NCBI RefSeq assembly: GCF_003439925.1
Contig: NZ_QQRR01000002.1
Coordinates: forward strand, 186,001 to 250,000
Length of the DNA: 64,000 bases
Direction of reading: 5' to 3'
Source of the DNA: Haloprofundus halophilus
Lineage (GTDB): Archaea > Halobacteriota > Halobacteria > Halobacteriales > Haloferacaceae
How positions within the stretch are numbered: position 1 is the first letter of the stretch; the number at the start of each line of letters is the position of its first letter. Shown piece after piece: positions 1 to 64,000 of the stretch. The position numbers and the translations under genes are program-made. The notes beneath the pieces are model-generated. The model did not search any database, was not told where the DNA came from, and was given only the letters and a program-made list of their open reading frames with translations.

Positions 1-82
1 GGAGGTCGCCGGAGGCGTCGCGCGAGACGAACACCGTCAGGTCGGCTGACGCCGACACGGAAGGCAGTTTCTGCACTGACAT
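1..82 (-). CDS. N-terminus of an unidentified protein (cut by window edge)
   Basis: Reading leftward from an ATG at 80-82, the frame is open to the window edge and gives 27 residues beginning MSVQKLPSVSASADLTVFVS. Codon third positions are GC-rich, as in neighbouring genes. No domain can be recognised in so short a piece, so no function is offered. The gene is divergent from the flavoprotein gene at 699. It could also be a chance open frame, because only 82 bases are visible. Confidence 0.4.
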   Translation of the reverse strand, partial: MSVQKLPSVSASADLTVFVSRDASGDL

Positions 83-698
83 GAAGGGGCCGGGAGGGAG
101 TCGATTCCTCACCTGTCCGCTCGATGGACCGCTCTGGCCGCTTGAGCTACCGACCCCACCGCGCGAGGCGGCGGCTTCGGTCGGAAGACGTTTCGTCGGG
201 CGACGGCGGACGCGGCACGCGCCGCGGTGCCGACACGCGGGTCCGAGACGCGCGCGTCGCTGCCGTCGATAGTCGCCGGAGAATGAACCGTGGGGTTCGA
301 CTCCGACGACCGCGCTGGATACGCAGACGCCGGGGGCGTCGCGCGCTCACGCGATGACGGAGTCGAACCGACCGTACGGCTTGGATGGGCCAGACCCAAC
401 TCCGGCGCAGTTGCCGGTGGACACACCGCTCGCCGGCCGCTCGGTGGCGGAAGTGGGCGACGTGGTGTGGTGGGTCTGGCTGAGCATCGTTCACCGTGCC
501 CGCTTCTGCGGGCGCTTACGGGACACGTCACGCGGTTAATACATAAACGTTGTCGGTGTATGTCACGGTCTGTCATCCAACTCCCGTACACCGCGGTAAC
601 ATCGCTGTAGCCGCTCATCGCAGTAGCCGCTCCCTCTCGCGCACGCGAGCGCGAAGGCCTTAGGCGTGTCCGGCACTAACTCCTACTTGGTTAGCTCC
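83..698. other. 616-bp intergenic region without a convincing gene
   Basis: This stretch separates the divergent partial gene at 1-82 from the flavoprotein gene at 699. It holds many overlapping open frames in both directions, all Arg- and Pro-rich and typical of random GC-rich haloarchaeal DNA. The only frame with plausible composition is 354-539 (listed separately). I see no tRNA-like structure and no strong repeat. Confidence 0.5.
354..539 (+). CDS. possible small hypothetical protein (61 aa)
   Basis: An ATG at 354 opens a 61-codon frame ending in TAA at 537-539. Third positions are mostly G or C, and the N-terminal part (MTESNRPYGLDGPDPTPAQL) has the acidic, proline-containing look of small haloarchaeal proteins. 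A short WWVWLSIV segment follows. There is no clear promoter, and no family is recognised. It may equally be chance or the remnant of a longer gene. Confidence 0.3.
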   Translation: MTESNRPYGLDGPDPTPAQLPVDTPLAGRSVAEVGDVVWWVWLSIVHRARFCGRLRDTSRG

Positions 699-2504
699 AT
701 GACACTAACACCGCCGACGGACCCGTCCGACGAGGGCGGCGACGTCCCCGAGTACGAGGAAGTACGCGTACCTGTGCTGGTCGTCGGCGCGGGGGCCGCG
801 GGCGCGCGAACGGCCATCGAACTGGCCGAGCGCGGCGTCGAGAGCCTCGTCATCGGGAAACGCTCGCACGGCGACGCACACACCACGTGGGCCGCCGGCG
901 GCATCAACGCGGCGCTCGGAAGCCTCGACCCCGAGGACGACTGGCGAATCCATGCCGCCGACACCTACGACGAGGGTCACTTCGTCAACGACCCCGACGC
1001 GGTCGAACTGACGACCAAGCACATGCCCGACCGCATCCGCGAGCTCGCCGAGTGGGGCATGCCGTTCGACCGGACCGAAGACGGCGAAATCGACCAGCGC
1101 TACTTCGGCGCGCAGTCGTTCCGCCGGACCTGCTTCGTCGGCGACCGAACCGGCGAGGCCATGCTGGAGACGCTCGTCTCCAGAGCCCGGGAGCTCGAAA
1201 TCCCGTACCGCGAGAACGTGATGGTGACGCGTCTGCTGTCTGACGGCGCGCGCGTCCACGGCGCGGTCGCCTACGACATGGACGACGGCCACTTCGTCCT
1301 GTTCGAGGCGAATCACGTCGTGCTCGCGGCGGGCGGGTACTCGTCGCTGTACGACCGCCACTCCTCGCGCGACGAGGAGAACAACGGCGACGGACAGGCG
1401 CTGGCGTACGAGGCGGGCGCGGATCTGCTGGACCTCGAGTTCGTCCAGTTCCACCCGACGGGGATGGTCCAGGACCCCGGCTGGGAGGAGGAGTGGTCTG
1501 GTCGTCTCGTCACCGAGGCGGTGAGAGGAGAGGGCGGTCGCCTGTTCAACGTCGAGGATGGGCGGTTCATGGAGGACTACTCGCCGAACCAGATGGAACT
1601 CGACGCCCGCGACGTGGTGGCTCGTGCCATCGCTCAGGAGGTACGAGAGGGCCGTGGCACCGAGAACGGCGGCGTCTACCTCGACATCTCCCACCACGAC
1701 CGCGAGTTCATCGAACGGCGGCTGCCGAAGATGTACGAGCGGTTCCAGAGCCTCGGTATCGACCTCGCCGAGGAGGCGGTGGAAGTCGCGCCGACGGCGC
1801 ACTACTCGATGGGCGGAGTCGACATCGACTTCCGAACGGGGGAAACGCGCATCGAACGCCTCTACGCCGTCGGCGAGACCGTCGCGGGCGTCCACGGCGC
1901 GAACCGCCTCGGCGGCAACTCGCTGGCGGAGACGGTCGCCATCGGCAAACTCGTCGGCGAGCACGTCGCCGATGTCGTCGACGAATCGACCGACGGCGAG
2001 CCGTCGCTGCCCGCCGGGATGCGGACGCTCGCCGAACGCGAGTTTCGCGCGCTCGCCGACCTCGCCGACAGCGACGGCGACACGACGCCCGCCGAGTTGC
2101 TCGCTGAACTCCGCGGTGTGATGGAGGATGACGCAGGCATCCTCCGCGACGAGGAATCGCTGGAAGAGGGACTCGAAAAACTCGCCGCGCTGCGCGAGAA
2201 GACGACCGACCTCCGTCTCGACGGCGACCGGACGAGTCGCGCGTTCGAGGACGCGGTCGACCTCTCGTTCATGCTCGTCGTCGCCGACGGCGTCCTGCAG
2301 TCGGCGAAGCGCCGCACGGAGTCGCGGGGTGCGCACTACCGCACCGATTACCCCGAGAAACGCGACGAGTGGCGCAAGAACGTCCTCGCCCGCCGTGGCG
2401 ACACGGGGATAGCACTGTGGGACCGTGCGGCCGGTCTGCCGAGCGAGGAGGTGCAGGAGGCGATCGACGAGGGTCACGAACTGGAGTACCACCACCTGGA
2501 GTAG
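699..2504 (+). CDS. FAD-dependent fumarate reductase/succinate dehydrogenase-type flavoprotein (L-aspartate oxidase-like)
   Basis: This is a soluble FAD enzyme of the succinate dehydrogenase/fumarate reductase/L-aspartate oxidase superfamily. A dinucleotide-binding motif (VVGAGAAGARTAIELAERG) lies near residue 30. It is followed by HTTWAAGGINAALG, FVQFHPTGMV, TAHYSMGGV and NRLGGNSLAE, which are the FAD, substrate-loop and active-site blocks of the family. The C-terminal helical domain ends with SRGAHYRTDYP. The ATG at 699 is preferred over the GTG at 666 because it leaves the usual short N-terminal leader before the FAD fold. No iron-sulfur or membrane-anchor subunit lies nearby, which argues against a classical Sdh complex. 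NadB or a stand-alone fumarate reductase are both possible. Confidence 0.85.
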   Translation: MTLTPPTDPSDEGGDVPEYEEVRVPVLVVGAGAAGARTAIELAERGVESLVIGKRSHGDAHTTWAAGGINAALGSLDPEDDWRIHAADTYDEGHFVNDPDAVELTTKHMPDRIRELAEWGMPFDRTEDGEIDQRYFGAQSFRRTCFVGDRTGEAMLETLVSRARELEIPYRENVMVTRLLSDGARVHGAVAYDMDDGHFVLFEANHVVLAAGGYSSLYDRHSSRDEENNGDGQALAYEAGADLLDLEFVQFHPTGMVQDPGWEEEWSGRLVTEAVRGEGGRLFNVEDGRFMEDYSPNQMELDARDVVARAIAQEVREGRGTENGGVYLDISHHDREFIERRLPKMYERFQSLGIDLAEEAVEVAPTAHYSMGGVDIDFRTGETRIERLYAVGETVAGVHGANRLGGNSLAETVAIGKLVGEHVADVVDESTDGEPSLPAGMRTLAEREFRALADLADSDGDTTPAELLAELRGVMEDDAGILRDEESLEEGLEKLAALREKTTDLRLDGDRTSRAFEDAVDLSFMLVVADGVLQSAKRRTESRGAHYRTDYPEKRDEWRKNVLARRGDTGIALWDRAAGLPSEEVQEAIDEGHELEYHHLE

Positions 2505-2664
2505 TCGGAGTCGCCTCCGACAGTACGGCCGTCGGTGAGTCGCGCCGATGCTCGCCCCTCCTTCGACGCTCCACCACCCGTTTCACCCGTCGTGACCGGC
2601 GCTACCACACCGCGTTGCTTCCCCCTTCGCTGACCTTAATCCGTTCCGTCGCCGACGACCGACA

Positions 2665-3669
2665 ATGACTGCCGCCATCGAAGTTCGCGATTTGCGGAAG
2701 CGGTACGAAGGGGTACAGGCGCTCGACGGGGTGTCGCTCACCGTGCCCGAGGGCTCGTTTTTCGGTCTCCTGGGTCCCAACGGCGCGGGGAAGACGACGT
2801 TCATCTCGATTCTCGTCGGTCTCGTCCGCAAGAGCGGCGGGACCGCGGAGGTGTTCGGCCACGACGTCGAAGACGACTACCGCGAGGCGCGCGACGCCAT
2901 CGGCCTCGCCCCGCAGGAGTTCAACGTCGACCGGTTCTTCCCCATCCGCGAGGTGCTGGAGCACAAAGCCGGCTACCACGGCATCCCGGCCGAGGAAGCC
3001 CGAGAGCGCGCCGACGAGGTGCTCAAGCGCGTCGGCATCTACGAGAAGCGCGACACGCGCTTCGACTGGCTCTCCGGCGGGATGAAGCGCCGGTTCGTCC
3101 TCGCGCGGGCGCTCATCACCGACCCCGACTTGCTCATCCTCGACGAACCCACCGCGGGCGTCGACGTGCAGCTCCGCCACGACCTCTGGGAGCTCATCAC
3201 CGAACTCAACGACCAGGGGACGACGATTCTGCTCACGACCCACTACATCGAGGAGGCCGAGCGCCTCTGCGACGAGGTCGCGATTCTGGACTCCGGTCGC
3301 ATCGTCGCCGTCGACAGCCCCGAGGACCTGATGGACCGCGGCGCCGACCGCATCGAGATACAGTTGCGAAACCCACCCGCGGAGGCTCCGTCGCTCGCGG
3401 CGGGCGAGGGCAACGTCGAGAGCGTCGAACTCGAAGACAACCGCCTCGTCGTCACCGCCAGACAGGGCGGGTTGGTCGCGCCAGACGTCGTCCGCGAACT
3501 CGACCGCGAGGGCTTCGAAATCGTCGACCTCGAAATCTCGCGCACCTCGCTCGAAGAGGTGTTCGTCGAGATGACGCGCGGCGAGGAGACCGTCGGCGAC
3601 GAGGGCGGCGACGAGAGCGAGGCCGAGAGAGCGACCGCGGCAGCGCCCGGCGCGGGAGGTGACCGCTGA
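2665..3669 (+). CDS. ABC transporter ATP-binding protein (ABC-2/DrrA type)
   Basis: This is the ATPase subunit of an ABC-2 type exporter. The N-terminal 220 residues carry Walker A (GPNGAGKT), a Q-loop around APQEF, the signature LSGGMKRR and Walker B LLILDEP followed by the switch His in LTTHYIEEAE. The remaining roughly 100 residues are an accessory domain of the DrrA/CcmA-like group, ending in an acidic Ala-rich tail. Its TGA overlaps the ATG of the permease at 3669, so the two form an operon. The substrate is not evident; drug, lipid or polysaccharide export are all known for this family. Confidence 0.93.
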   Translation: MTAAIEVRDLRKRYEGVQALDGVSLTVPEGSFFGLLGPNGAGKTTFISILVGLVRKSGGTAEVFGHDVEDDYREARDAIGLAPQEFNVDRFFPIREVLEHKAGYHGIPAEEARERADEVLKRVGIYEKRDTRFDWLSGGMKRRFVLARALITDPDLLILDEPTAGVDVQLRHDLWELITELNDQGTTILLTTHYIEEAERLCDEVAILDSGRIVAVDSPEDLMDRGADRIEIQLRNPPAEAPSLAAGEGNVESVELEDNRLVVTARQGGLVAPDVVRELDREGFEIVDLEISRTSLEEVFVEMTRGEETVGDEGGDESEAERATAAAPGAGGDR

Positions 3670-4439
3670 TGGCGGTGTTCCCGACCGGCTTCAAGACGCT
3701 GACGCGCCGCGAGATTCTCCGGTTCGTCCGCCGCCCGCGCAACACGTTCGTCCCGCCGCTCATCACCAACGTCCTCTACTTCTCGGTGTTCGGCGTCATC
3801 CTCGGCGACCGCGTCGGCCAGATCGCGGGCGTGCCGTACATCCTGTTCATCCTGCCCGGCCTCGTCGTGTTGGGAGCCATCTCGAACGCGTTCGAGAACG
3901 GCTCCTTCTCCATCTTCCACGGCCGGTGGAACGAGTACATCCACGAGGCGCTCACCTCGCCGCTGTCGTACTCGCAGATGGTGTGGGCGTACACGCTGTC
4001 GAGCGCGCTCCGCGGCGTCATCGTCGGTATCATCATCTCGGCGGTCGGCGCGGTGTTCACGAGCGTCGGCGTCGAGCGCCCGCTGTACCTCGTCGCGTTC
4101 GCCGTCGTCATCACGGTGCTGTTCGCCAGTTTCGGCATCGTCGGCGGCCTCTGGGCCGACGACTTCGACGACCTGACGATGATGAACCAGTTCATCCTCA
4201 GGCCCTTGGTCTTCTTCGGCGGCGTGTTCTACGCGCTGGAGAACCTCCCCGACGGCCCGCTGCAGACCGCGACGCTTCTGAATCCGATGTTCTACATGGT
4301 CGACGGCGTCCGGTTCGGCTTCCTGGGCACCTCCGAGGTCGACCCGAACCTCTCTCTGGCCGTGCTGTCGCTCATGGCGGCGGCGATGGTCGGCGTCAAC
4401 ACGGTGCTGTTCAAGCGCGGCTACGGGCTGACGGACTGA
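3669..4439 (+). CDS. ABC-2 type transporter permease
   Basis: This 256-residue integral membrane protein has about six hydrophobic segments, including FVPPLITNVLYFSVFGVILG, a segment near residue 60 (LFILPGLVVLGAI) and a C-terminal one near LSLMAAAMVGV. The layout matches ABC2_membrane permeases, with a central PLVFFGGVFY segment after the MNQF loop. It overlaps the upstream ATPase gene by one base and should form the membrane half of that exporter. Nothing downstream belongs to the pair, because the next gene, a UspA, starts 110 bp later. Confidence 0.9.
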   Translation: MAVFPTGFKTLTRREILRFVRRPRNTFVPPLITNVLYFSVFGVILGDRVGQIAGVPYILFILPGLVVLGAISNAFENGSFSIFHGRWNEYIHEALTSPLSYSQMVWAYTLSSALRGVIVGIIISAVGAVFTSVGVERPLYLVAFAVVITVLFASFGIVGGLWADDFDDLTMMNQFILRPLVFFGGVFYALENLPDGPLQTATLLNPMFYMVDGVRFGFLGTSEVDPNLSLAVLSLMAAAMVGVNTVLFKRGYGLTD

Positions 4440-4549
4440 GCGAGTCACGGACCTGAGGAGACTGGTTCTCGACTGTCGTCGTCGACGACGGGTCACTGAA
4501 ACGGTGTGTCGTCCAGCGTTTTTCACACTCGGCCCGGTACACTCGCGTG

Positions 4550-4981
4550 ATGCACGACACGATTCTCGTTCCGACGGACGGCAGCGACGCGAGTCTGGCC
4601 GCCGTCGACGAGGCGCTCGCGATCGCCGGGCCGCAGAATGCGACGGTCCACTTCCTGCACGTCGTCGACGTGGGGACGGAGATGTCGGCGGCGGCCTCCG
4701 GACAGATCGCCCAAGAGCTCTCGGACACGCTCGAACAGCAGGCCGACGAAGCGCTCGACGAGGCCGTCTCGCGCGCCGAGGGCGCCGGCGTCGACTACGA
4801 GCGCGTCATTCTCGAAGGAACCCCCGACTCGGCCATCGTCGACTACGTAGAGGAGAACGACGTCGACCTCGTCGCTATCGGGGCGACCGGACGCTCCGGC
4901 CTCGCCGAAAAGCTCCTCGGCAGCACGACCGACCGCGTCGTCCGCTCCGTCGAGGTTCCGGTGCTGCTGGCCAGAGCGTAG
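4550..4981 (+). CDS. universal stress protein, UspA family
   Basis: This 144-residue cytoplasmic protein has the UspA fold. It begins with a TILVPTDGSDAS strand-loop and ends with the ATP-binding block GATGRSGLAEKLLGS followed by VPVLL. The complete G-x2-G-x9-G-S pattern suggests it binds ATP. A GTG three bases upstream would add one Met; the ATG at 4550 fits the family start. It stands alone, convergent with the antiporter gene, and its role is probably stress adaptation as for the family. Confidence 0.92.
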   Translation: MHDTILVPTDGSDASLAAVDEALAIAGPQNATVHFLHVVDVGTEMSAAASGQIAQELSDTLEQQADEALDEAVSRAEGAGVDYERVILEGTPDSAIVDYVEENDVDLVAIGATGRSGLAEKLLGSTTDRVVRSVEVPVLLARA

Positions 4982-5002
4982 CGCTTCGCGTCGAGCACCC
5001 CG

Positions 5003-6298
5003 TCACTCGCTCTCTGTTTCTGTCGCTCGCCCGCGCAGACGGTCAAGCGACTCCATCACGGGGCTGGCGCTCACTCCATGGACGATGACGGAGATGAGGA
5101 CGACGAAGCCGACGAACGCCCAAAGCGAGTTCGCGGCGACGACGAGTTCCCGCTGTCGAAACGACGCGTGCACCAGCGCGTACGAGAGGTAGTAGAACGA
5201 GCCAATACCGCGGATACCGAAGAAGGAGACCACGGCGCGCTCGGCCGGCGGTGCGGCCGAACCGACGAAGGTGGCGACGCCGGCGAGCGGTCGAATCACG
5301 AACACGAGCGCGAGACCGAGCAACGCGAGCGGGAGCGTCAACGGCGCGAGGAGGCCGCCGGCGAGCGCACCGCCGAAGAGCACCAACACGGTCGCCAACA
5401 GGAGCCGTTCGACCATCACGGCGAAATCGTGGAGTTCGCGATAGTAGTCGTGTTCCCACTCGAAGTGTCGGAGTGCGAGCGCGGCGACGAACACCGCGAT
5501 GAAACCGTACCCGCCGACGAGTTCGGTCAGCCCGTAGGCGAGAAACGTCGCCGCCAGCGCCTCGGCACCCGCGGTCACCTCCGCGAGGTGGAGCGTCGCC
5601 GGCGCGCGGAACACCGTCCGCGCCATCAGTTCGCCGACGAGGTAGCCGACGACGATACCCGCAGCGATTTTGTAGAGGACGTCGACGAGCACCCAGTCGA
5701 GGAGCCACGCCCCCTCGCCCGAGAGCGCGGCGGCCGCGACGGCGATGGCCAGGTTGGTGAACGGGAACGCCAGCCCGTCGTTGAGGCCGGCTTCGGAGGT
5801 GAGCGCGAACTGGACGGTCCCCCACTCGTGTTCCGGGGCGTGTTCCTCCTCTAACTCCGTGAGCGGCGCGCCGGCCCCGATGTCGGCAGCGAGCACGGGG
5901 TCGGTCGGCGCGACGACCGCTCCCAGCAAAATTGCCGTCGCCGGCAGGAGTCCGAGAACCCCCCACGCCAACAGAGCCACGGCCGCGATGGTGAGCGGCA
6001 GCGCGACGCCGAGCAGTCGCCACGTCGAACTCCACGAGCGCCAGTCGAACGGCCGGTCGAGTTTCAGTCCCGCCCCCATCAGCGAGACGATGATCACCAG
6101 TTCGGTGAGCCGCTCGGTGACGGCGGCGTTGCCGACGGGGTCGACGCTCGGAACGCCGGGCAGCGAAAACAGGACGACTCCGAATCCGACGTAAATCATC
6201 GGAAACGAGAGCGGTCGGTTTTCGAGAAGGCGGGGTAACGCGACCGCTCCGAGGAGCGCAAGCGCGACGATTATGAGGGTGACGTCGTAGTCGCTCAT
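5003..6298 (-). CDS. Na+/H+ antiporter (CPA1/NhaP type)
   Basis: This 431-residue polytopic protein has about 12 hydrophobic segments. The family motifs AVVAPTDPVLAADI (ion-binding TDP) and SEAGLNDGLAFPF (ND pair) are both present, as expected for electroneutral CPA1 cation/proton exchangers. A conserved FFGIRGIGSFYYL segment lies near residue 365. It acts in the cytoplasmic membrane, probably exporting Na+ for pH and salt balance. The gene is a single unit, convergent with uspA with only 21 bp between the stops, and divergence from other genes gives no further hint of specificity. Confidence 0.92.
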   Translation of the reverse strand: MSDYDVTLIIVALALLGAVALPRLLENRPLSFPMIYVGFGVVLFSLPGVPSVDPVGNAAVTERLTELVIIVSLMGAGLKLDRPFDWRSWSSTWRLLGVALPLTIAAVALLAWGVLGLLPATAILLGAVVAPTDPVLAADIGAGAPLTELEEEHAPEHEWGTVQFALTSEAGLNDGLAFPFTNLAIAVAAAALSGEGAWLLDWVLVDVLYKIAAGIVVGYLVGELMARTVFRAPATLHLAEVTAGAEALAATFLAYGLTELVGGYGFIAVFVAALALRHFEWEHDYYRELHDFAVMVERLLLATVLVLFGGALAGGLLAPLTLPLALLGLALVFVIRPLAGVATFVGSAAPPAERAVVSFFGIRGIGSFYYLSYALVHASFRQRELVVAANSLWAFVGFVVLISVIVHGVSASPVMESLDRLRGRATETESE

Positions 6299-6463
6299 TC
6301 GAAGGGCGTACGACGAGGACCGCGAAAGAGGCTCGGCGAGTTCCTCCCGTCGACCACAGCTCCGTTCGTTCCCGTCGGATCGCCCGAGTGTTCGGGGCCG
6401 AACCGATGGCGCTCGTGGCTGAGACGAGTACTCGCTGGGAGGCGTCCAGACGGATGCTCGAAC

Positions 6464-7498
6464 CTACGAGAGCGACCGCTCGGCGGCGTCGACGAGCGTC
6501 TGTACCTCGACGACGCGCTCCTCGTCGGCCGACTGGTACGCGGCTTCCGTGAGCGCGACGACCTGTAAACCGCCTTCGGCCGGCACGGCGGGCGACGCCC
6601 GCCCGGCGACGACGTCCGCGAAGTGCCGCATCTTGTCGCGCGTCACCGTGTCGAAATGCACGTCCTCTCGAATGCGGACCGCGTATCTGGTCGCGCTCTT
6701 GTGCTCGACGTAGAGCCGGTCGCCGGTGTAGACGAGACTCCCGCGCGACCCCCAGACGACGTAGCCCTCGCGGGGGTCCATCGAGGTGCCGTCGCCGGTC
6801 ACGGCGATGCTCGCCGTCGCCTGTCGTCCGTTCCGGTCCAACCGGACCGAGAGCGCGGCGCTTACGTCGACGCCGGGGGCCGCGTACTCGACGGTGGCGG
6901 CGACGCTCTCCGGGTTCGAGTCGGTGATCCACAGCACGGCGTCGAGCAGATGTGACCCGGTGTCGTACAGTTGGCCGCCACCCGAGAGCGCCGGGTCGAC
7001 GCGCCACGTCCCCTGATGCGGCGTGATCCAGTCCTGGCCGATGTGGCAGGCGACGGTGTGAACGTCGCCGATTCGTCCGCTGTCGACGATGTTCCTCATC
7101 GCTCTGAACGCCGGGTGGAAGCGTCGCTGATAGCCGATCTGAAGCGTCTGCCCGCACCGTTCGGCGGTCTCGACGAGCGAGAGCGCGTCGGCCACGTCGA
7201 CCGTCATCGGCTTCTCCAGCAGCACGTCGATACCCGCCTCCAGACAGGCTGTCGCGTGGTCGTAGTGATAGGCGTGCGGCGACGCGACGACGACCCCGTC
7301 GAGTTCTTTCCCGCGTTCGTCAAGGAGCGTCCGGTAGTCGTCGTACGCCGGGGCCTCGAAGTCGCTCTCGAAGACCGAACGAGCGCCCGCGGAGACGTCG
7401 GCACAGGCGACGACGTCGACGTCCGCCAGGTCGTCGAGATAGTGTAGTTCGAGGTGACCCATTCCGCCGACCCCGATAGCGCCGATTCGTGTGACCAT
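6464..7498 (-). CDS. Gfo/Idh/MocA family NAD(P)-dependent oxidoreductase
   Basis: This 344-residue dehydrogenase has a Rossmann N-terminus (IGAIGVGGMGHLELHYL), the family hallmark EKPM near residue 95, and the C-terminal alpha/beta domain with HIGQDWITPHQGTWR and GGGQLYDTGSHLLD. The latter carries the catalytic-region Asp and His of this superfamily. Members act on sugars, inositols or biliverdin; the substrate cannot be read from sequence. The ATG at 7496-7498 is the start. It is divergent from the amidohydrolase gene at 7710, with a 211-bp shared upstream region. Confidence 0.9.
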   Translation of the reverse strand: MVTRIGAIGVGGMGHLELHYLDDLADVDVVACADVSAGARSVFESDFEAPAYDDYRTLLDERGKELDGVVVASPHAYHYDHATACLEAGIDVLLEKPMTVDVADALSLVETAERCGQTLQIGYQRRFHPAFRAMRNIVDSGRIGDVHTVACHIGQDWITPHQGTWRVDPALSGGGQLYDTGSHLLDAVLWITDSNPESVAATVEYAAPGVDVSAALSVRLDRNGRQATASIAVTGDGTSMDPREGYVVWGSRGSLVYTGDRLYVEHKSATRYAVRIREDVHFDTVTRDKMRHFADVVAGRASPAVPAEGGLQVVALTEAAYQSADEERVVEVQTLVDAAERSLS

Positions 7499-7709
7499 CT
7501 CGTCGTGAGAGACGACGACTGAAAATATGTTCCTTGTGAACGAATACCGTACAATCCGGCGACGAAGTAAGTCGGACAGGGCGGCGAGCCGGAGAGATGG
7601 ACTCTGTCCGCGACTGCGCCGAGGCGTCAGGCTTCCGTTCGCGCCTCGAACTGCCGGCTATCCTGTTTCGAATCGAAACGCTTTGTTAGGCGTACGCACA
7701 TCACCGACC

Positions 7710-8906
7710 ATGAGCGCGACTGTCATCCGCAACGCGACGATTCACACGGCGACCGACGAGGGAACCGTCGAGGGCGACGTACTCATCGAGGACGGCAAAA
7801 TCGCGGGCGTCGGCGAGGTGGCCGCGCCCGACGACGCCGAGGAACTCGACGTCGGCGGCGCGCACGTCACGCCGGGACTCGTCGACGCCCACAGCCACGC
7901 CGGGATGGCCGAGTGGGGCGAACCCGAGGACGGCGACTTCAACGAGGGTACCGACTCCGTGACCCCGCACGTCAGCGCCCTCGACGGCTTTCACCCGCGC
8001 GACGAGGAACTGAAACACGCGTTCCAGAACGGCGTGACGAGCGTCTCCGCGCGGATGGGCTCCGGGAACGTCGTCGGCGGCGTCATCTGCTCGATGAAAA
8101 CGTACGGCCTGACCGCCGACGAGATGCTCATCAAGGAGGACGGCATGAAGGCCGCGATGGGCGAGAACCCCAAGCGGTTCCACGGCGAGCGCAAGGACCG
8201 CCAGCCATCGACGCGACCGGGCGTCGCCGCCACCCTCCGGCAGGCGCTGATGGACGCCGAGGACTACGTCGCTCGCCGCTCGAAAGCCCGCGAAGATGGC
8301 GAACCGTTCGACCGCGACCTCGGGATGGAGAACCTCGCCAAAGTCGTCGAGGGCGACCTCCCGCTCCGCGTCCACGCCCACCGCGCCGACGACATCGTGA
8401 CCGTCTTCCGCATCGCCGACGAGTTCGGCATCGAGGACCTCTCCATCGAACACGCCACCGAGGGCCACCTCGTCGCCGACGAGTTCGTCGAGCGCGACGT
8501 TCCCGCCGTCTGCGGGCCCTCGCTGTACTCGGGCGCGAAGTACGAACTGCGCAACATCACGTTCGAGTCGCCGGGCATCCTCCACGACGCCGGCGTGAAG
8601 GTCGCCATCCAGACCGACGCCCCCGTCCTGCCGCAGCAGCACCTCGACGTCTGCGTCGGCCTCGCGGTGCGCGCCGGTCTCCCCGAGGAGGCGGCGCTCG
8701 ACACCGTCACCCGGAACGCTGCGGAAATCCTCGGTATCGAAGACCGAGTCGGCACCCTCGACGTCGGCACCGACGCCGACATCGCCGTCTGGGACGGCCC
8801 GTTCTACGAGATCGAATCGAGCACCCGACACGTCTTCGTCGACGGCGAACACGTCTTCGACCGCGAACGCGACGACGTAGACCCGCGCGAGGAGTACGCC
8901 TGGTAG
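7710..8906 (+). CDS. amidohydrolase (imidazolonepropionase-like)
   Basis: This is a metal-dependent hydrolase of the amidohydrolase superfamily. An N-terminal beta-sandwich strand (VIRNATIHTATDEGTVEGDV) leads to the metal-binding VDAHSHAG at about residue 55. Later His-containing strands (RVHAHRADD, SIEHATEGH) and QTDAPVLPQ supply the remaining ligands. The C-terminus GTLDVGTDADIAVWDG closes the composite domain. The start at 7710 gives the standard leader; a longer in-frame extension back to 7527 is low-quality sequence. The substrate is unknown, and cyclic amides or dipeptides are typical for the subgroup. Confidence 0.9.
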   Translation: MSATVIRNATIHTATDEGTVEGDVLIEDGKIAGVGEVAAPDDAEELDVGGAHVTPGLVDAHSHAGMAEWGEPEDGDFNEGTDSVTPHVSALDGFHPRDEELKHAFQNGVTSVSARMGSGNVVGGVICSMKTYGLTADEMLIKEDGMKAAMGENPKRFHGERKDRQPSTRPGVAATLRQALMDAEDYVARRSKAREDGEPFDRDLGMENLAKVVEGDLPLRVHAHRADDIVTVFRIADEFGIEDLSIEHATEGHLVADEFVERDVPAVCGPSLYSGAKYELRNITFESPGILHDAGVKVAIQTDAPVLPQQHLDVCVGLAVRAGLPEEAALDTVTRNAAEILGIEDRVGTLDVGTDADIAVWDGPFYEIESSTRHVFVDGEHVFDRERDDVDPREEYAW

Positions 8907-9000
8907 TCGACCGGACGTCGGCCGAGCGTTCGTCGTCGACCTGGCGGCGTTTCGCTCCGAGCCCTGACACCCGTCTCCGAGCCCTGACGCCCACCTCCGA

Positions 9001-9570
9001 CTACTCACGCTCGCCGGACGACTTCTCGGCGGTGTGTGCGACTTCGAGGCCGAGCGACGGCAGCGGCGGTGCACCGTCGCGCCACCACCGGACGAGACCG
9101 ACCACCGTCACGACGAGGCCGAAGGCGACCCCCGCCGTCAGTTCCAGTTGGAGGAAGAACTCGACGATGCTGTAGTCGTACTCGGGTTCGTCGACCGGAA
9201 TCAGCGGCCAGACGAGGAAAGCCAGTACGCGGACGTTCCCCTGACCAAGTTGCCAGAGGACGTCGCCGAGCAGGTGCGAGGCGTACCCGACGACGAACGC
9301 GTCGCCGACGCGGCGACGGTCGAAGCGGCGAGCGACGAACGCCACCGCGAGGAGGAGCGGGACTGCGACGAACAGGGTGTGCGCGAGCGTTCGCCCGCCC
9401 GGAAGCACCTTGAACGTCCACGAGAGCGGTTTGTCGACGAGGTCGGGGAACTGCGTGCCGACGGCGAGCGCGCACGTCGCCGCCAGTCCCGACGGCGGAC
9501 CGGTGCGGCGGAACCGAAGCCCGTACGAGTAGAGGAGGTAACCGAGAGCGGCGTGACCCCAAGGGAGCAT
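9001..9570 (-). CDS. membrane-bound metal-dependent hydrolase (YdjM/DUF457-like)
   Basis: This protein of about 189 residues starts at the ATG at 9568-9570 (MLPWGHAALGYLLYSYG). The spaced motifs GHAALGY, QFPDLVDKPL, RTLAHTLF and GYASHLLGDV place conserved His and Asp residues between four to five membrane segments, as in the YdjM/DUF457 family of predicted membrane metal-dependent hydrolases. The short acidic tail follows the last helix. A longer in-frame start at 9657 would add 29 uncharacteristic residues and is rejected. The biochemical substrate of this family is not established. Confidence 0.85.
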   Translation of the reverse strand: MLPWGHAALGYLLYSYGLRFRRTGPPSGLAATCALAVGTQFPDLVDKPLSWTFKVLPGGRTLAHTLFVAVPLLLAVAFVARRFDRRRVGDAFVVGYASHLLGDVLWQLGQGNVRVLAFLVWPLIPVDEPEYDYSIVEFFLQLELTAGVAFGLVVTVVGLVRWWRDGAPPLPSLGLEVAHTAEKSSGERE

Positions 9571-9688
9571 CGTCGTCGAGTACGCCGGTTCGGAGGATAG
9601 GCGCTTCGGCCCGCACCGGGTCGTCGCCTCGAATCTCACGTCGCCTCCGAAGGGCAACTCTCATCTACCTGGTCTCGTCGCATAGGTC

Positions 9689-10501
9689 ATGGACCGTGAC
9701 CTCCTCGTCGCGCTCGTCGTCGGCGTCGTGCAGGGCGTCTTCGAGTGGCTCCCCATCTCCAGCGAGGGCAACATCGCGCTCGCGCTCACCGCCGTCGGGA
9801 GCGACCCCTCGCGGGCCGTCGCGTTCGCGCTGTTTCTACACGTCGGCACCGCCGTCTCTGCGACGGCGTACTACCGCGACGAACTTCGGACGGTGCTCGC
9901 GGACCTCCCGCGGTGGCGACCGAACACGGCGTTCTCGGCGACGCCGACGCTGTCGTTTCTCGGCGTCGCGACGCTCGTCTCCGGCGTCGTCGGCGTCAGC
10001 GCCTACCTCCTGTTGGTCGAGGCGGCGTCGGCGCTGACGGGCGGCCTGTTCGTCGCGCTCGTCGGCGCGCTGCTCGTCGCCACCGGCGTCCTCCAGCGCG
10101 TCGCTTCGGGGCTCGAGTTCGCCGGGCGCGACGCGCCGAACCTCGTCGACGCCGTGCTCGTCGGCGGCCTGCAGGGACTGGCCATCCTGCCGGGCGTCTC
10201 CCGGTCGGGCGTCACCGCGAGCGCGTTGCTGTTCCGCGGTCACGACGGTCCCGAGTCGTTCCGTCTCTCGTTTCTGCTCTCGATTCCGGCGGCGCTCGGC
10301 GGCGGCCTCATCGCCGTTCTGGACGACGGGCTGGCCGACGTGACGCTCACGGAGGCTGGCGTCGCACTCCTCGCGGCGGCCGTCGTCGGCTATCTCTCCA
10401 TCGACGCGCTGATGCGCGTCGTCCGGCGAGTCTCCTTCTGGGCGGTCTGCGTCGGCCTCGGCGCGCTCGCGCTCGTCGGGGGCCTCGTCGTCACGCTCTG
10501 A
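9689..10501 (+). CDS. uppP: undecaprenyl-diphosphatase (BacA/UppP family)
   Basis: This 270-residue polytopic phosphatase hydrolyses polyprenyl diphosphate to the monophosphate, recycling the lipid carrier for glycan assembly at the membrane. The two family signatures are present: GVFEWLPISSEGN near residue 15 and LPGVSRSGVT near residue 170, which supply the catalytic Glu, Ser and Arg. Seven to eight hydrophobic segments are visible. In haloarchaea the lipid would be dolichyl rather than undecaprenyl phosphate, serving S-layer glycosylation (inference). It lies upstream of the P-type ATPase on the same strand, 78 bp apart. Confidence 0.93.
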   Translation: MDRDLLVALVVGVVQGVFEWLPISSEGNIALALTAVGSDPSRAVAFALFLHVGTAVSATAYYRDELRTVLADLPRWRPNTAFSATPTLSFLGVATLVSGVVGVSAYLLLVEAASALTGGLFVALVGALLVATGVLQRVASGLEFAGRDAPNLVDAVLVGGLQGLAILPGVSRSGVTASALLFRGHDGPESFRLSFLLSIPAALGGGLIAVLDDGLADVTLTEAGVALLAAAVVGYLSIDALMRVVRRVSFWAVCVGLGALALVGGLVVTL

Positions 10502-10579
10502 GCGTCGTCTCTCGCGCTCCTTCGGAGGCGCACTCTCGCAGGTGTACTACCAATGTGTTGGGCGTCGTACACTCGCCCA

Positions 10580-13150
10580 GTGTCCGAGTCCGCACACAGT
10601 CAGCCGACCGACGAGGTTCTGTCCGCCTACGACGCAGAGCGCGGCGGTTTGTCGTCGACGGACGCGCGCGAACGACTCGAACGACACGGCGAGAACGACA
10701 TCGTACAGAGCGGTCAGCGCTCGTCGACGGCCATCTTCGTCGCCCAGTTCGACAGCGTGCTCATCTGGGTGCTCGTCGCCGCTGCCGCGCTCTCGGTCTG
10801 GGCGGGACACGCCGTCGATGCGGCGCTCATCGCGTTCATCGTCGTCGCCAACGGCGTCTTCGGCTTCGTTCAGGACTACCGCGCCGAGCAGAGCCTCGAA
10901 TCGCTCCGAGAGCTCACGACGCCGACGGCGACCGTCCTCCGCGACGGCGAACGCGTCGAACTCGACGCCACCGAACTGGTCCCCGGCGACGTCGTCGTGT
11001 TGAGCGGTGGAGACGTGGTACCTGCGGACGCGCGGGTCGTCGAAACGACCGACCTCGCGGCCGACGAGTCCGCGCTCACCGGCGAGAGCGCGCCGGTCAC
11101 GAAATCGGAGACGCCCGTGAACGCCGGTACCCCGCTCGCCGAGCGTTCGAGTATGGTGTTCAAGGGGACGAACGTGACTCGCGGACGGGGCGTCGCCGTC
11201 GTCACGGCCACCGGCATGGGGACGGAAGTCGGCGCGATCGCGCGCGAGCTCGCGGCGACCGACGAGACGGAGACGCCGCTCCAGCGGGAACTCGACACGC
11301 TCGGTCGACGACTCGGCGGCGGCGTCCTCGTCCTGGCGGCGGTCGTCGCGCCGGTTCTGGTCTACCGGGACACCGAACCGATTCAGGCGGCGCTCACCGC
11401 AGTCTCGCTGGCTGTCGCCGCGGTCCCCGAGGGGCTACCGGCCGTGGTGACGCTCACGCTCGCGCTGGGGGTGCGGAAGATGGCCGACGAGAACACGCTC
11501 GTCCGCCGTCTCCCCGCGGTCGAAGCGCTCGGGGCCGTAGACGTCATCTGCACCGACAAGACGGGCACGCTCACGGAGGGTCGGATGTCTGCGAGCAGGG
11601 TCTGGCTGAACGACACCGTGGTCGACCTTCGCGAACGGGACTCGACCCGCGAGGGAGGCGACGGCCTCGACCGCGCGGAACGCCTCTTTCGCATCGCTGC
11701 ACTCTGCAACGACGCGACCGACCCCGACGACGACCCGACCGAGTGGGCGCTGGTCGAAGCGGCCGAACGGTGGGGGCTCGACGTGCCGCGGTTGCGCGAG
11801 GCGCATCCGCGGACCGGCGAAGTGTCGTTCTCCTCGGAGCGGAAGTGGATGGGGACCGTCCACGGCGACGTCGGGTACGTGAAGGGTGCGCCCGAGGTCG
11901 TGCTGTCGAACGCCGACTCCGTCCTTACCGAGGGCGGTCGGCGACCGCTCACCGACGACTCGCGCGAACGCATCGAGTCGAGAGTCGGCGAGTTCGCCGA
12001 CGACGCGCTTCGAGTGCTGGCGTTCGCCTACACCGACACGCCGGCGCGACTCGACGAGGGACTCACGTTCGTCGGGCTCGCGGGGCTCATCGACCCGCCC
12101 CGCGAAGAGGTCGCCGAGGCCATCGCCGCGACCAAACGCGCGGGAATCGCCGTGAAGGTGGTGACGGGAGACAACGTCCGGACGGCGACGGCTATCGCCG
12201 GGTCGCTCGGTATCGACGGCGAGATGCTCGAAGGGGACGAACTCGAACAACTCGACGGCCGGGCGCTCCGAGAGCGAGTCGAGTCGACCACCGTCTTCGC
12301 GCGCACGTCGCCGGCGCACAAGGTGCGAATCCTGCGCGCGCTCCAGGAGAACGGTCACGTCGTCGCGATGACCGGCGACGGCGTCAACGACGCCCCGGCG
12401 CTGAAAAACGCCGACATCGGCGTCGCGATGGGCGTCCGCGGGACGGACGTCGCCAAGCAGGCGTCGGACGTCGTCCTCCTCGACGACAACTACGCGACCA
12501 TCGAGCGGGCGGTCGAACGAGGGCGCGCTATCTTCGACAACGTCTGGAAGTTCGTCGCGTACCTGTTGAGCGCGAACATCGCGGAGGTGGCGCTCGTCTT
12601 TCTGGCTTCGATCTACGGCTATCTCATCCTGCCGGCCGTCCAACTGCTGTGGATCAATCTCCTCACCGACGGCCTTCCCGCGCTGGCGCTCGGCGTCGAC
12701 CCCGAGAGCGGAGACGTGATGGAGCGCCGGCCGCGAAACCCCGACCGCGGAATCGTCGACCGCCCGATGCTGGCGCTCGTCGCCGGGATGGGGACGGTGA
12801 CGTTCGCCGTCGTCTTCGGGCTCATGTTCCTGACGCTCGACGGGTCGCCGGTCGTCACGCCCTACGCGATGACGATGGTGTTCACCGCCTTCGTCGTCCT
12901 CGAGTTCGAGAAACTGTACGTCATCCGGTGGCTGCGCGAGACGCCGACGCGCTCGAACCGCTGGCTCGCGGCCTCGGTCGCGGTCTCGCTTCTCCTCCAA
13001 CTGCTGGTGCTGTACACGCCGCTCAACCGGTACTTCGGCACAGTTCCGCTCGGCCTCGACGACTGGGCGCTCGTCGGCGGCGTTCTCGTCGTCTGTCTCC
13101 CGGCGTACGTCGCGGTTGCGCTCGCGACGAAACGGCTCACGAACGGATGA
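10580..13150 (+). CDS. cation-translocating P-type ATPase (Ca2+ ATPase-like, P2 type)
   Basis: This ATPase of about 856 residues has all P-type blocks in order: an N-terminal cation ATPase domain, actuator loop LTGESAPV, membrane motif [15 protein letters not shown], phosphorylation site [17 protein letters not shown] and the hinge [22 protein letters not shown]. The PEGLP helix and the C-terminal six-helix bundle ([17 protein letters not shown]) indicate P2-type Ca2+ or Na+/K+ pumps rather than heavy-metal pumps. The GTG at 10580 ([18 protein letters not shown]) is preferred; an ATG at 10553 would add nine residues. A perfect GC hairpin follows the stop. Confidence 0.92.
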
Positions 13151-13160
13151 ACGGGGTACA

Positions 13161-13180
13161 CCCGCGGCTTCGACCGCGGG
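13161..13180 (+). terminator. GC-rich hairpin after the P-type ATPase gene
   Basis: Ten bases after the ATPase stop, CCCGCGG (13161-13167) and CCGCGGG (13174-13180) form a perfect 7-bp stem with a 6-base loop. It separates the ATPase from the DUF211 gene at 13227. A role in 3'-end formation is inferred from position only; no T-tract follows directly. Confidence 0.4.
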
Positions 13181-13226
13181 TCGACGACTCCAGAGTTAAG
13201 CCCCTCGTGACCGTCTTCACCGTGCT

Positions 13227-13520
13227 ATGACAGTACCGATACGGCGACTCGTCGTCGACCTCCTGAAGCCCCACGAACCGGACCTCGTCGCGGTCGCCGA
13301 AGCGGTCGCGGAGAGCCGCGGCGTCGACGGTGTCAACGCGGTCCTCGTCGAAACAGACCGCGAGGTCCAGAACTGCAAACTCACGGTCGTCGGCGACGGC
13401 GTCGACCCGACGGCAGTCGAGGAGACGGTCGATCGCCTCGGGGGGACCGTCCACTCCATCGACGAGGTCGTCTGCGGCGAGGCGATGGTCGAACAGAGCC
13501 CGACGCCACAGGACCGCTGA
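13227..13520 (+). CDS. DUF211 domain protein
   Basis: This 97-residue cytoplasmic protein matches the DUF211 family, with IRRLVVDLLKPHEPDLVAVA at the start, VNAVLVETDREVQNCKLTV in the middle and GGTVHSIDEVVCGEAM at the end. This is a ferredoxin-like fold widespread in archaea. The family's molecular role is not established, although members form oligomers in structural work. It sits 7 bp upstream of the VIT1-like gene and is probably cotranscribed with it, hinting at a metal-related context (inference). Confidence 0.88.
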   Translation: MTVPIRRLVVDLLKPHEPDLVAVAEAVAESRGVDGVNAVLVETDREVQNCKLTVVGDGVDPTAVEETVDRLGGTVHSIDEVVCGEAMVEQSPTPQDR

Positions 13521-13527
13521 GTCTCCG

Positions 13528-14097
13528 ATGACGAGCTATCGAGAGCTCCTCCGGCGCGACGAGGTTCGGTCGATATCGCGCCGGTACTTCATCTCGAACG
13601 GCTTCGACGGCACGCTGACGAGCATCGGTATCGGCGTCGGAGCCTATCTCTCGGGCGTCCCGGACGGACTCACGGTGTTCAAAATCGGACTGGGGGCCGC
13701 GGTCGGTCTCGGAACCTCCGGCGTCTGGAGCGTCTGGGAGATCGAGCGTGCCGAGAAGCGCGCCGAAATCGCCCGCATCGAGCGCGCGATGCTGACTAAC
13801 CTCCAGGAGACCGACGTCCAGCAGCGACAGGAGAGCGCGCGGAAGATCAACGCGGCCGCGAGCGGAGTCGGTCCACTCATCGGAATCGTCCTCCCGCTTT
13901 TGCCCTTCCTCGCCGTCGGGGCGTCGCTGTCGCTGTTTCTCGCCACCGTCGCCTCCGTGCTCGTCGGCGTGCTCGTGCTGTTCGTCTTCGGGGCCTATCT
14001 GGGCACCATCTCGAAGCAGAACTGGGTCGTCGCCGGGATTCGGATGGGAGCGGCTGGGCTCGTCGTCGCGTTTCTCAATCTGTTCCTCCCGGGATGA
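13528..14097 (+). CDS. VIT1/CCC1-like membrane protein
   Basis: This 189-residue membrane protein begins with RRYFISNGFDGTLTSIGIGVG, the first helix typical of VIT1/CCC1 iron/manganese transporters. An amphipathic charged linker (WEIERAEKRAEIARIERAM) follows, and then three more hydrophobic segments. It is shorter than yeast CCC1, as usual for archaeal members. The ATG at 13528 lies 7 bp after the DUF211 stop. Metal transport is known for the family; the actual ion here is inferred only. Confidence 0.8.
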   Translation: MTSYRELLRRDEVRSISRRYFISNGFDGTLTSIGIGVGAYLSGVPDGLTVFKIGLGAAVGLGTSGVWSVWEIERAEKRAEIARIERAMLTNLQETDVQQRQESARKINAAASGVGPLIGIVLPLLPFLAVGASLSLFLATVASVLVGVLVLFVFGAYLGTISKQNWVVAGIRMGAAGLVVAFLNLFLPG

Positions 14098-14227
14098 CGA
14101 CCCGTGCTCCGGACCGGCGGTGTCACGTCGAGTACCGTTCGAACCGCGGAGTATCCCGGTGTATGTGTTGTTTTACCACAACCTCAGTCGGAATTCATAT
14201 CTTGCTGGTCGGTGTGCGTGGGAGTAT

Positions 14228-15412
14228 ATGCAAACGCTCGTGCTCGCCGCCGGGCAGGGGACGCGGATGCGCCCCCTCACGGAGAGCCGTCCCAAGCCCA
14301 TGCTGCCCGTCGCCGACCGACCGCTCGTCGCCCACACCGCGGACGCCGCCGTCGCCGCCGGGGCGTCTAAACTCGTCCTCATCGTCGGCTACGAGGCCGA
14401 CGAGGTGAGAGAGTACTTCGGCGAGGAGTACGCCGGAGTCCCCGTCGAGTTCGCCGTCCAGGAGGAACAGCGCGGAACCGCCGACGCCGTTCGCGCCGGT
14501 GCCGAGTATCTCGACCCCGGGCCGTTCGCCGTGCTCAACGGCGACGCGCTGTACGACCACCCGTCGCTGGAAGCGCTGTACGACGACGGTCCCGCGGTCG
14601 GCTCCTACCGCGTCGACAACCCCAGCGAGTACGGCGTCCTCGACATCAGAGACGGCAACGTTCGCGGCGTCATCGAGAAACCCGAAAACCCGCCGTCGGA
14701 CCGCATCAACACCGGCGCGTACATCTTCCCGGCGGAGGCGCAGAACTGGCTCGACGTCGAGACGAGCGAGCGCGGCGAACTCGAGCTAACCGACGTACTG
14801 GCCCGCGCTTGCGAGGAAGCAGACGTCACCGACGTGCCGTTCGAGCGCTGGCTCGACGTCGGCCGACCGTGGGAACTGCTCGCGGCCAACGAGTGGAAAG
14901 TCGGCGAACTGGAGCGCGACGTCCGCGGCGAGGTCCACGGCGGTGCGGACCTCCGCGGCGACGTCGTCGTCGAAGCGGGCGCGGAGGTCGACGCCGGCGT
15001 CGTCGTCGAGGGACCGGCGCTGATTCGCTCGGGCGCGTCGGTCGGCCCGAACGCCTACGTCCGCGGTGCGACCGTCGTCGGCGAGGGCGCGAAAGTCGGC
15101 CACGCCGTCGAAGTGAAAAACAGCGTGTTCATGGAGGGAGCGACGGTCGGCCACCTCTCGTACGTCGGCGACAGCGTCCTCGGCCGCGACGTGAACTTCG
15201 GCGCCGGCACGAAAGTCGCGAACCTCCGCCACGACGGCGAGGCCGTGAAACTCACCGTCAAGGGCGAGCGCGTCTCGACGGGTCGCCGGAAACTCGGCGT
15301 CATCTGCGGCGACGAGTCGAAGACGGGCATCAACGCCAGCCTCAACGCGGGCGTCATCCTCTCGGAGGGCGCGGCGACGAAACCCGGCGAGTCGGTCACG
15401 CGCGACCGGTAG
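14228..15412 (+). CDS. glmU: bifunctional sugar-1-phosphate nucleotidylyltransferase/acetyltransferase (GlmU-like)
   Basis: This 394-residue enzyme has an N-terminal nucleotidyltransferase domain and a C-terminal left-handed beta-helix. The first begins LVLAAGQGTRMRPLTESRPK, the G-x-G-T-R-x-R-P pyrophosphorylase signature, with LNGDAL and INTGAYIF further in. Hexapeptide repeats run from about residue 235 (VVVEAGAEVDAGVVVEGPAL onward). The end carries GDESKTGINASLNAGVIL, as in archaeal GlmU-type enzymes that acetylate glucosamine-1-phosphate and form UDP-GlcNAc. The start at 14228 follows a TATA-like GGAATTCATA region; upstream frames are not convincing. It belongs to the amino-sugar cluster reaching glmS. 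Confidence 0.88.
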   Translation: MQTLVLAAGQGTRMRPLTESRPKPMLPVADRPLVAHTADAAVAAGASKLVLIVGYEADEVREYFGEEYAGVPVEFAVQEEQRGTADAVRAGAEYLDPGPFAVLNGDALYDHPSLEALYDDGPAVGSYRVDNPSEYGVLDIRDGNVRGVIEKPENPPSDRINTGAYIFPAEAQNWLDVETSERGELELTDVLARACEEADVTDVPFERWLDVGRPWELLAANEWKVGELERDVRGEVHGGADLRGDVVVEAGAEVDAGVVVEGPALIRSGASVGPNAYVRGATVVGEGAKVGHAVEVKNSVFMEGATVGHLSYVGDSVLGRDVNFGAGTKVANLRHDGEAVKLTVKGERVSTGRRKLGVICGDESKTGINASLNAGVILSEGAATKPGESVTRDR

Positions 15413-15440
15413 CGTCCGGTCGCGTCCCGACTCGTCTTCG

Positions 15441-15539
15441 GTTCGGTACGGCTCTTGAACGTTCTCTAGTTCGGTACCGCTCTCGAACGTTCTCCGGTTC
15501 GGTGCCGCTCTCGAACGTTCCTCGACTCGGTACAGTTCG
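15441..15539. repeat. 28-bp tandem repeat, three and a half copies
   Basis: Units start at 15441, 15469 and 15497, each 28 bp, with a partial fourth from 15525. Each begins GTTCGGT(A/G)C and contains GCTCT(T/C)GAACGTTC. GTTCG and CGAAC within a unit are inverted and could pair as a small hairpin. The array fills the gap between the two nucleotidylyltransferase genes. Confidence 0.8.
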
Positions 15540-15590
15540 ACCAGCCTAGAGAAAGCAAAGTTCATCCCGCTCGTTGCGGACGCCTTTTGT

Positions 15591-16847
15591 ATGTCTATTC
15601 AGTCGGCCGTCGTACTCGCGGCGGGCGAGGGGCGACGTCTCCGCCCGTTGACGAGAAACCGCCCCAAGCCGATGCTTCCGGCGGCGACTCGGCCCATCAT
15701 CGAACACGTCTTCGACGCACTGCTGTCGGCGGGTGTCACCGACCTGCACGTCGTCGTCGGCTACAAGCGCGAGCGGGTGCAGAACCACATCGGCCCCTCC
15801 TACGAGGGCGTCTCGGTCACCTACCACGTCCAGGAGAAGCAACTGGGGAGCGGTCACTCGCTGTTGCAGGCGGCCGACGCCGTCGGCGACGAGTTCCTGG
15901 TCGTCAACGGCGACCAGGTCGTCGAACCGCAGTTGGTGCAGGCGGTCGTCGAGACGCACGACTCCTACTCCGAGAGCGAACGCGAAGCCGTCGCGGCGAC
16001 GCTCTGCGTCGTCGAGAGCGAGCGAGCGTCGAGATACGGGTCGGTGCGTCTCGACGGCGACCGGGTCGTCGAACTCGTCGAGCAGCCGAAAGAGGGGCGT
16101 TACCGCCTCGTCAACGCGGGCGTCTACGCGTTCACGTCGACGATATTCGAGGCGATCCGTGAGACGCCGGCCGTCGACGGGACGACGGCGCTTCCGGACA
16201 CCATCGCCCGACTGGTCGACAGCGACGCGTCGGTCCGCGGCGTCCTCTCGGAGGGGTACTGGACCGACGCGACGTACCCGTGGGACCTGCTGGCGGCGAC
16301 GCGCCGGCTGCTGGCCGACGGCACGCACCTGTTCCGCTCGTCCGCCGACACCGAGACGAGAACGGACGCCGGGGTCCGGTGTCACGGCGACGGCGTCTGG
16401 GTCGCCCCCGGCGCGCGCGTTCACGAGAGCGCGACGCTGCAAGCGCCCGTCGTCGTCGCCGCCGACTGCGAGATCGGTCCGGGAGCGGTCGTCGGTCCGA
16501 ACGTCGCCGTCGGGCAGAACGCCACCGTCGAGTCCAACGCCGTCGTCGTCGACTCCATCGTCGACGAGGACACCCGCGTCGGACCGAACTCGACGGTCGT
16601 CGACTGCGTCACCGGTCAGGCCGTCTGGTTCGGGCCGTCGTGCGCCGTCACCGGCGGTCCCGGCGACGTCCGGGTCGACACGCGGATTCACGAGGGGAAG
16701 CGACTCGGTGCGGTCGTCGGCGACCGCGTCCACGCCGAAGGCGACGTGAGTTTCGCGCCGGGAACGCTCGTCGGGTCGAACGCGACGCTTCGGACAGGGA
16801 CGACCGTCTCGGGCGTCCTCGACCCGGGTTCGGAGGTGGTGCGCTGA
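15591..16847 (+). CDS. sugar-1-phosphate nucleotidylyltransferase, GlmU/RmlA-like
   Basis: This 418-residue paralogue of the preceding gene has a signature VVLAAGEGRRLRPLTRNRPK and an N-terminal domain with VVNGDQVVEPQ and RLVNAGVYAF. Its C-terminal hexapeptide helix (from about residue 285; IGPGAVVGPNVAVGQNATV) lacks the archaeal GlmU ending with SKTGINASL. It may therefore be a pyrophosphorylase without the acetyltransferase activity (inference). The stop TGA shares its A with the ATG of glmS at 16847, so the two are translationally linked. Glucose-1-P thymidylyl- or uridylyltransferase activity is possible. Confidence 0.87.
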   Translation: MSIQSAVVLAAGEGRRLRPLTRNRPKPMLPAATRPIIEHVFDALLSAGVTDLHVVVGYKRERVQNHIGPSYEGVSVTYHVQEKQLGSGHSLLQAADAVGDEFLVVNGDQVVEPQLVQAVVETHDSYSESEREAVAATLCVVESERASRYGSVRLDGDRVVELVEQPKEGRYRLVNAGVYAFTSTIFEAIRETPAVDGTTALPDTIARLVDSDASVRGVLSEGYWTDATYPWDLLAATRRLLADGTHLFRSSADTETRTDAGVRCHGDGVWVAPGARVHESATLQAPVVVAADCEIGPGAVVGPNVAVGQNATVESNAVVVDSIVDEDTRVGPNSTVVDCVTGQAVWFGPSCAVTGGPGDVRVDTRIHEGKRLGAVVGDRVHAEGDVSFAPGTLVGSNATLRTGTTVSGVLDPGSEVVR

Positions 16848-18655
16848 TGTGCGGCATCATCGCCTGCGTCGGCCGGGGCGACGAGACGCTCGACGTGCTG
16901 ATGGAGGGCCTCTCGAAACTGGAGTACCGGGGGTACGACTCGGCGGGCGTCGCGCTCTCGAACGGTGACGCCGACGTCGACGTCGTCAAGCGGGCGGGCG
17001 AACTCGACGCGCTCCGCGGGGCGCTCTCGGAGCGCTCGGTCGGCGGTCGAGTCGGTATCGGCCACACGCGCTGGAGCACGCACGGCCCGCCGACGGACGT
17101 GAACGCGCACCCGCACACCGACTGCAGCGGCAGCGTCGCCGTCGTCCACAACGGCATCATCGAGAACTACGACGAACTCCGCGAGGAGTTGGAGACGGCG
17201 GGCCACGAGTTCCGAAGCGACACCGACACCGAAGTGGTTCCGCACCTCGTCGAGGAGAAACTCGCCGCCGGCGCGTCGCCGGAGGCGGCGTTCCGCGCGG
17301 CGGTCGACCGCCTCTCGGGCAGTTTCGCGCTCGTCTGCATCGTCGCCGGCGAGGAGGCGGTGTTCGCCGCCAGACGGGACTCGCCGCTGGTGCTGGGCGT
17401 CGGTGACGACAGCTACTACCTCGGCAGCGACGTGCCCGCGTTCCTGGCGCACACCGACCGCGTGGTCTACCTCGACGACGGCGAGTTCGCGACGCTTCGG
17501 CCCTCGGGGTGGACGGTCCGAAATGGGGCGGACCGCCGCGTCGACAAATCCGTTCAGACGGTCGACTGGAACGTCGAGGACACCGGCAAGAGTGGCTACG
17601 AGCACTACATGCTCAAGGAGATCAACGAGCAGCCGCGGGCGCTTCGGCAGTGTCTCTCCGGGCGCGTCGACGAGCGCCGCGGCGAGGTGACGCTGCCGGA
17701 GCTCGACGGACTAGAGACGCCCGAGAGCGTCCACCTCGTCGCCTGCGGCACCTCCTACCACGCGGCGCTGTACGGGGTACAGTTGTTCCACTCGCTCGGC
17801 ATCCCCGCGCAGGCGTTCCTGGCCAGCGAGTACGCGACGGGCGTCCCGCCGCTGGGCGACTCGCTCGTCGTCGGCATCACCCAGAGCGGCGAGACGGCCG
17901 ACACGCTGTCGGCGCTCCGGGAGGCGCGCGCCCGCGGTGCGCAGACGCTCGCGGTGACGAACGTCGTCGGCAGCACCGCCGCCCGCGAGTGCGACTACGC
18001 GCTCTACATCCGCGCGGGCCCCGAAATCGGCGTCGCGGCGACGAAGACGTTCTCCTCGCAGTTGGTCTCTCTGAACTTGCTCGTCGAGTATCTCGCCGGC
18101 GACCGTCGCTCCAGCGAGGAGCGGCGAGCGGTGTTGCAGACGCTGCGCGACCTGCCGGGACGAGTGCAGCAGGTGCTCGACGAGTCGACGGCCCGGGAAG
18201 TCGCCGACGAGTATCTCGGCGGCGACGGCTACTTCTTCATCGGTCGGGGGTTGAACTACCCCGTCGCGCTGGAGGGGGCGTTGAAGTTCAAGGAGATCAC
18301 GTACGAGCACGCCGAGGGGTTCGCCGCCGGCGAGTTGAAACACGGGACGCTCGCGCTCGTCACCGAGAACACGCCCGTCTTCGCCGTCGTCACCGGCGAC
18401 GACGTGCCGGCGAAGAAGACGCTCGGCAACGTCCGCGAGGTCGAATCCCGCGGTGCGCCCGTCGTCGCCGTCACCGACGACGACCAGATAGAGCGCTACG
18501 CCGACGCCTCGCTGCGCGTCCCGTCGGGCTCGGCGCGGGTCGCGCCGGTGCTCGTGAACGTCCAGTTGCAGTTGGTCGCCTACTGGGTCGCAAACGCGCT
18601 CGGGCGGTCGATAGACAAGCCGCGGAACCTCGCGAAGAGCGTGACCGTCGAGTGA
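16847..18655 (+). CDS. glmS: glutamine--fructose-6-phosphate aminotransferase (isomerising)
   Basis: This 602-residue GlmS starts MCGIIACVGRGDE, where Cys2 becomes the catalytic N-terminal nucleophile after Met removal. The glutaminase domain has GHTRWSTHG and NGIIENYDELR. Two SIS sugar-isomerase domains follow, with ACGTSYHAALYG, ITQSGETADT and the C-terminal end DKPRNLAKSVTVE. The enzyme makes glucosamine-6-phosphate from fructose-6-phosphate and glutamine, the first step of UDP-GlcNAc synthesis. It therefore supplies the nucleotidylyltransferases encoded upstream. The start overlaps the previous stop by one base. Confidence 0.96.
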   Translation: MCGIIACVGRGDETLDVLMEGLSKLEYRGYDSAGVALSNGDADVDVVKRAGELDALRGALSERSVGGRVGIGHTRWSTHGPPTDVNAHPHTDCSGSVAVVHNGIIENYDELREELETAGHEFRSDTDTEVVPHLVEEKLAAGASPEAAFRAAVDRLSGSFALVCIVAGEEAVFAARRDSPLVLGVGDDSYYLGSDVPAFLAHTDRVVYLDDGEFATLRPSGWTVRNGADRRVDKSVQTVDWNVEDTGKSGYEHYMLKEINEQPRALRQCLSGRVDERRGEVTLPELDGLETPESVHLVACGTSYHAALYGVQLFHSLGIPAQAFLASEYATGVPPLGDSLVVGITQSGETADTLSALREARARGAQTLAVTNVVGSTAARECDYALYIRAGPEIGVAATKTFSSQLVSLNLLVEYLAGDRRSSEERRAVLQTLRDLPGRVQQVLDESTAREVADEYLGGDGYFFIGRGLNYPVALEGALKFKEITYEHAEGFAAGELKHGTLALVTENTPVFAVVTGDDVPAKKTLGNVREVESRGAPVVAVTDDDQIERYADASLRVPSGSARVAPVLVNVQLQLVAYWVANALGRSIDKPRNLAKSVTVE

Positions 18656-18704
18656 GAGCCGTCGAGGCGCTCGTCTCTCGACCGACGCTCACGTTCGGCC
18701 CCGG

Positions 18705-18950
18705 TCAGTAGGGGGAGCCGTCGCCCTCGACGTTGTCGCGCAGCGCCGGGTCCTGCTGTTCCTCGACTTTCTGGTTGAACAGCTCGTCGTCCAGTTCCTC
18801 CCCCGGTTCGTCCGTCGTATCGTACGTCGAGACGCCCATCGAGAGTAGTTCCTCCATCGCCGCCTGTCGGTTCAGGAACTCGCCCTGTTCGACGAGGCGG
18901 TCGATGCGGTCTGAGAGGTCGTCCGGCAGCGTCACTTCGACTCTGGACAT
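18705..18950 (-). CDS. small ribbon-helix-helix DNA-binding protein
   Basis: This 81-residue protein begins MSRVEVTLPDDLSDRIDRLV, a CopG/RHH beta-strand and first helix, followed by LNRQAAMEELLSMGV as the second helix. The acidic C-terminal half (about 40 residues) has no recognised fold. The ATG at 18948-18950 is chosen because upstream residues do not resemble the family. It is convergent with glmS, and its targets are unknown. A start further upstream is unlikely. Confidence 0.8.
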   Translation of the reverse strand: MSRVEVTLPDDLSDRIDRLVEQGEFLNRQAAMEELLSMGVSTYDTTDEPGEELDDELFNQKVEEQQDPALRDNVEGDGSPY

Positions 18951-19097
18951 ACCCGACCGGTCAACGTTCGGCCGAATAAAACCAAGCGTCGGGGCGAATT
19001 CTCTCGCCGCTCTGTCGGAACGTCCCCACTTCGTCGGGAAGCCTCCCGAACGCACCCGTCGCTGCTACGCCTTCGACGACTGCGGCTGGTCGCCCGA

Positions 19098-19889
19098 CTA
19101 CGAGTCGACTCCGGCGTCGACGCCGACGCCGCGGTTCCAGTAGTCGTCGACCGCCCGCACGGCCCACTCGCGAATCTCGGAGTCGGTCGACTCCAACAGC
19201 GCCCGCAGCAACCCGTCGTCGTCTCTGAGGAAGAAGAACACCGTCTCGTCGGCGACGCCGACGGCGAACGGAATCGGCTCCTCGGCGAGTCGGAGGTCGG
19301 CGTCCTCACAGCTCAGTAGCTCGCGGAGGCGACGCTGCGAGGCCGGGTCGTCGCGGAGCGTCTCGACCGTCTCGCGGGAGAGAACGCCGCGCAGCGACTG
19401 CGTCCCCTCGACGACGGCTCCGTGCAGGGTCTCCAGCATCTCGTGGTTGAGGACGTAGGAGGCGACCAGTTGCGTCTCCGCCCGCGCCGATAGTTCGAGC
19501 GCCCGCTTCAGCGGTCCGTTCGGACTGGTCCGCGTCGGCCGGGTGATTCGTGCGTCGCCGAAGCGGGCGAGGTCGACGTCGAGATGCGCCGTCGGCAGCC
19601 ACTGGACGACCGGACGGATGTGAACTTCGGTCTCGACGTTCGACAGGAGGTCGGTGAAACTCGCCGCGACGAACGACCCCGACGGCGTCGGCACGTACTG
19701 CGTCCCCTCCCGCTCGACCCAGCGACGCTCCTCGAAGTCGCGCAGAATCCGCGCGAGCGTCGGCTGTGAGGCGCCGACGGCGTCCTCCAACTCGCGTCGC
19801 GTGTGCGGACCGCTCGCCACCGCGTCCAAGACGGCGATCCGGTTCTGCGAGCGCGCGAGGAACTCGATCTCCTCGAGCGGGTCCGTCAT
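19098..19889 (-). CDS. winged-helix transcriptional regulator with C-terminal sensor-like domain
   Basis: This 263-residue cytoplasmic regulator starts MTDPLEEIEFLARSQNRIAV. An N-terminal winged helix (ASGPHTRRELEDAVGASQPT, LARILRDFEERRWVEREG) spans roughly residues 15-75. The remaining part matches the layout of haloarchaeal two-domain HTH proteins, with a C-terminal domain of the HTH_Iclr/GntR-effector style (ADETVFFFLRDDDGLLRALLE). An alternative start nine codons upstream (19916) is equally open. The regulated genes are unknown. The gene stands alone, divergent from the Usp at 20057. Confidence 0.8.
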   Translation of the reverse strand: MTDPLEEIEFLARSQNRIAVLDAVASGPHTRRELEDAVGASQPTLARILRDFEERRWVEREGTQYVPTPSGSFVAASFTDLLSNVETEVHIRPVVQWLPTAHLDVDLARFGDARITRPTRTSPNGPLKRALELSARAETQLVASYVLNHEMLETLHGAVVEGTQSLRGVLSRETVETLRDDPASQRRLRELLSCEDADLRLAEEPIPFAVGVADETVFFFLRDDDGLLRALLESTDSEIREWAVRAVDDYWNRGVGVDAGVDS

Positions 19890-20023
19890 GGATAGAGTTC
19901 TCACAGCCTCCGGCATAGCTGTTGAGATACGGTCCGGGGCGTATTCACGGCGTGAATAACTCCCGAGCGCCGACTATCCGACGCGGGATGAAATATCGAA
20001 ACGTCTCGAATACTTTTCTGGAC

Positions 20024-20032
20024 AAATATATG
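20024..20032 (+). promoter_or_regulatory. TATA-like box for the second uspA
   Basis: AAATATATG at 20024-20032 lies about 25-33 bases ahead of the ATG at 20057, the distance expected for a leaderless haloarchaeal transcript. The surrounding 60 bases are AT-rich compared with neighbouring genes. Confidence 0.5.
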
Positions 20033-20056
20033 CTTCTACGCCTTTTAGCGTTAGAT

Positions 20057-20569
20057 ATGGCAGCACATTCGGCGTTCGCCGAGGACACGACTGCGGTGGG
20101 AGATCAGAGAGCGGAGCACCGTTTCGAGCCCGCACCGGCGGCCGTCTCCGGCGGAGACGGCGTCTTCGAGCACGTCCTCCTCGCGGTCGACCCCGAAATG
20201 GACGAGCGCGTCGCCGAGGTCGCGCTCTCCGTGGCGGCCAGCCACGGCGCGCGCGTCGACGCGCTGTCGGTCGTCCGGATGAACGCCTCGGTCGACCACT
20301 GGGACGTGGTCGTCGAACGTCGTGAGGAGCGTGCCGAGAAGGCGCTGGACGCAGTCGGCGACGCCGCCGCCGACCACGACCTCTCGGTCGAAAAACGACT
20401 GCGCTACGGTACACCGGCCGAGGAGATAGCGAAGTACGCCGAGCATCACGACGTCGACCTCGTCGTCGTCGGTGAACCGAGTCGAAGCGGCCTGCGTCGG
20501 TTCCTCTCACCGAAGAGCGTCACCGACCGCGTCCGCCGGTCGACTTCCGCGCCGGTGCTGACGGTTTAG
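20057..20569 (+). CDS. universal stress protein-like, with N-terminal extension
   Basis: This 170-residue protein has about 35 residues of unstructured N-terminus before the Usp fold (FEHVLLAVDPEMDERVAEVA). The final block VGEPSRSGLRRFLSPKSVTD replaces the canonical GxxG of ATP-binding Usps with G-E-P-S, so nucleotide binding may be altered. The ATG at 20057 is favoured by the TATA-like box upstream. It is distinct from the shorter UspA at 4550. It is divergent from the HTH gene at 19889, with a shared 167-bp AT-rich upstream region. Confidence 0.85.
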   Translation: MAAHSAFAEDTTAVGDQRAEHRFEPAPAAVSGGDGVFEHVLLAVDPEMDERVAEVALSVAASHGARVDALSVVRMNASVDHWDVVVERREERAEKALDAVGDAAADHDLSVEKRLRYGTPAEEIAKYAEHHDVDLVVVGEPSRSGLRRFLSPKSVTDRVRRSTSAPVLTV

Positions 20570-20774
20570 TACGGGCGACCATTTCTCTGCGAACGCCGTA
20601 TTCCCGCGATGCTCACGCACTCGTTGCGGGTGCGCTTGCTTTGTCGAAATCGTTAGAGCGTAATAGGAATCGCGTGCTGAATAGAGAGGGTGTATGCAGC
20701 AGATAGTCGTTGTTCGTTTAGCCTCCGCGACGAAACAATCGTTAGGGAGGTAGGCTTATGGAACACTCACGAGA

Positions 20775-21122
20775 TTACGGCCAGTTCTCAGGAAGCTCTT
20801 CCTGATGGTTGGCGATGAGCGTGACGAGTGGCCGTATCTCTTCGAAGTTCGGCCCGCGCGTGATAGTGTTGGATTCGCGGTCCCAATCGATGAATCCAGC
20901 ATCCGCGAGCTGAGGTAGATGGTTGTGATGGAGCGTGACGATGAACTGTTCGAGTTCTCCGTCTTCTGTCGTAAAGTCAGACCTCTCGAACTCGTCCACA
21001 TCCCGTGGATTATCTTCCGCGAGGGTTATCAGTATCCGGCGGCGAGTGGGATGACTCAGAGATATGAATTGTTGGTCGAGTGTAGTGCTTCCAGTTTGTA
21101 GGGCGTCGGTGATTGCTGTCAT
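20775..21122 (-). CDS. DUF7344-type small winged-helix protein
   Basis: This 115-residue protein has the haloarchaeal winged-helix pattern LSHPTRRRILITLAEDNPRDVDEF, then LHHNHLPQLADAGFIDWDRE in the recognition helix-wing region and a short C-terminal helix. It resembles two other genes in the window (29054 and 30389). The start at 21120-21122 is the ATG that best precedes the HTH; a longer frame to 21179 is possible. A role in transcription control is inferred from the fold only. Confidence 0.8.
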   Translation of the reverse strand: MTAITDALQTGSTTLDQQFISLSHPTRRRILITLAEDNPRDVDEFERSDFTTEDGELEQFIVTLHHNHLPQLADAGFIDWDRESNTITRGPNFEEIRPLVTLIANHQEELPENWP

Positions 21123-21565
21123 GGTTGCGTGGCTCGTCAGGAACGCGTGATACTGCGATGCGTCCCGCGTGCCGGCCACGCGAAGGGAACAAGGGAACAG
21201 CGTAACAACCGGGAAGGCCCGGTTTAAGCGACCTCTTCATCATCAAGGTCGAACGCACAATGTGTACTCGTGGTTTCTGTATAGGAAAGAACGGGCCACA
21301 AATGGATAAGGGTGCCGTCTCTGAAAACTTCTCTACTGAGCAATGTAATCTCTGTACCGACCGATTTCGCTACCAGCTTGTGACCGATATGCGCACTGTA
21401 TTCAGCAGTCGGTGAACGAATTCCTCAACTGCTGTCAGTAACGGAGTGCGAGATACAGAGGGTGCATCCATCACAGAGGTAGAGCTATTTTCAGGTCAAA
21501 TACTTGAAGATAACCTTCGGGGAAGGGAGCGTAGTAGTCAATCACCATTCTTGACGGTAGAGAGG
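21123..21565. other. 443-bp AT-richer gap with no clear gene
   Basis: The sequence between the DUF7344-like gene and the lipoprotein gene is less GC-rich than the window average. It has only short, non-conserved frames. One terminal-like motif of the GCTGAATACA family (as CTGTATTCAGCAG) occurs at about 21397-21409. I see no gene in it. Confidence 0.5.
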
Positions 21566-22033
21566 TTATCGACACGACTCGGGATATTTGACACTAATGT
21601 ACAGATACCCTTCTTGGTCGATGCCAACGTCCAGCCCAACACAGTCTCCTTGTTCTGTCAGTTTAGCAGTTTCCCACTCACTATCGTTTTCAGCTATCTC
21701 TCGGTCGGCGTCTACATAGAGGACATATTCACCAGAGTCTGAAACTGGATTTTCCCAGTATGTCCCACCAGCAGTAGTGTAGTGCGGAGCGTTCTCCGCT
21801 TTTGTCGCCGCATCTGCAGTGTATCGTTCCCAAAAGACGACAGTCTCCGTCTTCGCATCCCGAATCATCACGTCAAATAGGTGGGGTTCGGTATCGAGAT
21901 TCACGATGGTAATATCCGTTATGTAAACTTGTGGTGGCTTCTCTCCAAACGGATTGTATGATGAACAGCCAGCCATCCCACTACAGAGTGCAATACCAGA
22001 TAGTCGGAGAGCTGAACGGCGCGAAAATCCCAT
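21566..22033 (-). CDS. predicted lipoprotein of unknown function
   Basis: This 155-residue protein has an N-terminal signal: MGFSRRSALRLSGIALCSGMAGC. It combines a twin-arginine pair (RR) with a lipobox ending at Cys (residue 23), as in many haloarchaeal Tat-exported lipoproteins. The mature part is acidic, has no recognised domain, and contains a VYITDITIVNLDTEPHLFDV strand that looks like a beta-sandwich. It would be anchored on the outer face of the membrane. The AT-rich surroundings and lower GC content suggest it was acquired. Confidence 0.75.
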   Translation of the reverse strand: MGFSRRSALRLSGIALCSGMAGCSSYNPFGEKPPQVYITDITIVNLDTEPHLFDVMIRDAKTETVVFWERYTADAATKAENAPHYTTAGGTYWENPVSDSGEYVLYVDADREIAENDSEWETAKLTEQGDCVGLDVGIDQEGYLYISVKYPESCR

Positions 22034-22250
22034 ACCACGAACTAATTACAATCTGTTAAATATGTTTCTCAACTGAGGACCTCTACTGTACTTAGTGTTG
22101 TGACTTATCTCGATTTGGAACCTTACCGTGCGGCATACGCGCGTTCTATTCAGCACACTCTCACCAAGTTGTCACTGACTACGCGTTTCGATAGAGCTCA
22201 TACTCTCCAACTCGCTCGTAGAACGCACAGCCGAAGAGACCCAACGAGTA

Positions 22251-22610
22251 TTAGCTCGCTGTCTCTGGTCCGATGGTGATGTTTTCGAGGTGGAATCCGA
22301 CGTTGTCGACGGTGAACTCGATAGCGCCGATCTGATGGTCACGACCGTCGATGGACACCGTCGCGCCGTCGGTCGACAGGGTCGCGTCGTCGATCGTGTA
22401 GCTCGCGTCGTCGATTTCTAACTCGGGGAAGCCGGACCCGGTCAGGTGGACGTCGGTGATATCGACCGTCAGGTCCGTCACGCCGATTTCGTGGGCGTCC
22501 GTCGCGGTCGACTCGGTCGAGGTGTCGGCGAGCGCGCTCGTGCTCGCGCCACCGAGCAGGAGGGCGGTCACTGCGAGCGCACAGAGGGTGTATCGAAGGA
22601 ACGTGTTCAC
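22251..22610 (-). CDS. small secreted protein of unknown function
   Basis: This 119-residue protein has a signal peptide (RYTLCALAVTALLLGGASTSA) ending about residue 28. The mature part is acidic and rich in Asp, Thr and Ile with repeated short strands (LTVDITDVHLTGSGF, TIDDATLSTDGATVS), suggesting a beta-rich extracellular fold. Its composition resembles the secreted protein at 24800. The start ATG is 22608-22610. No domain is recognised. Confidence 0.7.
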   Translation of the reverse strand: MNTFLRYTLCALAVTALLLGGASTSALADTSTESTATDAHEIGVTDLTVDITDVHLTGSGFPELEIDDASYTIDDATLSTDGATVSIDGRDHQIGAIEFTVDNVGFHLENITIGPETAS

Positions 22611-22816
22611 GGGTTGGTGACCTCCACTGTAACTACCGGGTCGCCCGCGACGAGGAAAGCTCTTCTGCCCATATTCGGACTAACCAGACCTTCTGCGCCG
22701 AACGAACGTTTCGAGTGGTCGCGGGACGACAGGTCTCGGTAATTCTTTTCGACGTGGCTCCGCCATCCCGTAGTCGACCACGGGCCACCTGCGCCGCGGA
22801 ACTCTCGCTGTGCTCC

Positions 22817-24796
22817 TCAGAACCAACTCAACTGTGCGTTCAGCCAGTCGATTACCGGCAGCACGTAACCGCTGTCGGTCGCGAGGTAGATCGTCCCCGA
22901 GAGCAAGAGGAAACTCGTCGTGAGCCCACAGACGCAGCCGAGAACCGCGGCACCGACCGCGCGCGTCCGCGCCGGCACCGTCGAGTGAAACAGCACCCAG
23001 ACGGCCAGGCAGGCGGCCGCGACGAGATTGAGCAGGGCGTGGACCTGCATCGCCTCGCCGATACTCGCCTCCAACGCGAGAACGTACGTGAGAACGACCT
23101 GCGTCCCGATTATCACCGTCCCTGCGTACGAGACCCCGAGCGCGCGCGGATACCGGAGCAGTTCTCTGCTCTCGGTGAATCGAAACACCGCGTAGACGAG
23201 AAGCGGCATCGCCGGTAGGAGGTACCGGCCGGTGATGGTGGCGTGAAGGGGCAGTCGCGGGAGGTACATGAGCGTGAGCACGACGGCGTACACCGCGACG
23301 AGGAGGTCGGTCGCCGACAGCGCGTCTCGGCCGTGCGCGCGAACGTGCCGGAGTGCAGCCTTCGGCAACAGGACGACTGCGGCGAACACCGGCATCGCTT
23401 CAAGCACCGAGAGGTTCGCGCTCTGTCCGAAATCCTTCCGCGCGACGTTTTCGATGTAGCCCGCTCGGACGAACGTCGCGGCGAGTCGGTCGACGTCGGC
23501 CGCTTGCTCGACCGTCCTTGCGACGTGCCGGGCGAGGATATCGACGAGTCTCGTGACTGTCGCGCTCGCGGCCTCTGCCGCGGCGACGACCGGCGCCAAC
23601 AGCGCCCCGGGAGAGCTCGACGACCCTCCAGTAGCTCCGCCTCCGGTCGCTGCTTCGCCCGACCCGTCCGCTGGCGACTGTCCGGACGCGTCGGATGTCT
23701 CGGTCGCCGAGCCCTGCGACGCTCCGGTCGACGACCCCTCCGCACCGCTCCCGGCCGAAACCGCGTCGACGGCTTCGTATCTCGGCAGGAACCGCGGCGG
23801 GAAGAGCGGGTTTCCCGAGACGAGCAGGTTCGTCACGAAGAACGGGAGCAGCGAGAGTCCGAACGCGCCCAGTATCGTCGCGAGTTCGCGCCGACCGTTC
23901 GATGGAGCGGTCAGGAGATCGACGACTAACAGCGAGACGAACAGGATGAACGCGTCGGCGGCGTGGACCCACGCCGCCAGCCCGACGAACACGTAGGCGA
24001 GCGCGCGAAACAGCAACGATTCGCGGCTCCGGTCGGTCTCTCGACTCCGGTAGAAACTGTAGACGGTCGCAGCGACGAGGAGCGCGACGAGCGTGTGACG
24101 CTTCGGAATCGTCGCCCAGAATCCGACCGGCGTCGCCAGTATCACGATCAGACCGGCGGCGACCCCCGCGCGGAACGTGTGGGTCCGCGAGACGAGTCGG
24201 TAGAGCAGTACGGCGGTGAGCGCGGCGGCGGCCATCGACGTCATCTGTAGCGAGACGTGCGCTATCCATCGACCGTCGAGCTGTGTCGCAACCGAGAGGT
24301 TGGCGACGAACAGTCCGACGGCGACGAGGGCTCCGCCCGTCCGTCCGAGCGACTCCCGCCCGAAAATCCGGCCGAGGAGCACGCCCGCGGCGAGCACTGT
24401 ACTGCACCACAGTCCCGTGAGAACGATTCGGAGGTCGGCGACCGATGCCGCTCCCTCCAGCGCCCACGCCACCGGGAGCGTGAGCGCGATGTGACCGACG
24501 GTCCGCGAGTAGCGACCGCCGTCGCCGGCGACCATCCCCGGCGTCTCGCCGGAGGCCGGTCCGTAGACGATCTCGGTGACGACGAGGTGACCGTTCGCCG
24601 CGTTGTAGAGGCCGTTGGCGACGGTGTAGTTGTCGGTGATGAAGAAGCCGACGCGCCAGAACAGCCCGAAGAACGCGAGGCCGCTCACGAACAGTAACAG
24701 CCCGTAGCGGTCGCCGAAGACGAACGTCAGGAGCCGGTTCTTGTACTCGGTGTAGCGGTCGGTGGCGTACTCGGAATCGGTGACTGTGTATGCCAT
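22817..24796 (-). CDS. polytopic membrane protein (GT-C glycosyltransferase-like)
   Basis: This 659-residue protein has about 12-13 hydrophobic segments. Near residues 345-400 a long Ser/Gly/Thr-rich loop with many Asp and Glu residues interrupts the membrane segments and probably lies outside. The N-terminal block GLYNAANGHLVVTEIVYGP, after the first helix, recalls the loop that holds the catalytic acid in GT-C family glycosyltransferases, but no DXD-like motif is clear. The start is ATG 24794-24796. It lies 3 bp after the stop of the secreted-protein gene (24800-25306), so the two form an operon. Assignment to GT-C is by architecture only. Confidence 0.6.
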   Translation of the reverse strand: MAYTVTDSEYATDRYTEYKNRLLTFVFGDRYGLLLFVSGLAFFGLFWRVGFFITDNYTVANGLYNAANGHLVVTEIVYGPASGETPGMVAGDGGRYSRTVGHIALTLPVAWALEGAASVADLRIVLTGLWCSTVLAAGVLLGRIFGRESLGRTGGALVAVGLFVANLSVATQLDGRWIAHVSLQMTSMAAAALTAVLLYRLVSRTHTFRAGVAAGLIVILATPVGFWATIPKRHTLVALLVAATVYSFYRSRETDRSRESLLFRALAYVFVGLAAWVHAADAFILFVSLLVVDLLTAPSNGRRELATILGAFGLSLLPFFVTNLLVSGNPLFPPRFLPRYEAVDAVSAGSGAEGSSTGASQGSATETSDASGQSPADGSGEAATGGGATGGSSSSPGALLAPVVAAAEAASATVTRLVDILARHVARTVEQAADVDRLAATFVRAGYIENVARKDFGQSANLSVLEAMPVFAAVVLLPKAALRHVRAHGRDALSATDLLVAVYAVVLTLMYLPRLPLHATITGRYLLPAMPLLVYAVFRFTESRELLRYPRALGVSYAGTVIIGTQVVLTYVLALEASIGEAMQVHALLNLVAAACLAVWVLFHSTVPARTRAVGAAVLGCVCGLTTSFLLLSGTIYLATDSGYVLPVIDWLNAQLSWF

Positions 24797-24799
24797 AGA

Positions 24800-25306
24800 T
24801 TATGCGACGAAGACGGTGACGGTTCGCTTCTCGAGTACCCGCGTACCGCTCGCCTCGCGGACAGTGAGTTCGACGGTCGCCCGGTAGCTGTCGGCCTCGA
24901 TTCGATTCGAGGCGACTCTGACGTTCCCGGGTCCAACGGCGAGTTCCTCCGAGTCGGCGTCGTCGACCGCTCGGAACGCGTCGGTGCTGAACGACAACTC
25001 GGGAATTTCGAGCGTGTAGCTGACGAGCACCGGCCCCGACGTGTCGACGGTGAGCGTCGTCGTCGGGGCGTCGAGTTTGTGGATTCCCGACCCGGTAACG
25101 CCCGCTCGGAGCGCGTAACCGTCGGCCGGTATCGTCGCCTCGGCGGCCGTGAGCGTCCCCGTCGCGCCCGTGAACGTCGATTCGGCAGCGTCGGACGACC
25201 GGTCTTCGGGCGTCAGGTCGACCCCGGCGACGGCGGGACCGCTGACGACGGCAGTGAGGAGAAAGCACGAGAGAGCCACGACGACCGGGTCACGCCACCT
25301 TGACAT
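24800..25306 (-). CDS. secreted protein of unknown function, partner of the polytopic protein
   Basis: This 168-residue protein begins MSRWRDPVVVALSCFLLTAV with a signal peptide cleaved near AVAG. The mature region is acidic, with beta-strand-like segments (LTVDTSGPVLVSYTLEIPEL, ATVELTVREASGTRVLEKR) that look like an immunoglobulin-like fold. The start at 25304-25306 follows an AT-rich upstream region. It is directly upstream of and cotranscribed with the polytopic membrane protein. No domain family is recognised. Confidence 0.65.
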   Translation of the reverse strand: MSRWRDPVVVALSCFLLTAVVSGPAVAGVDLTPEDRSSDAAESTFTGATGTLTAAEATIPADGYALRAGVTGSGIHKLDAPTTTLTVDTSGPVLVSYTLEIPELSFSTDAFRAVDDADSEELAVGPGNVRVASNRIEADSYRATVELTVREASGTRVLEKRTVTVFVA

Positions 25307-25613
25307 CGATTGTAGCTGGACGAATCGTGTTAATAAATGTATTGATGATTTTGCTCTAATTGAGTGTATAAAAATTTGATATTTTACGGCAGTCGCCCTC
25401 GGCGTCCATCGGGCGACGTACACTCACGGGAGGGACGGTCGACGTCTCATCGACGTCTCGTCGACGTCTGCGGCAGTTCGTGAACCGACTCCCGACGGTT
25501 CGTCGCTATGACAATCTATCAACAGTACTGGCCGTTCGCCGCCGCCGACACCGAACTCTCGAAGGGCGACGCCGTCTCCTCAGTGATGTCACCTCATCAG
25601 CGATATCGTCTCC
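25307..25613. other. 307-bp gap: AT-rich promoter region and an 11-bp triplet repeat
   Basis: The first 75 bases upstream of 25306 are AT-rich and probably hold the promoter of the secreted-protein operon. Three tandem copies of TCGACGTCT(C/G)(A/G/C) occur at 25439, 25450 and 25461, with an 11-bp period. The rest of the gap, up to the convergent oxidoreductase stop, shows no gene. Confidence 0.5.
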
Positions 25614-26696
25614 TCAGACCAGCGGCACGACGCTGTCGAGGTTCTCCACGTCTTCGCGTTCGACGCCGTCGAACGAGAGGACGAACTCCGACCCGAACGC
25701 GGAGGCGGGCGTCTGAAAACCCGCCGAGACGTCGCCGTCGAGGACGCGCCGCGCCGCCTCGACCGCCGATTGCGCGGCGAAGTTGTACGTGTCGGGTGTC
25801 TTCAGTCGCGCCGCGGCCCTGTTGCCCTCGTCGTCTTCGACCTCGCCGAGGATGTGGTTCGCGCTCTGGGCGCGTTCCTGGGCGGTCGGCCCGGAGACGA
25901 CGGCGTCGACGACGCCCATCAACAGTCGTTGGACCGGCGGCGTCGCCGCCACCGCGACGAGCGGTCGAGTGCGCTGCATCGCGCTCACGGCGAACTCGGG
26001 CACCGTCGCGTACACTTCGATGTTCTCGATGCCCGTCGTGTAGTACGCCGCCGAGACGTCGCCCCACGGCACCGTCACGCCCGTCTTCTCGCCGCCGCCG
26101 AAGTCGAACTGCCGCGTCCGCCACGCCGCCGGAACGGTCCGCAGCGCCCCGTTCTCGCGGACGACTCCCGACTGCGGGAGCTCCTCGACGATGGATTTCA
26201 GCGTTCCCGGCGAGAACGTGCCGAGGCCCTCTAACGCGAGCGTCAGCGACGTCGCCGACGGGAGCCGCGATTCGAGATGGGCGGCCAGACAGTCGGTCGG
26301 GACGACGTCGAAGCCGACGCCCGGCAGGACGGTGACGTCTCCTTTCTCGGCGTCGCGGTCCAGTTCGGCGGCCGCCTCCAGGACGTCGATCTCCCCTGCG
26401 AGGTCCAGATAGTCGACACCCTCCCGCAGACACGCGGTTCGCAGTTTATCGGCGGTCCGCGAGAACGGTCCCGCGCAGTTCAACACCGCGTCGACGTCGG
26501 TGATCTGCCGGCGGACGACGTCGGGGTGGTCGAGCGCGAAGACGCGGTAGTCGACGCCGAGTTCGAGCGCCTGCTCTTCGACGCGCTCGGTGCGACGGCC
26601 GGCGATGACCGGCGATAGTCCCTCGTCGACCGCGGTCCGCGCGACCAACGCACCGATGTAGCCGTACGACCCGTACACGAGCAGGTCTGTTGACAT
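25614..26696 (-). CDS. saccharopine dehydrogenase-like / trans-acting enoyl reductase family protein
   Basis: This 360-residue protein begins MSTDLLVYGSYGYIGALVAR with a Rossmann NAD(P) fold. It then has VIAGRRTERVEEQALELG and LNCAGPFSRTADKL, and the block YLDLAGEIDVLEAAAELDRDA. This pattern is that of the saccharopine dehydrogenase NADP-binding superfamily, which includes lipid enoyl reductases. Substrate and pathway cannot be inferred from the neighbours. The ATG at 26694-26696 is favoured over the upstream frame at 26729. Confidence 0.85.
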   Translation of the reverse strand: MSTDLLVYGSYGYIGALVARTAVDEGLSPVIAGRRTERVEEQALELGVDYRVFALDHPDVVRRQITDVDAVLNCAGPFSRTADKLRTACLREGVDYLDLAGEIDVLEAAAELDRDAEKGDVTVLPGVGFDVVPTDCLAAHLESRLPSATSLTLALEGLGTFSPGTLKSIVEELPQSGVVRENGALRTVPAAWRTRQFDFGGGEKTGVTVPWGDVSAAYYTTGIENIEVYATVPEFAVSAMQRTRPLVAVAATPPVQRLLMGVVDAVVSGPTAQERAQSANHILGEVEDDEGNRAAARLKTPDTYNFAAQSAVEAARRVLDGDVSAGFQTPASAFGSEFVLSFDGVEREDVENLDSVVPLV

Positions 26697-26863
26697 ACGG
26701 TGGAGTCGACGCGCAGTCGCAAATAACACGGTGTGGGTCGTCCCGTCTCGGTCGCCCTTTTTCGTCGTCGGTCCGCTCGGTCCGATTCGCTGTATCTACC
26801 TCCGAGCGAATCGCCTCGCTCAGCCACCGGAGCGAAGACGCTTATCACGCCGACGCCCCTACT

Positions 26864-27697
26864 GTGAGCCGATGTCCTCCCGAGAGTACGCGCAGGTGGG
26901 TGGCGATGGGTACTGCTAGCGGGTCGGTCACCTCGGCGGCGACCGCGATCGTCAGCGGGACCGCCCTCGGCGTGTTCGGTCTCGGCTTCGGGACGCTCCT
27001 GGCGGCGCTCGTCATCGTCGCCGTGCTGTCTTCTGGCGTCGCCGAACTCTCGCCGACGCTCGTCTTGGTGGTCGGGTTGGTGACGACACAGGGAATCGGC
27101 TGCTTTCTCACCGCTGTCGTCTACGCGCGGTACCGACACCGAATCGGGGCGCTGCTCGCGAGAGTCGTCGGCCAGCGGAGTTGGTTGCCGACACAGCAGT
27201 TCGCGATTCCGGCTCGCATCCCTTCGCTCCGTGACCTGCTGTTGGTGGCCGTCGCCTACGTCGGCGTCTTCGGACTCGTCGGCGCCGTCGGCTACGCGAT
27301 CTCGGCCGCGGGCGTCGAGGGTGCGACGAACAACAGCGTGGCCCTCGGATTGGAGAATCCCGTGCTCTTGCTGTGGCTGATTCCGGGGTCGATTCTCCTC
27401 ATCGGTCCCGGTGAGGAGCTTCTGTTCCGCGGCGTCGTCCAAGGGCGGTTCCGCAAGCGGTTCGGCCCCGTCGTCGCCATCTCGCTCGCGAGCGTCGTCT
27501 TCGCGTCGGTGCACTTCTTCGCGCTGTCGGGGGCCGCGAGTGCGCGCTTCGTCACCATTGGACTACTGCTTGTCCCCGCCGTGACCTTCGGCGTCGTATA
27601 CGAACTCTCTGAGAACATCGTCGTTCCGGCGCTCGTCCACGGACTGTACAACGCGACGCTGTTCGGCTTCCTGTACCTGAGTACGCTCGTCTCGTGA
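26864..27697 (+). CDS. CPBP family intramembrane metalloprotease
   Basis: This 277-residue membrane protein has about eight hydrophobic segments. The CPBP motifs are GPGEELLFRGVVQGR (EE...R catalytic region) near residue 185, FASVHFF (His) and a C-terminal VPALVHGLYNAT (H..xN). The start is a GTG at 26864, chosen because a TATA-like CTTATCAC lies about 25 bases upstream and the frame from there is clean. The ATG at 26906 is the next option. CPBP members process CaaX or other membrane substrates; the target here is unknown. Confidence 0.85.
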   Translation: MSRCPPESTRRWVAMGTASGSVTSAATAIVSGTALGVFGLGFGTLLAALVIVAVLSSGVAELSPTLVLVVGLVTTQGIGCFLTAVVYARYRHRIGALLARVVGQRSWLPTQQFAIPARIPSLRDLLLVAVAYVGVFGLVGAVGYAISAAGVEGATNNSVALGLENPVLLLWLIPGSILLIGPGEELLFRGVVQGRFRKRFGPVVAISLASVVFASVHFFALSGAASARFVTIGLLLVPAVTFGVVYELSENIVVPALVHGLYNATLFGFLYLSTLVS

Positions 27698-28656
27698 GTC
27701 GAGAGTTCACTCACCGACGGGAGCGGTCGCTCGTAGACGAAGTTGGTTGCCGAGTCGAAAGCCGCCCGCAGCCCCCCAGCCGCGGACGAGCCATGCAGTG
27801 AGTGAGATGACAGTCACAACTCACGTGCCGTCGTCAGGACACGTCGGAGAACGGGGCCCCCGAAACACGCCCGACAGTTGTGTCTCTGATACGCCATATA
27901 TAGGTCTTTTGTGTTTTACAAGACAGTCATATTTCAGAGACGTTCGATACAGGGTGTCTAAACAACCGTCTCGAGAGTAACCGAACGCGTGTCTCGACCG
28001 GCGATGCGAGGTTACCCGTCCCTAATTCCGAGTTGTGTCGATTCTCGGGTGGACGGGCCTCCGTCGTCGGAATCAGTTCGACCGCATCCGGTTTGCGACG
28101 CTCTCTGAGGTACTTTTCGGGCCGTCCGCCCAGTTCCCGCTGAAAGACAGCGTCAGGGGTGCTAACGGACGACGCTGTCTCTCCGCGAGGACGACGGTGA
28201 CAGGTGATGGTAGGGGGTAAGGTGGATGGAGAATCAACCGGGCAGATTCTCCACATCGGCTGATGCTGACGCTTCCCTCAAGTCGCTCGGTGCGTCCCTT
28301 CGTGGCGACCCCGTAGGTTTCGTCGTCGTCCTCGCTGGTGCGACGCCTCAGTGGCGGTGTGGGAGTGGGGTCGCCATGTTCTATGGGTGGATGGAGAGTA
28401 ATAAATTTATTCCGGATAAAGAGTTACAGTCAATCTATATTGGAAATAATATTGTCACGAGAGGAGACGTTTACAGGGATGCCTGCGGAGGACTGATCCG
28501 CGATATTTCGGGCGACGGGTCGGTCCGAACTCCGGCCGGGAGCGACGTCGGGAGAGAAGTCTTCATATACTTCCAATCGCTTAAGGGGTGCAGAATCTCT
28601 ACAGACACCGACGAGGACCCTCCGTACAGCCGCTCCAAAACAGATACCCGACGATA
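27698..28656. other. 959-bp region with inverted repeats and no clear gene
   Basis: The region is less GC-rich than the core. GTCTCTGA (27882-27889) and TCAGAGAC (27934-27941) are perfect inverted copies, with a smaller GTCTT/AAGAC pair inside. A second hairpin, GGAGAATC (28228-28235) and GATTCTCC (28245-28252), follows. A 143-codon frame at 28226-28657 exists, but its composition is uneven and I do not call it a gene. Confidence 0.5.
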
Positions 28657-28866
28657 ATGGACACACAGCAAGACGATAGTTCCGCGCTCAGGGAGTTCGA
28701 GCAGTCACTCGAGACGCTCCTCCTAGAGGCGTTCGCTCGAGGCGTACCGCTCGAAGGGCGGTGGCAGATAACACTGAACTCGCCGAACCTCCCCGATTGG
28801 TCGATTCAAATCACCGAAAAGCCGCCAGCACAACCCGAGTACGACCCGGATTTCATCGAAGAGTGA
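28657..28866 (+). CDS. small acidic hypothetical protein
   Basis: This 69-residue acidic protein begins MDTQQDDSSALREFEQSLET. Its helix LREFEQSLETLLLEAFARGV is followed by WQITLNSPNLPDWSIQI, which resembles small haloarchaeal proteins found beside HTH genes. The ATG at 28657 gives the shortest sensible protein. It ends 187 bp before the winged-helix gene at 29054. Its function is unknown. Confidence 0.6.
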   Translation: MDTQQDDSSALREFEQSLETLLLEAFARGVPLEGRWQITLNSPNLPDWSIQITEKPPAQPEYDPDFIEE

Positions 28867-29053
28867 CATCCAACCGTTCGATGACCAACCTCGGAACAGT
28901 AGCTCTCCGGTAGAGAGTCCGCATCTGTGACACATGTGAGGGACATAACACTTATGTAGTTTACTGGCTGTGACTCTTACTGTACACTGCTGAAGTCGGC
29001 GGCGAAAAGACTGGAGACGTATGCTGTGTAGGCAGGTACGGAGAAGGTACATC

Positions 29054-29422
29054 ATGACTACAAAAACAAGTGACACAAACCCTTCAGATGGCAATCCGAA
29101 TCTTTCGCCGTCGGAGATCTTTTCGCTGCTGTCGAACGAGAGACGTCGGTACGCGCTGTACTATCTGACCACGCAAGTCGGAGCCATCCACCTCGGTGAG
29201 CTAGCCGAGCAGCTCGCCATCTGGGAGGGCGAACCGACGATGGACCACTATCACCGAATCTACGTCGGATTACTCCACAACCATCTCTCGGCGCTCATCC
29301 GCGCCGACGTGGTCGAGTACGACGCCGCCGAGGAACTGATCTCCATCTCGGACGGAATTCGTCCCGTCCGTCCGTATCTGGAACTCTCAGAGTCCGAGGA
29401 TATGAGTCACTTGGATTGGTGA
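29054..29422 (+). CDS. DUF7344-type small winged-helix protein
   Basis: This 122-residue protein has a low-complexity acidic/Ser-rich N-terminus. The winged-helix block ILSLLSNERRRYALYYL-like (LLSNERRRYALYYLTTQVGA) comes first, and VGLLHNHLSALIRADVVEYD follows in the wing region. It belongs to the same family as 20775 and 30389. The ATG at 29054 is preferred over upstream Arg-rich frames. It lies between a small acidic protein and DoxX on the same strand, and regulation of one of these is possible. Confidence 0.8.
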   Translation: MTTKTSDTNPSDGNPNLSPSEIFSLLSNERRRYALYYLTTQVGAIHLGELAEQLAIWEGEPTMDHYHRIYVGLLHNHLSALIRADVVEYDAAEELISISDGIRPVRPYLELSESEDMSHLDW

Positions 29423-29582
29423 ACTCTCTCCCCATCTCGCAGTAGTTTCCGCTCAAAAATACGGCGACGTACCGTACACCGACGAGCGGAGCCGAGGCTG
29501 TTCTACGCGATTCACCGAAGCTCGTCCCCGTCGACAACTGCACGACGCGGGACGATTCTCACCAGTCGGGAACCAGATTCCG

Positions 29583-29590
29583 TATTTATA
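29583..29590 (+). promoter_or_regulatory. TATA-like box for doxX
   Basis: TATTTATA at 29583-29590 lies 30 bases upstream of the DoxX ATG at 29620, consistent with a short 5' leader. Confidence 0.5.
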
Positions 29591-29619
29591 CTCCCACCGG
29601 TACTCTTCTCAACTGTACT

Positions 29620-30183
29620 ATGAAGACGATAACCGCTGCCAACCGATTCGAAAGCACCATCGGTGGACTGACTGTCGGCGCCCGCGCACACAGCCTCAGC
29701 GTGTGGTTCGTCCTCGCGCTCCGTCTGATGATGGGCTACGCGTTCTTGTACTCGGGCTGGACGAAGCTCACCGGACCCGAGCCGTTCGCCGCACAGGGGT
29801 ACTTGGCGAACGTCGCCGCGACGAACGGGAACCCCCTCGCCGGCGTGTTCGCGTGGATGGGAACGACCCCCTGGTTCGTCAGCTTCGTCGACGTGGCCGT
29901 ACCCGTCGGTGAACTGCTCATCGGGCTCGGACTCCTCGTCGGGCTTCTCACCCGCCTGGCGGCGTTCTTCGGCGCGACGATGATGGCGCTGTTCTACTTC
30001 GGTAACTGGGACATCGCCCACGGGCTGATCAACGGCGACTTCGCGTACATGCTCGTGTTCCTCGCCGTCGCGGCGTTCGGCGCCGGCCGCATCCTCGGCC
30101 TCGACGCGCTCGTCGAGAACCACGAGGTCGGCGGCGAAACGCTCGTCGAGAAGTACCCGAAACTCGAATACGTCCTCGGATGA
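29620..30183 (+). CDS. DoxX family membrane protein
   Basis: This 187-residue integral membrane protein has four hydrophobic helices. The first conserved block is FVLALRLMMGYAFLYSGWTK, characteristic of DoxX/DoxD, and PVGELLIGLGLLVGLLTRLA follows. The acidic C-terminus ENHEVGGETLVEKYPKLEYV is like that of other haloarchaeal DoxX proteins. DoxX is a subunit or relative of thiosulfate:quinone oxidoreductase, but the small family is used widely in redox and stress contexts. A broken relative occurs at 47455. Confidence 0.88.
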   Translation: MKTITAANRFESTIGGLTVGARAHSLSVWFVLALRLMMGYAFLYSGWTKLTGPEPFAAQGYLANVAATNGNPLAGVFAWMGTTPWFVSFVDVAVPVGELLIGLGLLVGLLTRLAAFFGATMMALFYFGNWDIAHGLINGDFAYMLVFLAVAAFGAGRILGLDALVENHEVGGETLVEKYPKLEYVLG

Positions 30184-30388
30184 GCGGTCTCGTCTGAGGC
30201 TCGGTTCTTTTGCACCGACCACGCGCTACTTCAGTCGGAAGCTCCCTCGCTACTGGAGTCCGAGACGCGTTGTCGACAACTCGGTCTCCGACAGGCTAGG
30301 AAACTCGCCGTCGAGGCGGAGTGTAGTCGAGGAAGATGTACACCGGTCTATCGCTGTCGAATACGCTCGTGGCGTGAATCGTGGGCGA

Positions 30389-30781
30389 CTAGGTGGTGTA
30401 ATACTCGGTGACGTTCTCGCCGAGGCTCGCTTCGAGGCTGGCTTTCAGCGGTGTGGCCTCCTCGGTGAGCTCGACCGAAATCCAGTCGCCCTCTCCGTCG
30501 TATTCGACGATGTCGGCGGCTGCGAGTTTGGGGAGGTGCTGATGGTAGAGTGTGGTCAGCACCTCCTTGACGTCCTCGTCGCTCGGCGAGTCGTACTCTC
30601 GGCGCGCGACCGCCGCGGCGAGGTCTTCGAGGAGAACGGGCCGTTGCTGCTCTGTGAGGTGTGCAAGGACGGCTCGACGACGAGGATGACCCACCGCGTC
30701 TGCGACGAGCGTTTCGAGGGAGCCACCAGAGAGATACTCGAACGCCCGATCCGGTGTCGCATCCTGCGAGGGCTTCATCAT
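30389..30781 (-). CDS. DUF7344-type small winged-helix protein
   Basis: This protein of about 130 residues starts at MMKPSQDATPDRAFEYL (ATG 30779-30781, with a nearby alternative one codon later and a longer frame to 30802). The winged helix is VGHPRRRAVLAHLTEQQRPV, with LYHQHLPKLAAADIVEYD in the wing region. It is the third member of this family in the window. It is convergent with the doxX gene, and its target is unknown. Confidence 0.78.
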   Translation of the reverse strand: MMKPSQDATPDRAFEYLSGGSLETLVADAVGHPRRRAVLAHLTEQQRPVLLEDLAAAVARREYDSPSDEDVKEVLTTLYHQHLPKLAAADIVEYDGEGDWISVELTEEATPLKASLEASLGENVTEYYTT

Positions 30782-31027
30782 GTGTACTACGATGGCCTCC
30801 ACAGGGGCGTGAAGTCACGGCACGTAAATTCCGGGAGTATATACGTCGAATTCACGTGTTTCGGACGGTATCCTGCGTTGTCAGGTAGAGCGGCTACCGA
30901 CGACGCGAGGCTCTCGGATACGCCCGGTTCTGATGCCGATTTCCCCGGCGACGCCCGCAGACAACCGTTCACGACGCTCAATACTCACGCACCACAGCTA
31001 TCCTCTCCCCCCGCTCTCTCTACAGAG

Positions 31028-31168
31028 ATGAAGCGTCGTTTGCTCCAATGCTCGGGCTGCAACGGGTACGTGCTCGGTCAACGCACGCAAGACGAGAGAC
31101 TCATCCCGGTCGGCACGAAGGACTGTCCGGACTGTGGAAACGCTAACTTCACGGTTGCCGACCGGTAG
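31028..31168 (+). CDS. 46-residue CxxC zinc-finger protein
   Basis: This small protein begins MKRRLLQCSGCNGYVLGQRT and ends CPDCGNANFTVADR. The two CxxC knuckles (CSGC and CPDC) about 22 residues apart form a likely zinc-binding ribbon. The ATG at 31028 follows GAG-A(G)AG bases with no strong ribosome-binding site. Such zinc micro-proteins are common in haloarchaea but mostly lack known functions. It overlaps a longer low-quality frame. Confidence 0.7.
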   Translation: MKRRLLQCSGCNGYVLGQRTQDERLIPVGTKDCPDCGNANFTVADR

Positions 31169-31736
31169 ACACCGCCGTCTCCGTCGCCGCTCTGACAGCG
31201 GGAACCTCTGTACGAGTAGACCGGTCTCCGGAGTCGCGAACGGAGTGAAACCGCCCCAGAACCGACGACGCGGACTTTCCCTGGATTCGCGTCAAATGGT
31301 GCACTCGACTCTCCGAGCTGTCGAATGGTCGCTACGGGCCGTCACTGTACGCGTGTGCGGAGACGCGTCCGAGAGGATTCTCTGACTGGGTTGCTGGCGG
31401 GGAACTACCCTCAGGCCTCGTATTCGGGTATTCCCTCGAACGCCCCCTATCGTCGCTCTCACACCGAATCGGTGTAGAGAGTAGGGCAGCCAGCAACCGT
31501 AGAGAAATTCAACGCCTAGCGATAACAAACATCAACCTACTATTTTAGGCAAAAATACGGCCGGGTGGTCACCTACTCGCCAGTCACCTACTCGTCAGTC
31601 ACCTACGAGTGAAGTGTGGACTTCCGCTTCGGACGATCCGTAACCGGGTTCACGCCGGACCGGCCCGTCGACAATTTTTGGAGACAATAGTCGGTTAATT
31701 ATATACGTTTGGGGAGAATGATGTCGCCAGACTTCC
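31169..31736. other. 568-bp gap with nested inverted repeats and a promoter
   Basis: Before the ABC gene, GGTTGCTGGC (31389-31398) and GCCAGCAACC (31489-31498) are perfect inverted copies. Inside, ACACCGA and TCGGTGT (31461-31475) form a tight palindrome with one central base. A TATA-like TTAATTATATAC at about 31695-31706 is the likely promoter of the ABC pair. No gene is seen. Confidence 0.55.
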
Positions 31737-32480
31737 GTGACTGCAATCCAGATCGAAGCGCTCTACAAGAGGTACGGAGACGTCACCGCGGTCGACGGGC
31801 TCTCCCTCGCCGTCGACGACGGCGAACTGTTCGGCCTTCTCGGTCCAAACGGGGCCGGCAAGACCACGACGATGGAGATTTTGACCGGCCGGCTCACACC
31901 GGAGCGCGGTCACGTCACCGTGCTGGACGTCGACCCGGTCGAACGCCCGACTGCAGCCCGCGAACGAGTCGGAATCCTTCCCGAAAAGGAGTCGCCTCCT
32001 AGCTTCATGACTCCCCGGGAGTACTTCGAGTTCGTCGGTGCAGTCCGTGGAATTTCCGACGACGAGCTAGACGAGCGAATCCGGATGTGGGCCGACAGAC
32101 TCGGTTTCTCGGAGAAACTCGACACACTGTCCACGGATCTCTCGCGCGGCCAACAGCAGAAGGTCATGATCGCGAGCGCGTTCCTCCACGAGCCTGCTCT
32201 CGTGTTCATCGACGAGCCGCTGGCCAATCTCGACCCAATCGTCCAGGAGCGGGTGAAGCGCTTTCTGCGCGAGTACCGGGATGCCGGCAACACGGTAGTC
32301 GTCACGACGCACGACGTGGATGTGGCCGAGGAGCTGTGTTCGCGCGTGGGGATCGTGTACAACGGGACGCTCGTCGAAGACGTTCGCCCGGCCGAACTCG
32401 CGACCGACCAGACGCTCCTCGACGTTTTCTTAGACCGAGTCGACGCGACCGTCGAACGAGGTGTTCCAGCGGGTGACTGA
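31737..32480 (+). CDS. ABC transporter ATP-binding protein
   Basis: This 247-residue ABC ATPase has Walker A (GPNGAGKT), the signature LSRGQQQKVMIA and Walker B LVFIDEPLANLDP, with the switch His in TTHDVD. It is shorter than the DrrA-like ATPase at 2665 and lacks its C-terminal domain. The start is a GTG at 31737. A TATA-like box lies about 31 bases upstream. The gene overlaps the following permease by 20 bp. The exported substrate is unknown. Confidence 0.93.
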   Translation: MTAIQIEALYKRYGDVTAVDGLSLAVDDGELFGLLGPNGAGKTTTMEILTGRLTPERGHVTVLDVDPVERPTAARERVGILPEKESPPSFMTPREYFEFVGAVRGISDDELDERIRMWADRLGFSEKLDTLSTDLSRGQQQKVMIASAFLHEPALVFIDEPLANLDPIVQERVKRFLREYRDAGNTVVVTTHDVDVAEELCSRVGIVYNGTLVEDVRPAELATDQTLLDVFLDRVDATVERGVPAGD

Positions 32481-33918
32481 CGGCCGAATGCGCCGCGTCT
32501 TCGTCGAGATGTTCGTCGAAGAGTGGCGAATGCACAGCCGCCTCTTTCGCGGGAGTCATTTCGCTCTGTTCCCGGCGTTTGTCGCCCTCTTGACCGCAGG
32601 GATGGCGTGGTTGCTCGTCGTCACCGGTACGGAGCCGGAAACCGTGTTTGCCGGTCTGCACGCGCTTGCACTCGTCTTCGGTCTTCACACGGGGTCGATA
32701 GGTTTCGTCGGACGGGACGCACTCCAGAACCTCCTCGGCGACGTGACGCTCTTGGTCTTTACCGCCCGGACGCTGCCGCTCTCACAGCATCGGTTGCTCG
32801 GCATCTTCGTCGTGAAGGATGTCGTCTACTACGCGCTATTGTTCCTGTTGCCGATGACATTCGGGACGGTGTTGGTCACCCTCGAGACTGAAGGGGTTTC
32901 GGGGTTGATCTCTACGGGCGAGACGGCACTCGTCCTGTGGACAACTCTGACGGCGACGTTCGTTCTCGGGATGGGAGCGACGATCGCAGGACTCGGACTC
33001 ACTCGGCGGGGCGCTTCCGGTCTCGCGATGCTCGCGCTTCTCCTCGCGGCCGTTGCTGCGGCGGCCGTCGGCGGCGTCGACGTCGCCGCTTACACGCCCT
33101 ACGGCGTGTTTCTCGAACCGACGCTCTCGCGAATCGGTGCGGTAGTGGCGCTCGTGTTCGCGGTCTTTCTCCTCGGAGCCGCTACGTTCGATGCGACTGC
33201 ACCCCGGCCCACTCGCACTGTCGGACCGTCGTTTCGTCGATGGTGGCGTCGTATCGGAGATCCGCTCGCGACGAAGACGCTCCTCGACGTACACCGCAGT
33301 GCCGGCGGATTCTGGAAGGTGTTCTTTTCGGCGGCAGTTCTCTTCGGCGTCACCGTCAGTCTCGTCGATTTCGCCGGCCAGGTCACCGGCGTCTCGCCGT
33401 CTGTCGGCGTTTCGTTCGGCGCGATTCTGGGGCTCTCGGGATTTACGACGTACAACTGGCTCACACAGTCTGACGACCTCGACTCGTACCTCGTCCATCC
33501 CGTGTCCGTTCCCGCCGTCTTCGAGGCGAAGTTCCGGGCATTTCTCCTGCTCGGTCCATCTGTCGGACTCGCGTTTTATGCGCTCGCGCTCGGCTGGCGC
33601 AGGAGTCAGTATCTCGACGCAGTCGTCGGAGCCGTCTTGCTCGTCGGTGTCGCGTGCTACATCTTCGGGGTTACGGTGTATCTGACGGGACTCTCCCCGA
33701 ACGAGTTTCTCTTCGACACTGCCCTGTTTGCGGTCTTCGGTGTCGCACTGATGTTCCCGCTGGTCCCGATTCTCGTCGTCGGGTTTGCACTCGCACCGCT
33801 GTCTCTCGGTAGCGTGGTCGCACTCGGGGGTGGCGGGGCCGTCCTCGCAATCGCCGGCGTCGTCCTGTATCGACGGTCGATTCCACGGTGGTCGAGACGA
33901 TACCGGGAGCTCCGGTGA
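32461..33918 (+). CDS. large ABC transporter membrane subunit
   Basis: This 485-residue protein has about ten to twelve hydrophobic segments and no ATPase motifs. It starts with GTG at 32461, inside the end of the ATPase gene, so the two are translated together. Segments such as FVALLTAGMAWLLVVTG and FGVALMFPLVPILVVGFALA mark the membrane-spanning parts. It is likely the permease of an unusual ABC-2-like exporter whose two membrane halves are fused in one chain (inference). A 27-bp tandem repeat follows. Confidence 0.8.
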   Translation: MFQRVTDGRMRRVFVEMFVEEWRMHSRLFRGSHFALFPAFVALLTAGMAWLLVVTGTEPETVFAGLHALALVFGLHTGSIGFVGRDALQNLLGDVTLLVFTARTLPLSQHRLLGIFVVKDVVYYALLFLLPMTFGTVLVTLETEGVSGLISTGETALVLWTTLTATFVLGMGATIAGLGLTRRGASGLAMLALLLAAVAAAAVGGVDVAAYTPYGVFLEPTLSRIGAVVALVFAVFLLGAATFDATAPRPTRTVGPSFRRWWRRIGDPLATKTLLDVHRSAGGFWKVFFSAAVLFGVTVSLVDFAGQVTGVSPSVGVSFGAILGLSGFTTYNWLTQSDDLDSYLVHPVSVPAVFEAKFRAFLLLGPSVGLAFYALALGWRRSQYLDAVVGAVLLVGVACYIFGVTVYLTGLSPNEFLFDTALFAVFGVALMFPLVPILVVGFALAPLSLGSVVALGGGGAVLAIAGVVLYRRSIPRWSRRYRELR

Positions 33919-33931
33919 CTCGCGACTGCAG

Positions 33932-34012
33932 TCGTGGGATTCTGCCTCACATCTACTGTCGTGGGGTTCAACCTCGCAACTAACGTCGTGGGCCTCAACC
34001 TCGAATCCGCTG
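33932..34012. repeat. 27-bp tandem repeat, three copies
   Basis: Three 27-bp units start at 33932, 33959 and 33986, each beginning TCGTGGG followed by (A/G/C)(T/C)TC and CCTC. The array fills the gap between the convergent stops of the ABC permease (33918) and the kinase (34020). Confidence 0.8.
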
Positions 34013-34019
34013 TGACGCG

Positions 34020-36962
34020 CTACGCGTCGGGGACCGTAAACGAGAACGTCGCTCCCTCGCCGGGGTCCGAGTCGGCCCAGATATCACCGCCGTGGCGCTC
34101 GATGATCCGCTGACAGACCGCGAGTCCGATGCCGGTCCCATCGTACTCCTCGTGGGTGTGAAGTCGGTTGAAGACCTCGAAAATACGATCCGTGTCGTCG
34201 GGGTCGATACCGATTCCTTCGTCGTGCACCGAGACGGCCCACTCGTCTCCCGCTCTCTCGGCCGAGATGTGAACGCGCGGGGGTTCGTCACCGCTGTATT
34301 CAATCGCGTTGTCGAGCAGGTTCTGGAACACCTGCCGGAGCTGGCTTGCGTCACCCTCGACTCGAGGGAGCGGGTCGGACGTCACGTCGGCGTCGCTTTC
34401 TTCGATCCGTAACTGCAGGTCTTCGAGGACCTCGTCGAGAACTGAATCGAGATCGGTCGGTTCGAGCGGGTCGCCCGACGTCTCGATGCGCGAGTACTGG
34501 AGCAACCCCTCGATCATCGCGCGCATGCGGTCGGCACCGTCGACGGCGAACGCGAGGAACTCCTCGGCGTCTTCGTCGAACGCGTCACCGTGGCGACGCT
34601 CGAGCAGTTGCAGGTAACTCGATACCATCCGGAGCGGTTCCTGGAGGTCGTGGGAGGCGGCGTAGGCGAACTGTTCGAGCCGCTCGTTGGACTCTTCGAG
34701 GTCGGCGACTAGCTGTTCGAGTTCCTGCTGGTACTGGCGGCGCTCGATCGCCTCCGCGAGAACGTTCGCGATACTCTGGACGAAGGTCACGTCCTCCTCG
34801 GAGTACTCCCGTTTCTCGGTGTCGTGGGTGCCGAGGATTCCCCACGGCTCGTCGAACGGGCCGATGACGGTGCTGAGACCGCTTCGGACGTCGTGGCTCC
34901 GCAGCAACTCGGGGCCGTCGAAGCGCGAGTCCGTCTCGAGGTCTTCGACGACTATCGGGTGATCGTTCGCCAGCGTGTACGCCGCCTGGGAGTCCGATTC
35001 GGTGGCTGATACCCTAGCCTCGCCGACGATGCCGTCGCGCCAGCCGACGCCTTGACGGAGCAACAGCTCTTCGGCGTGCGAGTCGAGGTCGAGCACCTTG
35101 CAGTACTCGTTGTCGAGAGCGTCCGCCACCTGGCGCGACGCTCGGTCCATGAGTTCGTCGAGGTCGTCGTTTTCGAGCGCGAACTGTCCGAGGTCGGCCA
35201 CGGTCTGCTGCTGATTGGCGCGGCGTTCGAGTTCGCGTTCGCGCTCCTTGCGGTCGGTGACGTCGGTGATGACCCCCTCGATATCGACGAAGTTGCCGTT
35301 GTCGTCGAAGACGCCGCGCCCGAAGTCCCTGACCCACCGGCTCTCGCCGTTGGCTGTCTCGATTCGATAGGTCACGGAGAACGATTCGCCGTCGGCCGCG
35401 GCTTCGTGGATCTGCTCCCACAGATTCGGGTTCTCCGTCTGGTCCATGACGTCGTCCCCCCAGGAGACGGCATCGGATTCGAGCGTTTCGGCTTTGTACC
35501 CGGTTATCTCCCGACAGGCGTCGCTGACGAACTCCATCGGCCAACCCTGTTCGTTACGGCACCGATAGACCATCCCGGGGACGTTGTCGATCAACGTCGA
35601 GAACTGCCGTTCGCGCGTCTTCCGCTCCGTGATATCGTTCTGAACGGCGACGAATCGGTCGATCTCGCCGTGCTCGTCGGTCACGGGCGCGATCGTCTGC
35701 TCGGCGTAGTACAACGCTTCGTCCTTTCGCTGGTCGATAATCTCTTCTTCCCACACTTCGCCGGCCCGGACCGTCTTCCAGAGCCGTTCGTAGTAGTCGT
35801 CGGTGTGTTCGCCCGACTGGAGGATGCTCGGCGTCTCCCCCACCGCCTCCTCGGCCGCGTAGCCCGTGGTCTCTTCGAACGCCGGGTTGACGTACGTAAT
35901 CTCGCCGCCGGGGCCGGTCATGTATATCGCGTGACCTGTAGCTTCGACCGCGCGCTCGAAGCGTGCGAGCTCCCGCTCGCGTTCTTTCTTCTGTGTGATG
36001 TCTCGGAAATAGACCGATAGGCCCGTATCCGATGGGTAGATGGCGTTGTAGAACCACCTGCCGGCCGGCTCGTAGTACTCCTCGAAAATCACGGAGTCCT
36101 GCGTTTCGAGGGCTTCGTACAGCGCGTCTTCGAGGGGGGCCGTGGAGACGGCTTCGTCGCGGATATCTGCACCGATGGCGGACTCGTCTACGCCCAGCGT
36201 CTCCATCGCCTGATCGTTCAGATACCTGAACCTCAACTCGTCGTCGAGCGCGTAGAACCCGTCCGAGATGCGCTCGAACACCTCGTCGAGTTCGGTTTCG
36301 AGTTCGTCGCGCTGGCGTTTGACACGCTCCGTCTGCGTCTCGAGGCGACGTTCGTACTCCCGTCGGTTGGTCATGTCCCGGGTGACTTTGGTGTACCCCT
36401 CGAGCGTGCCGTCGTCGTTTCGAATCGCGGAGATTGTCACGTTCGCCCAGAACGTCGACCCGTCGGCTCGGACCCGCCACCCCTCATCTTCTACCGAGCC
36501 GTCTCGTGCGGCCTTTTCGAGGTTCGCCTCCGGGACACCGGCCGCGCGCTCGTCGTCGGTGTAGAACGTCGAGAAGTGTTCGCCGACGATTTCGTCGGCC
36601 GTGTAGCCCTTGATCTGTTCGGCACCTGAGTTCCACGTCCGGACGCGTCCGTCCGGGTCGAGCATGAAGATAGCGTACTCCTCGGTCGCCTCGACGAGCG
36701 AGCGAAACTCGGCGTCCGATGTGTCCGATTCCGCCGTGGACGTTCGTTCGTCCGGGACCGGCTGCCACCAGACGCGTCCATTGCCGCCGACTTTCTTCGT
36801 TTCGAGTCGACCGCGATCGGCGAGGCGTTCGAGGCGCTCGTAGGCGCTCCGACGGCCGAGGCCGGTTCGGTCTGCGATCTCGGTCGTCGTCACGGGTGCC
36901 CCTCCCGCTTCGAAGAGAGCGAGGGTCTCTCGAAGTGCGTCGGTTAACTGTACGTCGCTCAC
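34020..36962 (-). CDS. multi-PAS sensor histidine kinase with N-terminal winged helix
   Basis: This 980-residue cytoplasmic kinase begins with a winged helix (residues about 1-65; TTTEIADRTGLGRRSAYERL). Four PAS domains run from about residues 85 to 580, with YAIFMLDPDGRVRTWNSGAE as the first. A GAF domain follows from about 595 to 740. Next come HisKA with FAYAASHDLQEPLRMVSSYL (His near 770) and a HATPase with NLLDNAIEYSG, DEGIGI and GTGIGLAVCQRIIERHGG. There are no membrane segments. The GAF and kinase halves closely match those of the kinase at 42714. No receiver gene is adjacent, so the response partner may be elsewhere. Confidence 0.93.
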   Translation of the reverse strand: MSDVQLTDALRETLALFEAGGAPVTTTEIADRTGLGRRSAYERLERLADRGRLETKKVGGNGRVWWQPVPDERTSTAESDTSDAEFRSLVEATEEYAIFMLDPDGRVRTWNSGAEQIKGYTADEIVGEHFSTFYTDDERAAGVPEANLEKAARDGSVEDEGWRVRADGSTFWANVTISAIRNDDGTLEGYTKVTRDMTNRREYERRLETQTERVKRQRDELETELDEVFERISDGFYALDDELRFRYLNDQAMETLGVDESAIGADIRDEAVSTAPLEDALYEALETQDSVIFEEYYEPAGRWFYNAIYPSDTGLSVYFRDITQKKERERELARFERAVEATGHAIYMTGPGGEITYVNPAFEETTGYAAEEAVGETPSILQSGEHTDDYYERLWKTVRAGEVWEEEIIDQRKDEALYYAEQTIAPVTDEHGEIDRFVAVQNDITERKTRERQFSTLIDNVPGMVYRCRNEQGWPMEFVSDACREITGYKAETLESDAVSWGDDVMDQTENPNLWEQIHEAAADGESFSVTYRIETANGESRWVRDFGRGVFDDNGNFVDIEGVITDVTDRKERERELERRANQQQTVADLGQFALENDDLDELMDRASRQVADALDNEYCKVLDLDSHAEELLLRQGVGWRDGIVGEARVSATESDSQAAYTLANDHPIVVEDLETDSRFDGPELLRSHDVRSGLSTVIGPFDEPWGILGTHDTEKREYSEEDVTFVQSIANVLAEAIERRQYQQELEQLVADLEESNERLEQFAYAASHDLQEPLRMVSSYLQLLERRHGDAFDEDAEEFLAFAVDGADRMRAMIEGLLQYSRIETSGDPLEPTDLDSVLDEVLEDLQLRIEESDADVTSDPLPRVEGDASQLRQVFQNLLDNAIEYSGDEPPRVHISAERAGDEWAVSVHDEGIGIDPDDTDRIFEVFNRLHTHEEYDGTGIGLAVCQRIIERHGGDIWADSDPGEGATFSFTVPDA

Positions 36963-37559
36963 TACTTTAGTTTCTCACGATACTGCCGGATAAATCCTCC
37001 GCAGTTGGAGGGTGTGTCGTCGGTCGAAGGGAGTGAACGGAATTCCATCGGACGATTTCGCGCGGCGTTCAGCAACCTCGCAGTAATGCACTCTCGGCCG
37101 CTAGCTCCTCAGCCGCCAACTCCCCGACCGACACTCCTCAACCGCCAGCTCTCCGACCGCCAACTTCCCGACCGATAGCTACGGGTGAGCGTACCCGAAA
37201 ACGTGGCAAAGAGGAACACATTCGATCAGCTTTATATCGAACAGATGATTCCTCACGCACAGGAGGGTACAAACCCCCCCGAGAGAAGACGTAGGTTCTG
37301 ACACACCACCGCGTTCTCTCTGATCTGACACACCACCTTTTGGGGTGCCTCATCGGCGAGCAGTTGCTGGGGGGCACTCGCCACTACTGCATAGTCGCTT
37401 TTCGAGTATCAGCGGTGTGGCTAATCTTTTAGGGACCATGAGTATCGTTAGAAAGACACATTCCGTTCGTGTACAAACGGCCTCGACGGATTCGGCAGTA
37501 GTCGATGTGTAGATTATCCAATACCTAGTATTTCACCCGATGCGACCGAGTACAGTGAT
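36963..37559. other. 597-bp gap with degenerate repeats
   Basis: A degenerate run of CCGCCAACTCCCCGACCG-like units occupies about 37091-37180. Two copies of TCTGACACACCACC occur at 37297-37310 and 37324-37337. The region is upstream of the kinase gene (divergent) and of the 37560 gene, so it holds their promoters. No gene is seen. Confidence 0.5.
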
Positions 37560-38288
37560 ATGAGGCTTCGACATCGGATTCGGTCAATCGAGTGGGAGGC
37601 CGTCGCGGGGTTGATCGCCGCCGTGCTCGCGCTCGTCCTTCACTTCCTGCACATCATCGAGGAGGGCGTACTGGTGATGATCACGCTGGTTCTCCTCTCG
37701 TTGCTGTTCATCCGGGACCTTCGGCGCGAAGAGCAGACCGAAGAGATCGCTACTTCGGTCGAACGGACCGAAAATCTCGTCCGCGACGTTCGGGGGGCGC
37801 TTCCCGCCCCGAGCGTCGAACTGATCGGCCCCGAGTCGCTCCGCTCGGAAAGTGCTCGGTTCGGACGGAACGCGAGCGGGGACATGGTCTGGTTTCACGT
37901 CTGCTTGCTGATGTTCCGACCGCAGAGTCTGTTCGATGCGCTGCTTCGACCCGCGATCGAGAACCCCAACGTGGACTCGATCCAGTTCGTCCTCGACGAG
38001 AGCGAGCGGGAGAACTGGAGGGCACACGTTGAACCCAAAGTAGCGGCGTGCGAGGGTCACGACACCGTCGAAGACCCGCTTTGGTACGACCTCGACGAGA
38101 GCGTCTCCTTCATCATCACCGATCACGTCTCCGGGGAGTCGCAGGCCCTCTTGAGTTTCTGGGGTGAACCCTTCATGGCCCGCACTACCGAGAGAGACGT
38201 CCCGCGATACATTTTCAGGGTGTACGAAGAATCCGGCTTGCTCTCACAGTTCCGAGAGATGGAACGGATGTACCGACTCCGAGGTTGA
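37560..38288 (+). CDS. membrane-anchored protein of unknown function
   Basis: This 242-residue protein has two hydrophobic segments in the first 55 residues (AVAGLIAAVLALVLHFLHII and VLVMITLVLLSLLFI). A soluble domain of about 180 residues follows. It contains VWFHVCLLMFRPQSLFDALL and SIQFVLDESERENWRAHVEP. This domain resembles phospholipase D-like or effector domains seen in some defence and signalling proteins, but I cannot identify a catalytic HKD. The start ATG is 37560. It stands alone on its strand. Confidence 0.6.
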   Translation: MRLRHRIRSIEWEAVAGLIAAVLALVLHFLHIIEEGVLVMITLVLLSLLFIRDLRREEQTEEIATSVERTENLVRDVRGALPAPSVELIGPESLRSESARFGRNASGDMVWFHVCLLMFRPQSLFDALLRPAIENPNVDSIQFVLDESERENWRAHVEPKVAACEGHDTVEDPLWYDLDESVSFIITDHVSGESQALLSFWGEPFMARTTERDVPRYIFRVYEESGLLSQFREMERMYRLRG

Positions 38289-38465
38289 TGCGTCGCTCTT
38301 GTGACTTCTCCCACTGTCCAGTCTACCCGATACGCGCGTTCCATACGACGTAGTCGCTGAATCCTTCATTGTCTCTGCCGAAAGCCGCGTGCTGAATGCA
38401 GCGGATGGAGCTCGAAAGCCACTGTCCCTTGTTCACGTGTGTACCGTCGGACGCAAACCGGAGAG

Positions 38466-39698
38466 TTACCCCCGTTTCTCGCCGATAGGTTCTTGCCAAA
38501 GGAGGATGGCGCCCGAGCCCCCGGCGAGTACGACGCCACCGACGGCGAGTGCGAACAGCGGCGAGACCGTATCAGAGATAACCCCACTCCCGAGTTGGAA
38601 CGGGACGACCGCCAGCCCGCTGACCATCGCCATCGCGCTCAGCACGGTGGCGCGGCCGAGCGTCTCGATGCGGTCGTTGATGTACTGTCCGGCGAACGAG
38701 CGGGTGACGTCCGAGAGCCCTCGTATCAACAGGAACGTCGGAAGCGCCAGTAACGGGACGAAGTACATCCCGACCAACGCACCGCTGACGGCAAACGGCA
38801 GAACGAGAAACCACGTTCGCAGTCCCACGGTCCGCTCGATGGTACCGGTGTAGTAGCTGAGCACTGCGCCGACGATACTGTACGCCGCGTAGAACCACCC
38901 GAGCAGGCTCTCGACCTGTGACTGAGCGACCCCGAGGTCGAGAACGACAGTCTCGAAAATCGGCTGGAGGAAGACGAACACGAGGTACGTCACACCGGCG
39001 TACAGAACGTAGTAGTACAGGAGGAACGCCCGGAGTTGGCGGCGAGTGAGGACATCACGGACGATGCCGACCGTTTGGCGAAGACTCAGCGCCTCCGAGT
39101 TCGTCCGCTTGTACGTCTCCGGATCGTCGAGGGAGAGCAGTACGACGACCCCGATGCTCGTCACGCCGGCAGCGACGAACCACGGGTACGAGAGGTCGAT
39201 GCTGCCGAGATACCCGCCGACCACGGCCGCACCGGCACCGACTGCCAGCGCGACCGACTCTCCGCGCCCTCTCACGCGAGCGAACTCGTCTTCCGAGAGG
39301 TCGTCGGTGAGCGTGTCGTAGAGCCACGCGTCTTCGCTGCCCGAACGAAAGTTGTAGCCCATCGACCAGCAGACGTAGAGGCCCGCCAGCGGGAGAAACG
39401 AATTCGAGAGGCCGATACCGAGAAGCGTCAGCGCGATGATCGACGTCCCGATGAGGAGACTGTTGCGCCGTCCGACTCGGTCACCGATGTACCCAGTCGG
39501 GATCTCCCCGAACAACGTCGTCAGATTGTACAGCGCCTCTAAAATCGCAATTTGGGTGAACGAGAGCCCCTGTGCCAGAAAGAAGAGGTACATGATGGGC
39601 CGGTAGAACTCGACTGCTTTCGTCGCCTTGTAGAGATAGTACTTCAGAATACTCACAGAGAGCGCCCACCGAGTCCCGATACCCGCACAGCCAGTCAT
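38466..39698 (-). CDS. MFS transporter
   Basis: This 410-residue protein of about 12 helices has the major facilitator motif GEIPTGYIGDRVGRRNSLLI (G-x3-D-x-G-R-R) near residue 60. A second half contains ALVGMYFVPLLALPTFLLIR. The N-terminal MTGCAGIGTRWALSVSILKY is hydrophobic. It resembles haloarchaeal MFS proteins for sugars or antibiotics, and the substrate is unknown. The start at 39696-39698 gives the canonical length. Confidence 0.88.
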   Translation of the reverse strand: MTGCAGIGTRWALSVSILKYYLYKATKAVEFYRPIMYLFFLAQGLSFTQIAILEALYNLTTLFGEIPTGYIGDRVGRRNSLLIGTSIIALTLLGIGLSNSFLPLAGLYVCWSMGYNFRSGSEDAWLYDTLTDDLSEDEFARVRGRGESVALAVGAGAAVVGGYLGSIDLSYPWFVAAGVTSIGVVVLLSLDDPETYKRTNSEALSLRQTVGIVRDVLTRRQLRAFLLYYYVLYAGVTYLVFVFLQPIFETVVLDLGVAQSQVESLLGWFYAAYSIVGAVLSYYTGTIERTVGLRTWFLVLPFAVSGALVGMYFVPLLALPTFLLIRGLSDVTRSFAGQYINDRIETLGRATVLSAMAMVSGLAVVPFQLGSGVISDTVSPLFALAVGGVVLAGGSGAILLWQEPIGEKRG

Positions 39699-39877
39699 AT
39701 GTGTGTGCCGGCAACGGAGGGCTGCAAAGTATATCCTGTTATATTATTTTTATTCACGAAGTGGAGCTCTTCGAGTGGGCTGCCAGAGTCTGAAGTTCTC
39801 GTCAAAAATCAGTCGAGTTGTCTGTGAGTGTGTGAATTTTCTCATCTCAAAACGTGTAATCGTTGAGTATCGACCTA

Positions 39878-41209
39878 TCACAGGAACTGTGTCGCGAGAG
39901 AGCGTGACTTCTCTCGGTCGATGCTGTCAAATGCATCGTCCTGCTCCAGTGTCTCGAGAACAGCCGGTACTGGCTCCTTGAACGTGAAGAGTAGGTGCAC
40001 TCCTCGTTTGAACCCACCACTGGTGCGGTCACTCGAAACAACACCGTAAGTTGCTGCTTTGTTAATGTGACTGTTTACGGTTTCCTGTGTATACACATCA
40101 CGACCAGAACTGTTGCAGATCACCTGGTAGAGTTGGTAGACGACCGGACTCGGTGCCTTTCCGTCGTTGACGTCCGCGATAACTGCAGCTGCGTACAACG
40201 CGAGTTTCTTGTGCAGCGACATTCCATCAACGATCTCTAATACGCGGTTTTTGACGAGCGAGTCGTTTGCAGAGCGAACATGTTTTTCGGTGACAACTGT
40301 GTCTCCGTTTTTGTTTGCGTCTTCACCAGCGTCTCTGAGCAGATCGATTGCCCGACGGGCGTCACCTTCGTTTTTCGCAGCGTGTGCTGCGACGAGGTTG
40401 ATGACGCTTTCTTCGAGTGCGTCTTCTTTGAAAGCGTCACGCCGGCGATTGAGAATCTCGATGAGTTCATGGGCTTCGTAATCTGAGAAGTGGATGCCGG
40501 TCGGATTGTAGGAACTGTCCGTGCGACTGTCGAGGTTCTCACGGAACTTCGGATGGTTCGTGATAACAACCGTCGAAATGAGCGTGTTGACGTGCTGTTC
40601 GGCCATCGCACGACTCAGACTGTAGAGCAGTCGAGAGTACGCAGGTTCATCTTCACCCTTACTCCCAGTGAGTGCGTCGATCTCGTCGAGAATGAAGACA
40701 AGCGAGTCGAAATGATCTTCGACGATTTCGTAGAGTCGAACGTACTTTGCATCTGTTGATACGCCTTTTCGGGGGAGTTCCCATGCAACACCTGCTTTGT
40801 GAGCGGTTTGCTGGCCGAGTTTCCACACGGCACGATCGAGAGTGTGTGACTCCATGGCTTTGAAGTTCACCGACACGAAGTCGAAGCGGATACCGTTCGT
40901 TTCTGCGCGCTCTTTCACTTTCTCGGCGACCGCTTTGACTGTGAGGCTCTTTCCGGTACCGCTCGGTCCGTACAAGAGGAGGTCTGGAGGGCGTTCACCG
41001 TCGAGTGTATCGCGGAACGCTCTGGCTTCTGCGGCCAGTTGCTCGTCACGCCCGTAAATGCGTTCGTGGTCGACGATGGTGGTGGGGTCGACGAGTTGTT
41101 TGTTTTTGAAGACGGTAGTGCGTTTTCCGTCGAGAATACTCTCTACAACGGACTCTGTGGACTGGTCGGTGTCAGGGGAATTTGAGGTATCTTCGCCGGG
41201 AGTGTCCAT
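39878..41209 (-). CDS. cdc6: Orc1/Cdc6 replication initiator
   Basis: This 443-residue AAA+ initiator has Walker A (GPSGTGKSLTVKAV), Walker B FILDEIDALTGSKG and sensor-1 VVITNHPKFRENLDSR. A winged-helix DNA-binding domain occupies the C-terminus. The start MDTPGEDTSNSPDTDQ (ATG 41207-41209) is preferred over a 47-residue extension that would read into the iteron array. The protein would bind the repeats starting 39 bp upstream of its own start and load the MCM helicase. It is more Asn/Lys-rich than the core genes, consistent with an accessory origin or a chromosomal secondary one. Confidence 0.93.
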   Translation of the reverse strand: MDTPGEDTSNSPDTDQSTESVVESILDGKRTTVFKNKQLVDPTTIVDHERIYGRDEQLAAEARAFRDTLDGERPPDLLLYGPSGTGKSLTVKAVAEKVKERAETNGIRFDFVSVNFKAMESHTLDRAVWKLGQQTAHKAGVAWELPRKGVSTDAKYVRLYEIVEDHFDSLVFILDEIDALTGSKGEDEPAYSRLLYSLSRAMAEQHVNTLISTVVITNHPKFRENLDSRTDSSYNPTGIHFSDYEAHELIEILNRRRDAFKEDALEESVINLVAAHAAKNEGDARRAIDLLRDAGEDANKNGDTVVTEKHVRSANDSLVKNRVLEIVDGMSLHKKLALYAAAVIADVNDGKAPSPVVYQLYQVICNSSGRDVYTQETVNSHINKAATYGVVSSDRTSGGFKRGVHLLFTFKEPVPAVLETLEQDDAFDSIDREKSRSLATQFL

Positions 41210-41247
41210 TGATGGTGTGTTTGTTGACCGACCTGCATTAACCTCTT

Positions 41248-41673
41248 TCGAAATGAACGGGGCTGTGTCGAAATGAAGGGGCCACACTCGAAATGAAATC
41301 AGTACCATCGTCGAAATGTCGACACCGATGTCGAAATGAAGAGGCCGCACTCGAAATGAAACACCAACCAGCGTCGGAATGACCCTGTCAATCTCGAAAT
41401 GAACACCCTATACTCGAAATGAACTCCCTATCGCCCCAAAACGACCCCCACCCACCAATCGAAATGAAATCGCTCACAAACACTCTTTCCACACGCACCC
41501 AGAGAACCATCTGTTTCCTCGAAATGAAATTCATACTGAAAACGCCGAAAGCCGTGTAAGCCTCGTCCACAGACCTCGAAACCCAAATACGACTAGATAG
41601 GCCTCCGATTCATTTCGAAGACGGTGTGTGAGACTCCCTTCTCTACTCTCTTTCTTGAGAGATTTCATTTCGA
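41248..41673. repeat. iteron array TCGAAATGAA, candidate replication origin
   Basis: Copies on the + strand begin at 41248, 41268, 41288, 41311, 41331, 41351, a degenerate one near 41374, 41394, 41414, 41459 and 41519. Two inverted copies begin at 41609 and 41664. Spacing in the core is 20 or 23 bp, about two helical turns. The array lies between cdc6 and yihY, in a less GC-rich intergenic space. This is the arrangement expected for an Orc1/Cdc6-recognised origin. Confidence 0.85.
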
Positions 41674-41807
41674 AATTCGGGAGTGTGACTTCCCTCTCAC
41701 CACTCCACATTACTGTTGAGTTCGCCTCGCTGAAGGCAGCCATAGTTGACGCTATCTCAGTCTTCAACGTGCCTACAGCATCTCTCAACTTCGTGCACGA
41801 GAGGATA

Positions 41808-42572
41808 TTATTCGCCTGCGAGCACCGCGTTGACGATGACGCCGACCATGAGCATCAACGCGGCGACGTAGAGGCTCGTGAGAATGATGATGATGCCGCT
41901 GAGAACGCCGTAAATCGCGTACCGGGTTGCGTTTATGGCGTACAGGTGGATGACTAACAGAAGCGCCGACCAGCCAACGGCGGCGGTGAGGGCCCCGGGA
42001 ACTGCCCCCGACCACGACATCACGGCTCGGGAGGGGACGTAGTACATCGGGAGGAACGCCCCGGTGAGGACGACGAGCAGAACGACAGACCCGACGACCC
42101 CGAGCAGAGGCGTAGCCGGCAGTAGTGCGAACACCGCGCTCGTGACGACGATCATCGTGAGCGCGAGGCTGAACGAGACGAGCGTAGTTACCGCATCGCG
42201 AAGTTGCACGCGAAGCGACCGCTCGGCGGCGTTCTCGATGCGTTCGACGACAGCCAGAAACCCGGTTGCAATGTTCGCCCCGCCCCAGGCGAGGACGACG
42301 ATCGCGAACACTCCTGCGCCGGTCCGTCCCGAGACTTCGGTCATCGCGTCGTACATCAACCCCTGGGCTTCGACTGTGAGAAACTGCGGTGTCGTCGTAT
42401 ATAACTGGAGTGCGAGCCTCTCGCCGATGATTGCGAACACTAACACTGAGAGCGGAACGAACGAGACGAACGCATAGTAGGCCAGTGCGCCGGCCGGATA
42501 CTTGATTTCCTCCTCGTACGCCGCCCGAGCCACAGCTACGGTGACATCGAGTACGCGCGCCAACCCTCCCAT
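41808..42572 (-). CDS. YihY/virulence factor BrkB family membrane protein
   Basis: This 254-residue integral membrane protein has about six to seven helices. It carries the family-typical ALAYYAFVSFVPLSVLVFAI start of the first helix, AWGGANIATGFLAVVERIEN in the centre, and a C-terminal PGALTAAVGWSALLLVIHLY block. Its function is not established; early annotation as ribonuclease BN is not accepted for this family. The start ATG is 42570-42572. It lies on the far side of the putative origin from cdc6. Confidence 0.88.
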   Translation of the reverse strand: MGGLARVLDVTVAVARAAYEEEIKYPAGALAYYAFVSFVPLSVLVFAIIGERLALQLYTTTPQFLTVEAQGLMYDAMTEVSGRTGAGVFAIVVLAWGGANIATGFLAVVERIENAAERSLRVQLRDAVTTLVSFSLALTMIVVTSAVFALLPATPLLGVVGSVVLLVVLTGAFLPMYYVPSRAVMSWSGAVPGALTAAVGWSALLLVIHLYAINATRYAIYGVLSGIIIILTSLYVAALMLMVGVIVNAVLAGE

Positions 42573-42682
42573 ACAGGAGTAAGTGTACCTACAGACAAAG
42601 AGGTTGCACCGGAGCTCGTCACGCGGATTCGGAGCGAAAGTTCACGGCTCCAGCCGCGGAGCTACCCTCGGGTATCTGTACA

Positions 42683-42690
42683 ACTATATG
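42683..42690 (+). promoter_or_regulatory. TATA-like box for the second kinase
   Basis: AACTATAT at about 42683-42690 lies 24-31 bases upstream of the chosen ATG at 42714. A leaderless start is plausible. Confidence 0.45.
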
Positions 42691-42713
42691 GGTTGCGCTA
42701 CGGAGTTGGGTCA

Positions 42714-44759
42714 ATGAGTTCGAGGAACTGGACCTCTGCTGATGTTGCCGGACGGAAACTCATCGTCACCCTCGGTGGGGTTTTCGTCGCACTCGTCGTC
42801 AGCTATCCGTTTCTCCCGCTCGTCGACGACACGTCGTCGGATCTCTGGGCCGTACTCGGTATTCTCGTTGGTATCCCCAGCCTTGTCCTGTTGTACGGCG
42901 GCTACCGGCTGCCCCGAACCGATATCCGGCCCGAACTCTATTCTACCATCGGGATATGGTGTCTACGCGGTATAGCGGTTAGTCTCGCCATCTTGGTTCC
43001 TATCGTTCTCGCAAACGACGACCCAAATATCGTCGCAAATACACTCCTGCTCACGGCACTGGGCAGTCTCGCGGGCTTCGGTGCGGGAAGCTACGACGCG
43101 CGGGCCAAAACACGGCAACTCGAACTCGAAGAGACGGTCGACCAGCTGGAAACCTCGAACGAGCGCTTAGCACGACACCAGCAGTACACCGACGACGTTC
43201 TCGACGCGATCCACGACGTGTTCTACGTCATAGACGAAAATGGCTCTCTCGAGCGGTGGAACCAAAGCCTCACGGAGGTGTCCGGCTACACGGACGAGGA
43301 GATCTCGTCGATGGCCGCGGCCGACTTCTTCGAGGGCAACCGTGATGCAGCCGTGGCTGCGATCCGCAGCGGCTTCGAGAGCGGTTCAGTGACTGCCGCG
43401 TTCGAGCTACGCACCAAGGACGGTGACGACGTCCCCTTCGAGTTCGTTGCCTCCACGCTTGAGGACACGTCGGCTGACGCTGTTTTAGCGGGCATCGGAC
43501 GTGACGTTACGGGCCGCATCGAGCGCGAACAGCAGCTCCAGCGACGGGCTCGACAGCAACAATCAGTGGCCGAGCTGGGCCAGTTCGCGCTCGAAAACGA
43601 CGACCTCGACGAACTCATGTCCGAAGCGTCTCGTCGGGTAGCGGACGTCCTCGACAACGAGTACTGCAAGGTGCTCGACCTCGACTCGAACGACGAGCTT
43701 CTGCTCCGCCAGGGCGTCGGTTGGCGCAACGGAGTCGTCGGCGAAGCTAGGGTATCCGCAATCGAAGCGAAGTCCCAGGCAGCGTACACGCTGGCGAACG
43801 ACGATCCGATAGTCGTCGAAGACCTCGAGACGGACCCGCGCTTCGACGGCCCCGGGTTGTTGCGGAGCCACGCCGTCCGAAGCGGCATCAGCACCGTCAT
43901 CGGTCCGTACGACGAGCCGTGGGGGATATTGGGTACCCACGACGCGGAGCCGCAGACGTTCACCGACGAGGACGTCAACTTCGTCCAGAGCGTCGCCAAC
44001 GTGCTCGCGGAAGCCATCGAACGCCACAGATACAAAGTGGAACTCGAGCAGCTAGTCGCCGACCTCGAAGAGTCCAACGAGCGGCTTGAACAGTTCGCCT
44101 ACGCCGCCTCTCACGACCTTCAAGAACCGCTCCGGATGGTGTCGAGCTATCTGCAGTTGATCGAGGATCGAGCCGACGAAGAACTAACCGAGGAGACCGA
44201 AGAGTTCCTCGAATTCGCCGTCGACGGCGCCGACCGCATGCGTGATATGATACACGGGTTACTGGCGTACTCGCGCGTGGAGGGCCAGGGGAACACACTC
44301 GAACCGGTTGACCTCAACGAAGTGGTCGGAGACGTGCGCGACGACCTCGACGTGTGTATAACCGAGAGTGATGCCGACGTAGCCGTCGCGGAACTGCCTC
44401 GCGTGATGGGAGACGAACGTCAGTTGCGTCAGGTGTTTCAGAACTTGTTGAACAACGCTCTCGAGTACAGCGGGGACGAGCGGCCACGGGTGCGTATCTC
44501 TGCCGACCGGAACCGTTCGATGTGGGAGATATCGGTTCGCGACGAGGGAATCGGCATCGGGCCGGACGAGCAGGACCGTGTCTTCGAGGTGTTCCAGCGG
44601 CTCCACCCCCAGAACGACCACGGGGGGTCGGGCATCGGCCTGGCGCTGTGCGAGCGGATCGTCGAACGCCACGGCGGCGATATCTGGGTCGAGTCCGAGC
44701 CGGGTGAGGGAACGGTGTTCTCATTTACTCTTCCTGCAGAGGACGAGTATGACGAGTAA
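42714..44759 (+). CDS. membrane-bound PAS-GAF sensor histidine kinase
   Basis: This 681-residue kinase starts with about four hydrophobic segments within residues 15-120 (LIVTLGGVFVALVVSYPFLP onward). A coiled-coil leads into one PAS domain (residues about 150-265) and a GAF domain (about 285-420). HisKA follows, with FAYAASHDLQEPLRMVSSYL (His near 468), and the HATPase has NLLNNALEYSG, DEGIGIGP and GSGIGLALCERIVERHGG. The GAF-to-end part is closely similar to the kinase at 34020. The stop overlaps the response regulator gene by 11 bp, and that receiver is the likely partner. Confidence 0.93.
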   Translation: MSSRNWTSADVAGRKLIVTLGGVFVALVVSYPFLPLVDDTSSDLWAVLGILVGIPSLVLLYGGYRLPRTDIRPELYSTIGIWCLRGIAVSLAILVPIVLANDDPNIVANTLLLTALGSLAGFGAGSYDARAKTRQLELEETVDQLETSNERLARHQQYTDDVLDAIHDVFYVIDENGSLERWNQSLTEVSGYTDEEISSMAAADFFEGNRDAAVAAIRSGFESGSVTAAFELRTKDGDDVPFEFVASTLEDTSADAVLAGIGRDVTGRIEREQQLQRRARQQQSVAELGQFALENDDLDELMSEASRRVADVLDNEYCKVLDLDSNDELLLRQGVGWRNGVVGEARVSAIEAKSQAAYTLANDDPIVVEDLETDPRFDGPGLLRSHAVRSGISTVIGPYDEPWGILGTHDAEPQTFTDEDVNFVQSVANVLAEAIERHRYKVELEQLVADLEESNERLEQFAYAASHDLQEPLRMVSSYLQLIEDRADEELTEETEEFLEFAVDGADRMRDMIHGLLAYSRVEGQGNTLEPVDLNEVVGDVRDDLDVCITESDADVAVAELPRVMGDERQLRQVFQNLLNNALEYSGDERPRVRISADRNRSMWEISVRDEGIGIGPDEQDRVFEVFQRLHPQNDHGGSGIGLALCERIVERHGGDIWVESEPGEGTVFSFTLPAEDEYDE

Positions 44760-45210
44760 CCAGGGACGCGGCGAGCCGGTCGACATACTCCTCGTCGAGG
44801 ATAATCCCGGCGACATCCGTCTCACGAAGGAAGCGTTCAAAGAGGGGAGAATCGCGAACACCCTCCACGTGGTCAAAGACGGCGTCGATGCTCTCGACTT
44901 CCTCTTTCAACGAAACGACTACGCCGACGCACCGCGGCCCGCCCTCGTGCTGTTGGATCTCAACCTCCCCCGGAAGAACGGGGACGAGGTGCTCGAAGAA
45001 CTGCACGCGGACCCTACCCGTCGTCGCATTCCGGTTATCGTCCTCACGAGTTCGGAGGCCGAAACGGACGTCGTCAAGTCCTACGAACTCTGTGCGAGCG
45101 GATATCTGACGAAGCCGGTCGACCCCTTCGAGTTTATCGAGATGCTTCAGGAGCTAGAGCGGTTTTGGCTCTCGATTATGCGGTTGCCGACCGATACAAG
45201 CCTCGACTGA
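44749..45210 (+). CDS. single-domain response regulator (Rcp1-like receiver)
   Basis: This 153-residue protein is a stand-alone receiver. It has DILLVEDNPGDIRLTKEAF with acidic pocket residues, LVLLDLNLPRKNGDEVLEEL with the phospho-accepting Asp, and the conserved Thr/Lys regions VLTSSEAETD and LTKPVDPFEF. It has no output domain, as in many archaeal Rcp1-type regulators. The ATG at 44749 overlaps the kinase stop by 11 bases, so the two are coupled in one operon. Confidence 0.92.
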   Translation: MTSNQGRGEPVDILLVEDNPGDIRLTKEAFKEGRIANTLHVVKDGVDALDFLFQRNDYADAPRPALVLLDLNLPRKNGDEVLEELHADPTRRRIPVIVLTSSEAETDVVKSYELCASGYLTKPVDPFEFIEMLQELERFWLSIMRLPTDTSLD

Positions 45211-45431
45211 AACCACTGCGTATTCAGCGCGTCTCGAAGAGCACATCTCGTGTAGAAGCCTTCCCGAACCGAAACCCCACATCGACGCAAGCGCCTCCAG
45301 AATACCCGGATTTGCGGGACAGATACACGCCGTCGGTACCGCGGCGACGGAACGAGATACCGGCCCAGTACCAATCAGTTAGCGAACCATACATTAATTA
45401 CAATTTATGAGAACATCTTACGAGAAAACGT

Positions 45432-45860
45432 ATGCAGGAGCGAAAACACGAGGGGCGAGAGGACATCGGGAAGTTCGATCCTGCGGTATCTGACGAGCAG
45501 TGTACCGTTTGCGGTACGACTGAGCAGATACGAGTCCACCACATCGATGGCGTAGAGGCGAACACGGAGGCAGAGAACTGCGTTCCGATGTGTGAGGTCT
45601 GTCACCAGCGAATTCACACCGATTCTCGGGGTTCGGAGACGTGGATGCAATACGACGTTGCCGTTCCTGACGACGTTGCCGCCTCGGTCGACCGAGAGTT
45701 CGTCCGTCTCGTCTGCGAGTGCAACCAGGTACTCGGATGGCGTCCGGACAAACATCGGCATTACCTTCCGCTCGTCGTCGTCGACGGAGTTTCGGGCGTC
45801 GAACAAATGGACGCAGACGACTTCTACGAGCGTCTCGACGAGCGTGGTCTCCTACAGTGA
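45432..45860 (+). CDS. HNH endonuclease-like protein
   Basis: This 142-residue protein carries an HNH-type zinc nuclease block near residues 28-65: CTVCGTTEQIRVHHIDGVEA and NCVPMCEVCHQRIHTDS. Two CxxC pairs hold a metal, and the HH-x(n)-N-x(n)-H set is the catalytic finger. The rest (roughly 70 residues) has no known fold. The upstream region is AT-rich. It is a lone gene near the core/accessory border and may be a relic of a mobile element or a defence nuclease. Confidence 0.7.
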   Translation: MQERKHEGREDIGKFDPAVSDEQCTVCGTTEQIRVHHIDGVEANTEAENCVPMCEVCHQRIHTDSRGSETWMQYDVAVPDDVAASVDREFVRLVCECNQVLGWRPDKHRHYLPLVVVDGVSGVEQMDADDFYERLDERGLLQ

Positions 45861-46876
45861 CTGAACTCGACTATCTAAATTCAGAATAGTCAGAGAGCTA
45901 CTCACGACTTCGGATTGGAGCAGCGCACCGTCTCCGAGGGACTTTCAGAGACAGTACACTCGTCTTCGTCCGGAAACAGCACTGCAAATCCTGTGTGTAC
46001 GTCTGTAGATGGTCTATAGCATCCGCCCGTCGAGTGCGAAGGAATCTCTTGCATGTGCGTACGGCTATTTCTGGCCTCGAACGGCTCTACATCGGTTTTC
46101 AAAGCTCCTCGGGAGTACTCCCGTTCGCCGTCGTCGTCGACCACAGACACCGATACTCTCAAAACAGAATTTTCCATACGTTCGGGCTCTCGACGTCGAT
46201 TTCATGGAAGAACGGCTATCCTGGATTCGTAGCGTCGACGACGGTTTATTAACATCTAAACGCCCTTCTCAGTCGCACTCTAGCGCAGAATCGATGATGG
46301 ACACAGTCTAAAGAGTCGAACAACAGGAGATTCTATCACTAATGCTAGAATGCAATATAGGCGTACAAATCCATCACGTCTGTCGATTTCGACCGTAATC
46401 AATCTACCACTCCGAGGACCTGATTCGGTTATTAACTGTCGCGCTATATCGCGCGGAGAGCCGCCCTCACGTGGGAGTAGCGGTTTTCGGGTTTACTGCC
46501 CCCCGTCTACGCACGATGGCTTCACTACGAGTCCGATATACATTCGAAAAGTCGGGGACTGATTGCGGATTTTCTTCACCTGTACGGATGGTAGTATCTC
46601 GATGACTACCCCTTTTAGAGCCTTCTTTTGGCGTTTTCGCCATGATTGGTGCAGTGTATCGGCCGATATCGAGTACCGAGTTGAGGAGACACCTCGTGAG
46701 AGACAACGGGGAGGTGTTTGCCAAACTGAGACTCAAACAGCATAGATGGTAAATCAGCGCTCCGTATCGGGATTTGCATCGAATATTGCGCTCTAGTCCA
46801 CTACAGTGAACACGCCAGCGTATTCGGGAACTCGAAAGCAAAACGGATATGCTAGAAAGCGCAATTTTCCTCAAAA
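45861..46876. other. 1-kb AT-richer gap with only weak frames
   Basis: Third-position GC preference is lost here. Candidate frames such as 45902-46177 (-) and 46350-46562 (+) have uneven composition and no recognisable domain. I see no IS transposase or tRNA. This fits eroded accessory DNA. Confidence 0.5.
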
Positions 46877-46984
46877 ATGAGTCCGCTCTATATCGCCTCC
46901 CTCATCGCCCTCTGGGTATCGACGCTCTCGTTCATGTGGCTGGTTTCCTACCTCTGGATGCACAAAGCACCGGTCGTTCGCTGA
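46877..46984 (+). CDS. 35-residue putative membrane micro-protein
   Basis: An ATG at 46877 opens a 36-codon frame ending in TGA at 46982-46984. It encodes MSPLYIASLIALWVSTLSF followed by MWLVSYLWMHKAPVVR, a single hydrophobic helix with a positively charged tail, typical of single-pass small proteins. A purine-rich leader precedes it, but no clear ribosome-binding site is present. It lies 116 bp from the convergent PadR gene. It could be chance. Confidence 0.45.
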   Translation: MSPLYIASLIALWVSTLSFMWLVSYLWMHKAPVVR

Positions 46985-47099
46985 GAAGGAGTTAATCTAC
47001 GAGCGTATGCTCTGCTATGGATCTATAGCTGTAGTGGCAAGGATCTCGAAGGCTCGCCGGTCTCAGAAGGGAGCGCGCCCCCAGTTGTGCACTCTCTAG

Positions 47100-47381
47100 T
47101 TACGCTTCGACCATCCGGTGTCGGTCTTCCCACGAACGCCGCTCGCGAATCGCCTCTCTACCTTTCTCGGTAACCGCGTAGTAGTTCGTTCGACGATCTA
47201 TCGGCCCTTTCTCCACGTACCCCTTGTTGACGAGGGTGTCGAGGTTCGGGTAGAGTCGCCCGTGGTTGATCTCACCGTCGACGTACTGTTCTAGCTCTTT
47301 TTTGACCTCTTGTCCTGACGGTTTGTCGAACCCAGAAATCACGTACATGAGGTCTCTCTGGAAGCCACTCAAGTCGTGCAT
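47100..47381 (-). CDS. PadR-like transcriptional regulator
   Basis: This 93-residue winged-helix protein starts MHDLSGFQRDLMYVISGFDK (ATG 47379-47381). The PadR features are GQEVKKELEQYVDGEINHGR and LYPNLDTLVNKGYVEKGPID in the helix-wing region, followed by YYAVTEKGREAI. Such proteins usually repress their own gene and neighbouring efflux or redox genes. It is divergent from a doxX relic at 47455, which may have been its former target (inference). Confidence 0.88.
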   Translation of the reverse strand: MHDLSGFQRDLMYVISGFDKPSGQEVKKELEQYVDGEINHGRLYPNLDTLVNKGYVEKGPIDRRTNYYAVTEKGREAIRERRSWEDRHRMVEA

Positions 47382-47454
47382 ATGATATACTCCACAAATT
47401 TGCATATAATGGTTCGCAGTGTCACTTATGCTGACAACTCTGAACGAACTCTCG

Positions 47455-47560
47455 GCGTCTGGACGGTCGACATTATCGTCGGTCGGTGAATCGAAAGCAC
47501 GAGATCGGCGGGCAGACGTTCGTCGAACGCTACTCGGCGCTCGAATACAGCCACGGGTGA
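47455..47560 (+). pseudogene. 3' fragment of a DoxX gene
   Basis: Translating 47486-47560 gives VNRKHEIGGQTFVERYSALE ending in YSHG and a TGA at 47558-47560. This is clearly similar to the C-terminus of the intact DoxX at 29620 (ENHEVGGETLVEKYPKLEYV). Just upstream another frame gives TVDIIVGR, matching the DoxX LDALVEN region, so a frameshift lies near 47485. No start or membrane helices remain. The fragment is only about 100 bp. Confidence 0.65.
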
Positions 47561-48180
47561 GACGTCTCGGCTCACTCGTTTAAGGAGCGTTCTCATAATC
47601 GGACATCGTGTGCTTCGTGCGCTCTATTTGTCGTTTTCGCGGATCACTCGTTGTCTATTGCCGTTCATACTCAGTCATGTTCACCGCAAGAGGACAGACG
47701 GTGGTGACGAGAATTCTCTCTAGGAGGTATCGAGAAGGAAACGTAGAATGGGTCAAAATGAACCCATGCGCCCGAAAGTGGCTTGTAGAGTCGATATAAG
47801 CCGTGTTTAGATAAGAGAAAGAGAATGAGGTCTCTGGGGATTCGTCTAGTAATCACTTTCAATTCTCATAATCGGTCGCCGTCTATCGGTTTTGTATCTT
47901 AGAGGTTGTGGTTCGTTCGAGAACGGGCCAGCTCGAACACGAAAACTGCTGTGAGGGGCTCCGAAACACCGATTCGTGGCGAATGGACACACATCTTGTC
48001 TGCTCATCGCTGGCTTCATACTCTCACCTCGAACGGTGGATAGACGGTCTCTTGCGGGTTGTGAGGCCGATTATGAAACTTCGATTGATTCGTTTCGCTG
48101 CTCGAGAGGTGGTGTGGACTGTTCTAACCGGATGGGACTGATTATGAATCGAGGTGTTCAAATCCGCTGACTCGTTCACC
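47561..48180. other. 620-bp AT-richer gap without genes
   Basis: Only short frames of biased composition occur here (47608-47799 and 47908-48170). A tRNA-like GTTCAAATCC occurs at 48151-48160, but the arms around it do not fold. I see no gene. Confidence 0.5.
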
Positions 48181-48233
48181 TGTTTCACACAGATGCAAGG
48201 AGGAAGCCCACGACTTCAGTCGTGGGTCACTGA
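48181..48233 (+). repeat. IS200/IS605-like palindromic end (relic)
   Basis: CCCACGACT (48207-48215) and AGTCGTGGG (48218-48226) form a 9-bp stem with a 2-base loop, preceded by TTCACACAGAT and GGAAG. An inverted, nearly identical copy lies at 60705-60757. The flush hairpin next to a GGAAG-type tract is typical of IS200/IS605-family ends and their palindromic derivatives. No transposase gene is attached. Confidence 0.65.
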
Positions 48234-48308
48234 CCCGCTCGGGACGTTACTTGCATATTGTTTCAGCCGCCATACACTCATCGTCAGAGACGACTGAGTA
48301 GCAAACTC

Positions 48309-48329
48309 AGAACCCACTTCGATTGCTCT
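48309..48329. repeat. left 21-bp direct repeat flanking the solA element
   Basis: AGAACC-C-ACTTCGATTGCTCT occupies 48309-48329 and recurs with one C-to-T change at 49919-49939. The two copies exactly abut the terminal inverted repeats of the 1589-bp element between them, as a target-site duplication would. Confidence 0.75.
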
Positions 48330-48477
48330 GTTGAAACCCTCGGAACGTGACAGGAATAACGTGCTGAATACAGAGCGCAAATGCACCAACTCCGACCCCT
48401 TTGCCGAGACGCTGGTGAAAATTGAAAATGGATTGTCACACCGCAGATTTCAAGCGAACGTTCTTGAATGCAGTATC

Positions 48478-49629
48478 ATGAACAAACTGGACTCGGAAAG
48501 CAAGTTCGATTACGACGTACTCGTCGTCGGTGTTGGAGGGATGGGAAGCGCCGCAACGCACCACCTCGCCGCACGAGGGGTTGACGTCCTCGGGCTCGAA
48601 CGATACGACATTCCACACACGATGGGGTCGTCACACGGTGTGACCCGAATCATCCGAAAAGCGTACCACGAGCATCCTGACTATGTACCGCTACTCAACC
48701 GGGCATACGAACTCTGGGACGATCTCGAAGCACAACACGACCAAGCATTGCTCTACACACATGGGTCACTCGCTCTCGGCCGGCCCGATTCAGAGACCGT
48801 CACTGGTGCCCAAGAGGCCTGCCAGACCCACAGTCTCGAATACGAACGGTTGGATGCAGCCCAAATCAACGAGCGATTCTCGGGATTCGACCTTCCAGAT
48901 GATTTCGTGGGAGTCTACCAACCGGAGGGTGGCTTTCTGTGGTCAGAGCAGTGCATCGTCGCTCAAGTCAACGCGACCCATCGCGAGGGCGGGACAATCC
49001 ACGCTCGCGAGCGAGTGACTGAGTGGGAAGCCACCGATGAGTCGGTACGCGTCGTAACGGACCGAGATACCTACACAGCCGAGAAGTTGGTTATTGCTGC
49101 AGGAGCGTGGGCGGCAAAAGTGCTGCCTGAACTCGCTAACGTACTTCAGCCACAGCGGCAAGTGCTGGGCTGGTTCCAGCCAGCGGCTCCCGTAAACTTC
49201 CGGCCCGAGTCGATGCCAGTCTACGTCGTCGAACACGACGAGGATGACCTCTATTACGGCTTCCCGCAGTTCAACGTACCAGGCGTAAAAGTCGGGAAAC
49301 ACTATCACTTCAGAGAAGACGTCGACCCAGACGAGATGGCACGCGAGCCTCGAAACGAGGACGAAGTCGTCCTCCGAGAGTGGTTGGATCACGGCCTTCC
49401 GACTGCAAATGGGCCACCGATGGCGCTGTCGACCTGCTTGTACACGAACACGCCCGATAAGGAATTCATAATCGACCACCACCCTACGTATGACAACGTC
49501 GTCATAGCCTGTGGGTTCAGTGGACACGGATTCAAATTCTCGAGTGTTGTCGGAGAGATTCTTGCCGACTTAGCAATCAACGGCGAGACCGACCATCCGA
49601 TAGAGCGCTTCGCGGCCGACCGATTTTGA
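48478..49629 (+). CDS. solA: SolA-type FAD amine oxidase (N-methyltryptophan/sarcosine oxidase family)
   Basis: This 383-residue flavoprotein starts MNKLDSESKFDYDVLVVGVG. The N-terminal FAD motif is VVGVGGMGSAATHHLAARG, followed by DIPHTMGSSHGVTRIIRKAY, the His-Gly-Ser-Thr region of the monomeric sarcosine oxidase/N-methyltryptophan oxidase family. The C-terminal CGFSGHGFKFSSVVGEILAD holds the motif that covalently attaches FAD in relatives. The ATG at 48478 is chosen because the 49 upstream residues do not match the family. It lies within a transposon-like unit. The substrate is probably an N-methyl amine. Confidence 0.9.
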   Translation: MNKLDSESKFDYDVLVVGVGGMGSAATHHLAARGVDVLGLERYDIPHTMGSSHGVTRIIRKAYHEHPDYVPLLNRAYELWDDLEAQHDQALLYTHGSLALGRPDSETVTGAQEACQTHSLEYERLDAAQINERFSGFDLPDDFVGVYQPEGGFLWSEQCIVAQVNATHREGGTIHARERVTEWEATDESVRVVTDRDTYTAEKLVIAAGAWAAKVLPELANVLQPQRQVLGWFQPAAPVNFRPESMPVYVVEHDEDDLYYGFPQFNVPGVKVGKHYHFREDVDPDEMAREPRNEDEVVLREWLDHGLPTANGPPMALSTCLYTNTPDKEFIIDHHPTYDNVVIACGFSGHGFKFSSVVGEILADLAINGETDHPIERFAADRF

Positions 49630-49705
49630 ACCAAGTATCCAGACAGATTGCTTAGGATTAGTCAGCTCATTCTGACAGCAAACGAGGTGGTGGTAGTGTG
49701 CGCTT

Positions 49706-49880
49706 GCTGCATACACCCTCTGGGCCTTGTTTAGACGCGGTGCAGTTCGTCCTCTACGACCTTTTGTTAACCAACAAAATAGGGGTGAGCGTCACTCACA
49801 AATGGATTCCGTTCACCCAACAGAGCCACCAACTGCCGCTATCTAGGGCGTCTAAACCAGGCTCACCCTCTGTATTCAAC
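49706..49880. repeat. MITE-like hairpin element inside the right end of the solA unit
   Basis: A 33-bp left arm (49706-49738) and right arm (49848-49880) are inverted and mostly complementary; GGCCTTGTTTAGACGC pairs with GCGTCTAAACCAGGC. Between them TTTTGTTAACCAACAAAA adds a smaller hairpin. Total length is 175 bp with no coding capacity. It is embedded in the right terminus of the element at 48330-49918. Confidence 0.55.
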
Positions 49881-49913
49881 ACGCCCTCAACAAACTATCA
49901 CTGATTGAGGATT

Positions 49914-52900
49914 TCAACAGAACCTACTTCGATTGCTCTCTGGTAACTGGTCGCGCAACCACTCGACCGGATACATCGCTGTCAACCCGGGTGTCTCGAT
50001 GCGGAACTGCTGTGGTGGGGTCGTATTCGCATAGGTTTTCTCGACGCGCGGGTCGCCCTCGAGCGGGTCGTTGAGCGCTTGCAGTACTGCGTGGCCTGCA
50101 GATTGAGTCATGACGACCCAGATGGCGTCGTCAACGTTGCAGTCGGCGATCTTATCGAAATCTTCGGGGACGGCACGGCGAATGTCGTGATTCACCCGCT
50201 CGGCTTCGACGGCAACGACGATAGTGCCATCAGCATCGAGGCCTGCGATGTCGAGACGACGGCGGTCATCGATATCGTAGTACGGAATCACGTCGACGAC
50301 CGGCGACTCTGGGTCTTCGAGGTACGCTTCGACGAGGTACTGTCGGGCCACCTCGATGGCGAGGACGTGCTGGCTCGACTCTTCGAGGTCACCTGCACCG
50401 TGGCCGTAGTCGACGCCTTGACGGTAGCTTTCCCCAATTTCGCTTCGACCATCGGGCGTTACCGAGTAGAGACGGTGTGGGTGGTCGGTATCGTGTCGAA
50501 GCAGTCCGTCGTCGATGAGACTCTCGACGGCCGCTGACTCGATTCCAACGTATTCCTGTAAGCGGAGCATCGAATCGTGTAACAGATTGTATTCGAGTGG
50601 GGTATATCGAAGTTGCTGGGCATTATACACAGCCTGGAGGAACAGCAGCTGTGTATCCGTATACCCTGAGACAGCCCGCTCTTCAGGAGTGAGCTTGAGG
50701 TTTATCTCGCAGATCGGCACGTCATCGCGGTCGATGTCTCGAAGTGAGAAACAGCACGCAATGGCGCGCTGCATGCCCTCGATGGTCGGGTCGTAGCGAT
50801 TGTAACAGTCCGTACAGAAAAGCGCATGAATGGAGTCACTGTAGCGAACCGTCGGCGGCATCCGATTTGTGTACGGAAGCGCAGAGTCGACTCGCTGCTG
50901 TGGGAGCGATGAGTCATCATCTGAGGCAGCTGTCTCTGTCTTTGTATCTGAGTCTATATCCGTCTCATTCGATGTCTCCGCACCGCCTTCATCGGATGTG
51001 GCCGTACTCGGGAGGGTAAGCGTCAGTCCGTAGTCGGCTATCGTTCGTTCACGACATCGTGTCAGTGCACCTTCGAACGCCTCCTGTTGGGCGGCCGTAA
51101 AGGGGTGGTCGCCTGACGGATCACCGGGCGGCAACGCAGCTGATTTGACGAGAAATGGACGCGGCTCCGGATGGTCGAAACCAGCCGGGAGGCGGACGAG
51201 CCACTGTCCACGGCGGAGTGCTCGTAACCGATTGCCGATTGCCTGCGCATCCATATCGTCGGTGGCGAGTCTCTCAGCGAGACGGCGGTCAACGGGGACG
51301 TTGCCCGTGATGAACGTCGAAATATTGTTCAACACCTCGTCGTAGACGTCGTCGCCGTACGCACGGAGTTGGGCGGGAAATTGCATCGACAGCGTTAGCG
51401 AACAGCCGAAGCTACGAGATTGGGCGAGTAACTGTTTGAGCAAGTCGGAGACGGCGACGCTCGCAGCCTCCTCGATATAGACGTTGACGAGCGGGAGTTC
51501 ACCATCCGGTGTGCGCTTCGAGCGACGACGAAGCGCAGTCCACAGATTCGAGAGGATGACGAGTGTGAGGACGCGCTGTGCCTCACTGCGGAGGTCGCCC
51601 GTATCGAAGATGATGACGACGTCGTCGTTCAAATAGCGAGCGAGGTCGAAAACGGGCGTGTCTGGGTCGTCTACGGCAACGTGATTGAAGATGCGCGCGA
51701 GACGCCGGTCAAGCGGGATTTTCTCGATTCGATTCGCCACGCCTTGCATAATCTCGTCGAACGACCGTGCGCGATTCGCAACGACGCCCGCGAGCATCCG
51801 TTCGAGATCGGCGTCGGAGACCGCAGGAGCCACTTGGCGTTCGTGCATCTGTCGGACTGCCGTGTGGAGGTCGCGGTGTGAAAAAGCGTCGTGCCCACTG
51901 ACGGGATCGAACATCGCCTTTGTGAGATAGCGGATGATATCGGGCGAGCGAACGGCTTGCTCGAAGCGGTCTGTTCCCATGATTTGAGAGAGAATTTCGA
52001 TGTAGTGGTCGACCGTATCCTCGACGGCCGTCGTCCGAGAGACGCCTGCGTCGACTTCATCGCGAATGTCGAAAAATGAGAACGCAGGCAGTACCTCCGC
52101 GCAATCGAAGTAGATGACGTTATCGAGCGTGCCGAATCTCGCGAAATGTGCTGTCAGGTAATCGACTGCCATCCCGTCGCCTTTCGGTTCGATGATGATG
52201 TCTGCGCCTGACGTGGCGGTGTGATTGTGCAAGATGGCGTTGTTCGCACTCGTCGTCTTGCCTGCGCCAGTTTTGCCGAACCACCCAACGTGTAACGACT
52301 GCAGACTCGGTGGGAGCGTGAGCGGTTCGGTCGCTTTATTCCCATCCTGGGTAAGTGGCGTTCCGAGAAGCAAACCCTGTCCGCGATAGCGTGCGAGCAG
52401 CTCTTTCGGTGGCTGTGCCAACGGCGTCCGTTCGCCAGGCGTCGGGGCAACAGCACGCACCCCGGCTGCGGTGAGCGCGTTGGCATCGACGGCGAAGAAG
52501 TTCGCAACCTCCGTTGCGTCGGCGACGATTGCCCGACTCTGTGGGGTGCGCCACGGGAGGCGATTCGAGAACTGTGTGTACGTCGGTGCGTAGAACGTCC
52601 GCTCACAGATTGCGGTCAGCAGGTGGCTGGCTTCGTGGCCACGTCGAACACGTCCTGTGAGTTCATACGACGTTCGACCGACGGGCGCAAACGCCGAGGC
52701 GAGTTCGTGAGCAATCGCCGTGGCCGCAGTACCTGTGTCTTCACCGTGAGCGAGAATGGCGATGCGGGCGTTCACGTCGAACGAGCGATGTGTTTCACGG
52801 ACCGCGAGTTCGTCGAGTCTCGCTTCGTCACTGTGTGGAATCGGAAGGTCGTCGTCGGGTGGGCCGAATACGGCAGTCGAGAGTTTGCCACCGAGGGTGT

Positions 52901-53564
52901 CCTGACTCGTCTCGAGTGCTTTTCGTCGGACGTCGGCTGCAGCCGTCCAATCCGGTTTCGGGCGTAACAGTGTCTGGTAGATAATCGAGCAGTCGCTGGC
53001 TGCCATCGTCTCGATGATGGCTGCAAGCGGGATTCGTGTGTGCGTCTTACTCTGGCTCTGGCTCTGGTTACTCTCGCTGGCTTCGAACTCGCTGAAGGGC
53101 GTCAGTCGTGTTTGCCAATCTTGGGGTCGTTCGACACAACCCTCGTACTCGACAGCAGCGATGGTATCGGACGCATCGTTTGTTTCATCCGTTGAGCCTG
53201 GGTTGAACTCTCGTGCTCGGATTTCCTCGGTAGTTCGGGTTGTCCGTGTGAGTTCGTACGAGTCGGGAAACAACCCTCTGAGGACGCGTTCGAGTGTATC
53301 GGTCGCTTCGGGTTCGTCGACACCGAACAGATACGTGAGACTCGCCTCATCGGCTCCTTCAGAGATGAGCAGACACTCGATTGTTGGCGGTGAGGGGCGA
53401 TTGAAGAGTTTGATCCCTGCTGAGTGGCGCTGTTGTGGGAGTTGGTGGAGACGGCGTACGTGTGTCGCAACGGTCTCTGGGTTCAGCGATTCGTCTGCTG
53501 GCCGGACGCGAATGTAGGTTCGTGCCTGTTCGAGCGGTACTGGGAGGTCGGTATCATCAGCCAT
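49914..53564 (-). CDS. HerA/TraG-like ATPase with C-terminal nuclease-like domain
   Basis: This 1216-residue protein has an N-terminal 400-residue region typical of VirB4/HerA-like conjugative ATPases. Walker A is GWFGKTGAGKTTSANN (about residue 430), and the DEXX-like box is VNVYIEEAASVAV (about 695). Then NISTFITGNVPVDRRLAERL and RRGQWLVRLPAGF follow. Next come two Cys pairs (CTDC near 916; ACC) and a winged-helix region. The C-terminal domain, with RRLDIAGLDADGTIVVAVEAE (1103-1122), has a D...ExE spacing like a PD-(D/E)xK nuclease. It has no partner in the window and probably belongs to an integrated plasmid or ICE. The stop lies in the solA element. Confidence 0.85.
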   Translation of the reverse strand: MADDTDLPVPLEQARTYIRVRPADESLNPETVATHVRRLHQLPQQRHSAGIKLFNRPSPPTIECLLISEGADEASLTYLFGVDEPEATDTLERVLRGLFPDSYELTRTTRTTEEIRAREFNPGSTDETNDASDTIAAVEYEGCVERPQDWQTRLTPFSEFEASESNQSQSQSKTHTRIPLAAIIETMAASDCSIIYQTLLRPKPDWTAAADVRRKALETSQDTLGGKLSTAVFGPPDDDLPIPHSDEARLDELAVRETHRSFDVNARIAILAHGEDTGTAATAIAHELASAFAPVGRTSYELTGRVRRGHEASHLLTAICERTFYAPTYTQFSNRLPWRTPQSRAIVADATEVANFFAVDANALTAAGVRAVAPTPGERTPLAQPPKELLARYRGQGLLLGTPLTQDGNKATEPLTLPPSLQSLHVGWFGKTGAGKTTSANNAILHNHTATSGADIIIEPKGDGMAVDYLTAHFARFGTLDNVIYFDCAEVLPAFSFFDIRDEVDAGVSRTTAVEDTVDHYIEILSQIMGTDRFEQAVRSPDIIRYLTKAMFDPVSGHDAFSHRDLHTAVRQMHERQVAPAVSDADLERMLAGVVANRARSFDEIMQGVANRIEKIPLDRRLARIFNHVAVDDPDTPVFDLARYLNDDVVIIFDTGDLRSEAQRVLTLVILSNLWTALRRRSKRTPDGELPLVNVYIEEAASVAVSDLLKQLLAQSRSFGCSLTLSMQFPAQLRAYGDDVYDEVLNNISTFITGNVPVDRRLAERLATDDMDAQAIGNRLRALRRGQWLVRLPAGFDHPEPRPFLVKSAALPPGDPSGDHPFTAAQQEAFEGALTRCRERTIADYGLTLTLPSTATSDEGGAETSNETDIDSDTKTETAASDDDSSLPQQRVDSALPYTNRMPPTVRYSDSIHALFCTDCYNRYDPTIEGMQRAIACCFSLRDIDRDDVPICEINLKLTPEERAVSGYTDTQLLFLQAVYNAQQLRYTPLEYNLLHDSMLRLQEYVGIESAAVESLIDDGLLRHDTDHPHRLYSVTPDGRSEIGESYRQGVDYGHGAGDLEESSQHVLAIEVARQYLVEAYLEDPESPVVDVIPYYDIDDRRRLDIAGLDADGTIVVAVEAERVNHDIRRAVPEDFDKIADCNVDDAIWVVMTQSAGHAVLQALNDPLEGDPRVEKTYANTTPPQQFRIETPGLTAMYPVEWLRDQLPESNRSRFC

Positions 53565-53826
53565 CTAGTAGCGTCGGCTTCTTCAGATTCTCGTGAGTAT
53601 GCATGGGCCGCACTCGTGTGGCTGCGTCTGCAACAGAATGTGAATCCAAGAGACAAACGGCGGACAGCTGAGCAGTTCAATACGATTTGAGATAGCATTC
53701 ACACCCTCAAGCAACGAAAGAAGCGAGCGAGTAAGCCGAGGGGGAGCCGAAACGGGATGCGACTACCCTCGCTCAATAGCAGACCGATGTCTGAATTTAA
53801 AAAGCATTACGGATACATCCCCGGTC

Positions 53827-55079
53827 ATGGAGGTCCGACGTACCGCACCCGTTAAAATTGTTGTTCCTGACGGACGACGTAGCGACCTCCACGAAACCGC
53901 TCGACAGTTCTTGTACTGTGCCAATCGTGCCAGTGAGTACTGTTGGGACGACACCTCGTACAAAAATTGCGTCACGTCAAACACGAAAGCCCGTAGTGCG
54001 CTCTATTACGAACTTCATGAGGAAACCGACCTCGTGGCAAACCTCGTACAAAAAGCAATTCGACGCGCCGTCCAAGCCACAAAAGGGTGCGTCGAACCTG
54101 GAAGAACGGGCGACGAGTAAGCCAACCAGAGTTCACGTCGTGGAGCATTGTCTACGATAAACGGAGTGCAACGTTTTACCGAAATAAAGTATCTCTCTCG
54201 ACTGTCAATGGACGCGTTGAGTGCGACTTCGAGCTCCCCGCAGAGAGTCCAACACCTTATGAACAGTACGTACTGTCAGAGAAATTTGAATTCCGAACAA
54301 GCACACTCCAGTACGACGCAGTAGATGACGAGTTTTACTTCCACATCAGCACACGAAGATACGACAGCGACGGCGAAGACGATTCTGAGGTTCCGGCAGA
54401 TACTGAGCACCAAACAGTCCTCGGTATCGACCTCGGCGTCAACTCGCTTGCTGTCGCTTCAACAGGGAGGTTCTGGCAGGGCAACGACTACGATCACTGG
54501 TGCCGCGAATTCGAAAAACGGCGTGCTAAGATGCAACAGCGCGGGACGCAGGCCGCTCACAATGCATTGCTTCGACTCGGAAAACGTGAGGAAGGGTGGC
54601 GGAAGCAGTACATCCATACCATAGCGAACGAAATCGTCAAAGAAGCGGTTGAAACTGGTTGTACCCAGATTGTCTTCGAGAAGCTTGATGGTATCCGGGA
54701 ACGCCTTCGATTCGCTAAATGGCATCATCTGTGGGCGTTTCGACGGATCGTTGAGTACGTTGAGTATAAGGCAGCACAGCAGAGCGTCGCTGTTGAGAGA
54801 GTAAAACCCAATTTCACGTCTCAACGCTGTTCTCGGACGGACTGTGGATTCACCCACGAGGGTAACCGTCACGGAGAACACTTTGAGTGCTTGAAATGCG
54901 GATACAAGGTGAACGCGGATTACAACGCGGCCAAGAACATTGGTATGAGGTACGTTCAGAAGCGACAACACAGACTGCACTCCTCGCCTATGTCGGAGAG
55001 TGTAGACGCATCAGTAAACATGCGTATAAATGGTGGACTGATGAACGGCGACGGGTATCAGCCTCTTGCTGAGACCTGA
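53827..55079 (+). pseudogene. tnpB: frameshifted TnpB (IS200/IS605-family RNA-guided nuclease)
   Basis: The frame from 53827 encodes the N-terminus (MEVRRTAPVKIVVPDGRRSD) up to a stop at 54118-54120. The protein then continues in another frame (54087-55079) with TSWSIVYDKRSATFYRNKVS. Catalytic motifs are intact: GIDLGVNSLAVAS (Asp), VFEKLDGIRERLR (Glu) and the zinc finger with CGYKVNADYNAAKNIG (Asp). A one-base or paired indel near 54085-54130 separates the halves. No TnpA gene is present. A truncated protein lacking the first 95 residues could be made from the GTG at 54087. Confidence 0.85.
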
Positions 55080-55174
55080 TTGCTGGGAGTTCACATCAAA
55101 ACAATGGAGGGCCTGACCTTTCGCAGTCTCACCGGGATTCTGTTCCGTCGATGGCCCCAACCCCAATAAAGCGA

Positions 55175-55188
55175 GGCGCGTCAGCGCC
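55175..55188 (+). ncRNA. 3'-end hairpin of the TnpB element, candidate guide-RNA region
   Basis: GGCGC (55175-55179), GTCA and GCGCC (55184-55188) form a hairpin about 100 bp after the tnpB stop, followed by GAGCGAGTAGGGTTGTGTAG. In IS200/IS605 elements the reRNA/omegaRNA covers the gene's 3' end and such a right-end hairpin. The RNA itself is inferred from position; it is not shown by sequence. Confidence 0.3.
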
Positions 55189-55435
55189 GAGCGAGTAGGG
55201 TTGTGTAGTTTACACGAAATGTACTCTCAGACTCGGTGCTCCCGTTAAGGAGACAGTGTGAAGACAGACGAAACGTCCTCTCTTTCCCGAAATGCGTTCG
55301 CTGAATTCGCGTCTGTGAGGACGTTTGCACCGCTGGCTACGTCTCAGAGTTTCTCATACTATAGGGTATGACCACTCGTGAGCGACCTGGACGGAAACCA
55401 GAAGAGAAGTGTAACTCTGTGATTCTGAAAGTCCG

Positions 55436-55571
55436 CGCCGTGTCGCTGGCTGCGACTCGCTGCGGTCCTTACGTCGTCATCAGAAACCGTCGGTTTCTGA
55501 TTGGCTCGCAAGACGTACACGTCTTGCGAACGTCTCGCTCAGGCGACACGGCGGCCCCTTTCGATCCCACC
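55436..55571. repeat. structured palindromic repeat, copy A
   Basis: CGCCGTGTCGC (55436-55446) and GCGACACGGCG (55543-55553) are perfect 11-bp inverted arms enclosing internal hairpins: CATCAGAAACC...GGTTTCTGAT and GCAAGACG/CGTCTTGC. A second copy (B) lies at 59292-59444 with the same arms and a small internal duplication. No ORF inside is convincing. Confidence 0.8.
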
Positions 55572-55653
55572 ACGTGATTTGAGAGATGCTTAAAACTACA
55601 TAACGGGTTGGGAGTCCGATTTCCTATCTTTGTCTCGACTGAGTCTGTCTGGC

Positions 55654-55701
55654 GTTGCAAAATACCGAAGTCATTTATATATTGGTTCGTTAGTATGCAA
55701 C
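55654..55701. promoter_or_regulatory. inverted repeat around the TATA box of the HTH gene
   Basis: GTTGCA (55654-55659) and TGCAAC (55696-55701) are inverted and flank a TATA-like ATTTATATATT (about 55673-55683), which is 22-32 bases ahead of the ATG at 55705. An autoregulatory operator is the simplest reading (inference). Confidence 0.45.
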
Positions 55702-55704
55702 AGT

Positions 55705-56628
55705 ATGCTCACAGAAGGCGAGGTTCGCACCCTCACTGCTCTCCATGGTGAGCAGACAGTCTCTGAACTCGCGACGAATCTCGATCGGAGTCTCAGCTAC
55801 ACCTCAGAACTCGTCGAACGGCTCGAAACGGCTGGCCTCGTCGAGACACGTCGACAGGGGAAAACAAAGCAGATTCGACTATCGGACGCGAAGGCACTCG
55901 AGTTACTCACGGACCTTACGCAGCAGTATTCACATATCGACTGGCCGGAGCTGTTGTCAGGGGCAGCCCTCCGTGTGTGCTACTTCCTCGATACCCCACG
56001 GACCGCGACTGAGCTCGCATGCCGCGCCGACATCCACAGAAGCACAGTCCACCGTGCGCTTGCCCCGTTTCAGCACCGCGGAGTCATCTACCAGACCGAC
56101 GACGGGGCGTACGCACTGAACGACGGCTTCGAACAGTTGAGTGCATTCGCTCGTGAGCTTGCCCATCACGCCCACCGCCAGACTGTCGAAGAACAGACCG
56201 ACACCTACACGATTCTCTGGGAGTCTCTAGACGAGTTCCTTGTGCAGACGGGGACTGAGGTCAGCGACGAACACTTCATCCCGACAGGGCCAGACCAATT
56301 TCAGCGATATGGTCTTCCACTCTTGGCACGTGACCGTCGGTATTACCTCTATTCGAAGGCGACGAGCGAGCTCTCCCCGGAGATGTTGTGCTGTCACATG
56401 CTCGTGATCGATTCGGGCGCACGGACCCGGTCATACTGCCTACTCTTGCTCAGTCACGTCGACGTCGACCGCGACGAACTCCGAACCCAAGCCACCAAGT
56501 ACGGCGTCGACCACGTCGTCGACGAACTCTGCACGTATCTCGACACCAGCGGTGACCAGCGAACGTCTCGACTTCCCGAGTGGGAGGACTTCCAGGAACT
56601 CACTGAGGAGTACGGGGTGACGCCATGA
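55705..56628 (+). CDS. winged-helix regulator, putative antitoxin partner of the nucleotidyltransferase
   Basis: This 307-residue protein begins MLTEGEVRTLTALHGEQTVS with a MarR/ArsR-like winged helix (VSELATNLDRSLSYTSELVE, RQGKTKQIRL). A second winged helix occurs at about 115-150 (TATELACRADIHRSTVHRAL). The C-terminal half has no recognised domain. The stop overlaps the nucleotidyltransferase start by 4 bp (ATGA). The gene probably regulates its own operon through the inverted repeat upstream. The pairing resembles AbiEi-AbiEii and related HTH/NTase toxin-antitoxin pairs (inference). Confidence 0.8.
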   Translation: MLTEGEVRTLTALHGEQTVSELATNLDRSLSYTSELVERLETAGLVETRRQGKTKQIRLSDAKALELLTDLTQQYSHIDWPELLSGAALRVCYFLDTPRTATELACRADIHRSTVHRALAPFQHRGVIYQTDDGAYALNDGFEQLSAFARELAHHAHRQTVEEQTDTYTILWESLDEFLVQTGTEVSDEHFIPTGPDQFQRYGLPLLARDRRYYLYSKATSELSPEMLCCHMLVIDSGARTRSYCLLLLSHVDVDRDELRTQATKYGVDHVVDELCTYLDTSGDQRTSRLPEWEDFQELTEEYGVTP

Positions 56629-57437
56629 GGGCGCGATTCGATAGCTCATACATCCGCTCAGAACTCGAGCGCATCGGCCAGCAGCTGGACAATCCACTCA
56701 CCGTCTTCTTGATTGGCGGTGGGTCGATGGCGTTTCGCGGACTCAAAGAGACGACCAAAGATATCGACCTCATCGTCTCCTCCGGCGACGATCTGAGTCA
56801 GCTACAGGCGGTGCTCCTCGAACTGGGATATGATATCGTCCGGGAACCGGACGAAGAGTACGAAGAACTCGGTGCCCAGCGCATCCTCGAGAACGATGAT
56901 GGGTGTCGCATCGACGTCTTCAACCAGCAAGTGATTGGCAAGCTGATTCTCTCTCCAGGGATTCGTGAGCGGAGCGAACGGTATCTCGACCCAGGGAATC
57001 TCGTGGTCGAACTCGTGAGTCCAGAAGACATCTTTCTGTTCAAAGCGGTCGCAGGTCGGGCAGACGACATCGAGGATATGTTTTCGTTGATGCAGACCGG
57101 CCTCGAGTTCGACGTCGTCGAAGCGGAACTCGAGACGCAGGTCGAACTCTTGGAGCAAGAACTGTTCGTGACGTACGTGAACGGAGCGTTGACTGATCTC
57201 ACCGAGCAACACAACGTGACGACACCGTTGCATGATCCTGTCGCGGAGGTCACCGAACGCGTCTACGAGGAACTCGAAGTGCTGCACGCGCTCGAGGAAC
57301 CGAAATCGGTGGCTGACCTGCACCAGGAACTCGACTGGCCCGCAGCGGACGTACAGGAGATTGTGAGACGTCTGGAAGAGAAAGACGCAGTCGCGGTAAC
57401 CGATAGGCACGTAGAACGTCGCTCAACGACGATTTAA
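56625..57437 (+). CDS. DUF6036-like nucleotidyltransferase, putative toxin
   Basis: This 270-residue protein has the nucleotidyltransferase motif FLIGGGSMAFRGLKETTKDI followed by DLIV, with the G-G/S plus D-x-D pair of Pol-beta-like NTases (residues about 30-52). A DVFNQQVIGKLILSP segment follows. The rest is helical with a C-terminal region ending VLHALEEPKSVADLHQ. It overlaps the HTH gene upstream by 4 bp. NTases in this position are known toxins in AbiE- and MenT-like systems. Whether this one is toxic is unknown. Confidence 0.8.
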   Translation: MRARFDSSYIRSELERIGQQLDNPLTVFLIGGGSMAFRGLKETTKDIDLIVSSGDDLSQLQAVLLELGYDIVREPDEEYEELGAQRILENDDGCRIDVFNQQVIGKLILSPGIRERSERYLDPGNLVVELVSPEDIFLFKAVAGRADDIEDMFSLMQTGLEFDVVEAELETQVELLEQELFVTYVNGALTDLTEQHNVTTPLHDPVAEVTERVYEELEVLHALEEPKSVADLHQELDWPAADVQEIVRRLEEKDAVAVTDRHVERRSTTI

Positions 57438-57826
57438 TCGCGAGGGAGTAGAACGTGAGGCTGTGATTACCACTCCATCATCCTGTATCTGCACACTCCC
57501 AGCGGCTGATTCGCGCGCTGTATTCAGCACTCTCTCAAAATCTCCCATCGACTAGATATTTCTGCCGGGTCGGTATCGTTCGTGGTAACATTGGAAACGG
57601 TTCTGCAAGGAGTTTCGCCGCTTACGCTAACAACTGAGTAGCAAACTCAAAAAGCGAGAATATGGAGTGTTCGGTTCTCGATACAAGTCCGAGAACAGTC
57701 ACCGCGTTAAACGCTCGTTGTACAGCGTTTGTTAGATAGCGCGGTTCCTTCAGAAGAGATACTCGTCGCTGCCGTGGGCAATAGTGGGCAAGCGTCATCA
57801 GATCGTGGGTCATAGTGGGTAACGAG
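57438..57826. other. 389-bp gap with a GCTGTATTCAGCAC motif and a 17-bp repeat
   Basis: A CGCGCTGTATTCAGCACTCTC motif (about 57514-57534) belongs to the terminal-repeat family listed among the findings. ACTGAGTAGCAAACTCA at 57633-57649 is identical to 48293-48309. The MazE gene follows at 57827. No gene is seen. Confidence 0.5.
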
Positions 57827-58063
57827 ATGAAAGTAGACGCTCAGGATCTCCGAACCAGCGACACCGATGACCGAGGTCGGATTTACCTCGGGACGGAGTA
57901 CGCGAACAAGCGTGTGACCGTCGCGGTGGTGGAAGTCGAAAACGACCAACCAGACGAAGACGAACTCGCAACTGCCTATCGGGACGCATCCGAAAGTGCA
58001 GAATCACTAGCCGAGGAGTGGGATAACACGTCTGACGAGGCGTGGAGCGGACTGACTGAATGA
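57827..58063 (+). CDS. mazE: MazE/AbrB-like antitoxin
   Basis: This 78-residue protein starts MKVDAQDLRTSDTDDRGRIY, with a beta-strand and turn (DDRGRIYLGTEYANKRVTVA) that recall the AbrB/MazE DNA-binding fold. The rest is an acidic helical tail (SAESLAEEWDNTSDE), as in antitoxins that wrap their toxin. The ATG at 57827 is used; a GTG at 57815 is an alternative. It overlaps the downstream mazF gene by 4 bp. Confidence 0.8.
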   Translation: MKVDAQDLRTSDTDDRGRIYLGTEYANKRVTVAVVEVENDQPDEDELATAYRDASESAESLAEEWDNTSDEAWSGLTE

Positions 58064-58410
58064 GTGAGAAGACGAACGTCCGACGTGGCGACGTCGTTAT
58101 TATCCGGTTGGGCCCCGCCGAAGGCCACGAGATGAAGACCCGCCCGGCGGTCGTCGTCCAGAACGACGTCGGGAACGCGAATTCGAGTACGACTCTCGTC
58201 GCACCCGCGACTGGCACGTATCGAGGCTACCCGTTCGAGGTACCGGTCGAAGCGGATGACTCGCCGTTCGAGAAGGACTCCTCAGTTCGGCTCGACCAGA
58301 TTCGAGTCGTCTCCATCGAGAAGCGGATTCATTCGGTCGTTGGGAATCTGGACGCAGGAACGATGAGTCAGGTAGACGACGCACTGAAACTGAGCCTCGG
58401 ACTCGACTGA
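58060..58410 (+). CDS. mazF: MazF/PemK family endoribonuclease toxin
   Basis: This 116-residue toxin carries the MazF/PemK layout: VRRGDVVIIRLGPAEGHEMK, TRPAVVVQNDVGNANSSTTL and SSVRLDQIRVVSIEKRI. The last contains the R and S/T of the RNA-cleaving site. It would cleave RNA at specific sites, restrained by the antitoxin encoded just upstream. The gene is complete and follows mazE with a 4-bp overlap. Sequence specificity cannot be told from sequence. Confidence 0.92.
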   Translation: MSEKTNVRRGDVVIIRLGPAEGHEMKTRPAVVVQNDVGNANSSTTLVAPATGTYRGYPFEVPVEADDSPFEKDSSVRLDQIRVVSIEKRIHSVVGNLDAGTMSQVDDALKLSLGLD

Positions 58411-58561
58411 GCGATTCGACGCAGACGACGTGGGGGAGCGCAGTAAGCTGATTTAATCGACTTGTGGGCTGTATCCAGCAAAGCTTCCAAGAACTATCGT
58501 CGATTGAGGGTGTGCCCGAGCCCGATTGTCAGCGGCTATTCTAAAGAAAACAGCGAGAGTT

Positions 58562-58583
58562 CCACGGGTCACCCGACCCGTGG
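58562..58583. terminator. perfect hairpin between mazF and the HVO_A0114-like antitoxin
   Basis: CCACGGGTC (58562-58570) and GACCCGTGG (58575-58583) pair perfectly with a four-base loop. It lies between convergent genes and could end transcription both ways or be a relic of an IS200/IS605-like end. Confidence 0.4.
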
Positions 58584-58614
58584 TCATTTACGCAAGTCTT
58601 GACAGTGTTGTTGC

Positions 58615-59046
58615 TCACGCTGAGGTCTCTTGACGAGAATTGGAATTTGACGTGTTGGTATCGATGGGGAACGTGATTGAGAGATCAATCGCCTCGGTTC
58701 CATCGCGGAGTATCGGGCGCTTGCTGTTACCATCTGTGGTGAACTCAATGACGCCGAGCGTTTCGAGTTCCTTGAGATTTCGATGAACCTCTCTGTAATC
58801 ACGATTGGCAAGTCGAGCAGTCTCACGGATACTCTCTGGATGCTCACTGGTGATGACGTCCAAGAGCTGGAGGCTCAACCGACGCATGAGTCGTTCGACG
58901 TCGTCGAGCTCCTCGAGATTCAGCACGAACGCGGCTTCCTGTTCTTCGAACGCTTCTCCAGATTCCGCCCGACGGAGTCGCTCGCGAGCGGCTCGCTGGC
59001 TATTCTCGCGCTGGCCGTACGTAATTTTGAGTGTGTTTGCAGTCAT
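58615..59046 (-). CDS. HVO_A0114-like winged-helix antitoxin
   Basis: This 143-residue DNA-binding protein begins MTANTLKITYGQRENSQRAA. The winged helix lies at about 60-105 (SIRETARLANRDYREVHRNL, KELETLGVIEF). It belongs to the haloarchaeal HVO_A0114 family, which pairs with TumE-type (DUF6516) toxins. The toxin gene lies just upstream, overlapping by 4 bp (59043-59046), but its N-terminus is lost. The antitoxin is intact and may still repress its operon. Confidence 0.82.
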   Translation of the reverse strand: MTANTLKITYGQRENSQRAARERLRRAESGEAFEEQEAAFVLNLEELDDVERLMRRLSLQLLDVITSEHPESIRETARLANRDYREVHRNLKELETLGVIEFTTDGNSKRPILRDGTEAIDLSITFPIDTNTSNSNSRQETSA

Positions 59047-59234
59047 GGCAGGTCCTGGATTTCGTTTAAGAATCGGTCACGGAGTTCTATCATTCCGGGG
59101 AACTCGATTTCTTCGATGCCATCAGGTGTGTGTGGTTCGTGGCGTCCGGGAGTTCGGTTCTCATTGTCGTAGCGGAGGATGACGCCCTGGCCATCGAGAA
59201 AGCCGTAGTGAAACGCGTATCGGTACCCGTTCGA
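59043..59234 (-). pseudogene. tumE: broken TumE-family (DUF6516) toxin
   Basis: The frame from 59234 down to a TGA at 59043-59045 encodes YRYAFHYGFLDGQGVILRYD and ends MIELRDRFLNEIQDLP, the C-terminal two-thirds of TumE. A TGA in the same frame (59235-59237) stops extension upstream. The missing N-terminus lies toward structured repeat B (59292). The ATGA overlap with the antitoxin proves the original pairing. Confidence 0.75.
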
Positions 59235-59291
59235 TCAGAAACCGGCGACACGGTAGCCGTAGCACCGTAGTACAGCGACCTAGAAAGCCCC

Positions 59292-59444
59292 CGCCGTGTC
59301 GCTGGCTGCGACTCGCTGCGGTCCTCACTCCGTTGCGGTCCTTACGTCGTCATCAGAAACCGTTGGTTTCTGATTGGCTCGCAAGACGCACACGTCTTAC
59401 GGACGTCTCGCTCAAGCGACACGGCGGCCCCTTTCGACCCCACC
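59292..59444. repeat. structured palindromic repeat, copy B
   Basis: The arms CGCCGTGTCGC (59292-59302) and GCGACACGGCG (59416-59426) match copy A (55436). Inside, CATCAGAAACC/GGTTTCTGAT is conserved. Relative to A, a duplicated GTTGCGGTCC tract adds about 20 bases. It lies at the truncated start of the TumE gene. Confidence 0.8.
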
Positions 59445-59649
59445 CTGTGGTTTGCGTTGGTTCCTCTTGCTCGGTGTTTTGGCGTTCGCAGCGCGTTCTC
59501 GTGATACTCATCGTTGCACCAAGGACTCACCGCGATACGCCTGCCAATTTTATCACACCCCTGACGGGTGCAGGTGTTACTCAGTGCACCAACCAACGTT
59601 CCGACGACAGATCGGTGTTCGACTTCGAACGATTGTCTCTCGATTCAGG

Positions 59650-59853
59650 GGCAGAAAACATCCAGCACTGTCCAATCCTCAGTGTGCGCATCCAGGAGGC
59701 GACCGGTCGCTGTACCTCATCGGTTCTGAATCACTGCAGTGCTGTGAGTTCTGTGGTGCGGTGTTGATGCGGAGAGCGCTTCCAGAGTCCGCAGGGACGA
59801 CGTATCTCGTTGATGAGCCGACCGATGAAGGTCGATCAGAGGGGGCGATATGA
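59650..59853 (+). pseudogene. C-terminal fragment of a zinc-ribbon-like protein
   Basis: In this frame the last 50 codons read DRSLYLIGSESLQCCEFCGA and LPESAGTTYLVDEPTDE before TGA at 59851-59853. The C-x2-C knuckle and the composition fit a small haloarchaeal zinc protein. No convincing start exists upstream, and the earlier codons enter the structured repeat. It overlaps the next ATG by 4 bp. Low certainty. Confidence 0.35.
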
Positions 59854-60059
59854 ATTCGCATCGTTTCACCATCGAGTTCCGAACACGTGACGGCCAGAGA
59901 CATCGCGTCGTGTATCGGGCAGATATACACGGCGTGCAGTGGTCGCGTCTCGAAGAACTGTATGAGGATGGCCGCTGGCGACAGTGTGGCGAAGAACAGA
60001 TTTCTGCACCGATATTTGAAGTACGACCGACAGGTGTGGGCTTCTTTCTGGGGCCGTGA
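59850..60059 (+). CDS. small hypothetical protein
   Basis: This 69-residue protein begins MNSHRFTIEFRTRDGQRHRV. It contains WSRLEELYEDGRWRQCGEE and no recognised domain. The ATG overlaps the preceding frame's stop, as in the tight overlaps of plasmid-type genes. It might be a real element-encoded small protein or chance. The next gene, a RHH antitoxin, starts 72 bp later. Confidence 0.5.
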   Translation: MNSHRFTIEFRTRDGQRHRVVYRADIHGVQWSRLEELYEDGRWRQCGEEQISAPIFEVRPTGVGFFLGP

Positions 60060-60116
60060 GAGCCGTGTGATTGGTATCGCGACGAAGTTGCAAGAAAGCC
60101 TTATGCTACACAGACG

Positions 60117-60131
60117 TATAGCAATTGTATA
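60117..60131. promoter_or_regulatory. near-palindrome at the RHH antitoxin start
   Basis: TATAGCAATTGTATA (60117-60131) is a palindrome with two mismatches that ends on the first base of the start codon. A CTTATGC TATA-like box lies near 60099. Autoregulation by the RHH protein is an inference. Confidence 0.4.
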
Positions 60132-60427
60132 TGTCTGATGCTGATACTGGGACCGGCGACAACGGACCGGAGATGGTACAAATCAATCTTCGACTGAGCA
60201 AAGCCTTCCTCGAAGACATCGACGCAACGTGGGAAGAACAGGGGTTCAATTCCCGAAGCGAGTTCCTTCGTTACGCGGCTCGTGACGCCATCAAGCATCC
60301 CGAGTTCTCACGAGAAGGGTGGAAGCAGATTGCGGCGAGCGAACACGACCTCCGGTCGGGCGATGCGGAGTTAGTCTCACGAGATGAGGTTCTTGAGATG
60401 ATGGATCGGGACGCGGATGACGAGTGA
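60131..60427 (+). CDS. ribbon-helix-helix antitoxin (CopG type)
   Basis: This 98-residue protein has a RHH strand and helices (MVQINLRLSKAFLEDIDATW, SRSEFLRYAARDAIKHPEFS). Its acidic tail RSGDAELVSRDEVLEMMDRD follows. The start ATG at 60131 is preferred over the upstream TTG at 60125. It is followed by a RelE/ParE-like toxin whose start is frameshifted. It is therefore an antitoxin left without a working toxin. Confidence 0.85.
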   Translation: MSDADTGTGDNGPEMVQINLRLSKAFLEDIDATWEEQGFNSRSEFLRYAARDAIKHPEFSREGWKQIAASEHDLRSGDAELVSRDEVLEMMDRDADDE

Positions 60428-60439
60428 GGGGGATTAGAC

Positions 60440-60701
60440 ATGGAAGTTCGCACCGCGTGCTGCGACCCAATTCGACGGACTCGAGACACACGTCCAGGAC
60501 CGTATCGTCTCGAAGCTTGACGAAATCATCGACTCAGAGTGGCGAGAGCCGGACGACTTCGTTGAGCCCTTGACGGGCGGCCCGTTCTCGAAACTCCGCA
60601 TCGGACAGTACCGTCTTGCTTGCATCGTCGACTACGACGAGTCCGTTCTCGAAGTCCATCGAATCGAGCACCGAAGTGGTGCATACACCGCTGACGATTG
60701 A
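60440..60701 (+). pseudogene. frameshifted RelE/ParE-family toxin
   Basis: From TGG at 60441, 87 codons read WKFAPRAATQFDGLETHVQD, then KLDEIIDSEWREPDDFVEPL and LRIGQYRLACIVDYDESVLE, ending EHRSGAYTADD and TGA at 60699-60701. The ATG at 60440 leads into a different frame and stops after about 20 codons. An in-frame TAG lies upstream of the TGG. The toxin therefore lost one or two bases right after its start. Catalytic-region residues (Arg-Tyr-Arg-Ala) are kept. Confidence 0.8.
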
Positions 60702-60704
60702 GAT

Positions 60705-60782
60705 TCGTCAGTTACCCATGACTACAGTCGTGGGCTTCCACCTCGTATCTGTGTGAATCGCCTCGGGATCAAGCCCCGAGGC
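60705..60782 (-). repeat. IS200/IS605-like palindromic ends (relic), inverted to 48181
   Basis: CCCATGACT (60715-60723) and AGTCGTGGG (60726-60734) form a stem. The flank (GGAAG complement, then TTCACACAGAT complement) matches 48181-48233 inverted. A second hairpin, GCCTCGGG (60760-60767) and CCCCGAGGC (60774-60782), follows with TTCCCG. No transposase or TnpB is attached. Confidence 0.65.
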
Positions 60783-60994
60783 TTCCCGTTTTCACGACGC
60801 GCTTTGTAAACTACGCAGGCAATTCTCTCAACCCATAACGAACCAGCATCTCACACCACCGAAGTGCTTGTATGCATTATAGCGAAAGTATATTGTCGGG
60901 TGTGGCTTTTTGCCGGCGAACTACCCCGGTCAAGTCCCACAGCACTCGGCCTGCCTCGTCTATAGAATGAACGGAGAAAGCGTCACTCTCCTCG

Positions 60995-61426
60995 TCAATT
61001 ATCGGGGCGCGGCATCGATTCTAGCTCTTTGATTCGACTCGTCTTCTCGACAGCGGCGTACTGTCGTTTCCATGCGTCTTCTGGGAAGAGGCCATTGCGA
61101 TCGAACAGGTCGCGTGCTTCGGCAGTGAGCTCGAAGAACTGGTAGGGGTACCCCCGGATACGATTCCCGGTCTCGAACTCGCGTACCTGGATAACACCGA
61201 CGTCTGCGAGGGTGTTGAGGTGGCGACGGATCGAGTCGTCGCTGAGTGGCGGATTCATGTAGTCGAGTTCTTCGACGCTGGGTGCGCCCACTGGATGACC
61301 GACGATATCTGCGATTATGTCTGCACGCTTTTTGTCAGTTGCTCGCTGGAGTGCACGCCATGTATCGGACGTTGTATCACCCACGTTGGTTTCGTCTTTA
61401 GGTACCGGCTCTGTCTCCGGTCTCAT
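60995..61426 (-). CDS. ArsR-like winged-helix regulator
   Basis: This 143-residue protein starts MRPETEPVPKDETNVGDTTS (ATG 61424-61426). A longer frame to 61453 or 61486 exists. It has a winged helix: WRALQRATDKKRADIIADIV, then SDDSIRRHLNTLADVGVIQV, and a wing with YPYQFFELTAEARDLF. The family includes many haloarchaeal transcription regulators near element genes. Its target is unknown. It is on the same strand as the VapB-type antitoxin 158 bp upstream. Confidence 0.78.
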   Translation of the reverse strand: MRPETEPVPKDETNVGDTTSDTWRALQRATDKKRADIIADIVGHPVGAPSVEELDYMNPPLSDDSIRRHLNTLADVGVIQVREFETGNRIRGYPYQFFELTAEARDLFDRNGLFPEDAWKRQYAAVEKTSRIKELESMPRPDN

Positions 61427-61583
61427 ATCTCTATCTTGGGGTGAGGCTCTCATAATGCTAATCGCTGCATCATACTCTCCATTCACCGATTCTGAGAGAA
61501 TGTGTCTTTAGCACTGAAGTTAGGAGAATATACTATAGAAAAACTGATTGTAAGAGAGAGTTGACGCCGTAGCAAGTAACATT

Positions 61584-61820
61584 TCAGGACTCTTGTATTT
61601 CCTTTGCAACTCCTTCGAGATCGTCGTGACGGCGAAAGCGGCGTTCTTCGATTGCGTCTTCGAAGGCGTCAGCCTGCTCGTCCGAAAGAACTCCAGCAAG
61701 TTCGAAAAGAGAGCGCTCGACAGCGAGAGGAAGCACGACATCCGAGAACGATTCATCGTCCTCTTTGTGGGCTACAAGTCTATTGTAGGCTTCCTCAGAC
61801 AGGCGAATGCTCTTGGACAT
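61584..61820 (-). CDS. VapB-family antitoxin without VapC
   Basis: This 78-residue protein begins MSKSIRLSEEAYNRLVAHKE, with FSDVVLPLAVERSLFELAGV, the pattern of archaeal VapB-type antitoxins (DUF217-like). The start ATG is 61818-61820. The PIN toxin would normally follow immediately downstream (below 61584), but no VapC-like frame exists there. It is thus an orphan, either lost or serving another regulator role. It completes the set of toxin-antitoxin loci here. Confidence 0.8.
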   Translation of the reverse strand: MSKSIRLSEEAYNRLVAHKEDDESFSDVVLPLAVERSLFELAGVLSDEQADAFEDAIEERRFRRHDDLEGVAKEIQES

Positions 61821-62264
61821 CTGCATACGGATGTATGCAGCTTCTGAATTTGTATGTGGGGTCTGTTTCGAGACGAAGAGACACGTCAATCGCTTCTTTT
61901 CGGCTGTTTCAGAACCCCGGTCTTGTCTCTCAGCCGTGGCACGCCCCGCTCGCCGCCTGTTCCGCCCTCCGTTCGCTCGTCCAGTTGGACGCCAGCGGGT
62001 TAGCCCGTCGGTCCGTGCGCTCCGTGGGTGCGCCGGACCGCCACGCTAACTCCGCTGGCCGCTCACTGCGGGCGGGGCGGCGCGCGTAGCTGGTTGGCTG
62101 GTTCTTTCGGCACGCGCCGCTTCGCGCCCCGGGCGCGAAGCGAAGGCGCAAAGCGGCGCGTGCAGACGTCTCTGTCGAGAAACAGTCGGTGTGGTCGTGT
62201 AGAAAACCGCGAGTGGAGTCGCGGTTGTCGGGCGTCGTGAAACGCCTTCGGGAATGGAATCCCA
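61821..62264. other. 444-bp gap with a GC-rich cruciform
   Basis: GCACGCGCCGCTT (62110-62122) and AAGCGGCGCGTGC (62151-62163) are perfect 13-bp inverted arms. Inside, CTTCGCGCCC (62120-62129) and GGGCGCGAAG (62131-62140) form another 10-bp arm pair with a one-base spacer. The rest of the gap shows no gene. Confidence 0.6.
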
Positions 62265-63158
62265 ATGGCAAGTAAGAACGCAATCGGTAATGAAGTTGCG
62301 GGACAGCGCGGTGAACATGGTCAGTTCGAGAATGCGGGCGTTTTCGACGAAGACGGCTTCGAGGTCGTCGACGAGGTTGCAGAACGCGAACGGAACCTCA
62401 GAGCGACCGTGGAGATGGAGATTCGGGCGAGAATCGACACCGACCACTACGAGACGCGGCGGCGTGGACTGACGCTCGAACAGGAAGAACGGATCGAGGC
62501 GAGAGAGTGGGAGCTCAGACAGACGAGAGTGCGGTTCGACAGACAACAGGAGTCGGACCGGGAAGCGCGGACGCGACGGGTGGCAGTGCGTGGAAGCGTC
62601 GAACGTCGACGTGCGTTCTGTAAGCGAGCGGCGAGCGTAGACCTATGGGCGGACCCGGATGTGGTAGATCCTCGTGAGCAGCTATCGCGTGACGAATTGG
62701 GTGCTGTGAACCGGGAAGCAGCGCGATTGGCAGGGAAGCTACCGGGGTGGTCGCAGGCAGCGATCAGTCGACGAGTAGCCGAGCGCGTCGTCGACGGATG
62801 TGAGTTGATGAGCGCAGTCATCGGGGTATTCGAGGAGTTTCGGACCGACCCCGGTCGAGTGGTTCCAATCGAAGCACTCGGGGAGGTACAAAGCCACGAG
62901 GTGAATATCTCTGGGACGATAACCCAGTTGTGGGAGCCACGGAGCAGAGCGATTCAGCAGGTTGGGCTCATCGAAGACGAGAGCGGGCGAACGAAGTTCA
63001 CGGTATGGGAGAAGTCGAACGTGCCGATGATGGCAGAAGGCGACCAGGTGGTGTTGCGGAACGTAGCGCGAAACTGGTATCAGGGTCGGTGCTCGGTTGC
63101 ACTGACGGGCTGGTCGTCAATCTCATTCTCTGAAGGTGAGCGATGGTGGAGTAAGTAG
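62265..63158 (+). CDS. OB-fold DNA-binding protein (RPA-like, plasmid type)
   Basis: This 297-residue protein has a basic/acidic helical N-terminus (DTDHYETRRRGLTLEQEERI) and a C-terminal OB-fold (VNISGTITQLWEPRSRAIQQ, GLIEDESGRTKFTVWEKSNV) resembling single-stranded-DNA-binding RPA domains. The helical part around LPGWSQAAISRRVAERVVDG may bind double-stranded DNA. Such proteins are frequent on haloarchaeal plasmids and integrated elements. The ATG at 62265 is followed by a clean frame. The cruciform upstream could be its target. Function in replication is inferred. Confidence 0.75.
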   Translation: MASKNAIGNEVAGQRGEHGQFENAGVFDEDGFEVVDEVAERERNLRATVEMEIRARIDTDHYETRRRGLTLEQEERIEAREWELRQTRVRFDRQQESDREARTRRVAVRGSVERRRAFCKRAASVDLWADPDVVDPREQLSRDELGAVNREAARLAGKLPGWSQAAISRRVAERVVDGCELMSAVIGVFEEFRTDPGRVVPIEALGEVQSHEVNISGTITQLWEPRSRAIQQVGLIEDESGRTKFTVWEKSNVPMMAEGDQVVLRNVARNWYQGRCSVALTGWSSISFSEGERWWSK

Positions 63159-63545
63159 CTCAGCTCGGCCATTCTTTTTTCGGCTCTGTTAAAACCCAAT
63201 CGGTGATCGGTTTCGGAAGTCGTGCTGCATACAGGGCGCATATTCATCAGGTGACTACCATGTCACCGTCTGCACGGACGTCACCGCCTGCCGAAACGGC
63301 AATAAGTAGCTATCTAACGGCTCATCTCGTACCTCTTTTCGAGGAGGTGACAAAACCTGATGCCAGCCCACCGATACGACTGTGGGAATGGAGTTACTGA
63401 CTGTCGGTTCGTCGGCAGTCCGAAAACAAAGGGGAGGCTCTCATACGGAGTCAGGCCAGGAACAACGGCAAGTACGCAAACTGCGTATCGTACAGAATCG
63501 TGACCGGTCCACCGAATCGAAACCGCTGAAGAATAGGTGATCAAA
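63159..63545. other. 387-bp gap with one terminal-like repeat
   Basis: A GTTAAAACCC...CGTGCTGCATACAGG block at about 63188-63235 has the form of the solA-element left end. A short frame 63260-63400 (46 aa) is not convincing. The region is the upstream side of the last, truncated gene. Confidence 0.5.
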
Positions 63546-64000
63546 ATGGCAGAAACAGCAACCGCAGAACTGAGCGAACATATCGAACACGGAGCTAATC
63601 TCCGGCGAGGTTCCGTATTGATGGCAATCGCGGGGGTTGCATTCATCGGCTACGGTCTCGTCTTTCTCGCCTTGAATTTCGTCGGGAGCGGCTTTGAGCT
63701 CGGGGTCAGTCAACTCGATGGACTGACTCCTGCAGATTTGAACCCGACCGTCGCGTACTACATTAGCCACCTGCACGTCGCCACCGCAGCGTTCATCATC
63801 TCGACAGGGATCGCTGTCACAGCCCTGTCGTGGTACGGGGTGCGCCAGCGGCTTACGTGGGCGTGGGCGACCGCCGTCGTCGCCGCCGTCGTCGGCTTGG
63901 CGCTCGCGTTACCGATGCACTACACTGCGGATGCATTCGCCCACGACTGGGTGACGCATCTCGGGCCAATCTACCTAGCGACAGTCATCTTCGTCGTCGG
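63546..64000 (+). CDS. membrane protein, N-terminal part (cut by window edge)
   Basis: The ATG at 63546 opens a frame to the window edge (about 151 codons). After a soluble leader (MAETATAELSEHIEHGANLR), it has four hydrophobic segments, with HVATAAFIISTGIAVTALSW and LTWAWATAVVAAVVGLALAL among them. His and Asp residues near the membrane (YISHLHV, MHYTADAFAHDWVTHLGPIY) could bind a metal or cofactor. No family is recognised from the visible part. Confidence 0.7.
   Translation, partial: MAETATAELSEHIEHGANLRRGSVLMAIAGVAFIGYGLVFLALNFVGSGFELGVSQLDGLTPADLNPTVAYYISHLHVATAAFIISTGIAVTALSWYGVRQRLTWAWATAVVAAVVGLALALPMHYTADAFAHDWVTHLGPIYLATVIFVV

What the first reader, a model, noticed from the sequence alone, without database searches (positions are those of the whole stretch)
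41248..41673. Phased 20-bp iterons beside cdc6: candidate replication origin with an unusual motif
Ten direct copies of TCGAAATGAA (one degenerate) run upstream of cdc6, mostly 20 or 23 bp apart, with two inverted copies beyond. The spacing of about two helical turns and position next to an Orc1/Cdc6 gene fit an initiator-binding array. The motif differs from the widely described long haloarchaeal ORB with a G-string, so this would be an initiator-specific, iteron-like origin.
Basis: partly seen in the sequence, partly recalled or inferred. Interest (0 to 1): 0.7.

Follow-up and report, generated by a model that had tools for sequence, protein, structure and literature searches.

The report
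Initiator-specific ORB array upstream of cdc6
Next to a haloarchaeal replication-initiator gene lies a conserved array of short DNA repeats that travels with that gene across the group; it looks like a portable replication origin fused to the initiator's own promoter, although base composition gives no sign that it is a long-used origin in this genome.

Summary
The array is real: nine exact and two degenerate direct copies of TCGAAATGAA plus two inverted exact copies at 41248-41673. They make up 11 of the 12 exact copies in the 3.47-Mb genome. It belongs to the adjacent Orc1/Cdc6. All but one of the 50 relatives found at 73-81% identity, across several haloarchaeal families, have the array directly upstream; in the exception the array is there but a TnpB insertion separates it from the gene. 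Ten sampled proteins at about 45% identity lack it. Over 392 genomes, a 20-bp-phased repeat pair and this initiator co-occur (27 of 28; Fisher 7e-33). The motif is the dyad half of a longer element, read on the other strand: ATTTCATTTCGAANACGGTGTGTGAGGG. So it is an origin recognition box (ORB) with a T-interrupted G-tail, related to the G-string ORB of the sister initiator. Anatomy is two-tiered: two inverted full-length ORBs, a spacer of usually 70-82 bp, then 20-bp-phased tail-reduced copies, the last abutting the initiator's TATA-like promoter in every orthologue inspected. Best reading: a mobile initiator-origin cassette with built-in autoregulation. GC skew flips at the canonical oriC1 but not here, so it may be weak, recent or dormant in this genome.

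The parts
39878..41209 (-). orc1/cdc6 initiator gene (443 aa from ATG at 41209), adjacent to the array
   Evidence: TIGR02928 347.5 bits over a 181 cut-off; Cdc6_lid, AAA and Cdc6_C winged-helix domains; closest solved structures 2qby_A (4.9e-49) and 2v1u_A (2e-41)
41235..41257 (-). proximal repeat overlapping the inferred BRE/TATA of the leaderless initiator promoter (TTCATTTCGA-AAGAGG-TTAATGC, about 25 nt before the ATG)
   Evidence: the same order TTCATTTCGA-(A/C)AARGG-TATT.. then ATG in the 33 orthologue loci inspected; promoter assignment inferred from sequence
41248..41436 (+). three 63-bp units of the phased proximal array (copies at 41248, 41268, 41288, 41311*, 41331, 41351, 41374*, 41394, 41414; * degenerate)
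   Evidence: a spacing of exactly 20 bp is the commonest among proximal copies in 14 loci
41459..41468 (+). isolated direct copy, 45 bp beyond the phased block
41519..41528 (+). innermost direct copy, bordering the spacer
   Evidence: equivalent copy in most orthologues
41529..41608 (.). 80-bp spacer between the oppositely oriented copies; candidate unwinding region (50% G+C)
   Evidence: spacer usually 70-82 bp in orthologues; not consistently AT-rich
41607..41634 (+). inner inverted full-length ORB, ATTCATTTCGAAGACGGTGTGTGAGACT
   Evidence: only match to TTCATTTCGANNACGGTGTGTG with up to 3 mismatches in the genome; cross-genus consensus
41662..41689 (+). outer inverted ORB, TTTTCATTTCGAAATTCGGGAGTGTGAC, 55 bp from the inner one
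   Evidence: pair spacing 54-57 bp in 13 of 14 loci, 69 in one

Best explanation
This is the cognate binding array of one Orc1/Cdc6 subfamily: an initiator-origin cassette in which the same ORB serves two tiers. Tier 1 (origin core, inferred): two inverted full-length ORBs with a GT-rich tail, a spacer of usually 70-82 bp, and the first opposite ORB, where Orc1/Cdc6 would assemble, open the DNA and recruit MCM. Tier 2 (inferred): tail-reduced, mini-ORB-like copies packed every 20 bp up to and overlapping the BRE/TATA of the initiator's leaderless promoter, where Orc1/Cdc6 filling would shut off its own transcription and titrate the protein. Shown here: gene-motif linkage, the layout, similarity to the sister ORB, promoter overlap, and loss or replacement of the gene with ORBs left behind. 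Inferred: binding, repression and initiation. In this genome the cassette sits in a low-GC region (about C2:207-300 kb) on what looks like an oriC1 replichore, without a skew flip. It is therefore probably an acquired, weak or dormant origin rather than a main one.
For: 11 of 12 genomic copies are at this locus, and none of the 14 other orc loci in this genome has such an array. Arrays were found at every orthologue in two sets: 20 in-family loci and 30 named loci from Haloferacaceae, Natrialbaceae and Haloarculaceae (one truncated by its contig end; the sets overlap in species). The one apparent exception (Halorubrum CBA1229) keeps the array, cut from the gene by a TnpB insertion. Ten ~45% identical proteins lack it. 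Over 392 genomes the contingency table is 27/1/9/355, p=7e-33. The layout is conserved: inverted pair 54-57 bp apart, 20-bp phasing. The motif shares its core with the sister G-string ORB. The proximal copy abuts the promoter in 33 loci. In G006, ORBs and flanks are retained where gene plus proximal array were replaced by a different orc.
Against: GC skew flips at oriC1 (+0.021 to -0.031) but not at the array (-0.011 to -0.009; 36th percentile of C2 positions). The spacer is not clearly AT-rich (50% G+C here, up to 62% in relatives). The RR pair that contacts ORB in the A. pernix and Sulfolobus winged helix is ET here. Nine genomes carry a phased repeat pair without an intact linked orc gene. 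No binding or replication data exist.
Confidence: 0.7

Rival explanations
1. Operator only: the array is an autoregulatory or titration site of this Orc1/Cdc6 and does not start replication here.
For: The proximal copy abuts the promoter in all 33 loci inspected; no skew flip; winged-helix arginines replaced; Sulfolobus Orc1-2 is a non-initiator Orc1 that binds its own promoter (PMC9738581).
Against: The array runs more than 400 bp upstream with an inverted far pair whose spacing is conserved; the inner inverted full-length ORB is the best-conserved element and lies about 400 bp from the promoter. The far pair survives next to other orc genes without the promoter array. No other motif copies that would suggest a regulon.
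Confidence: 0.2
2. Active replication origin of the main chromosome in this strain, in regular use.
For: Complete inverted ORB layout beside an intact initiator gene.
Against: No skew flip, whereas oriC1 has one; the locus lies in a low-GC region; 15 orc genes in the genome.
Confidence: 0.2
3. Relic of an integrated plasmid: formerly an origin, now not functioning.
For: Low-GC region; the cassette is on plasmid pHrrPV6 in Halorubrum; ORB arrays without their orc gene exist.
Against: The gene is full length with intact Walker motifs, and the core motif is kept exact in 9 of 11 direct copies while spacers diverged.
Confidence: 0.2
4. Chance or coding repeat, or a non-specific tandem duplication.
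For: A 63-bp tandem unit is present.
Against:: the same motif and phasing recur beside orthologues with different spacers.
Confidence: 0.01

Closest known systems
Haloarchaeal orc1/cdc6-associated origins with G-string ORBs (Wu et al. 2012, PMC3528665; Wu et al. 2014, PMC3936714)
   Same: Initiator-adjacent intergenic region, inverted ORBs, initiator-specific ORB sequence, shared core with the sister initiator's G-string ORB.
   Different: G-tail interrupted by T and reduced in the proximal copies; up to 11 direct copies on one side phased at 20 bp; proximal copy abuts the initiator promoter in all orthologues inspected.
Mini-ORB arrays of archaeal origins (Methanothermobacter, Sulfolobus oriC2; from my own knowledge, primary papers not held)
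   Same: Many short ORB-derived copies bound by Orc1/Cdc6.
   Different: Different core sequence and initiator clade; strict 20-bp phasing and 63-bp units here.
Haloarcula hispanica oriC2 with downstream ORB cluster titrating Cdc6E (PMC3936714)
   Same: Extra ORBs beyond the origin core, with a proposed regulatory role.
   Different: There the cluster is downstream of the gene; here the extra copies lie between origin core and promoter.
Bacterial iteron plasmids (Rep-iteron-operator; own knowledge)
   Same: Works alike: phased direct repeats plus an operator copy at the initiator promoter.
   Different: Initiator is an AAA+/winged-helix Orc1/Cdc6, not a bacterial Rep; a similarity of logic, not of descent.
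Sulfolobus Orc1-2 non-initiator regulator (PMC9738581)
   Same: Orc1 paralogue able to bind its own promoter.
   Different: No dispersed motif copies or regulon here; motif differs from ANTTTC; inverted origin layout present.

Membership tests
Archaeal orc1/cdc6-associated replication origin | Intergenic region directly adjacent to an orc1/cdc6 gene | tested here: met
Archaeal orc1/cdc6-associated replication origin | Repeated ORBs in opposite orientation flanking a spacer | tested here: met
Archaeal orc1/cdc6-associated replication origin | AT-rich unwinding element between the ORBs | tested here: inconclusive
   spacer 50% G+C in the window, 36-62% in relatives; most of C2 is 65-69% G+C
Archaeal orc1/cdc6-associated replication origin | Cognate ORB sequence inherited with the initiator family | tested here: met
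Archaeal orc1/cdc6-associated replication origin | Autonomous replication or in vivo initiation | not testable with these tools
   experiment needed; the skew proxy shows no flip
Haloarchaeal G-string ORB | ORB core followed by a run of G | tested here: inconclusive
   core TCGAANACGG as in the sister ORB, but the tail is GGTGTGTGAG, not an unbroken G run; reduced in proximal copies
Orc1 initiator of oriC1 type | Winged-helix arginine pair contacting ORB (RR of A. pernix and Sulfolobus Orc1-1) | tested here: not met
   ET at these positions; the sister with true G-string ORBs has ET as well
Sulfolobus Orc1-2-type global regulator | Motif in promoters of many genes | tested here: not met
   only one copy elsewhere in the genome, in an apparently coding stretch
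Bacterial iteron plasmid replicon | Rep-family initiator | tested here: not met
   the initiator is Orc1/Cdc6

The most novel reading that the evidence does not exclude
A transferable archaeal replicator in which one ORB sequence is used in two forms, full-length for initiation and truncated 20-bp-phased for initiator self-repression or handcuffing. It would be an archaeal counterpart of iteron control, and the origin core can outlive its initiator and be inherited by a different Orc.
Probability: 0.35. Interest if true: 0.65.

Novelty: new variant of a known kind. Interest (0 to 1): 0.48.

Why it matters
The origin survey of Wu et al. 2012 accepted only ORBs with a G-string, which left about a third of the orc/cdc6 genes it examined without an assigned origin. 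This family shows how an initiator and its ORB can diverge together while the layout is kept, and it ties origin and initiator promoter into one conserved unit. That makes initiator autoregulation in haloarchaea directly testable. The G006 case is a natural experiment in initiator replacement, and the arrays without an orc gene raise the question of whether ORBs can be used by a non-cognate Orc.

Tried and rejected
Direct alignment of TCGAAATGAAGGGG with the crenarchaeal mini-ORB TGGAAACNAAGGGG: dropped after orthologues showed that the G-rich tail lies on the other strand. Literature search for the motif string: 245 papers held one of the strings; the 15 listed were all unrelated. Relatives in viral contigs: none, for protein or long ORB; phages only about 24-27% identity. 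GC skew as positive evidence: rejected after calibration on oriC1 showed the opposite polarity. Natrinema J7 vector paper: no ORB sequences among the passages found. Supplementary ORB lists of Wu 2012 could not be opened (no supplement look-ups allowed), so prior listing of this family there cannot be excluded. Structure prediction was not run because the domain make-up was already clear by sequence.

Full report
OBSERVATION. There are nine exact and two degenerate direct copies of TCGAAATGAA, and two exact inverted copies. Direct spacing is 20,20,23 | 20,20,23 | 20,20 | 45 | 60, so the proximal part is a 63-bp unit repeated about three times; its spacers have diverged while the core has stayed. 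Shuffles give 3.4 near-matches per window, against 20 observed. In the whole genome 11 of 12 exact copies lie here; the other is in an apparently coding stretch. The array fills much of a 598-bp intergenic region between the start of the orc1/cdc6 gene and the 3' end of a YihY/BrkB-type gene, so it has only one promoter to serve.

THE PROTEIN. The 443-aa product is an Orc1/Cdc6 with AAA+, lid and winged-helix domains. Its nearest solved relatives are Sulfolobus Orc1-1 and A. pernix Orc1. The genome encodes 15 Cdc6-lid proteins. The nearest paralogue, L010 on a 72-kb contig, is 42% identical.

LINKAGE OF MOTIF AND INITIATOR. Within the family, 20 genomes (the window's included) have a protein at 73% identity or more, then there is a gap down to about 46%. 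All but one of these loci carry the array directly upstream, and none of the ten ~45% loci does. The exception, on a Halorubrum plasmid, still has the array, split from the gene by a TnpB insertion. A scan of named genomes gave 30 loci in Natronorubrum, Haloterrigena, Halobiforma, Natrinema, Natronococcus, Natrialba, Haloferax, Halorubrum, Haloquadratum, Haloarcula and Halorientalis. All have the array; one is truncated by its contig end. The two sets overlap in species. An unbiased count over 392 genomes of the order found a 20-bp-phased pair in 36 and the initiator in 28, with 27 shared (Fisher p=7e-33; the genomes are related, so the p-value overstates independence).

WHAT THE MOTIF IS. Aligning copies from 17 loci and viewing them in place shows that the inverted outer copies are part of a 28-29-bp element. 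On the strand that reads away from the spacer it is ATTTCATTTCGAANACGGTGTGTGAGGG. Proximal copies keep TTCATTTCGANNACGG weakly. The sister initiators have ORBs such as TTTACACATCGAAGACGGGGGGTGTGT, identical over TCGAAGACGG. A TTC-N5-GAA dyad with the spacing of the classical ORB is visible (own comparison, suggestive only). The sequence change is matched in the protein: the RR pair that touches ORB in A. pernix and Sulfolobus Orc1 is ET both here and in the sister.

ANATOMY. Conserved features are an inverted pair, usually 54-57 bp apart; a spacer, mostly 70-82 bp; one or two separate opposite copies; and a block spaced exactly 20 bp next to the gene. In the 33 loci inspected the last copy runs into (A/C)AARGG and a TATA-like stretch, with a start codon about 25 nt further on. 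This reads as BRE/TATA of a leaderless gene, so a bound Orc there should block transcription. The promoter reading and the repression are inferred.

GAIN, LOSS AND REPLACEMENT. In G006 the flanks and the inverted ORB pair match the SHRA6/G007 locus (92% over 1.4 kb), but gene and proximal array are gone and a different Orc (28% identical) stands there. In two Haloferax genomes (G025, G027) the inverted pair, in G027 with the spacer and first opposite ORB, sits beside yet another Orc. In the 392-genome search nine genomes have phased copies without an intact linked orc; several lie by integrase, resolvase or transposase-like genes (named from their sequences, not by a family search), and L172 has a fragment of this orc. 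Whether these are relics or are used by other Orcs is open.

IS IT AN ACTIVE ORIGIN HERE? As calibration, GC skew around the genome's canonical Orc1 (L009, recognition helix RRVTDLISELDMLGI) flips from +0.021 to -0.031. At the array it does not (-0.011 to -0.009), and C2 as a whole has its turning points at its ends and near 713 kb. The locus lies near the left side of a low-GC region, about 207-300 kb of C2, where G+C falls from about 67% to 45-62%. This fits a recent or dormant cassette; skew cannot exclude a recently acquired active origin. Haloarchaea are known to have dormant origins that take over when the main ones are deleted (PMC4595724, title and abstract only).

VERDICT. The array is the cognate ORB array of this initiator (about 0.9), arranged as origin plus operator (0.7 for the combined model), and probably not a dominant origin in this genome. 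It is a new variant of a known kind. I found no description of this family in the papers held, but the supplementary ORB tables of the 2012 survey could not be read.

Noticed in passing
L123 5350-7102 (G006) versus L082/L043: Initiator swap at one locus: inverted ORB pair and flanks kept, orc gene and proximal array replaced by an unrelated Orc.
   Followed up: partly
L166-L174; L125 6372-6421: Phased copies of the same ORB core without an intact adjacent orc gene in nine genomes, several beside integrase/resolvase/TnpB-like genes; L172 carries an orc remnant.
   Followed up: partly
L025 (C4 of the own genome): The sister orc has six G-string ORBs in its downstream region, several of them about 43 bp apart, plus others upstream; resembles the H. 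hispanica oriC2D titration cluster.
   Followed up: no
L027 upstream of its orc gene: Another initiator (L012) has GTGCCGCTGTA repeats with 21-bp spacings close to its start, so promoter-proximal phased arrays may be commoner than this family.
   Followed up: no
window about 21000-64000 (C2 about 207-300 kb): Low-GC region with the orc cassette towards its left side.
   Followed up: partly
window 34020-36962 and 42693-44759: Two PAS-type histidine kinases with very similar C-terminal halves flank the orc neighbourhood in opposite orientation.
   Followed up: no
C2 ends (G000): The two contig ends share 186 bp in inverted orientation (99%), suggesting breaks at a mobile element; C1 and C2 may be one chromosome.
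   Followed up: no
window 38579-38675: ARAGORN tRNA call with a four-base anticodon inside the MFS gene; probably spurious.
   Followed up: no

Follow-up and report, generated by a model that had tools for sequence, protein, structure and literature searches.

A transposase-less solA cassette in Haloprofundus halophilus with ends of an apparently undescribed family of haloarchaeal mobile gene cassettes

The window analysed in this work is the whole stretch of 64,000 nucleotides of Haloprofundus halophilus DNA, to which all unlabelled positions refer. At 48324-49924 it contains a unit of 1601 bp, delimited by the family consensus GGCTCTGTTGAAA and referred to here as the solA cassette. Its left boundary is an L-end (48324-48386, plus strand; L-end HMM E-value 5.8e-18), constituted by the outer repeat GCTCTGTTGAAACCCTC and an L-half with GTGCTGAATACAGAG, and its right boundary is an R-end (49863-49924, minus strand; R-end HMM E-value 1.7e-15) displaying the outer repeat GGTTCTGTTGAAATCCTC, a TGATAG block and GTGTTGAATACAGAG. 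The cargo gene solA (48478-49629, plus strand) encodes a flavoprotein of 383 aa of the SolA type, i.e., N-methyl-L-tryptophan oxidase (NF008425, 485.6 bits with a cut-off of 257; PF01266). A SolA-type amine oxidase had been proposed as the only cargo of a unit lacking a transposase, and both statements held, solA being the sole convincing gene between the ends. A MITE of ~142 bp (49722-49863), with the 8-bp duplication CACCCTCT on both sides and an 86% relative in the same genome (G000, C1:1131735-1131890), is nested in the R-end, whose innermost bases lie past it and reach about 49700. The cassette is flanked by target duplications at 48315-48323 (CACTTCGAT) and 49925-49933 (TACTTCGAT), both with the core ACTTCGAT. 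On the right it adjoins a minus-strand gene for a TraG/TrwB-type (HerA-like) ATPase of 1216 aa (49914-53564; PF10412, PF12696), the final residues of which read into the R-end.

The repeats that led to the original prediction were found as described. The direct repeats at 48309-48329 (AGAACCCACTTCGATTGCTCT) and 49919-49939 differ by one mismatch, and extend to 22 bp when the preceding C is counted (48308-48329 and 49918-49939). They are directly abutted by the outer inverted repeats TCTGTTGAAACCCTC and GAGGATTTCAACAGA, complementary at 14/15 positions, and the inner inverted block CGTGCTGAATACAGAG is present at 48360-48375 and 49868-49883 (15/16). These apparent terminal inverted repeats correspond to two distinct end types, one L and one R.

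Both end types belong to a very large, apparently undescribed family of mobile gene cassettes of haloarchaea. Partial copies of a 171-base left-end query occur at other places in the same genome, a 61-base consensus end matched in 33 of 60 relatives, and a 70-base R-end matched 127 plasmid records, which were haloarchaeal wherever the organism was given. From the aligned copies, the L-end consensus is about GGCTCTGTTGAAACCCTCAGAACGTGACAGGAATGGCGTGCTGAATACAGAGGGTG and that of the R-end about GGCTCTGTTGAAATCCTCAATCGGTGATAGGTTT...CGTGCTGAATACAGAGCGCGTATC. A model of the joint, the sequence that separates cassettes in longer elements of this family, had hits in 185/242 haloarchaeal genomes (60/74 genera); in a phylum-wide draw it was found in 19/147 genomes, all 19 from the same order and none among those marked 'same phylum'. 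Seeds for the end and joint models were picked by eye among early matches, so counts of weak sites are approximate, and the loci constitute a convenience sample centred on Haloprofundus. The open-access literature searched held no description of the ends, the joints or haloarchaeal cassette arrays, and the sole match to the end and joint strings came from an unrelated paper. Carriage by viruses was rejected, with 0 matches in phage records and, for one exact R-end pattern, none in viral contigs. The window itself contains two more elements. One of them (20637-22198, plus strand) has an L-end, a joint at 21381-21464 and an R-end, and carries two cassettes, with genes for a DUF7344 protein (20775-21179, minus strand) and a lipoprotein-like protein (21566-22033, minus strand). 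The other begins at 63182 on the minus strand and runs past the window end at 64000, with its R-end at 63182-63249, a membrane-protein gene at 63537-64052 and its L-end 249-311 bases past the window end.

Pairing of inward-facing ends yielded 52 elements with differing cargo. At the place expected for a duplication, 6-8 of 8 bases matched in 27 of the 52 pairs, 12 of them perfectly (examples being GTTATCAG, ATGAATTC, AATGGAAC, ACTGAAAT, ACGCAAGC and GAGTCGTT), as compared to 0.45% of draws with at least 6/8 when mispaired flanks were used as a control; thus, the duplication of the family is 8 bp long. No convincing duplication was seen in 25/52 pairs, be it by decay, rearrangement or wrong pairing. 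The duplication of the solA cassette is likewise 8 bp, ACTTCGAT, shifted by one base at the right end. Ends of the same kind, 60-70 bp long, are found repeatedly in haloarchaea, paired with target duplications of 8 bp, which places the ends and duplications of the solA cassette far above chance.

The direct repeats had been taken as an unusual target duplication of 21 bp, a claim that the family-wide length of 8 bp does not support. For such a duplication to be true, solA would have been inserted by a different mover, in keeping with the identity of the repeats at 20/21 positions and their position next to the inverted repeats; we regard this as very improbable, given that the other members all show 8 bp and that the surplus bases, namely CAGAACC to the left of the duplication and TGCTCT to its right, are identical to the R-tip and L-tip of the cassette. 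A plain 8-bp duplication is nonetheless insufficient to explain the extended 22-bp repeat, which may represent a tandem-copy remnant or a tip-like target; partial copies of the opposite tip were also found right after the duplication in two further elements (L260 at 20652, 7 bp; L281 at 22704, 17 bp).

A search for full elements, as proposed in the original prediction, yielded transposase-bearing elements with the same ends. One of them, annotated as IS5 family in a Haloprofundus plasmid (L278:13267-14432), displays the ends GGCTCTGTTGAAATCCTAC and GGCTTTGTTGAAATCCTCAGG and the perfect duplication TGAATTCC; relatives of its transposase are present in 47/60 genomes, with the same tip on the transposase side in the close ones. 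Another copy resides in the own genome (L289:1449-2752, corresponding to G000 contig C2 395.6-396.9 kb), in which the transposase frame is apparently intact, the far end is of the R type and the duplication reads AAAAATCT. Transposases from full elements that have these tips score 212.9 and 216.2 bits against NF033579 (cut-off 140), the latter value being that of the own-genome copy, and D115, D185 and E234 are invariant, as expected for an IS5-type DDE transposase. IS5 relatives with 40-47% identity have the tips GGCTGTGTTGAATC and 8-bp duplications as well. In two related genomes (G002 and G008), an L-half comes after the transposase gene, and then a cargo region, which contains a joint in G008, and a complete R-end; these elements are the autonomous version with passengers. 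The cassette-only L-ends and the transposase-side IS5 end have only their outer ~20-30 bp in common.

Other insertion sequences were considered as the origin of the ends. In the two annotated IS1595 copies that were checked, the ends are different (CGCTCTT...), and those of ISNma1-type IS5 elements differ as well, a MITE with similar tips being the one nested in the R-end. The 8-bp duplication and the GGC...TGTT tips resemble those of IS6, a family common in haloarchaea, and the cassette could accordingly be read as an IS6-family pseudo-compound or translocatable unit whose ends are IS6 remnants. Nevertheless, no IS6 transposase was found in this genome, the IS6 ends of relatives (GGCACTGTCTAGTTAAG or GGCGGTGTTCAGATAAG) are unlike the cassette ends, and their tips are not marked by the cassette end model; an IS6-family origin was therefore rejected, and we give it next to no credence.

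From these sequence comparisons, the solA cassette was very probably moved in trans by an IS5-family transposase, which is presumably active today. The L-end and the R-end have the outer terminal repeat GGCTCTGTTGAAA(T/C)CC in common with an IS5-family transposon of haloarchaea. An intact IS5 elsewhere in the cell, such as the copy at 395.6-396.9 kb, would supply a DDE transposase that recognises both ends, moves all DNA between them and duplicates 8 bp of the target. In the present case, the traG-like gene would have received the insertion at its 3' end, in ACTTCGAT. We assign a probability of roughly 0.85 to the reading of the solA feature as a transposase-less, single-gene mobile insertion cassette with these ends and an IS5-type mover. 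The proposal of a non-autonomous unit that brought a metabolic gene beside the HerA/TraG-like gene, at its 3' end, is supported; the replacement of the last codons of that gene, which had also been proposed, is marginal, as the joined flanks would encode ...SNRSGF* and the present sequence with the element encodes ...SNRSRFC*. The predicted empty site had no strictly orthologous counterpart among the traG loci of relatives, where the C-termini are ...WLRDQSRVNK* or ...WLRDRTVEY* and the downstream DNA has diverged; in the sister species, whose downstream DNA is also diverged, solA is absent at traG.

Related elements display the order L-gene-(joint-gene)n-R. The joint is 85 bp long (CACCCTCTGTATCTTGCACTCCGTTACTGACAG...TGAGGAGTTCGCTCA...CTGCTGAATACAGnGCGCGTATCGGTCA), short and partly palindromic, and corresponds to the inner L-half (reversed) plus the inner R-half, the outer tips being absent. 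Within one 55-kb stretch of the sister species (G001), all 29 joints have the same orientation, and in most intervals of the array at 56.4-92.3 kb simple ORF picks gave one or two plausible genes, including those for methyltransferases, RibD-like proteins, DUF7344 regulators, lipoproteins, a CNNM transporter and RidA, in mixed orientations.

The sites also coincide with the limits of exchanged DNA. Fourteen of 50 ends of homologous stretches fell on an L, R or joint site (2.2 under a shifted-site null, with a maximum of 11 in 2000 replicates), and 6 breakpoints fell on sites in both genomes (null 0.03, maximum 2). The CNNM cassette, located between two joints in the sister species, has counterparts in G004 (96% identity) and in a Halalkalicoccus plasmid (91%), and the same cassette was found among differing neighbours in several genomes. 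Furthermore, at one insertion site shared by the own genome and G004, the R-end and 4.3 kb of flank are kept at 99% identity, with nothing in common inside the inner edge of the R-end. The joints being short, partly palindromic and devoid of outer tips, they could be plain repeats between genes, of promoter, terminator or REP-like nature, that entered a pre-existing gene cluster; this is rather improbable in view of the one-way orientation of 29/29 joints among unrelated genes, the changing neighbours of one cassette and the wholly different interior of the site just described. We view the joints as putative recombination sites, and related elements, with one to many cassettes separated by the R-half/L-half joint, would gain, lose and exchange cassettes at the inner R- and L-halves.

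The single-gene arrays with one-way sites are what is found in integrons and CALINs, and an integron-like process, in which the joints are the sites where a tyrosine recombinase puts one-gene cassettes together, the solA unit being a lone cassette with secondary terminal repeats, would account for the unrelated genes at one or two per interval, for the exchange breakpoints at the sites and for a Halorubrum cassette that holds a gene annotated as site-specific integrase. However, the 8-bp duplications outside the L- and R-ends are the mark of a DDE transposase, the attC core RYYYAAC...GTTRRRY was present in 0/64 joints, and the genes lie in both orientations; moreover, the integrase-like protein scores far under the XerA (52 of 220 bits) and integron-integrase (20 of 265 bits) cut-offs, and no integrase was noted among the ORFs of the sister-species array. 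We therefore deem an integron-like origin unlikely, though deserving consideration. The wider reading, for which we see even odds, is a class-wide haloarchaeal system of gene capture that needs neither the integron integrase nor attC; IS5-type transposons would carry modular one-gene cassettes, which are joined and exchanged at 85-bp R-half/L-half sites so that tens of unrelated genes line up in an array, with the solA unit as the simplest member of the system.

Copies of solA without these ends, which the original prediction had raised, were located in two relatives, elsewhere than at this locus. The gene is about 93% identical in a genus-mate (G002), 94% identical in a record of H. marisrubri SB9, and 86% identical in Halogranum rubrum, where it has no ends. 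Homology with the genus-mate (93%) spans 48361-49630 and thus starts at the inner core GTGCTG, the outer repeat being absent there. The pattern fits the capture of an ordinary solA gene, together with a short upstream region, into a cassette; alternatively, the region in the genus-mate could be a decayed cassette.

Haloarchaea are noted for gene exchange, and to our knowledge few dedicated single-gene vehicles have been recognised in them besides plasmids, viruses, mating and plain IS elements. As the ends are recognisable, an inventory of mobile accessory genes could be drawn up for any haloarchaeal genome from sequence alone, and the family poses a concrete, testable question, namely by which enzyme the cassettes are joined. 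Should the joints prove to be genuine recombination sites, the family would be an archaeal analogue of the integron concept, with a DDE transposon as its basis.

Among known systems, integrons and CALINs, including those reported in archaeal MAGs (PMC9668308, in whose main text neither Halobacter- nor haloarchaea occurs), resemble the haloarchaeal arrays in their single-gene cassettes with one-way, site-like separators of similar size, and differ from them in that the latter have no attC core, no integrase noted at the arrays read and terminal repeats with 8-bp duplications. A survey of integrons in halophiles based on Integron Finder included 47 archaeal genomes, and its intron-bearing arrays came from a soda-lake metagenome and a bacterium (PMC7923331). 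The cassettes share with haloarchaeal IS5 elements (NF033579) the transposase family, the 8-bp duplication and related tips; unlike in plain IS5 elements, these tips enclose a further L-half or R-half and passengers, and most copies carry no transposase, solA alone lying inside the cassette studied here. As in MITEs, the solA cassette is non-autonomous with IS-derived ends, but the cassettes carry complete, functional-looking genes. The closest known system to the solA cassette is that of mobile insertion cassettes, as defined in PMC3129680, such as MIC231 of Bacillus cereus and its related IS231 (Chen 1999; De Palmenaer 2004; cited in PMC2266710). MIC231 also bears passenger gene(s) between IS ends without a transposase, with target duplications and with related full IS in the same organism group; equally, the solA cassette has its passenger between IS-like ends, no transposase inside, and a duplication of 8 bp, as in the IS5 copies L278 and L289. 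The differences are that the cassette ends are of the IS5 family, and those of MIC231 of the IS4 family; that the haloarchaeal cassettes have two distinct ends of ~60-70 bp; and that they build arrays of several cassettes, with a joint of 85 bp, and occur throughout an entire archaeal class. The family is best read as a new, array-forming variety of mobile insertion cassette.

The 3' end of traG, the TraG/TrwB-type (HerA-like) ATPase gene (window 49914-53564, minus strand) beside the solA element, was hit at least twice: adjacent to the orthologous traG of a sister species (G001, L096:6746-7341) lies a different array of the same cassette family, which stops approximately 75 bp beyond the 3' end of that gene and has a RidA gene as its last cassette. 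Further, an R-end (one of the two end types of the family) and its flank are common to three Haloprofundus species (L101:4615-9001, L259:15679-20067, and L266 near 13717), extending over more than 4 kb at 99% in two species and over only 86 bp in the third, while the cassettes found inside are not the same among the three.

Two other elements of this family were found in the window. The first (20637-22198) consists of two cassettes with one joint, the site between cassettes, and carries a DUF7344 regulator and a lipoprotein-like gene; its 8-bp target duplication is not preserved, with only 4 of 8 bases matching. The other (63182-64000 and a further 311 bases past the window), with a membrane-protein gene as cargo, has its R-end at 63182, and its L-end lies just outside the window. 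In addition, two solitary R-half-like fragments (57507-57560, E 2e-5; 58457-58511, E 2e-7), both without outer tips, are possibly decayed joints or ends.

Copies of the opposite terminal repeat directly following the 8-bp duplication, placed as in the solA element, were identified at L281:22704-22730 (17 bp) and L260:20652-20668 (7 bp). In a Halorubrum ezzemoulense element, a gene annotated as site-specific integrase (L283:21616-22320) is flanked by two weak joint matches, and its product matches archaeal XerA weakly; this gene is a candidate joining enzyme or just cargo.

The solA element's R-end is interrupted by a nested MITE of approximately 142 bp (window 49722-49863, duplication CACCCTCT), which has kin at G000:C1:1131735 (86%) in the same genome and G001:C2:52453 (85%) in the sister species. 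Separately, the hairpin CCCACGACTTCAGTCGTGGG at window 48204-48239, with many further copies in all five genus genomes and its gene absent here, looks like an IS200/IS605-type right end.
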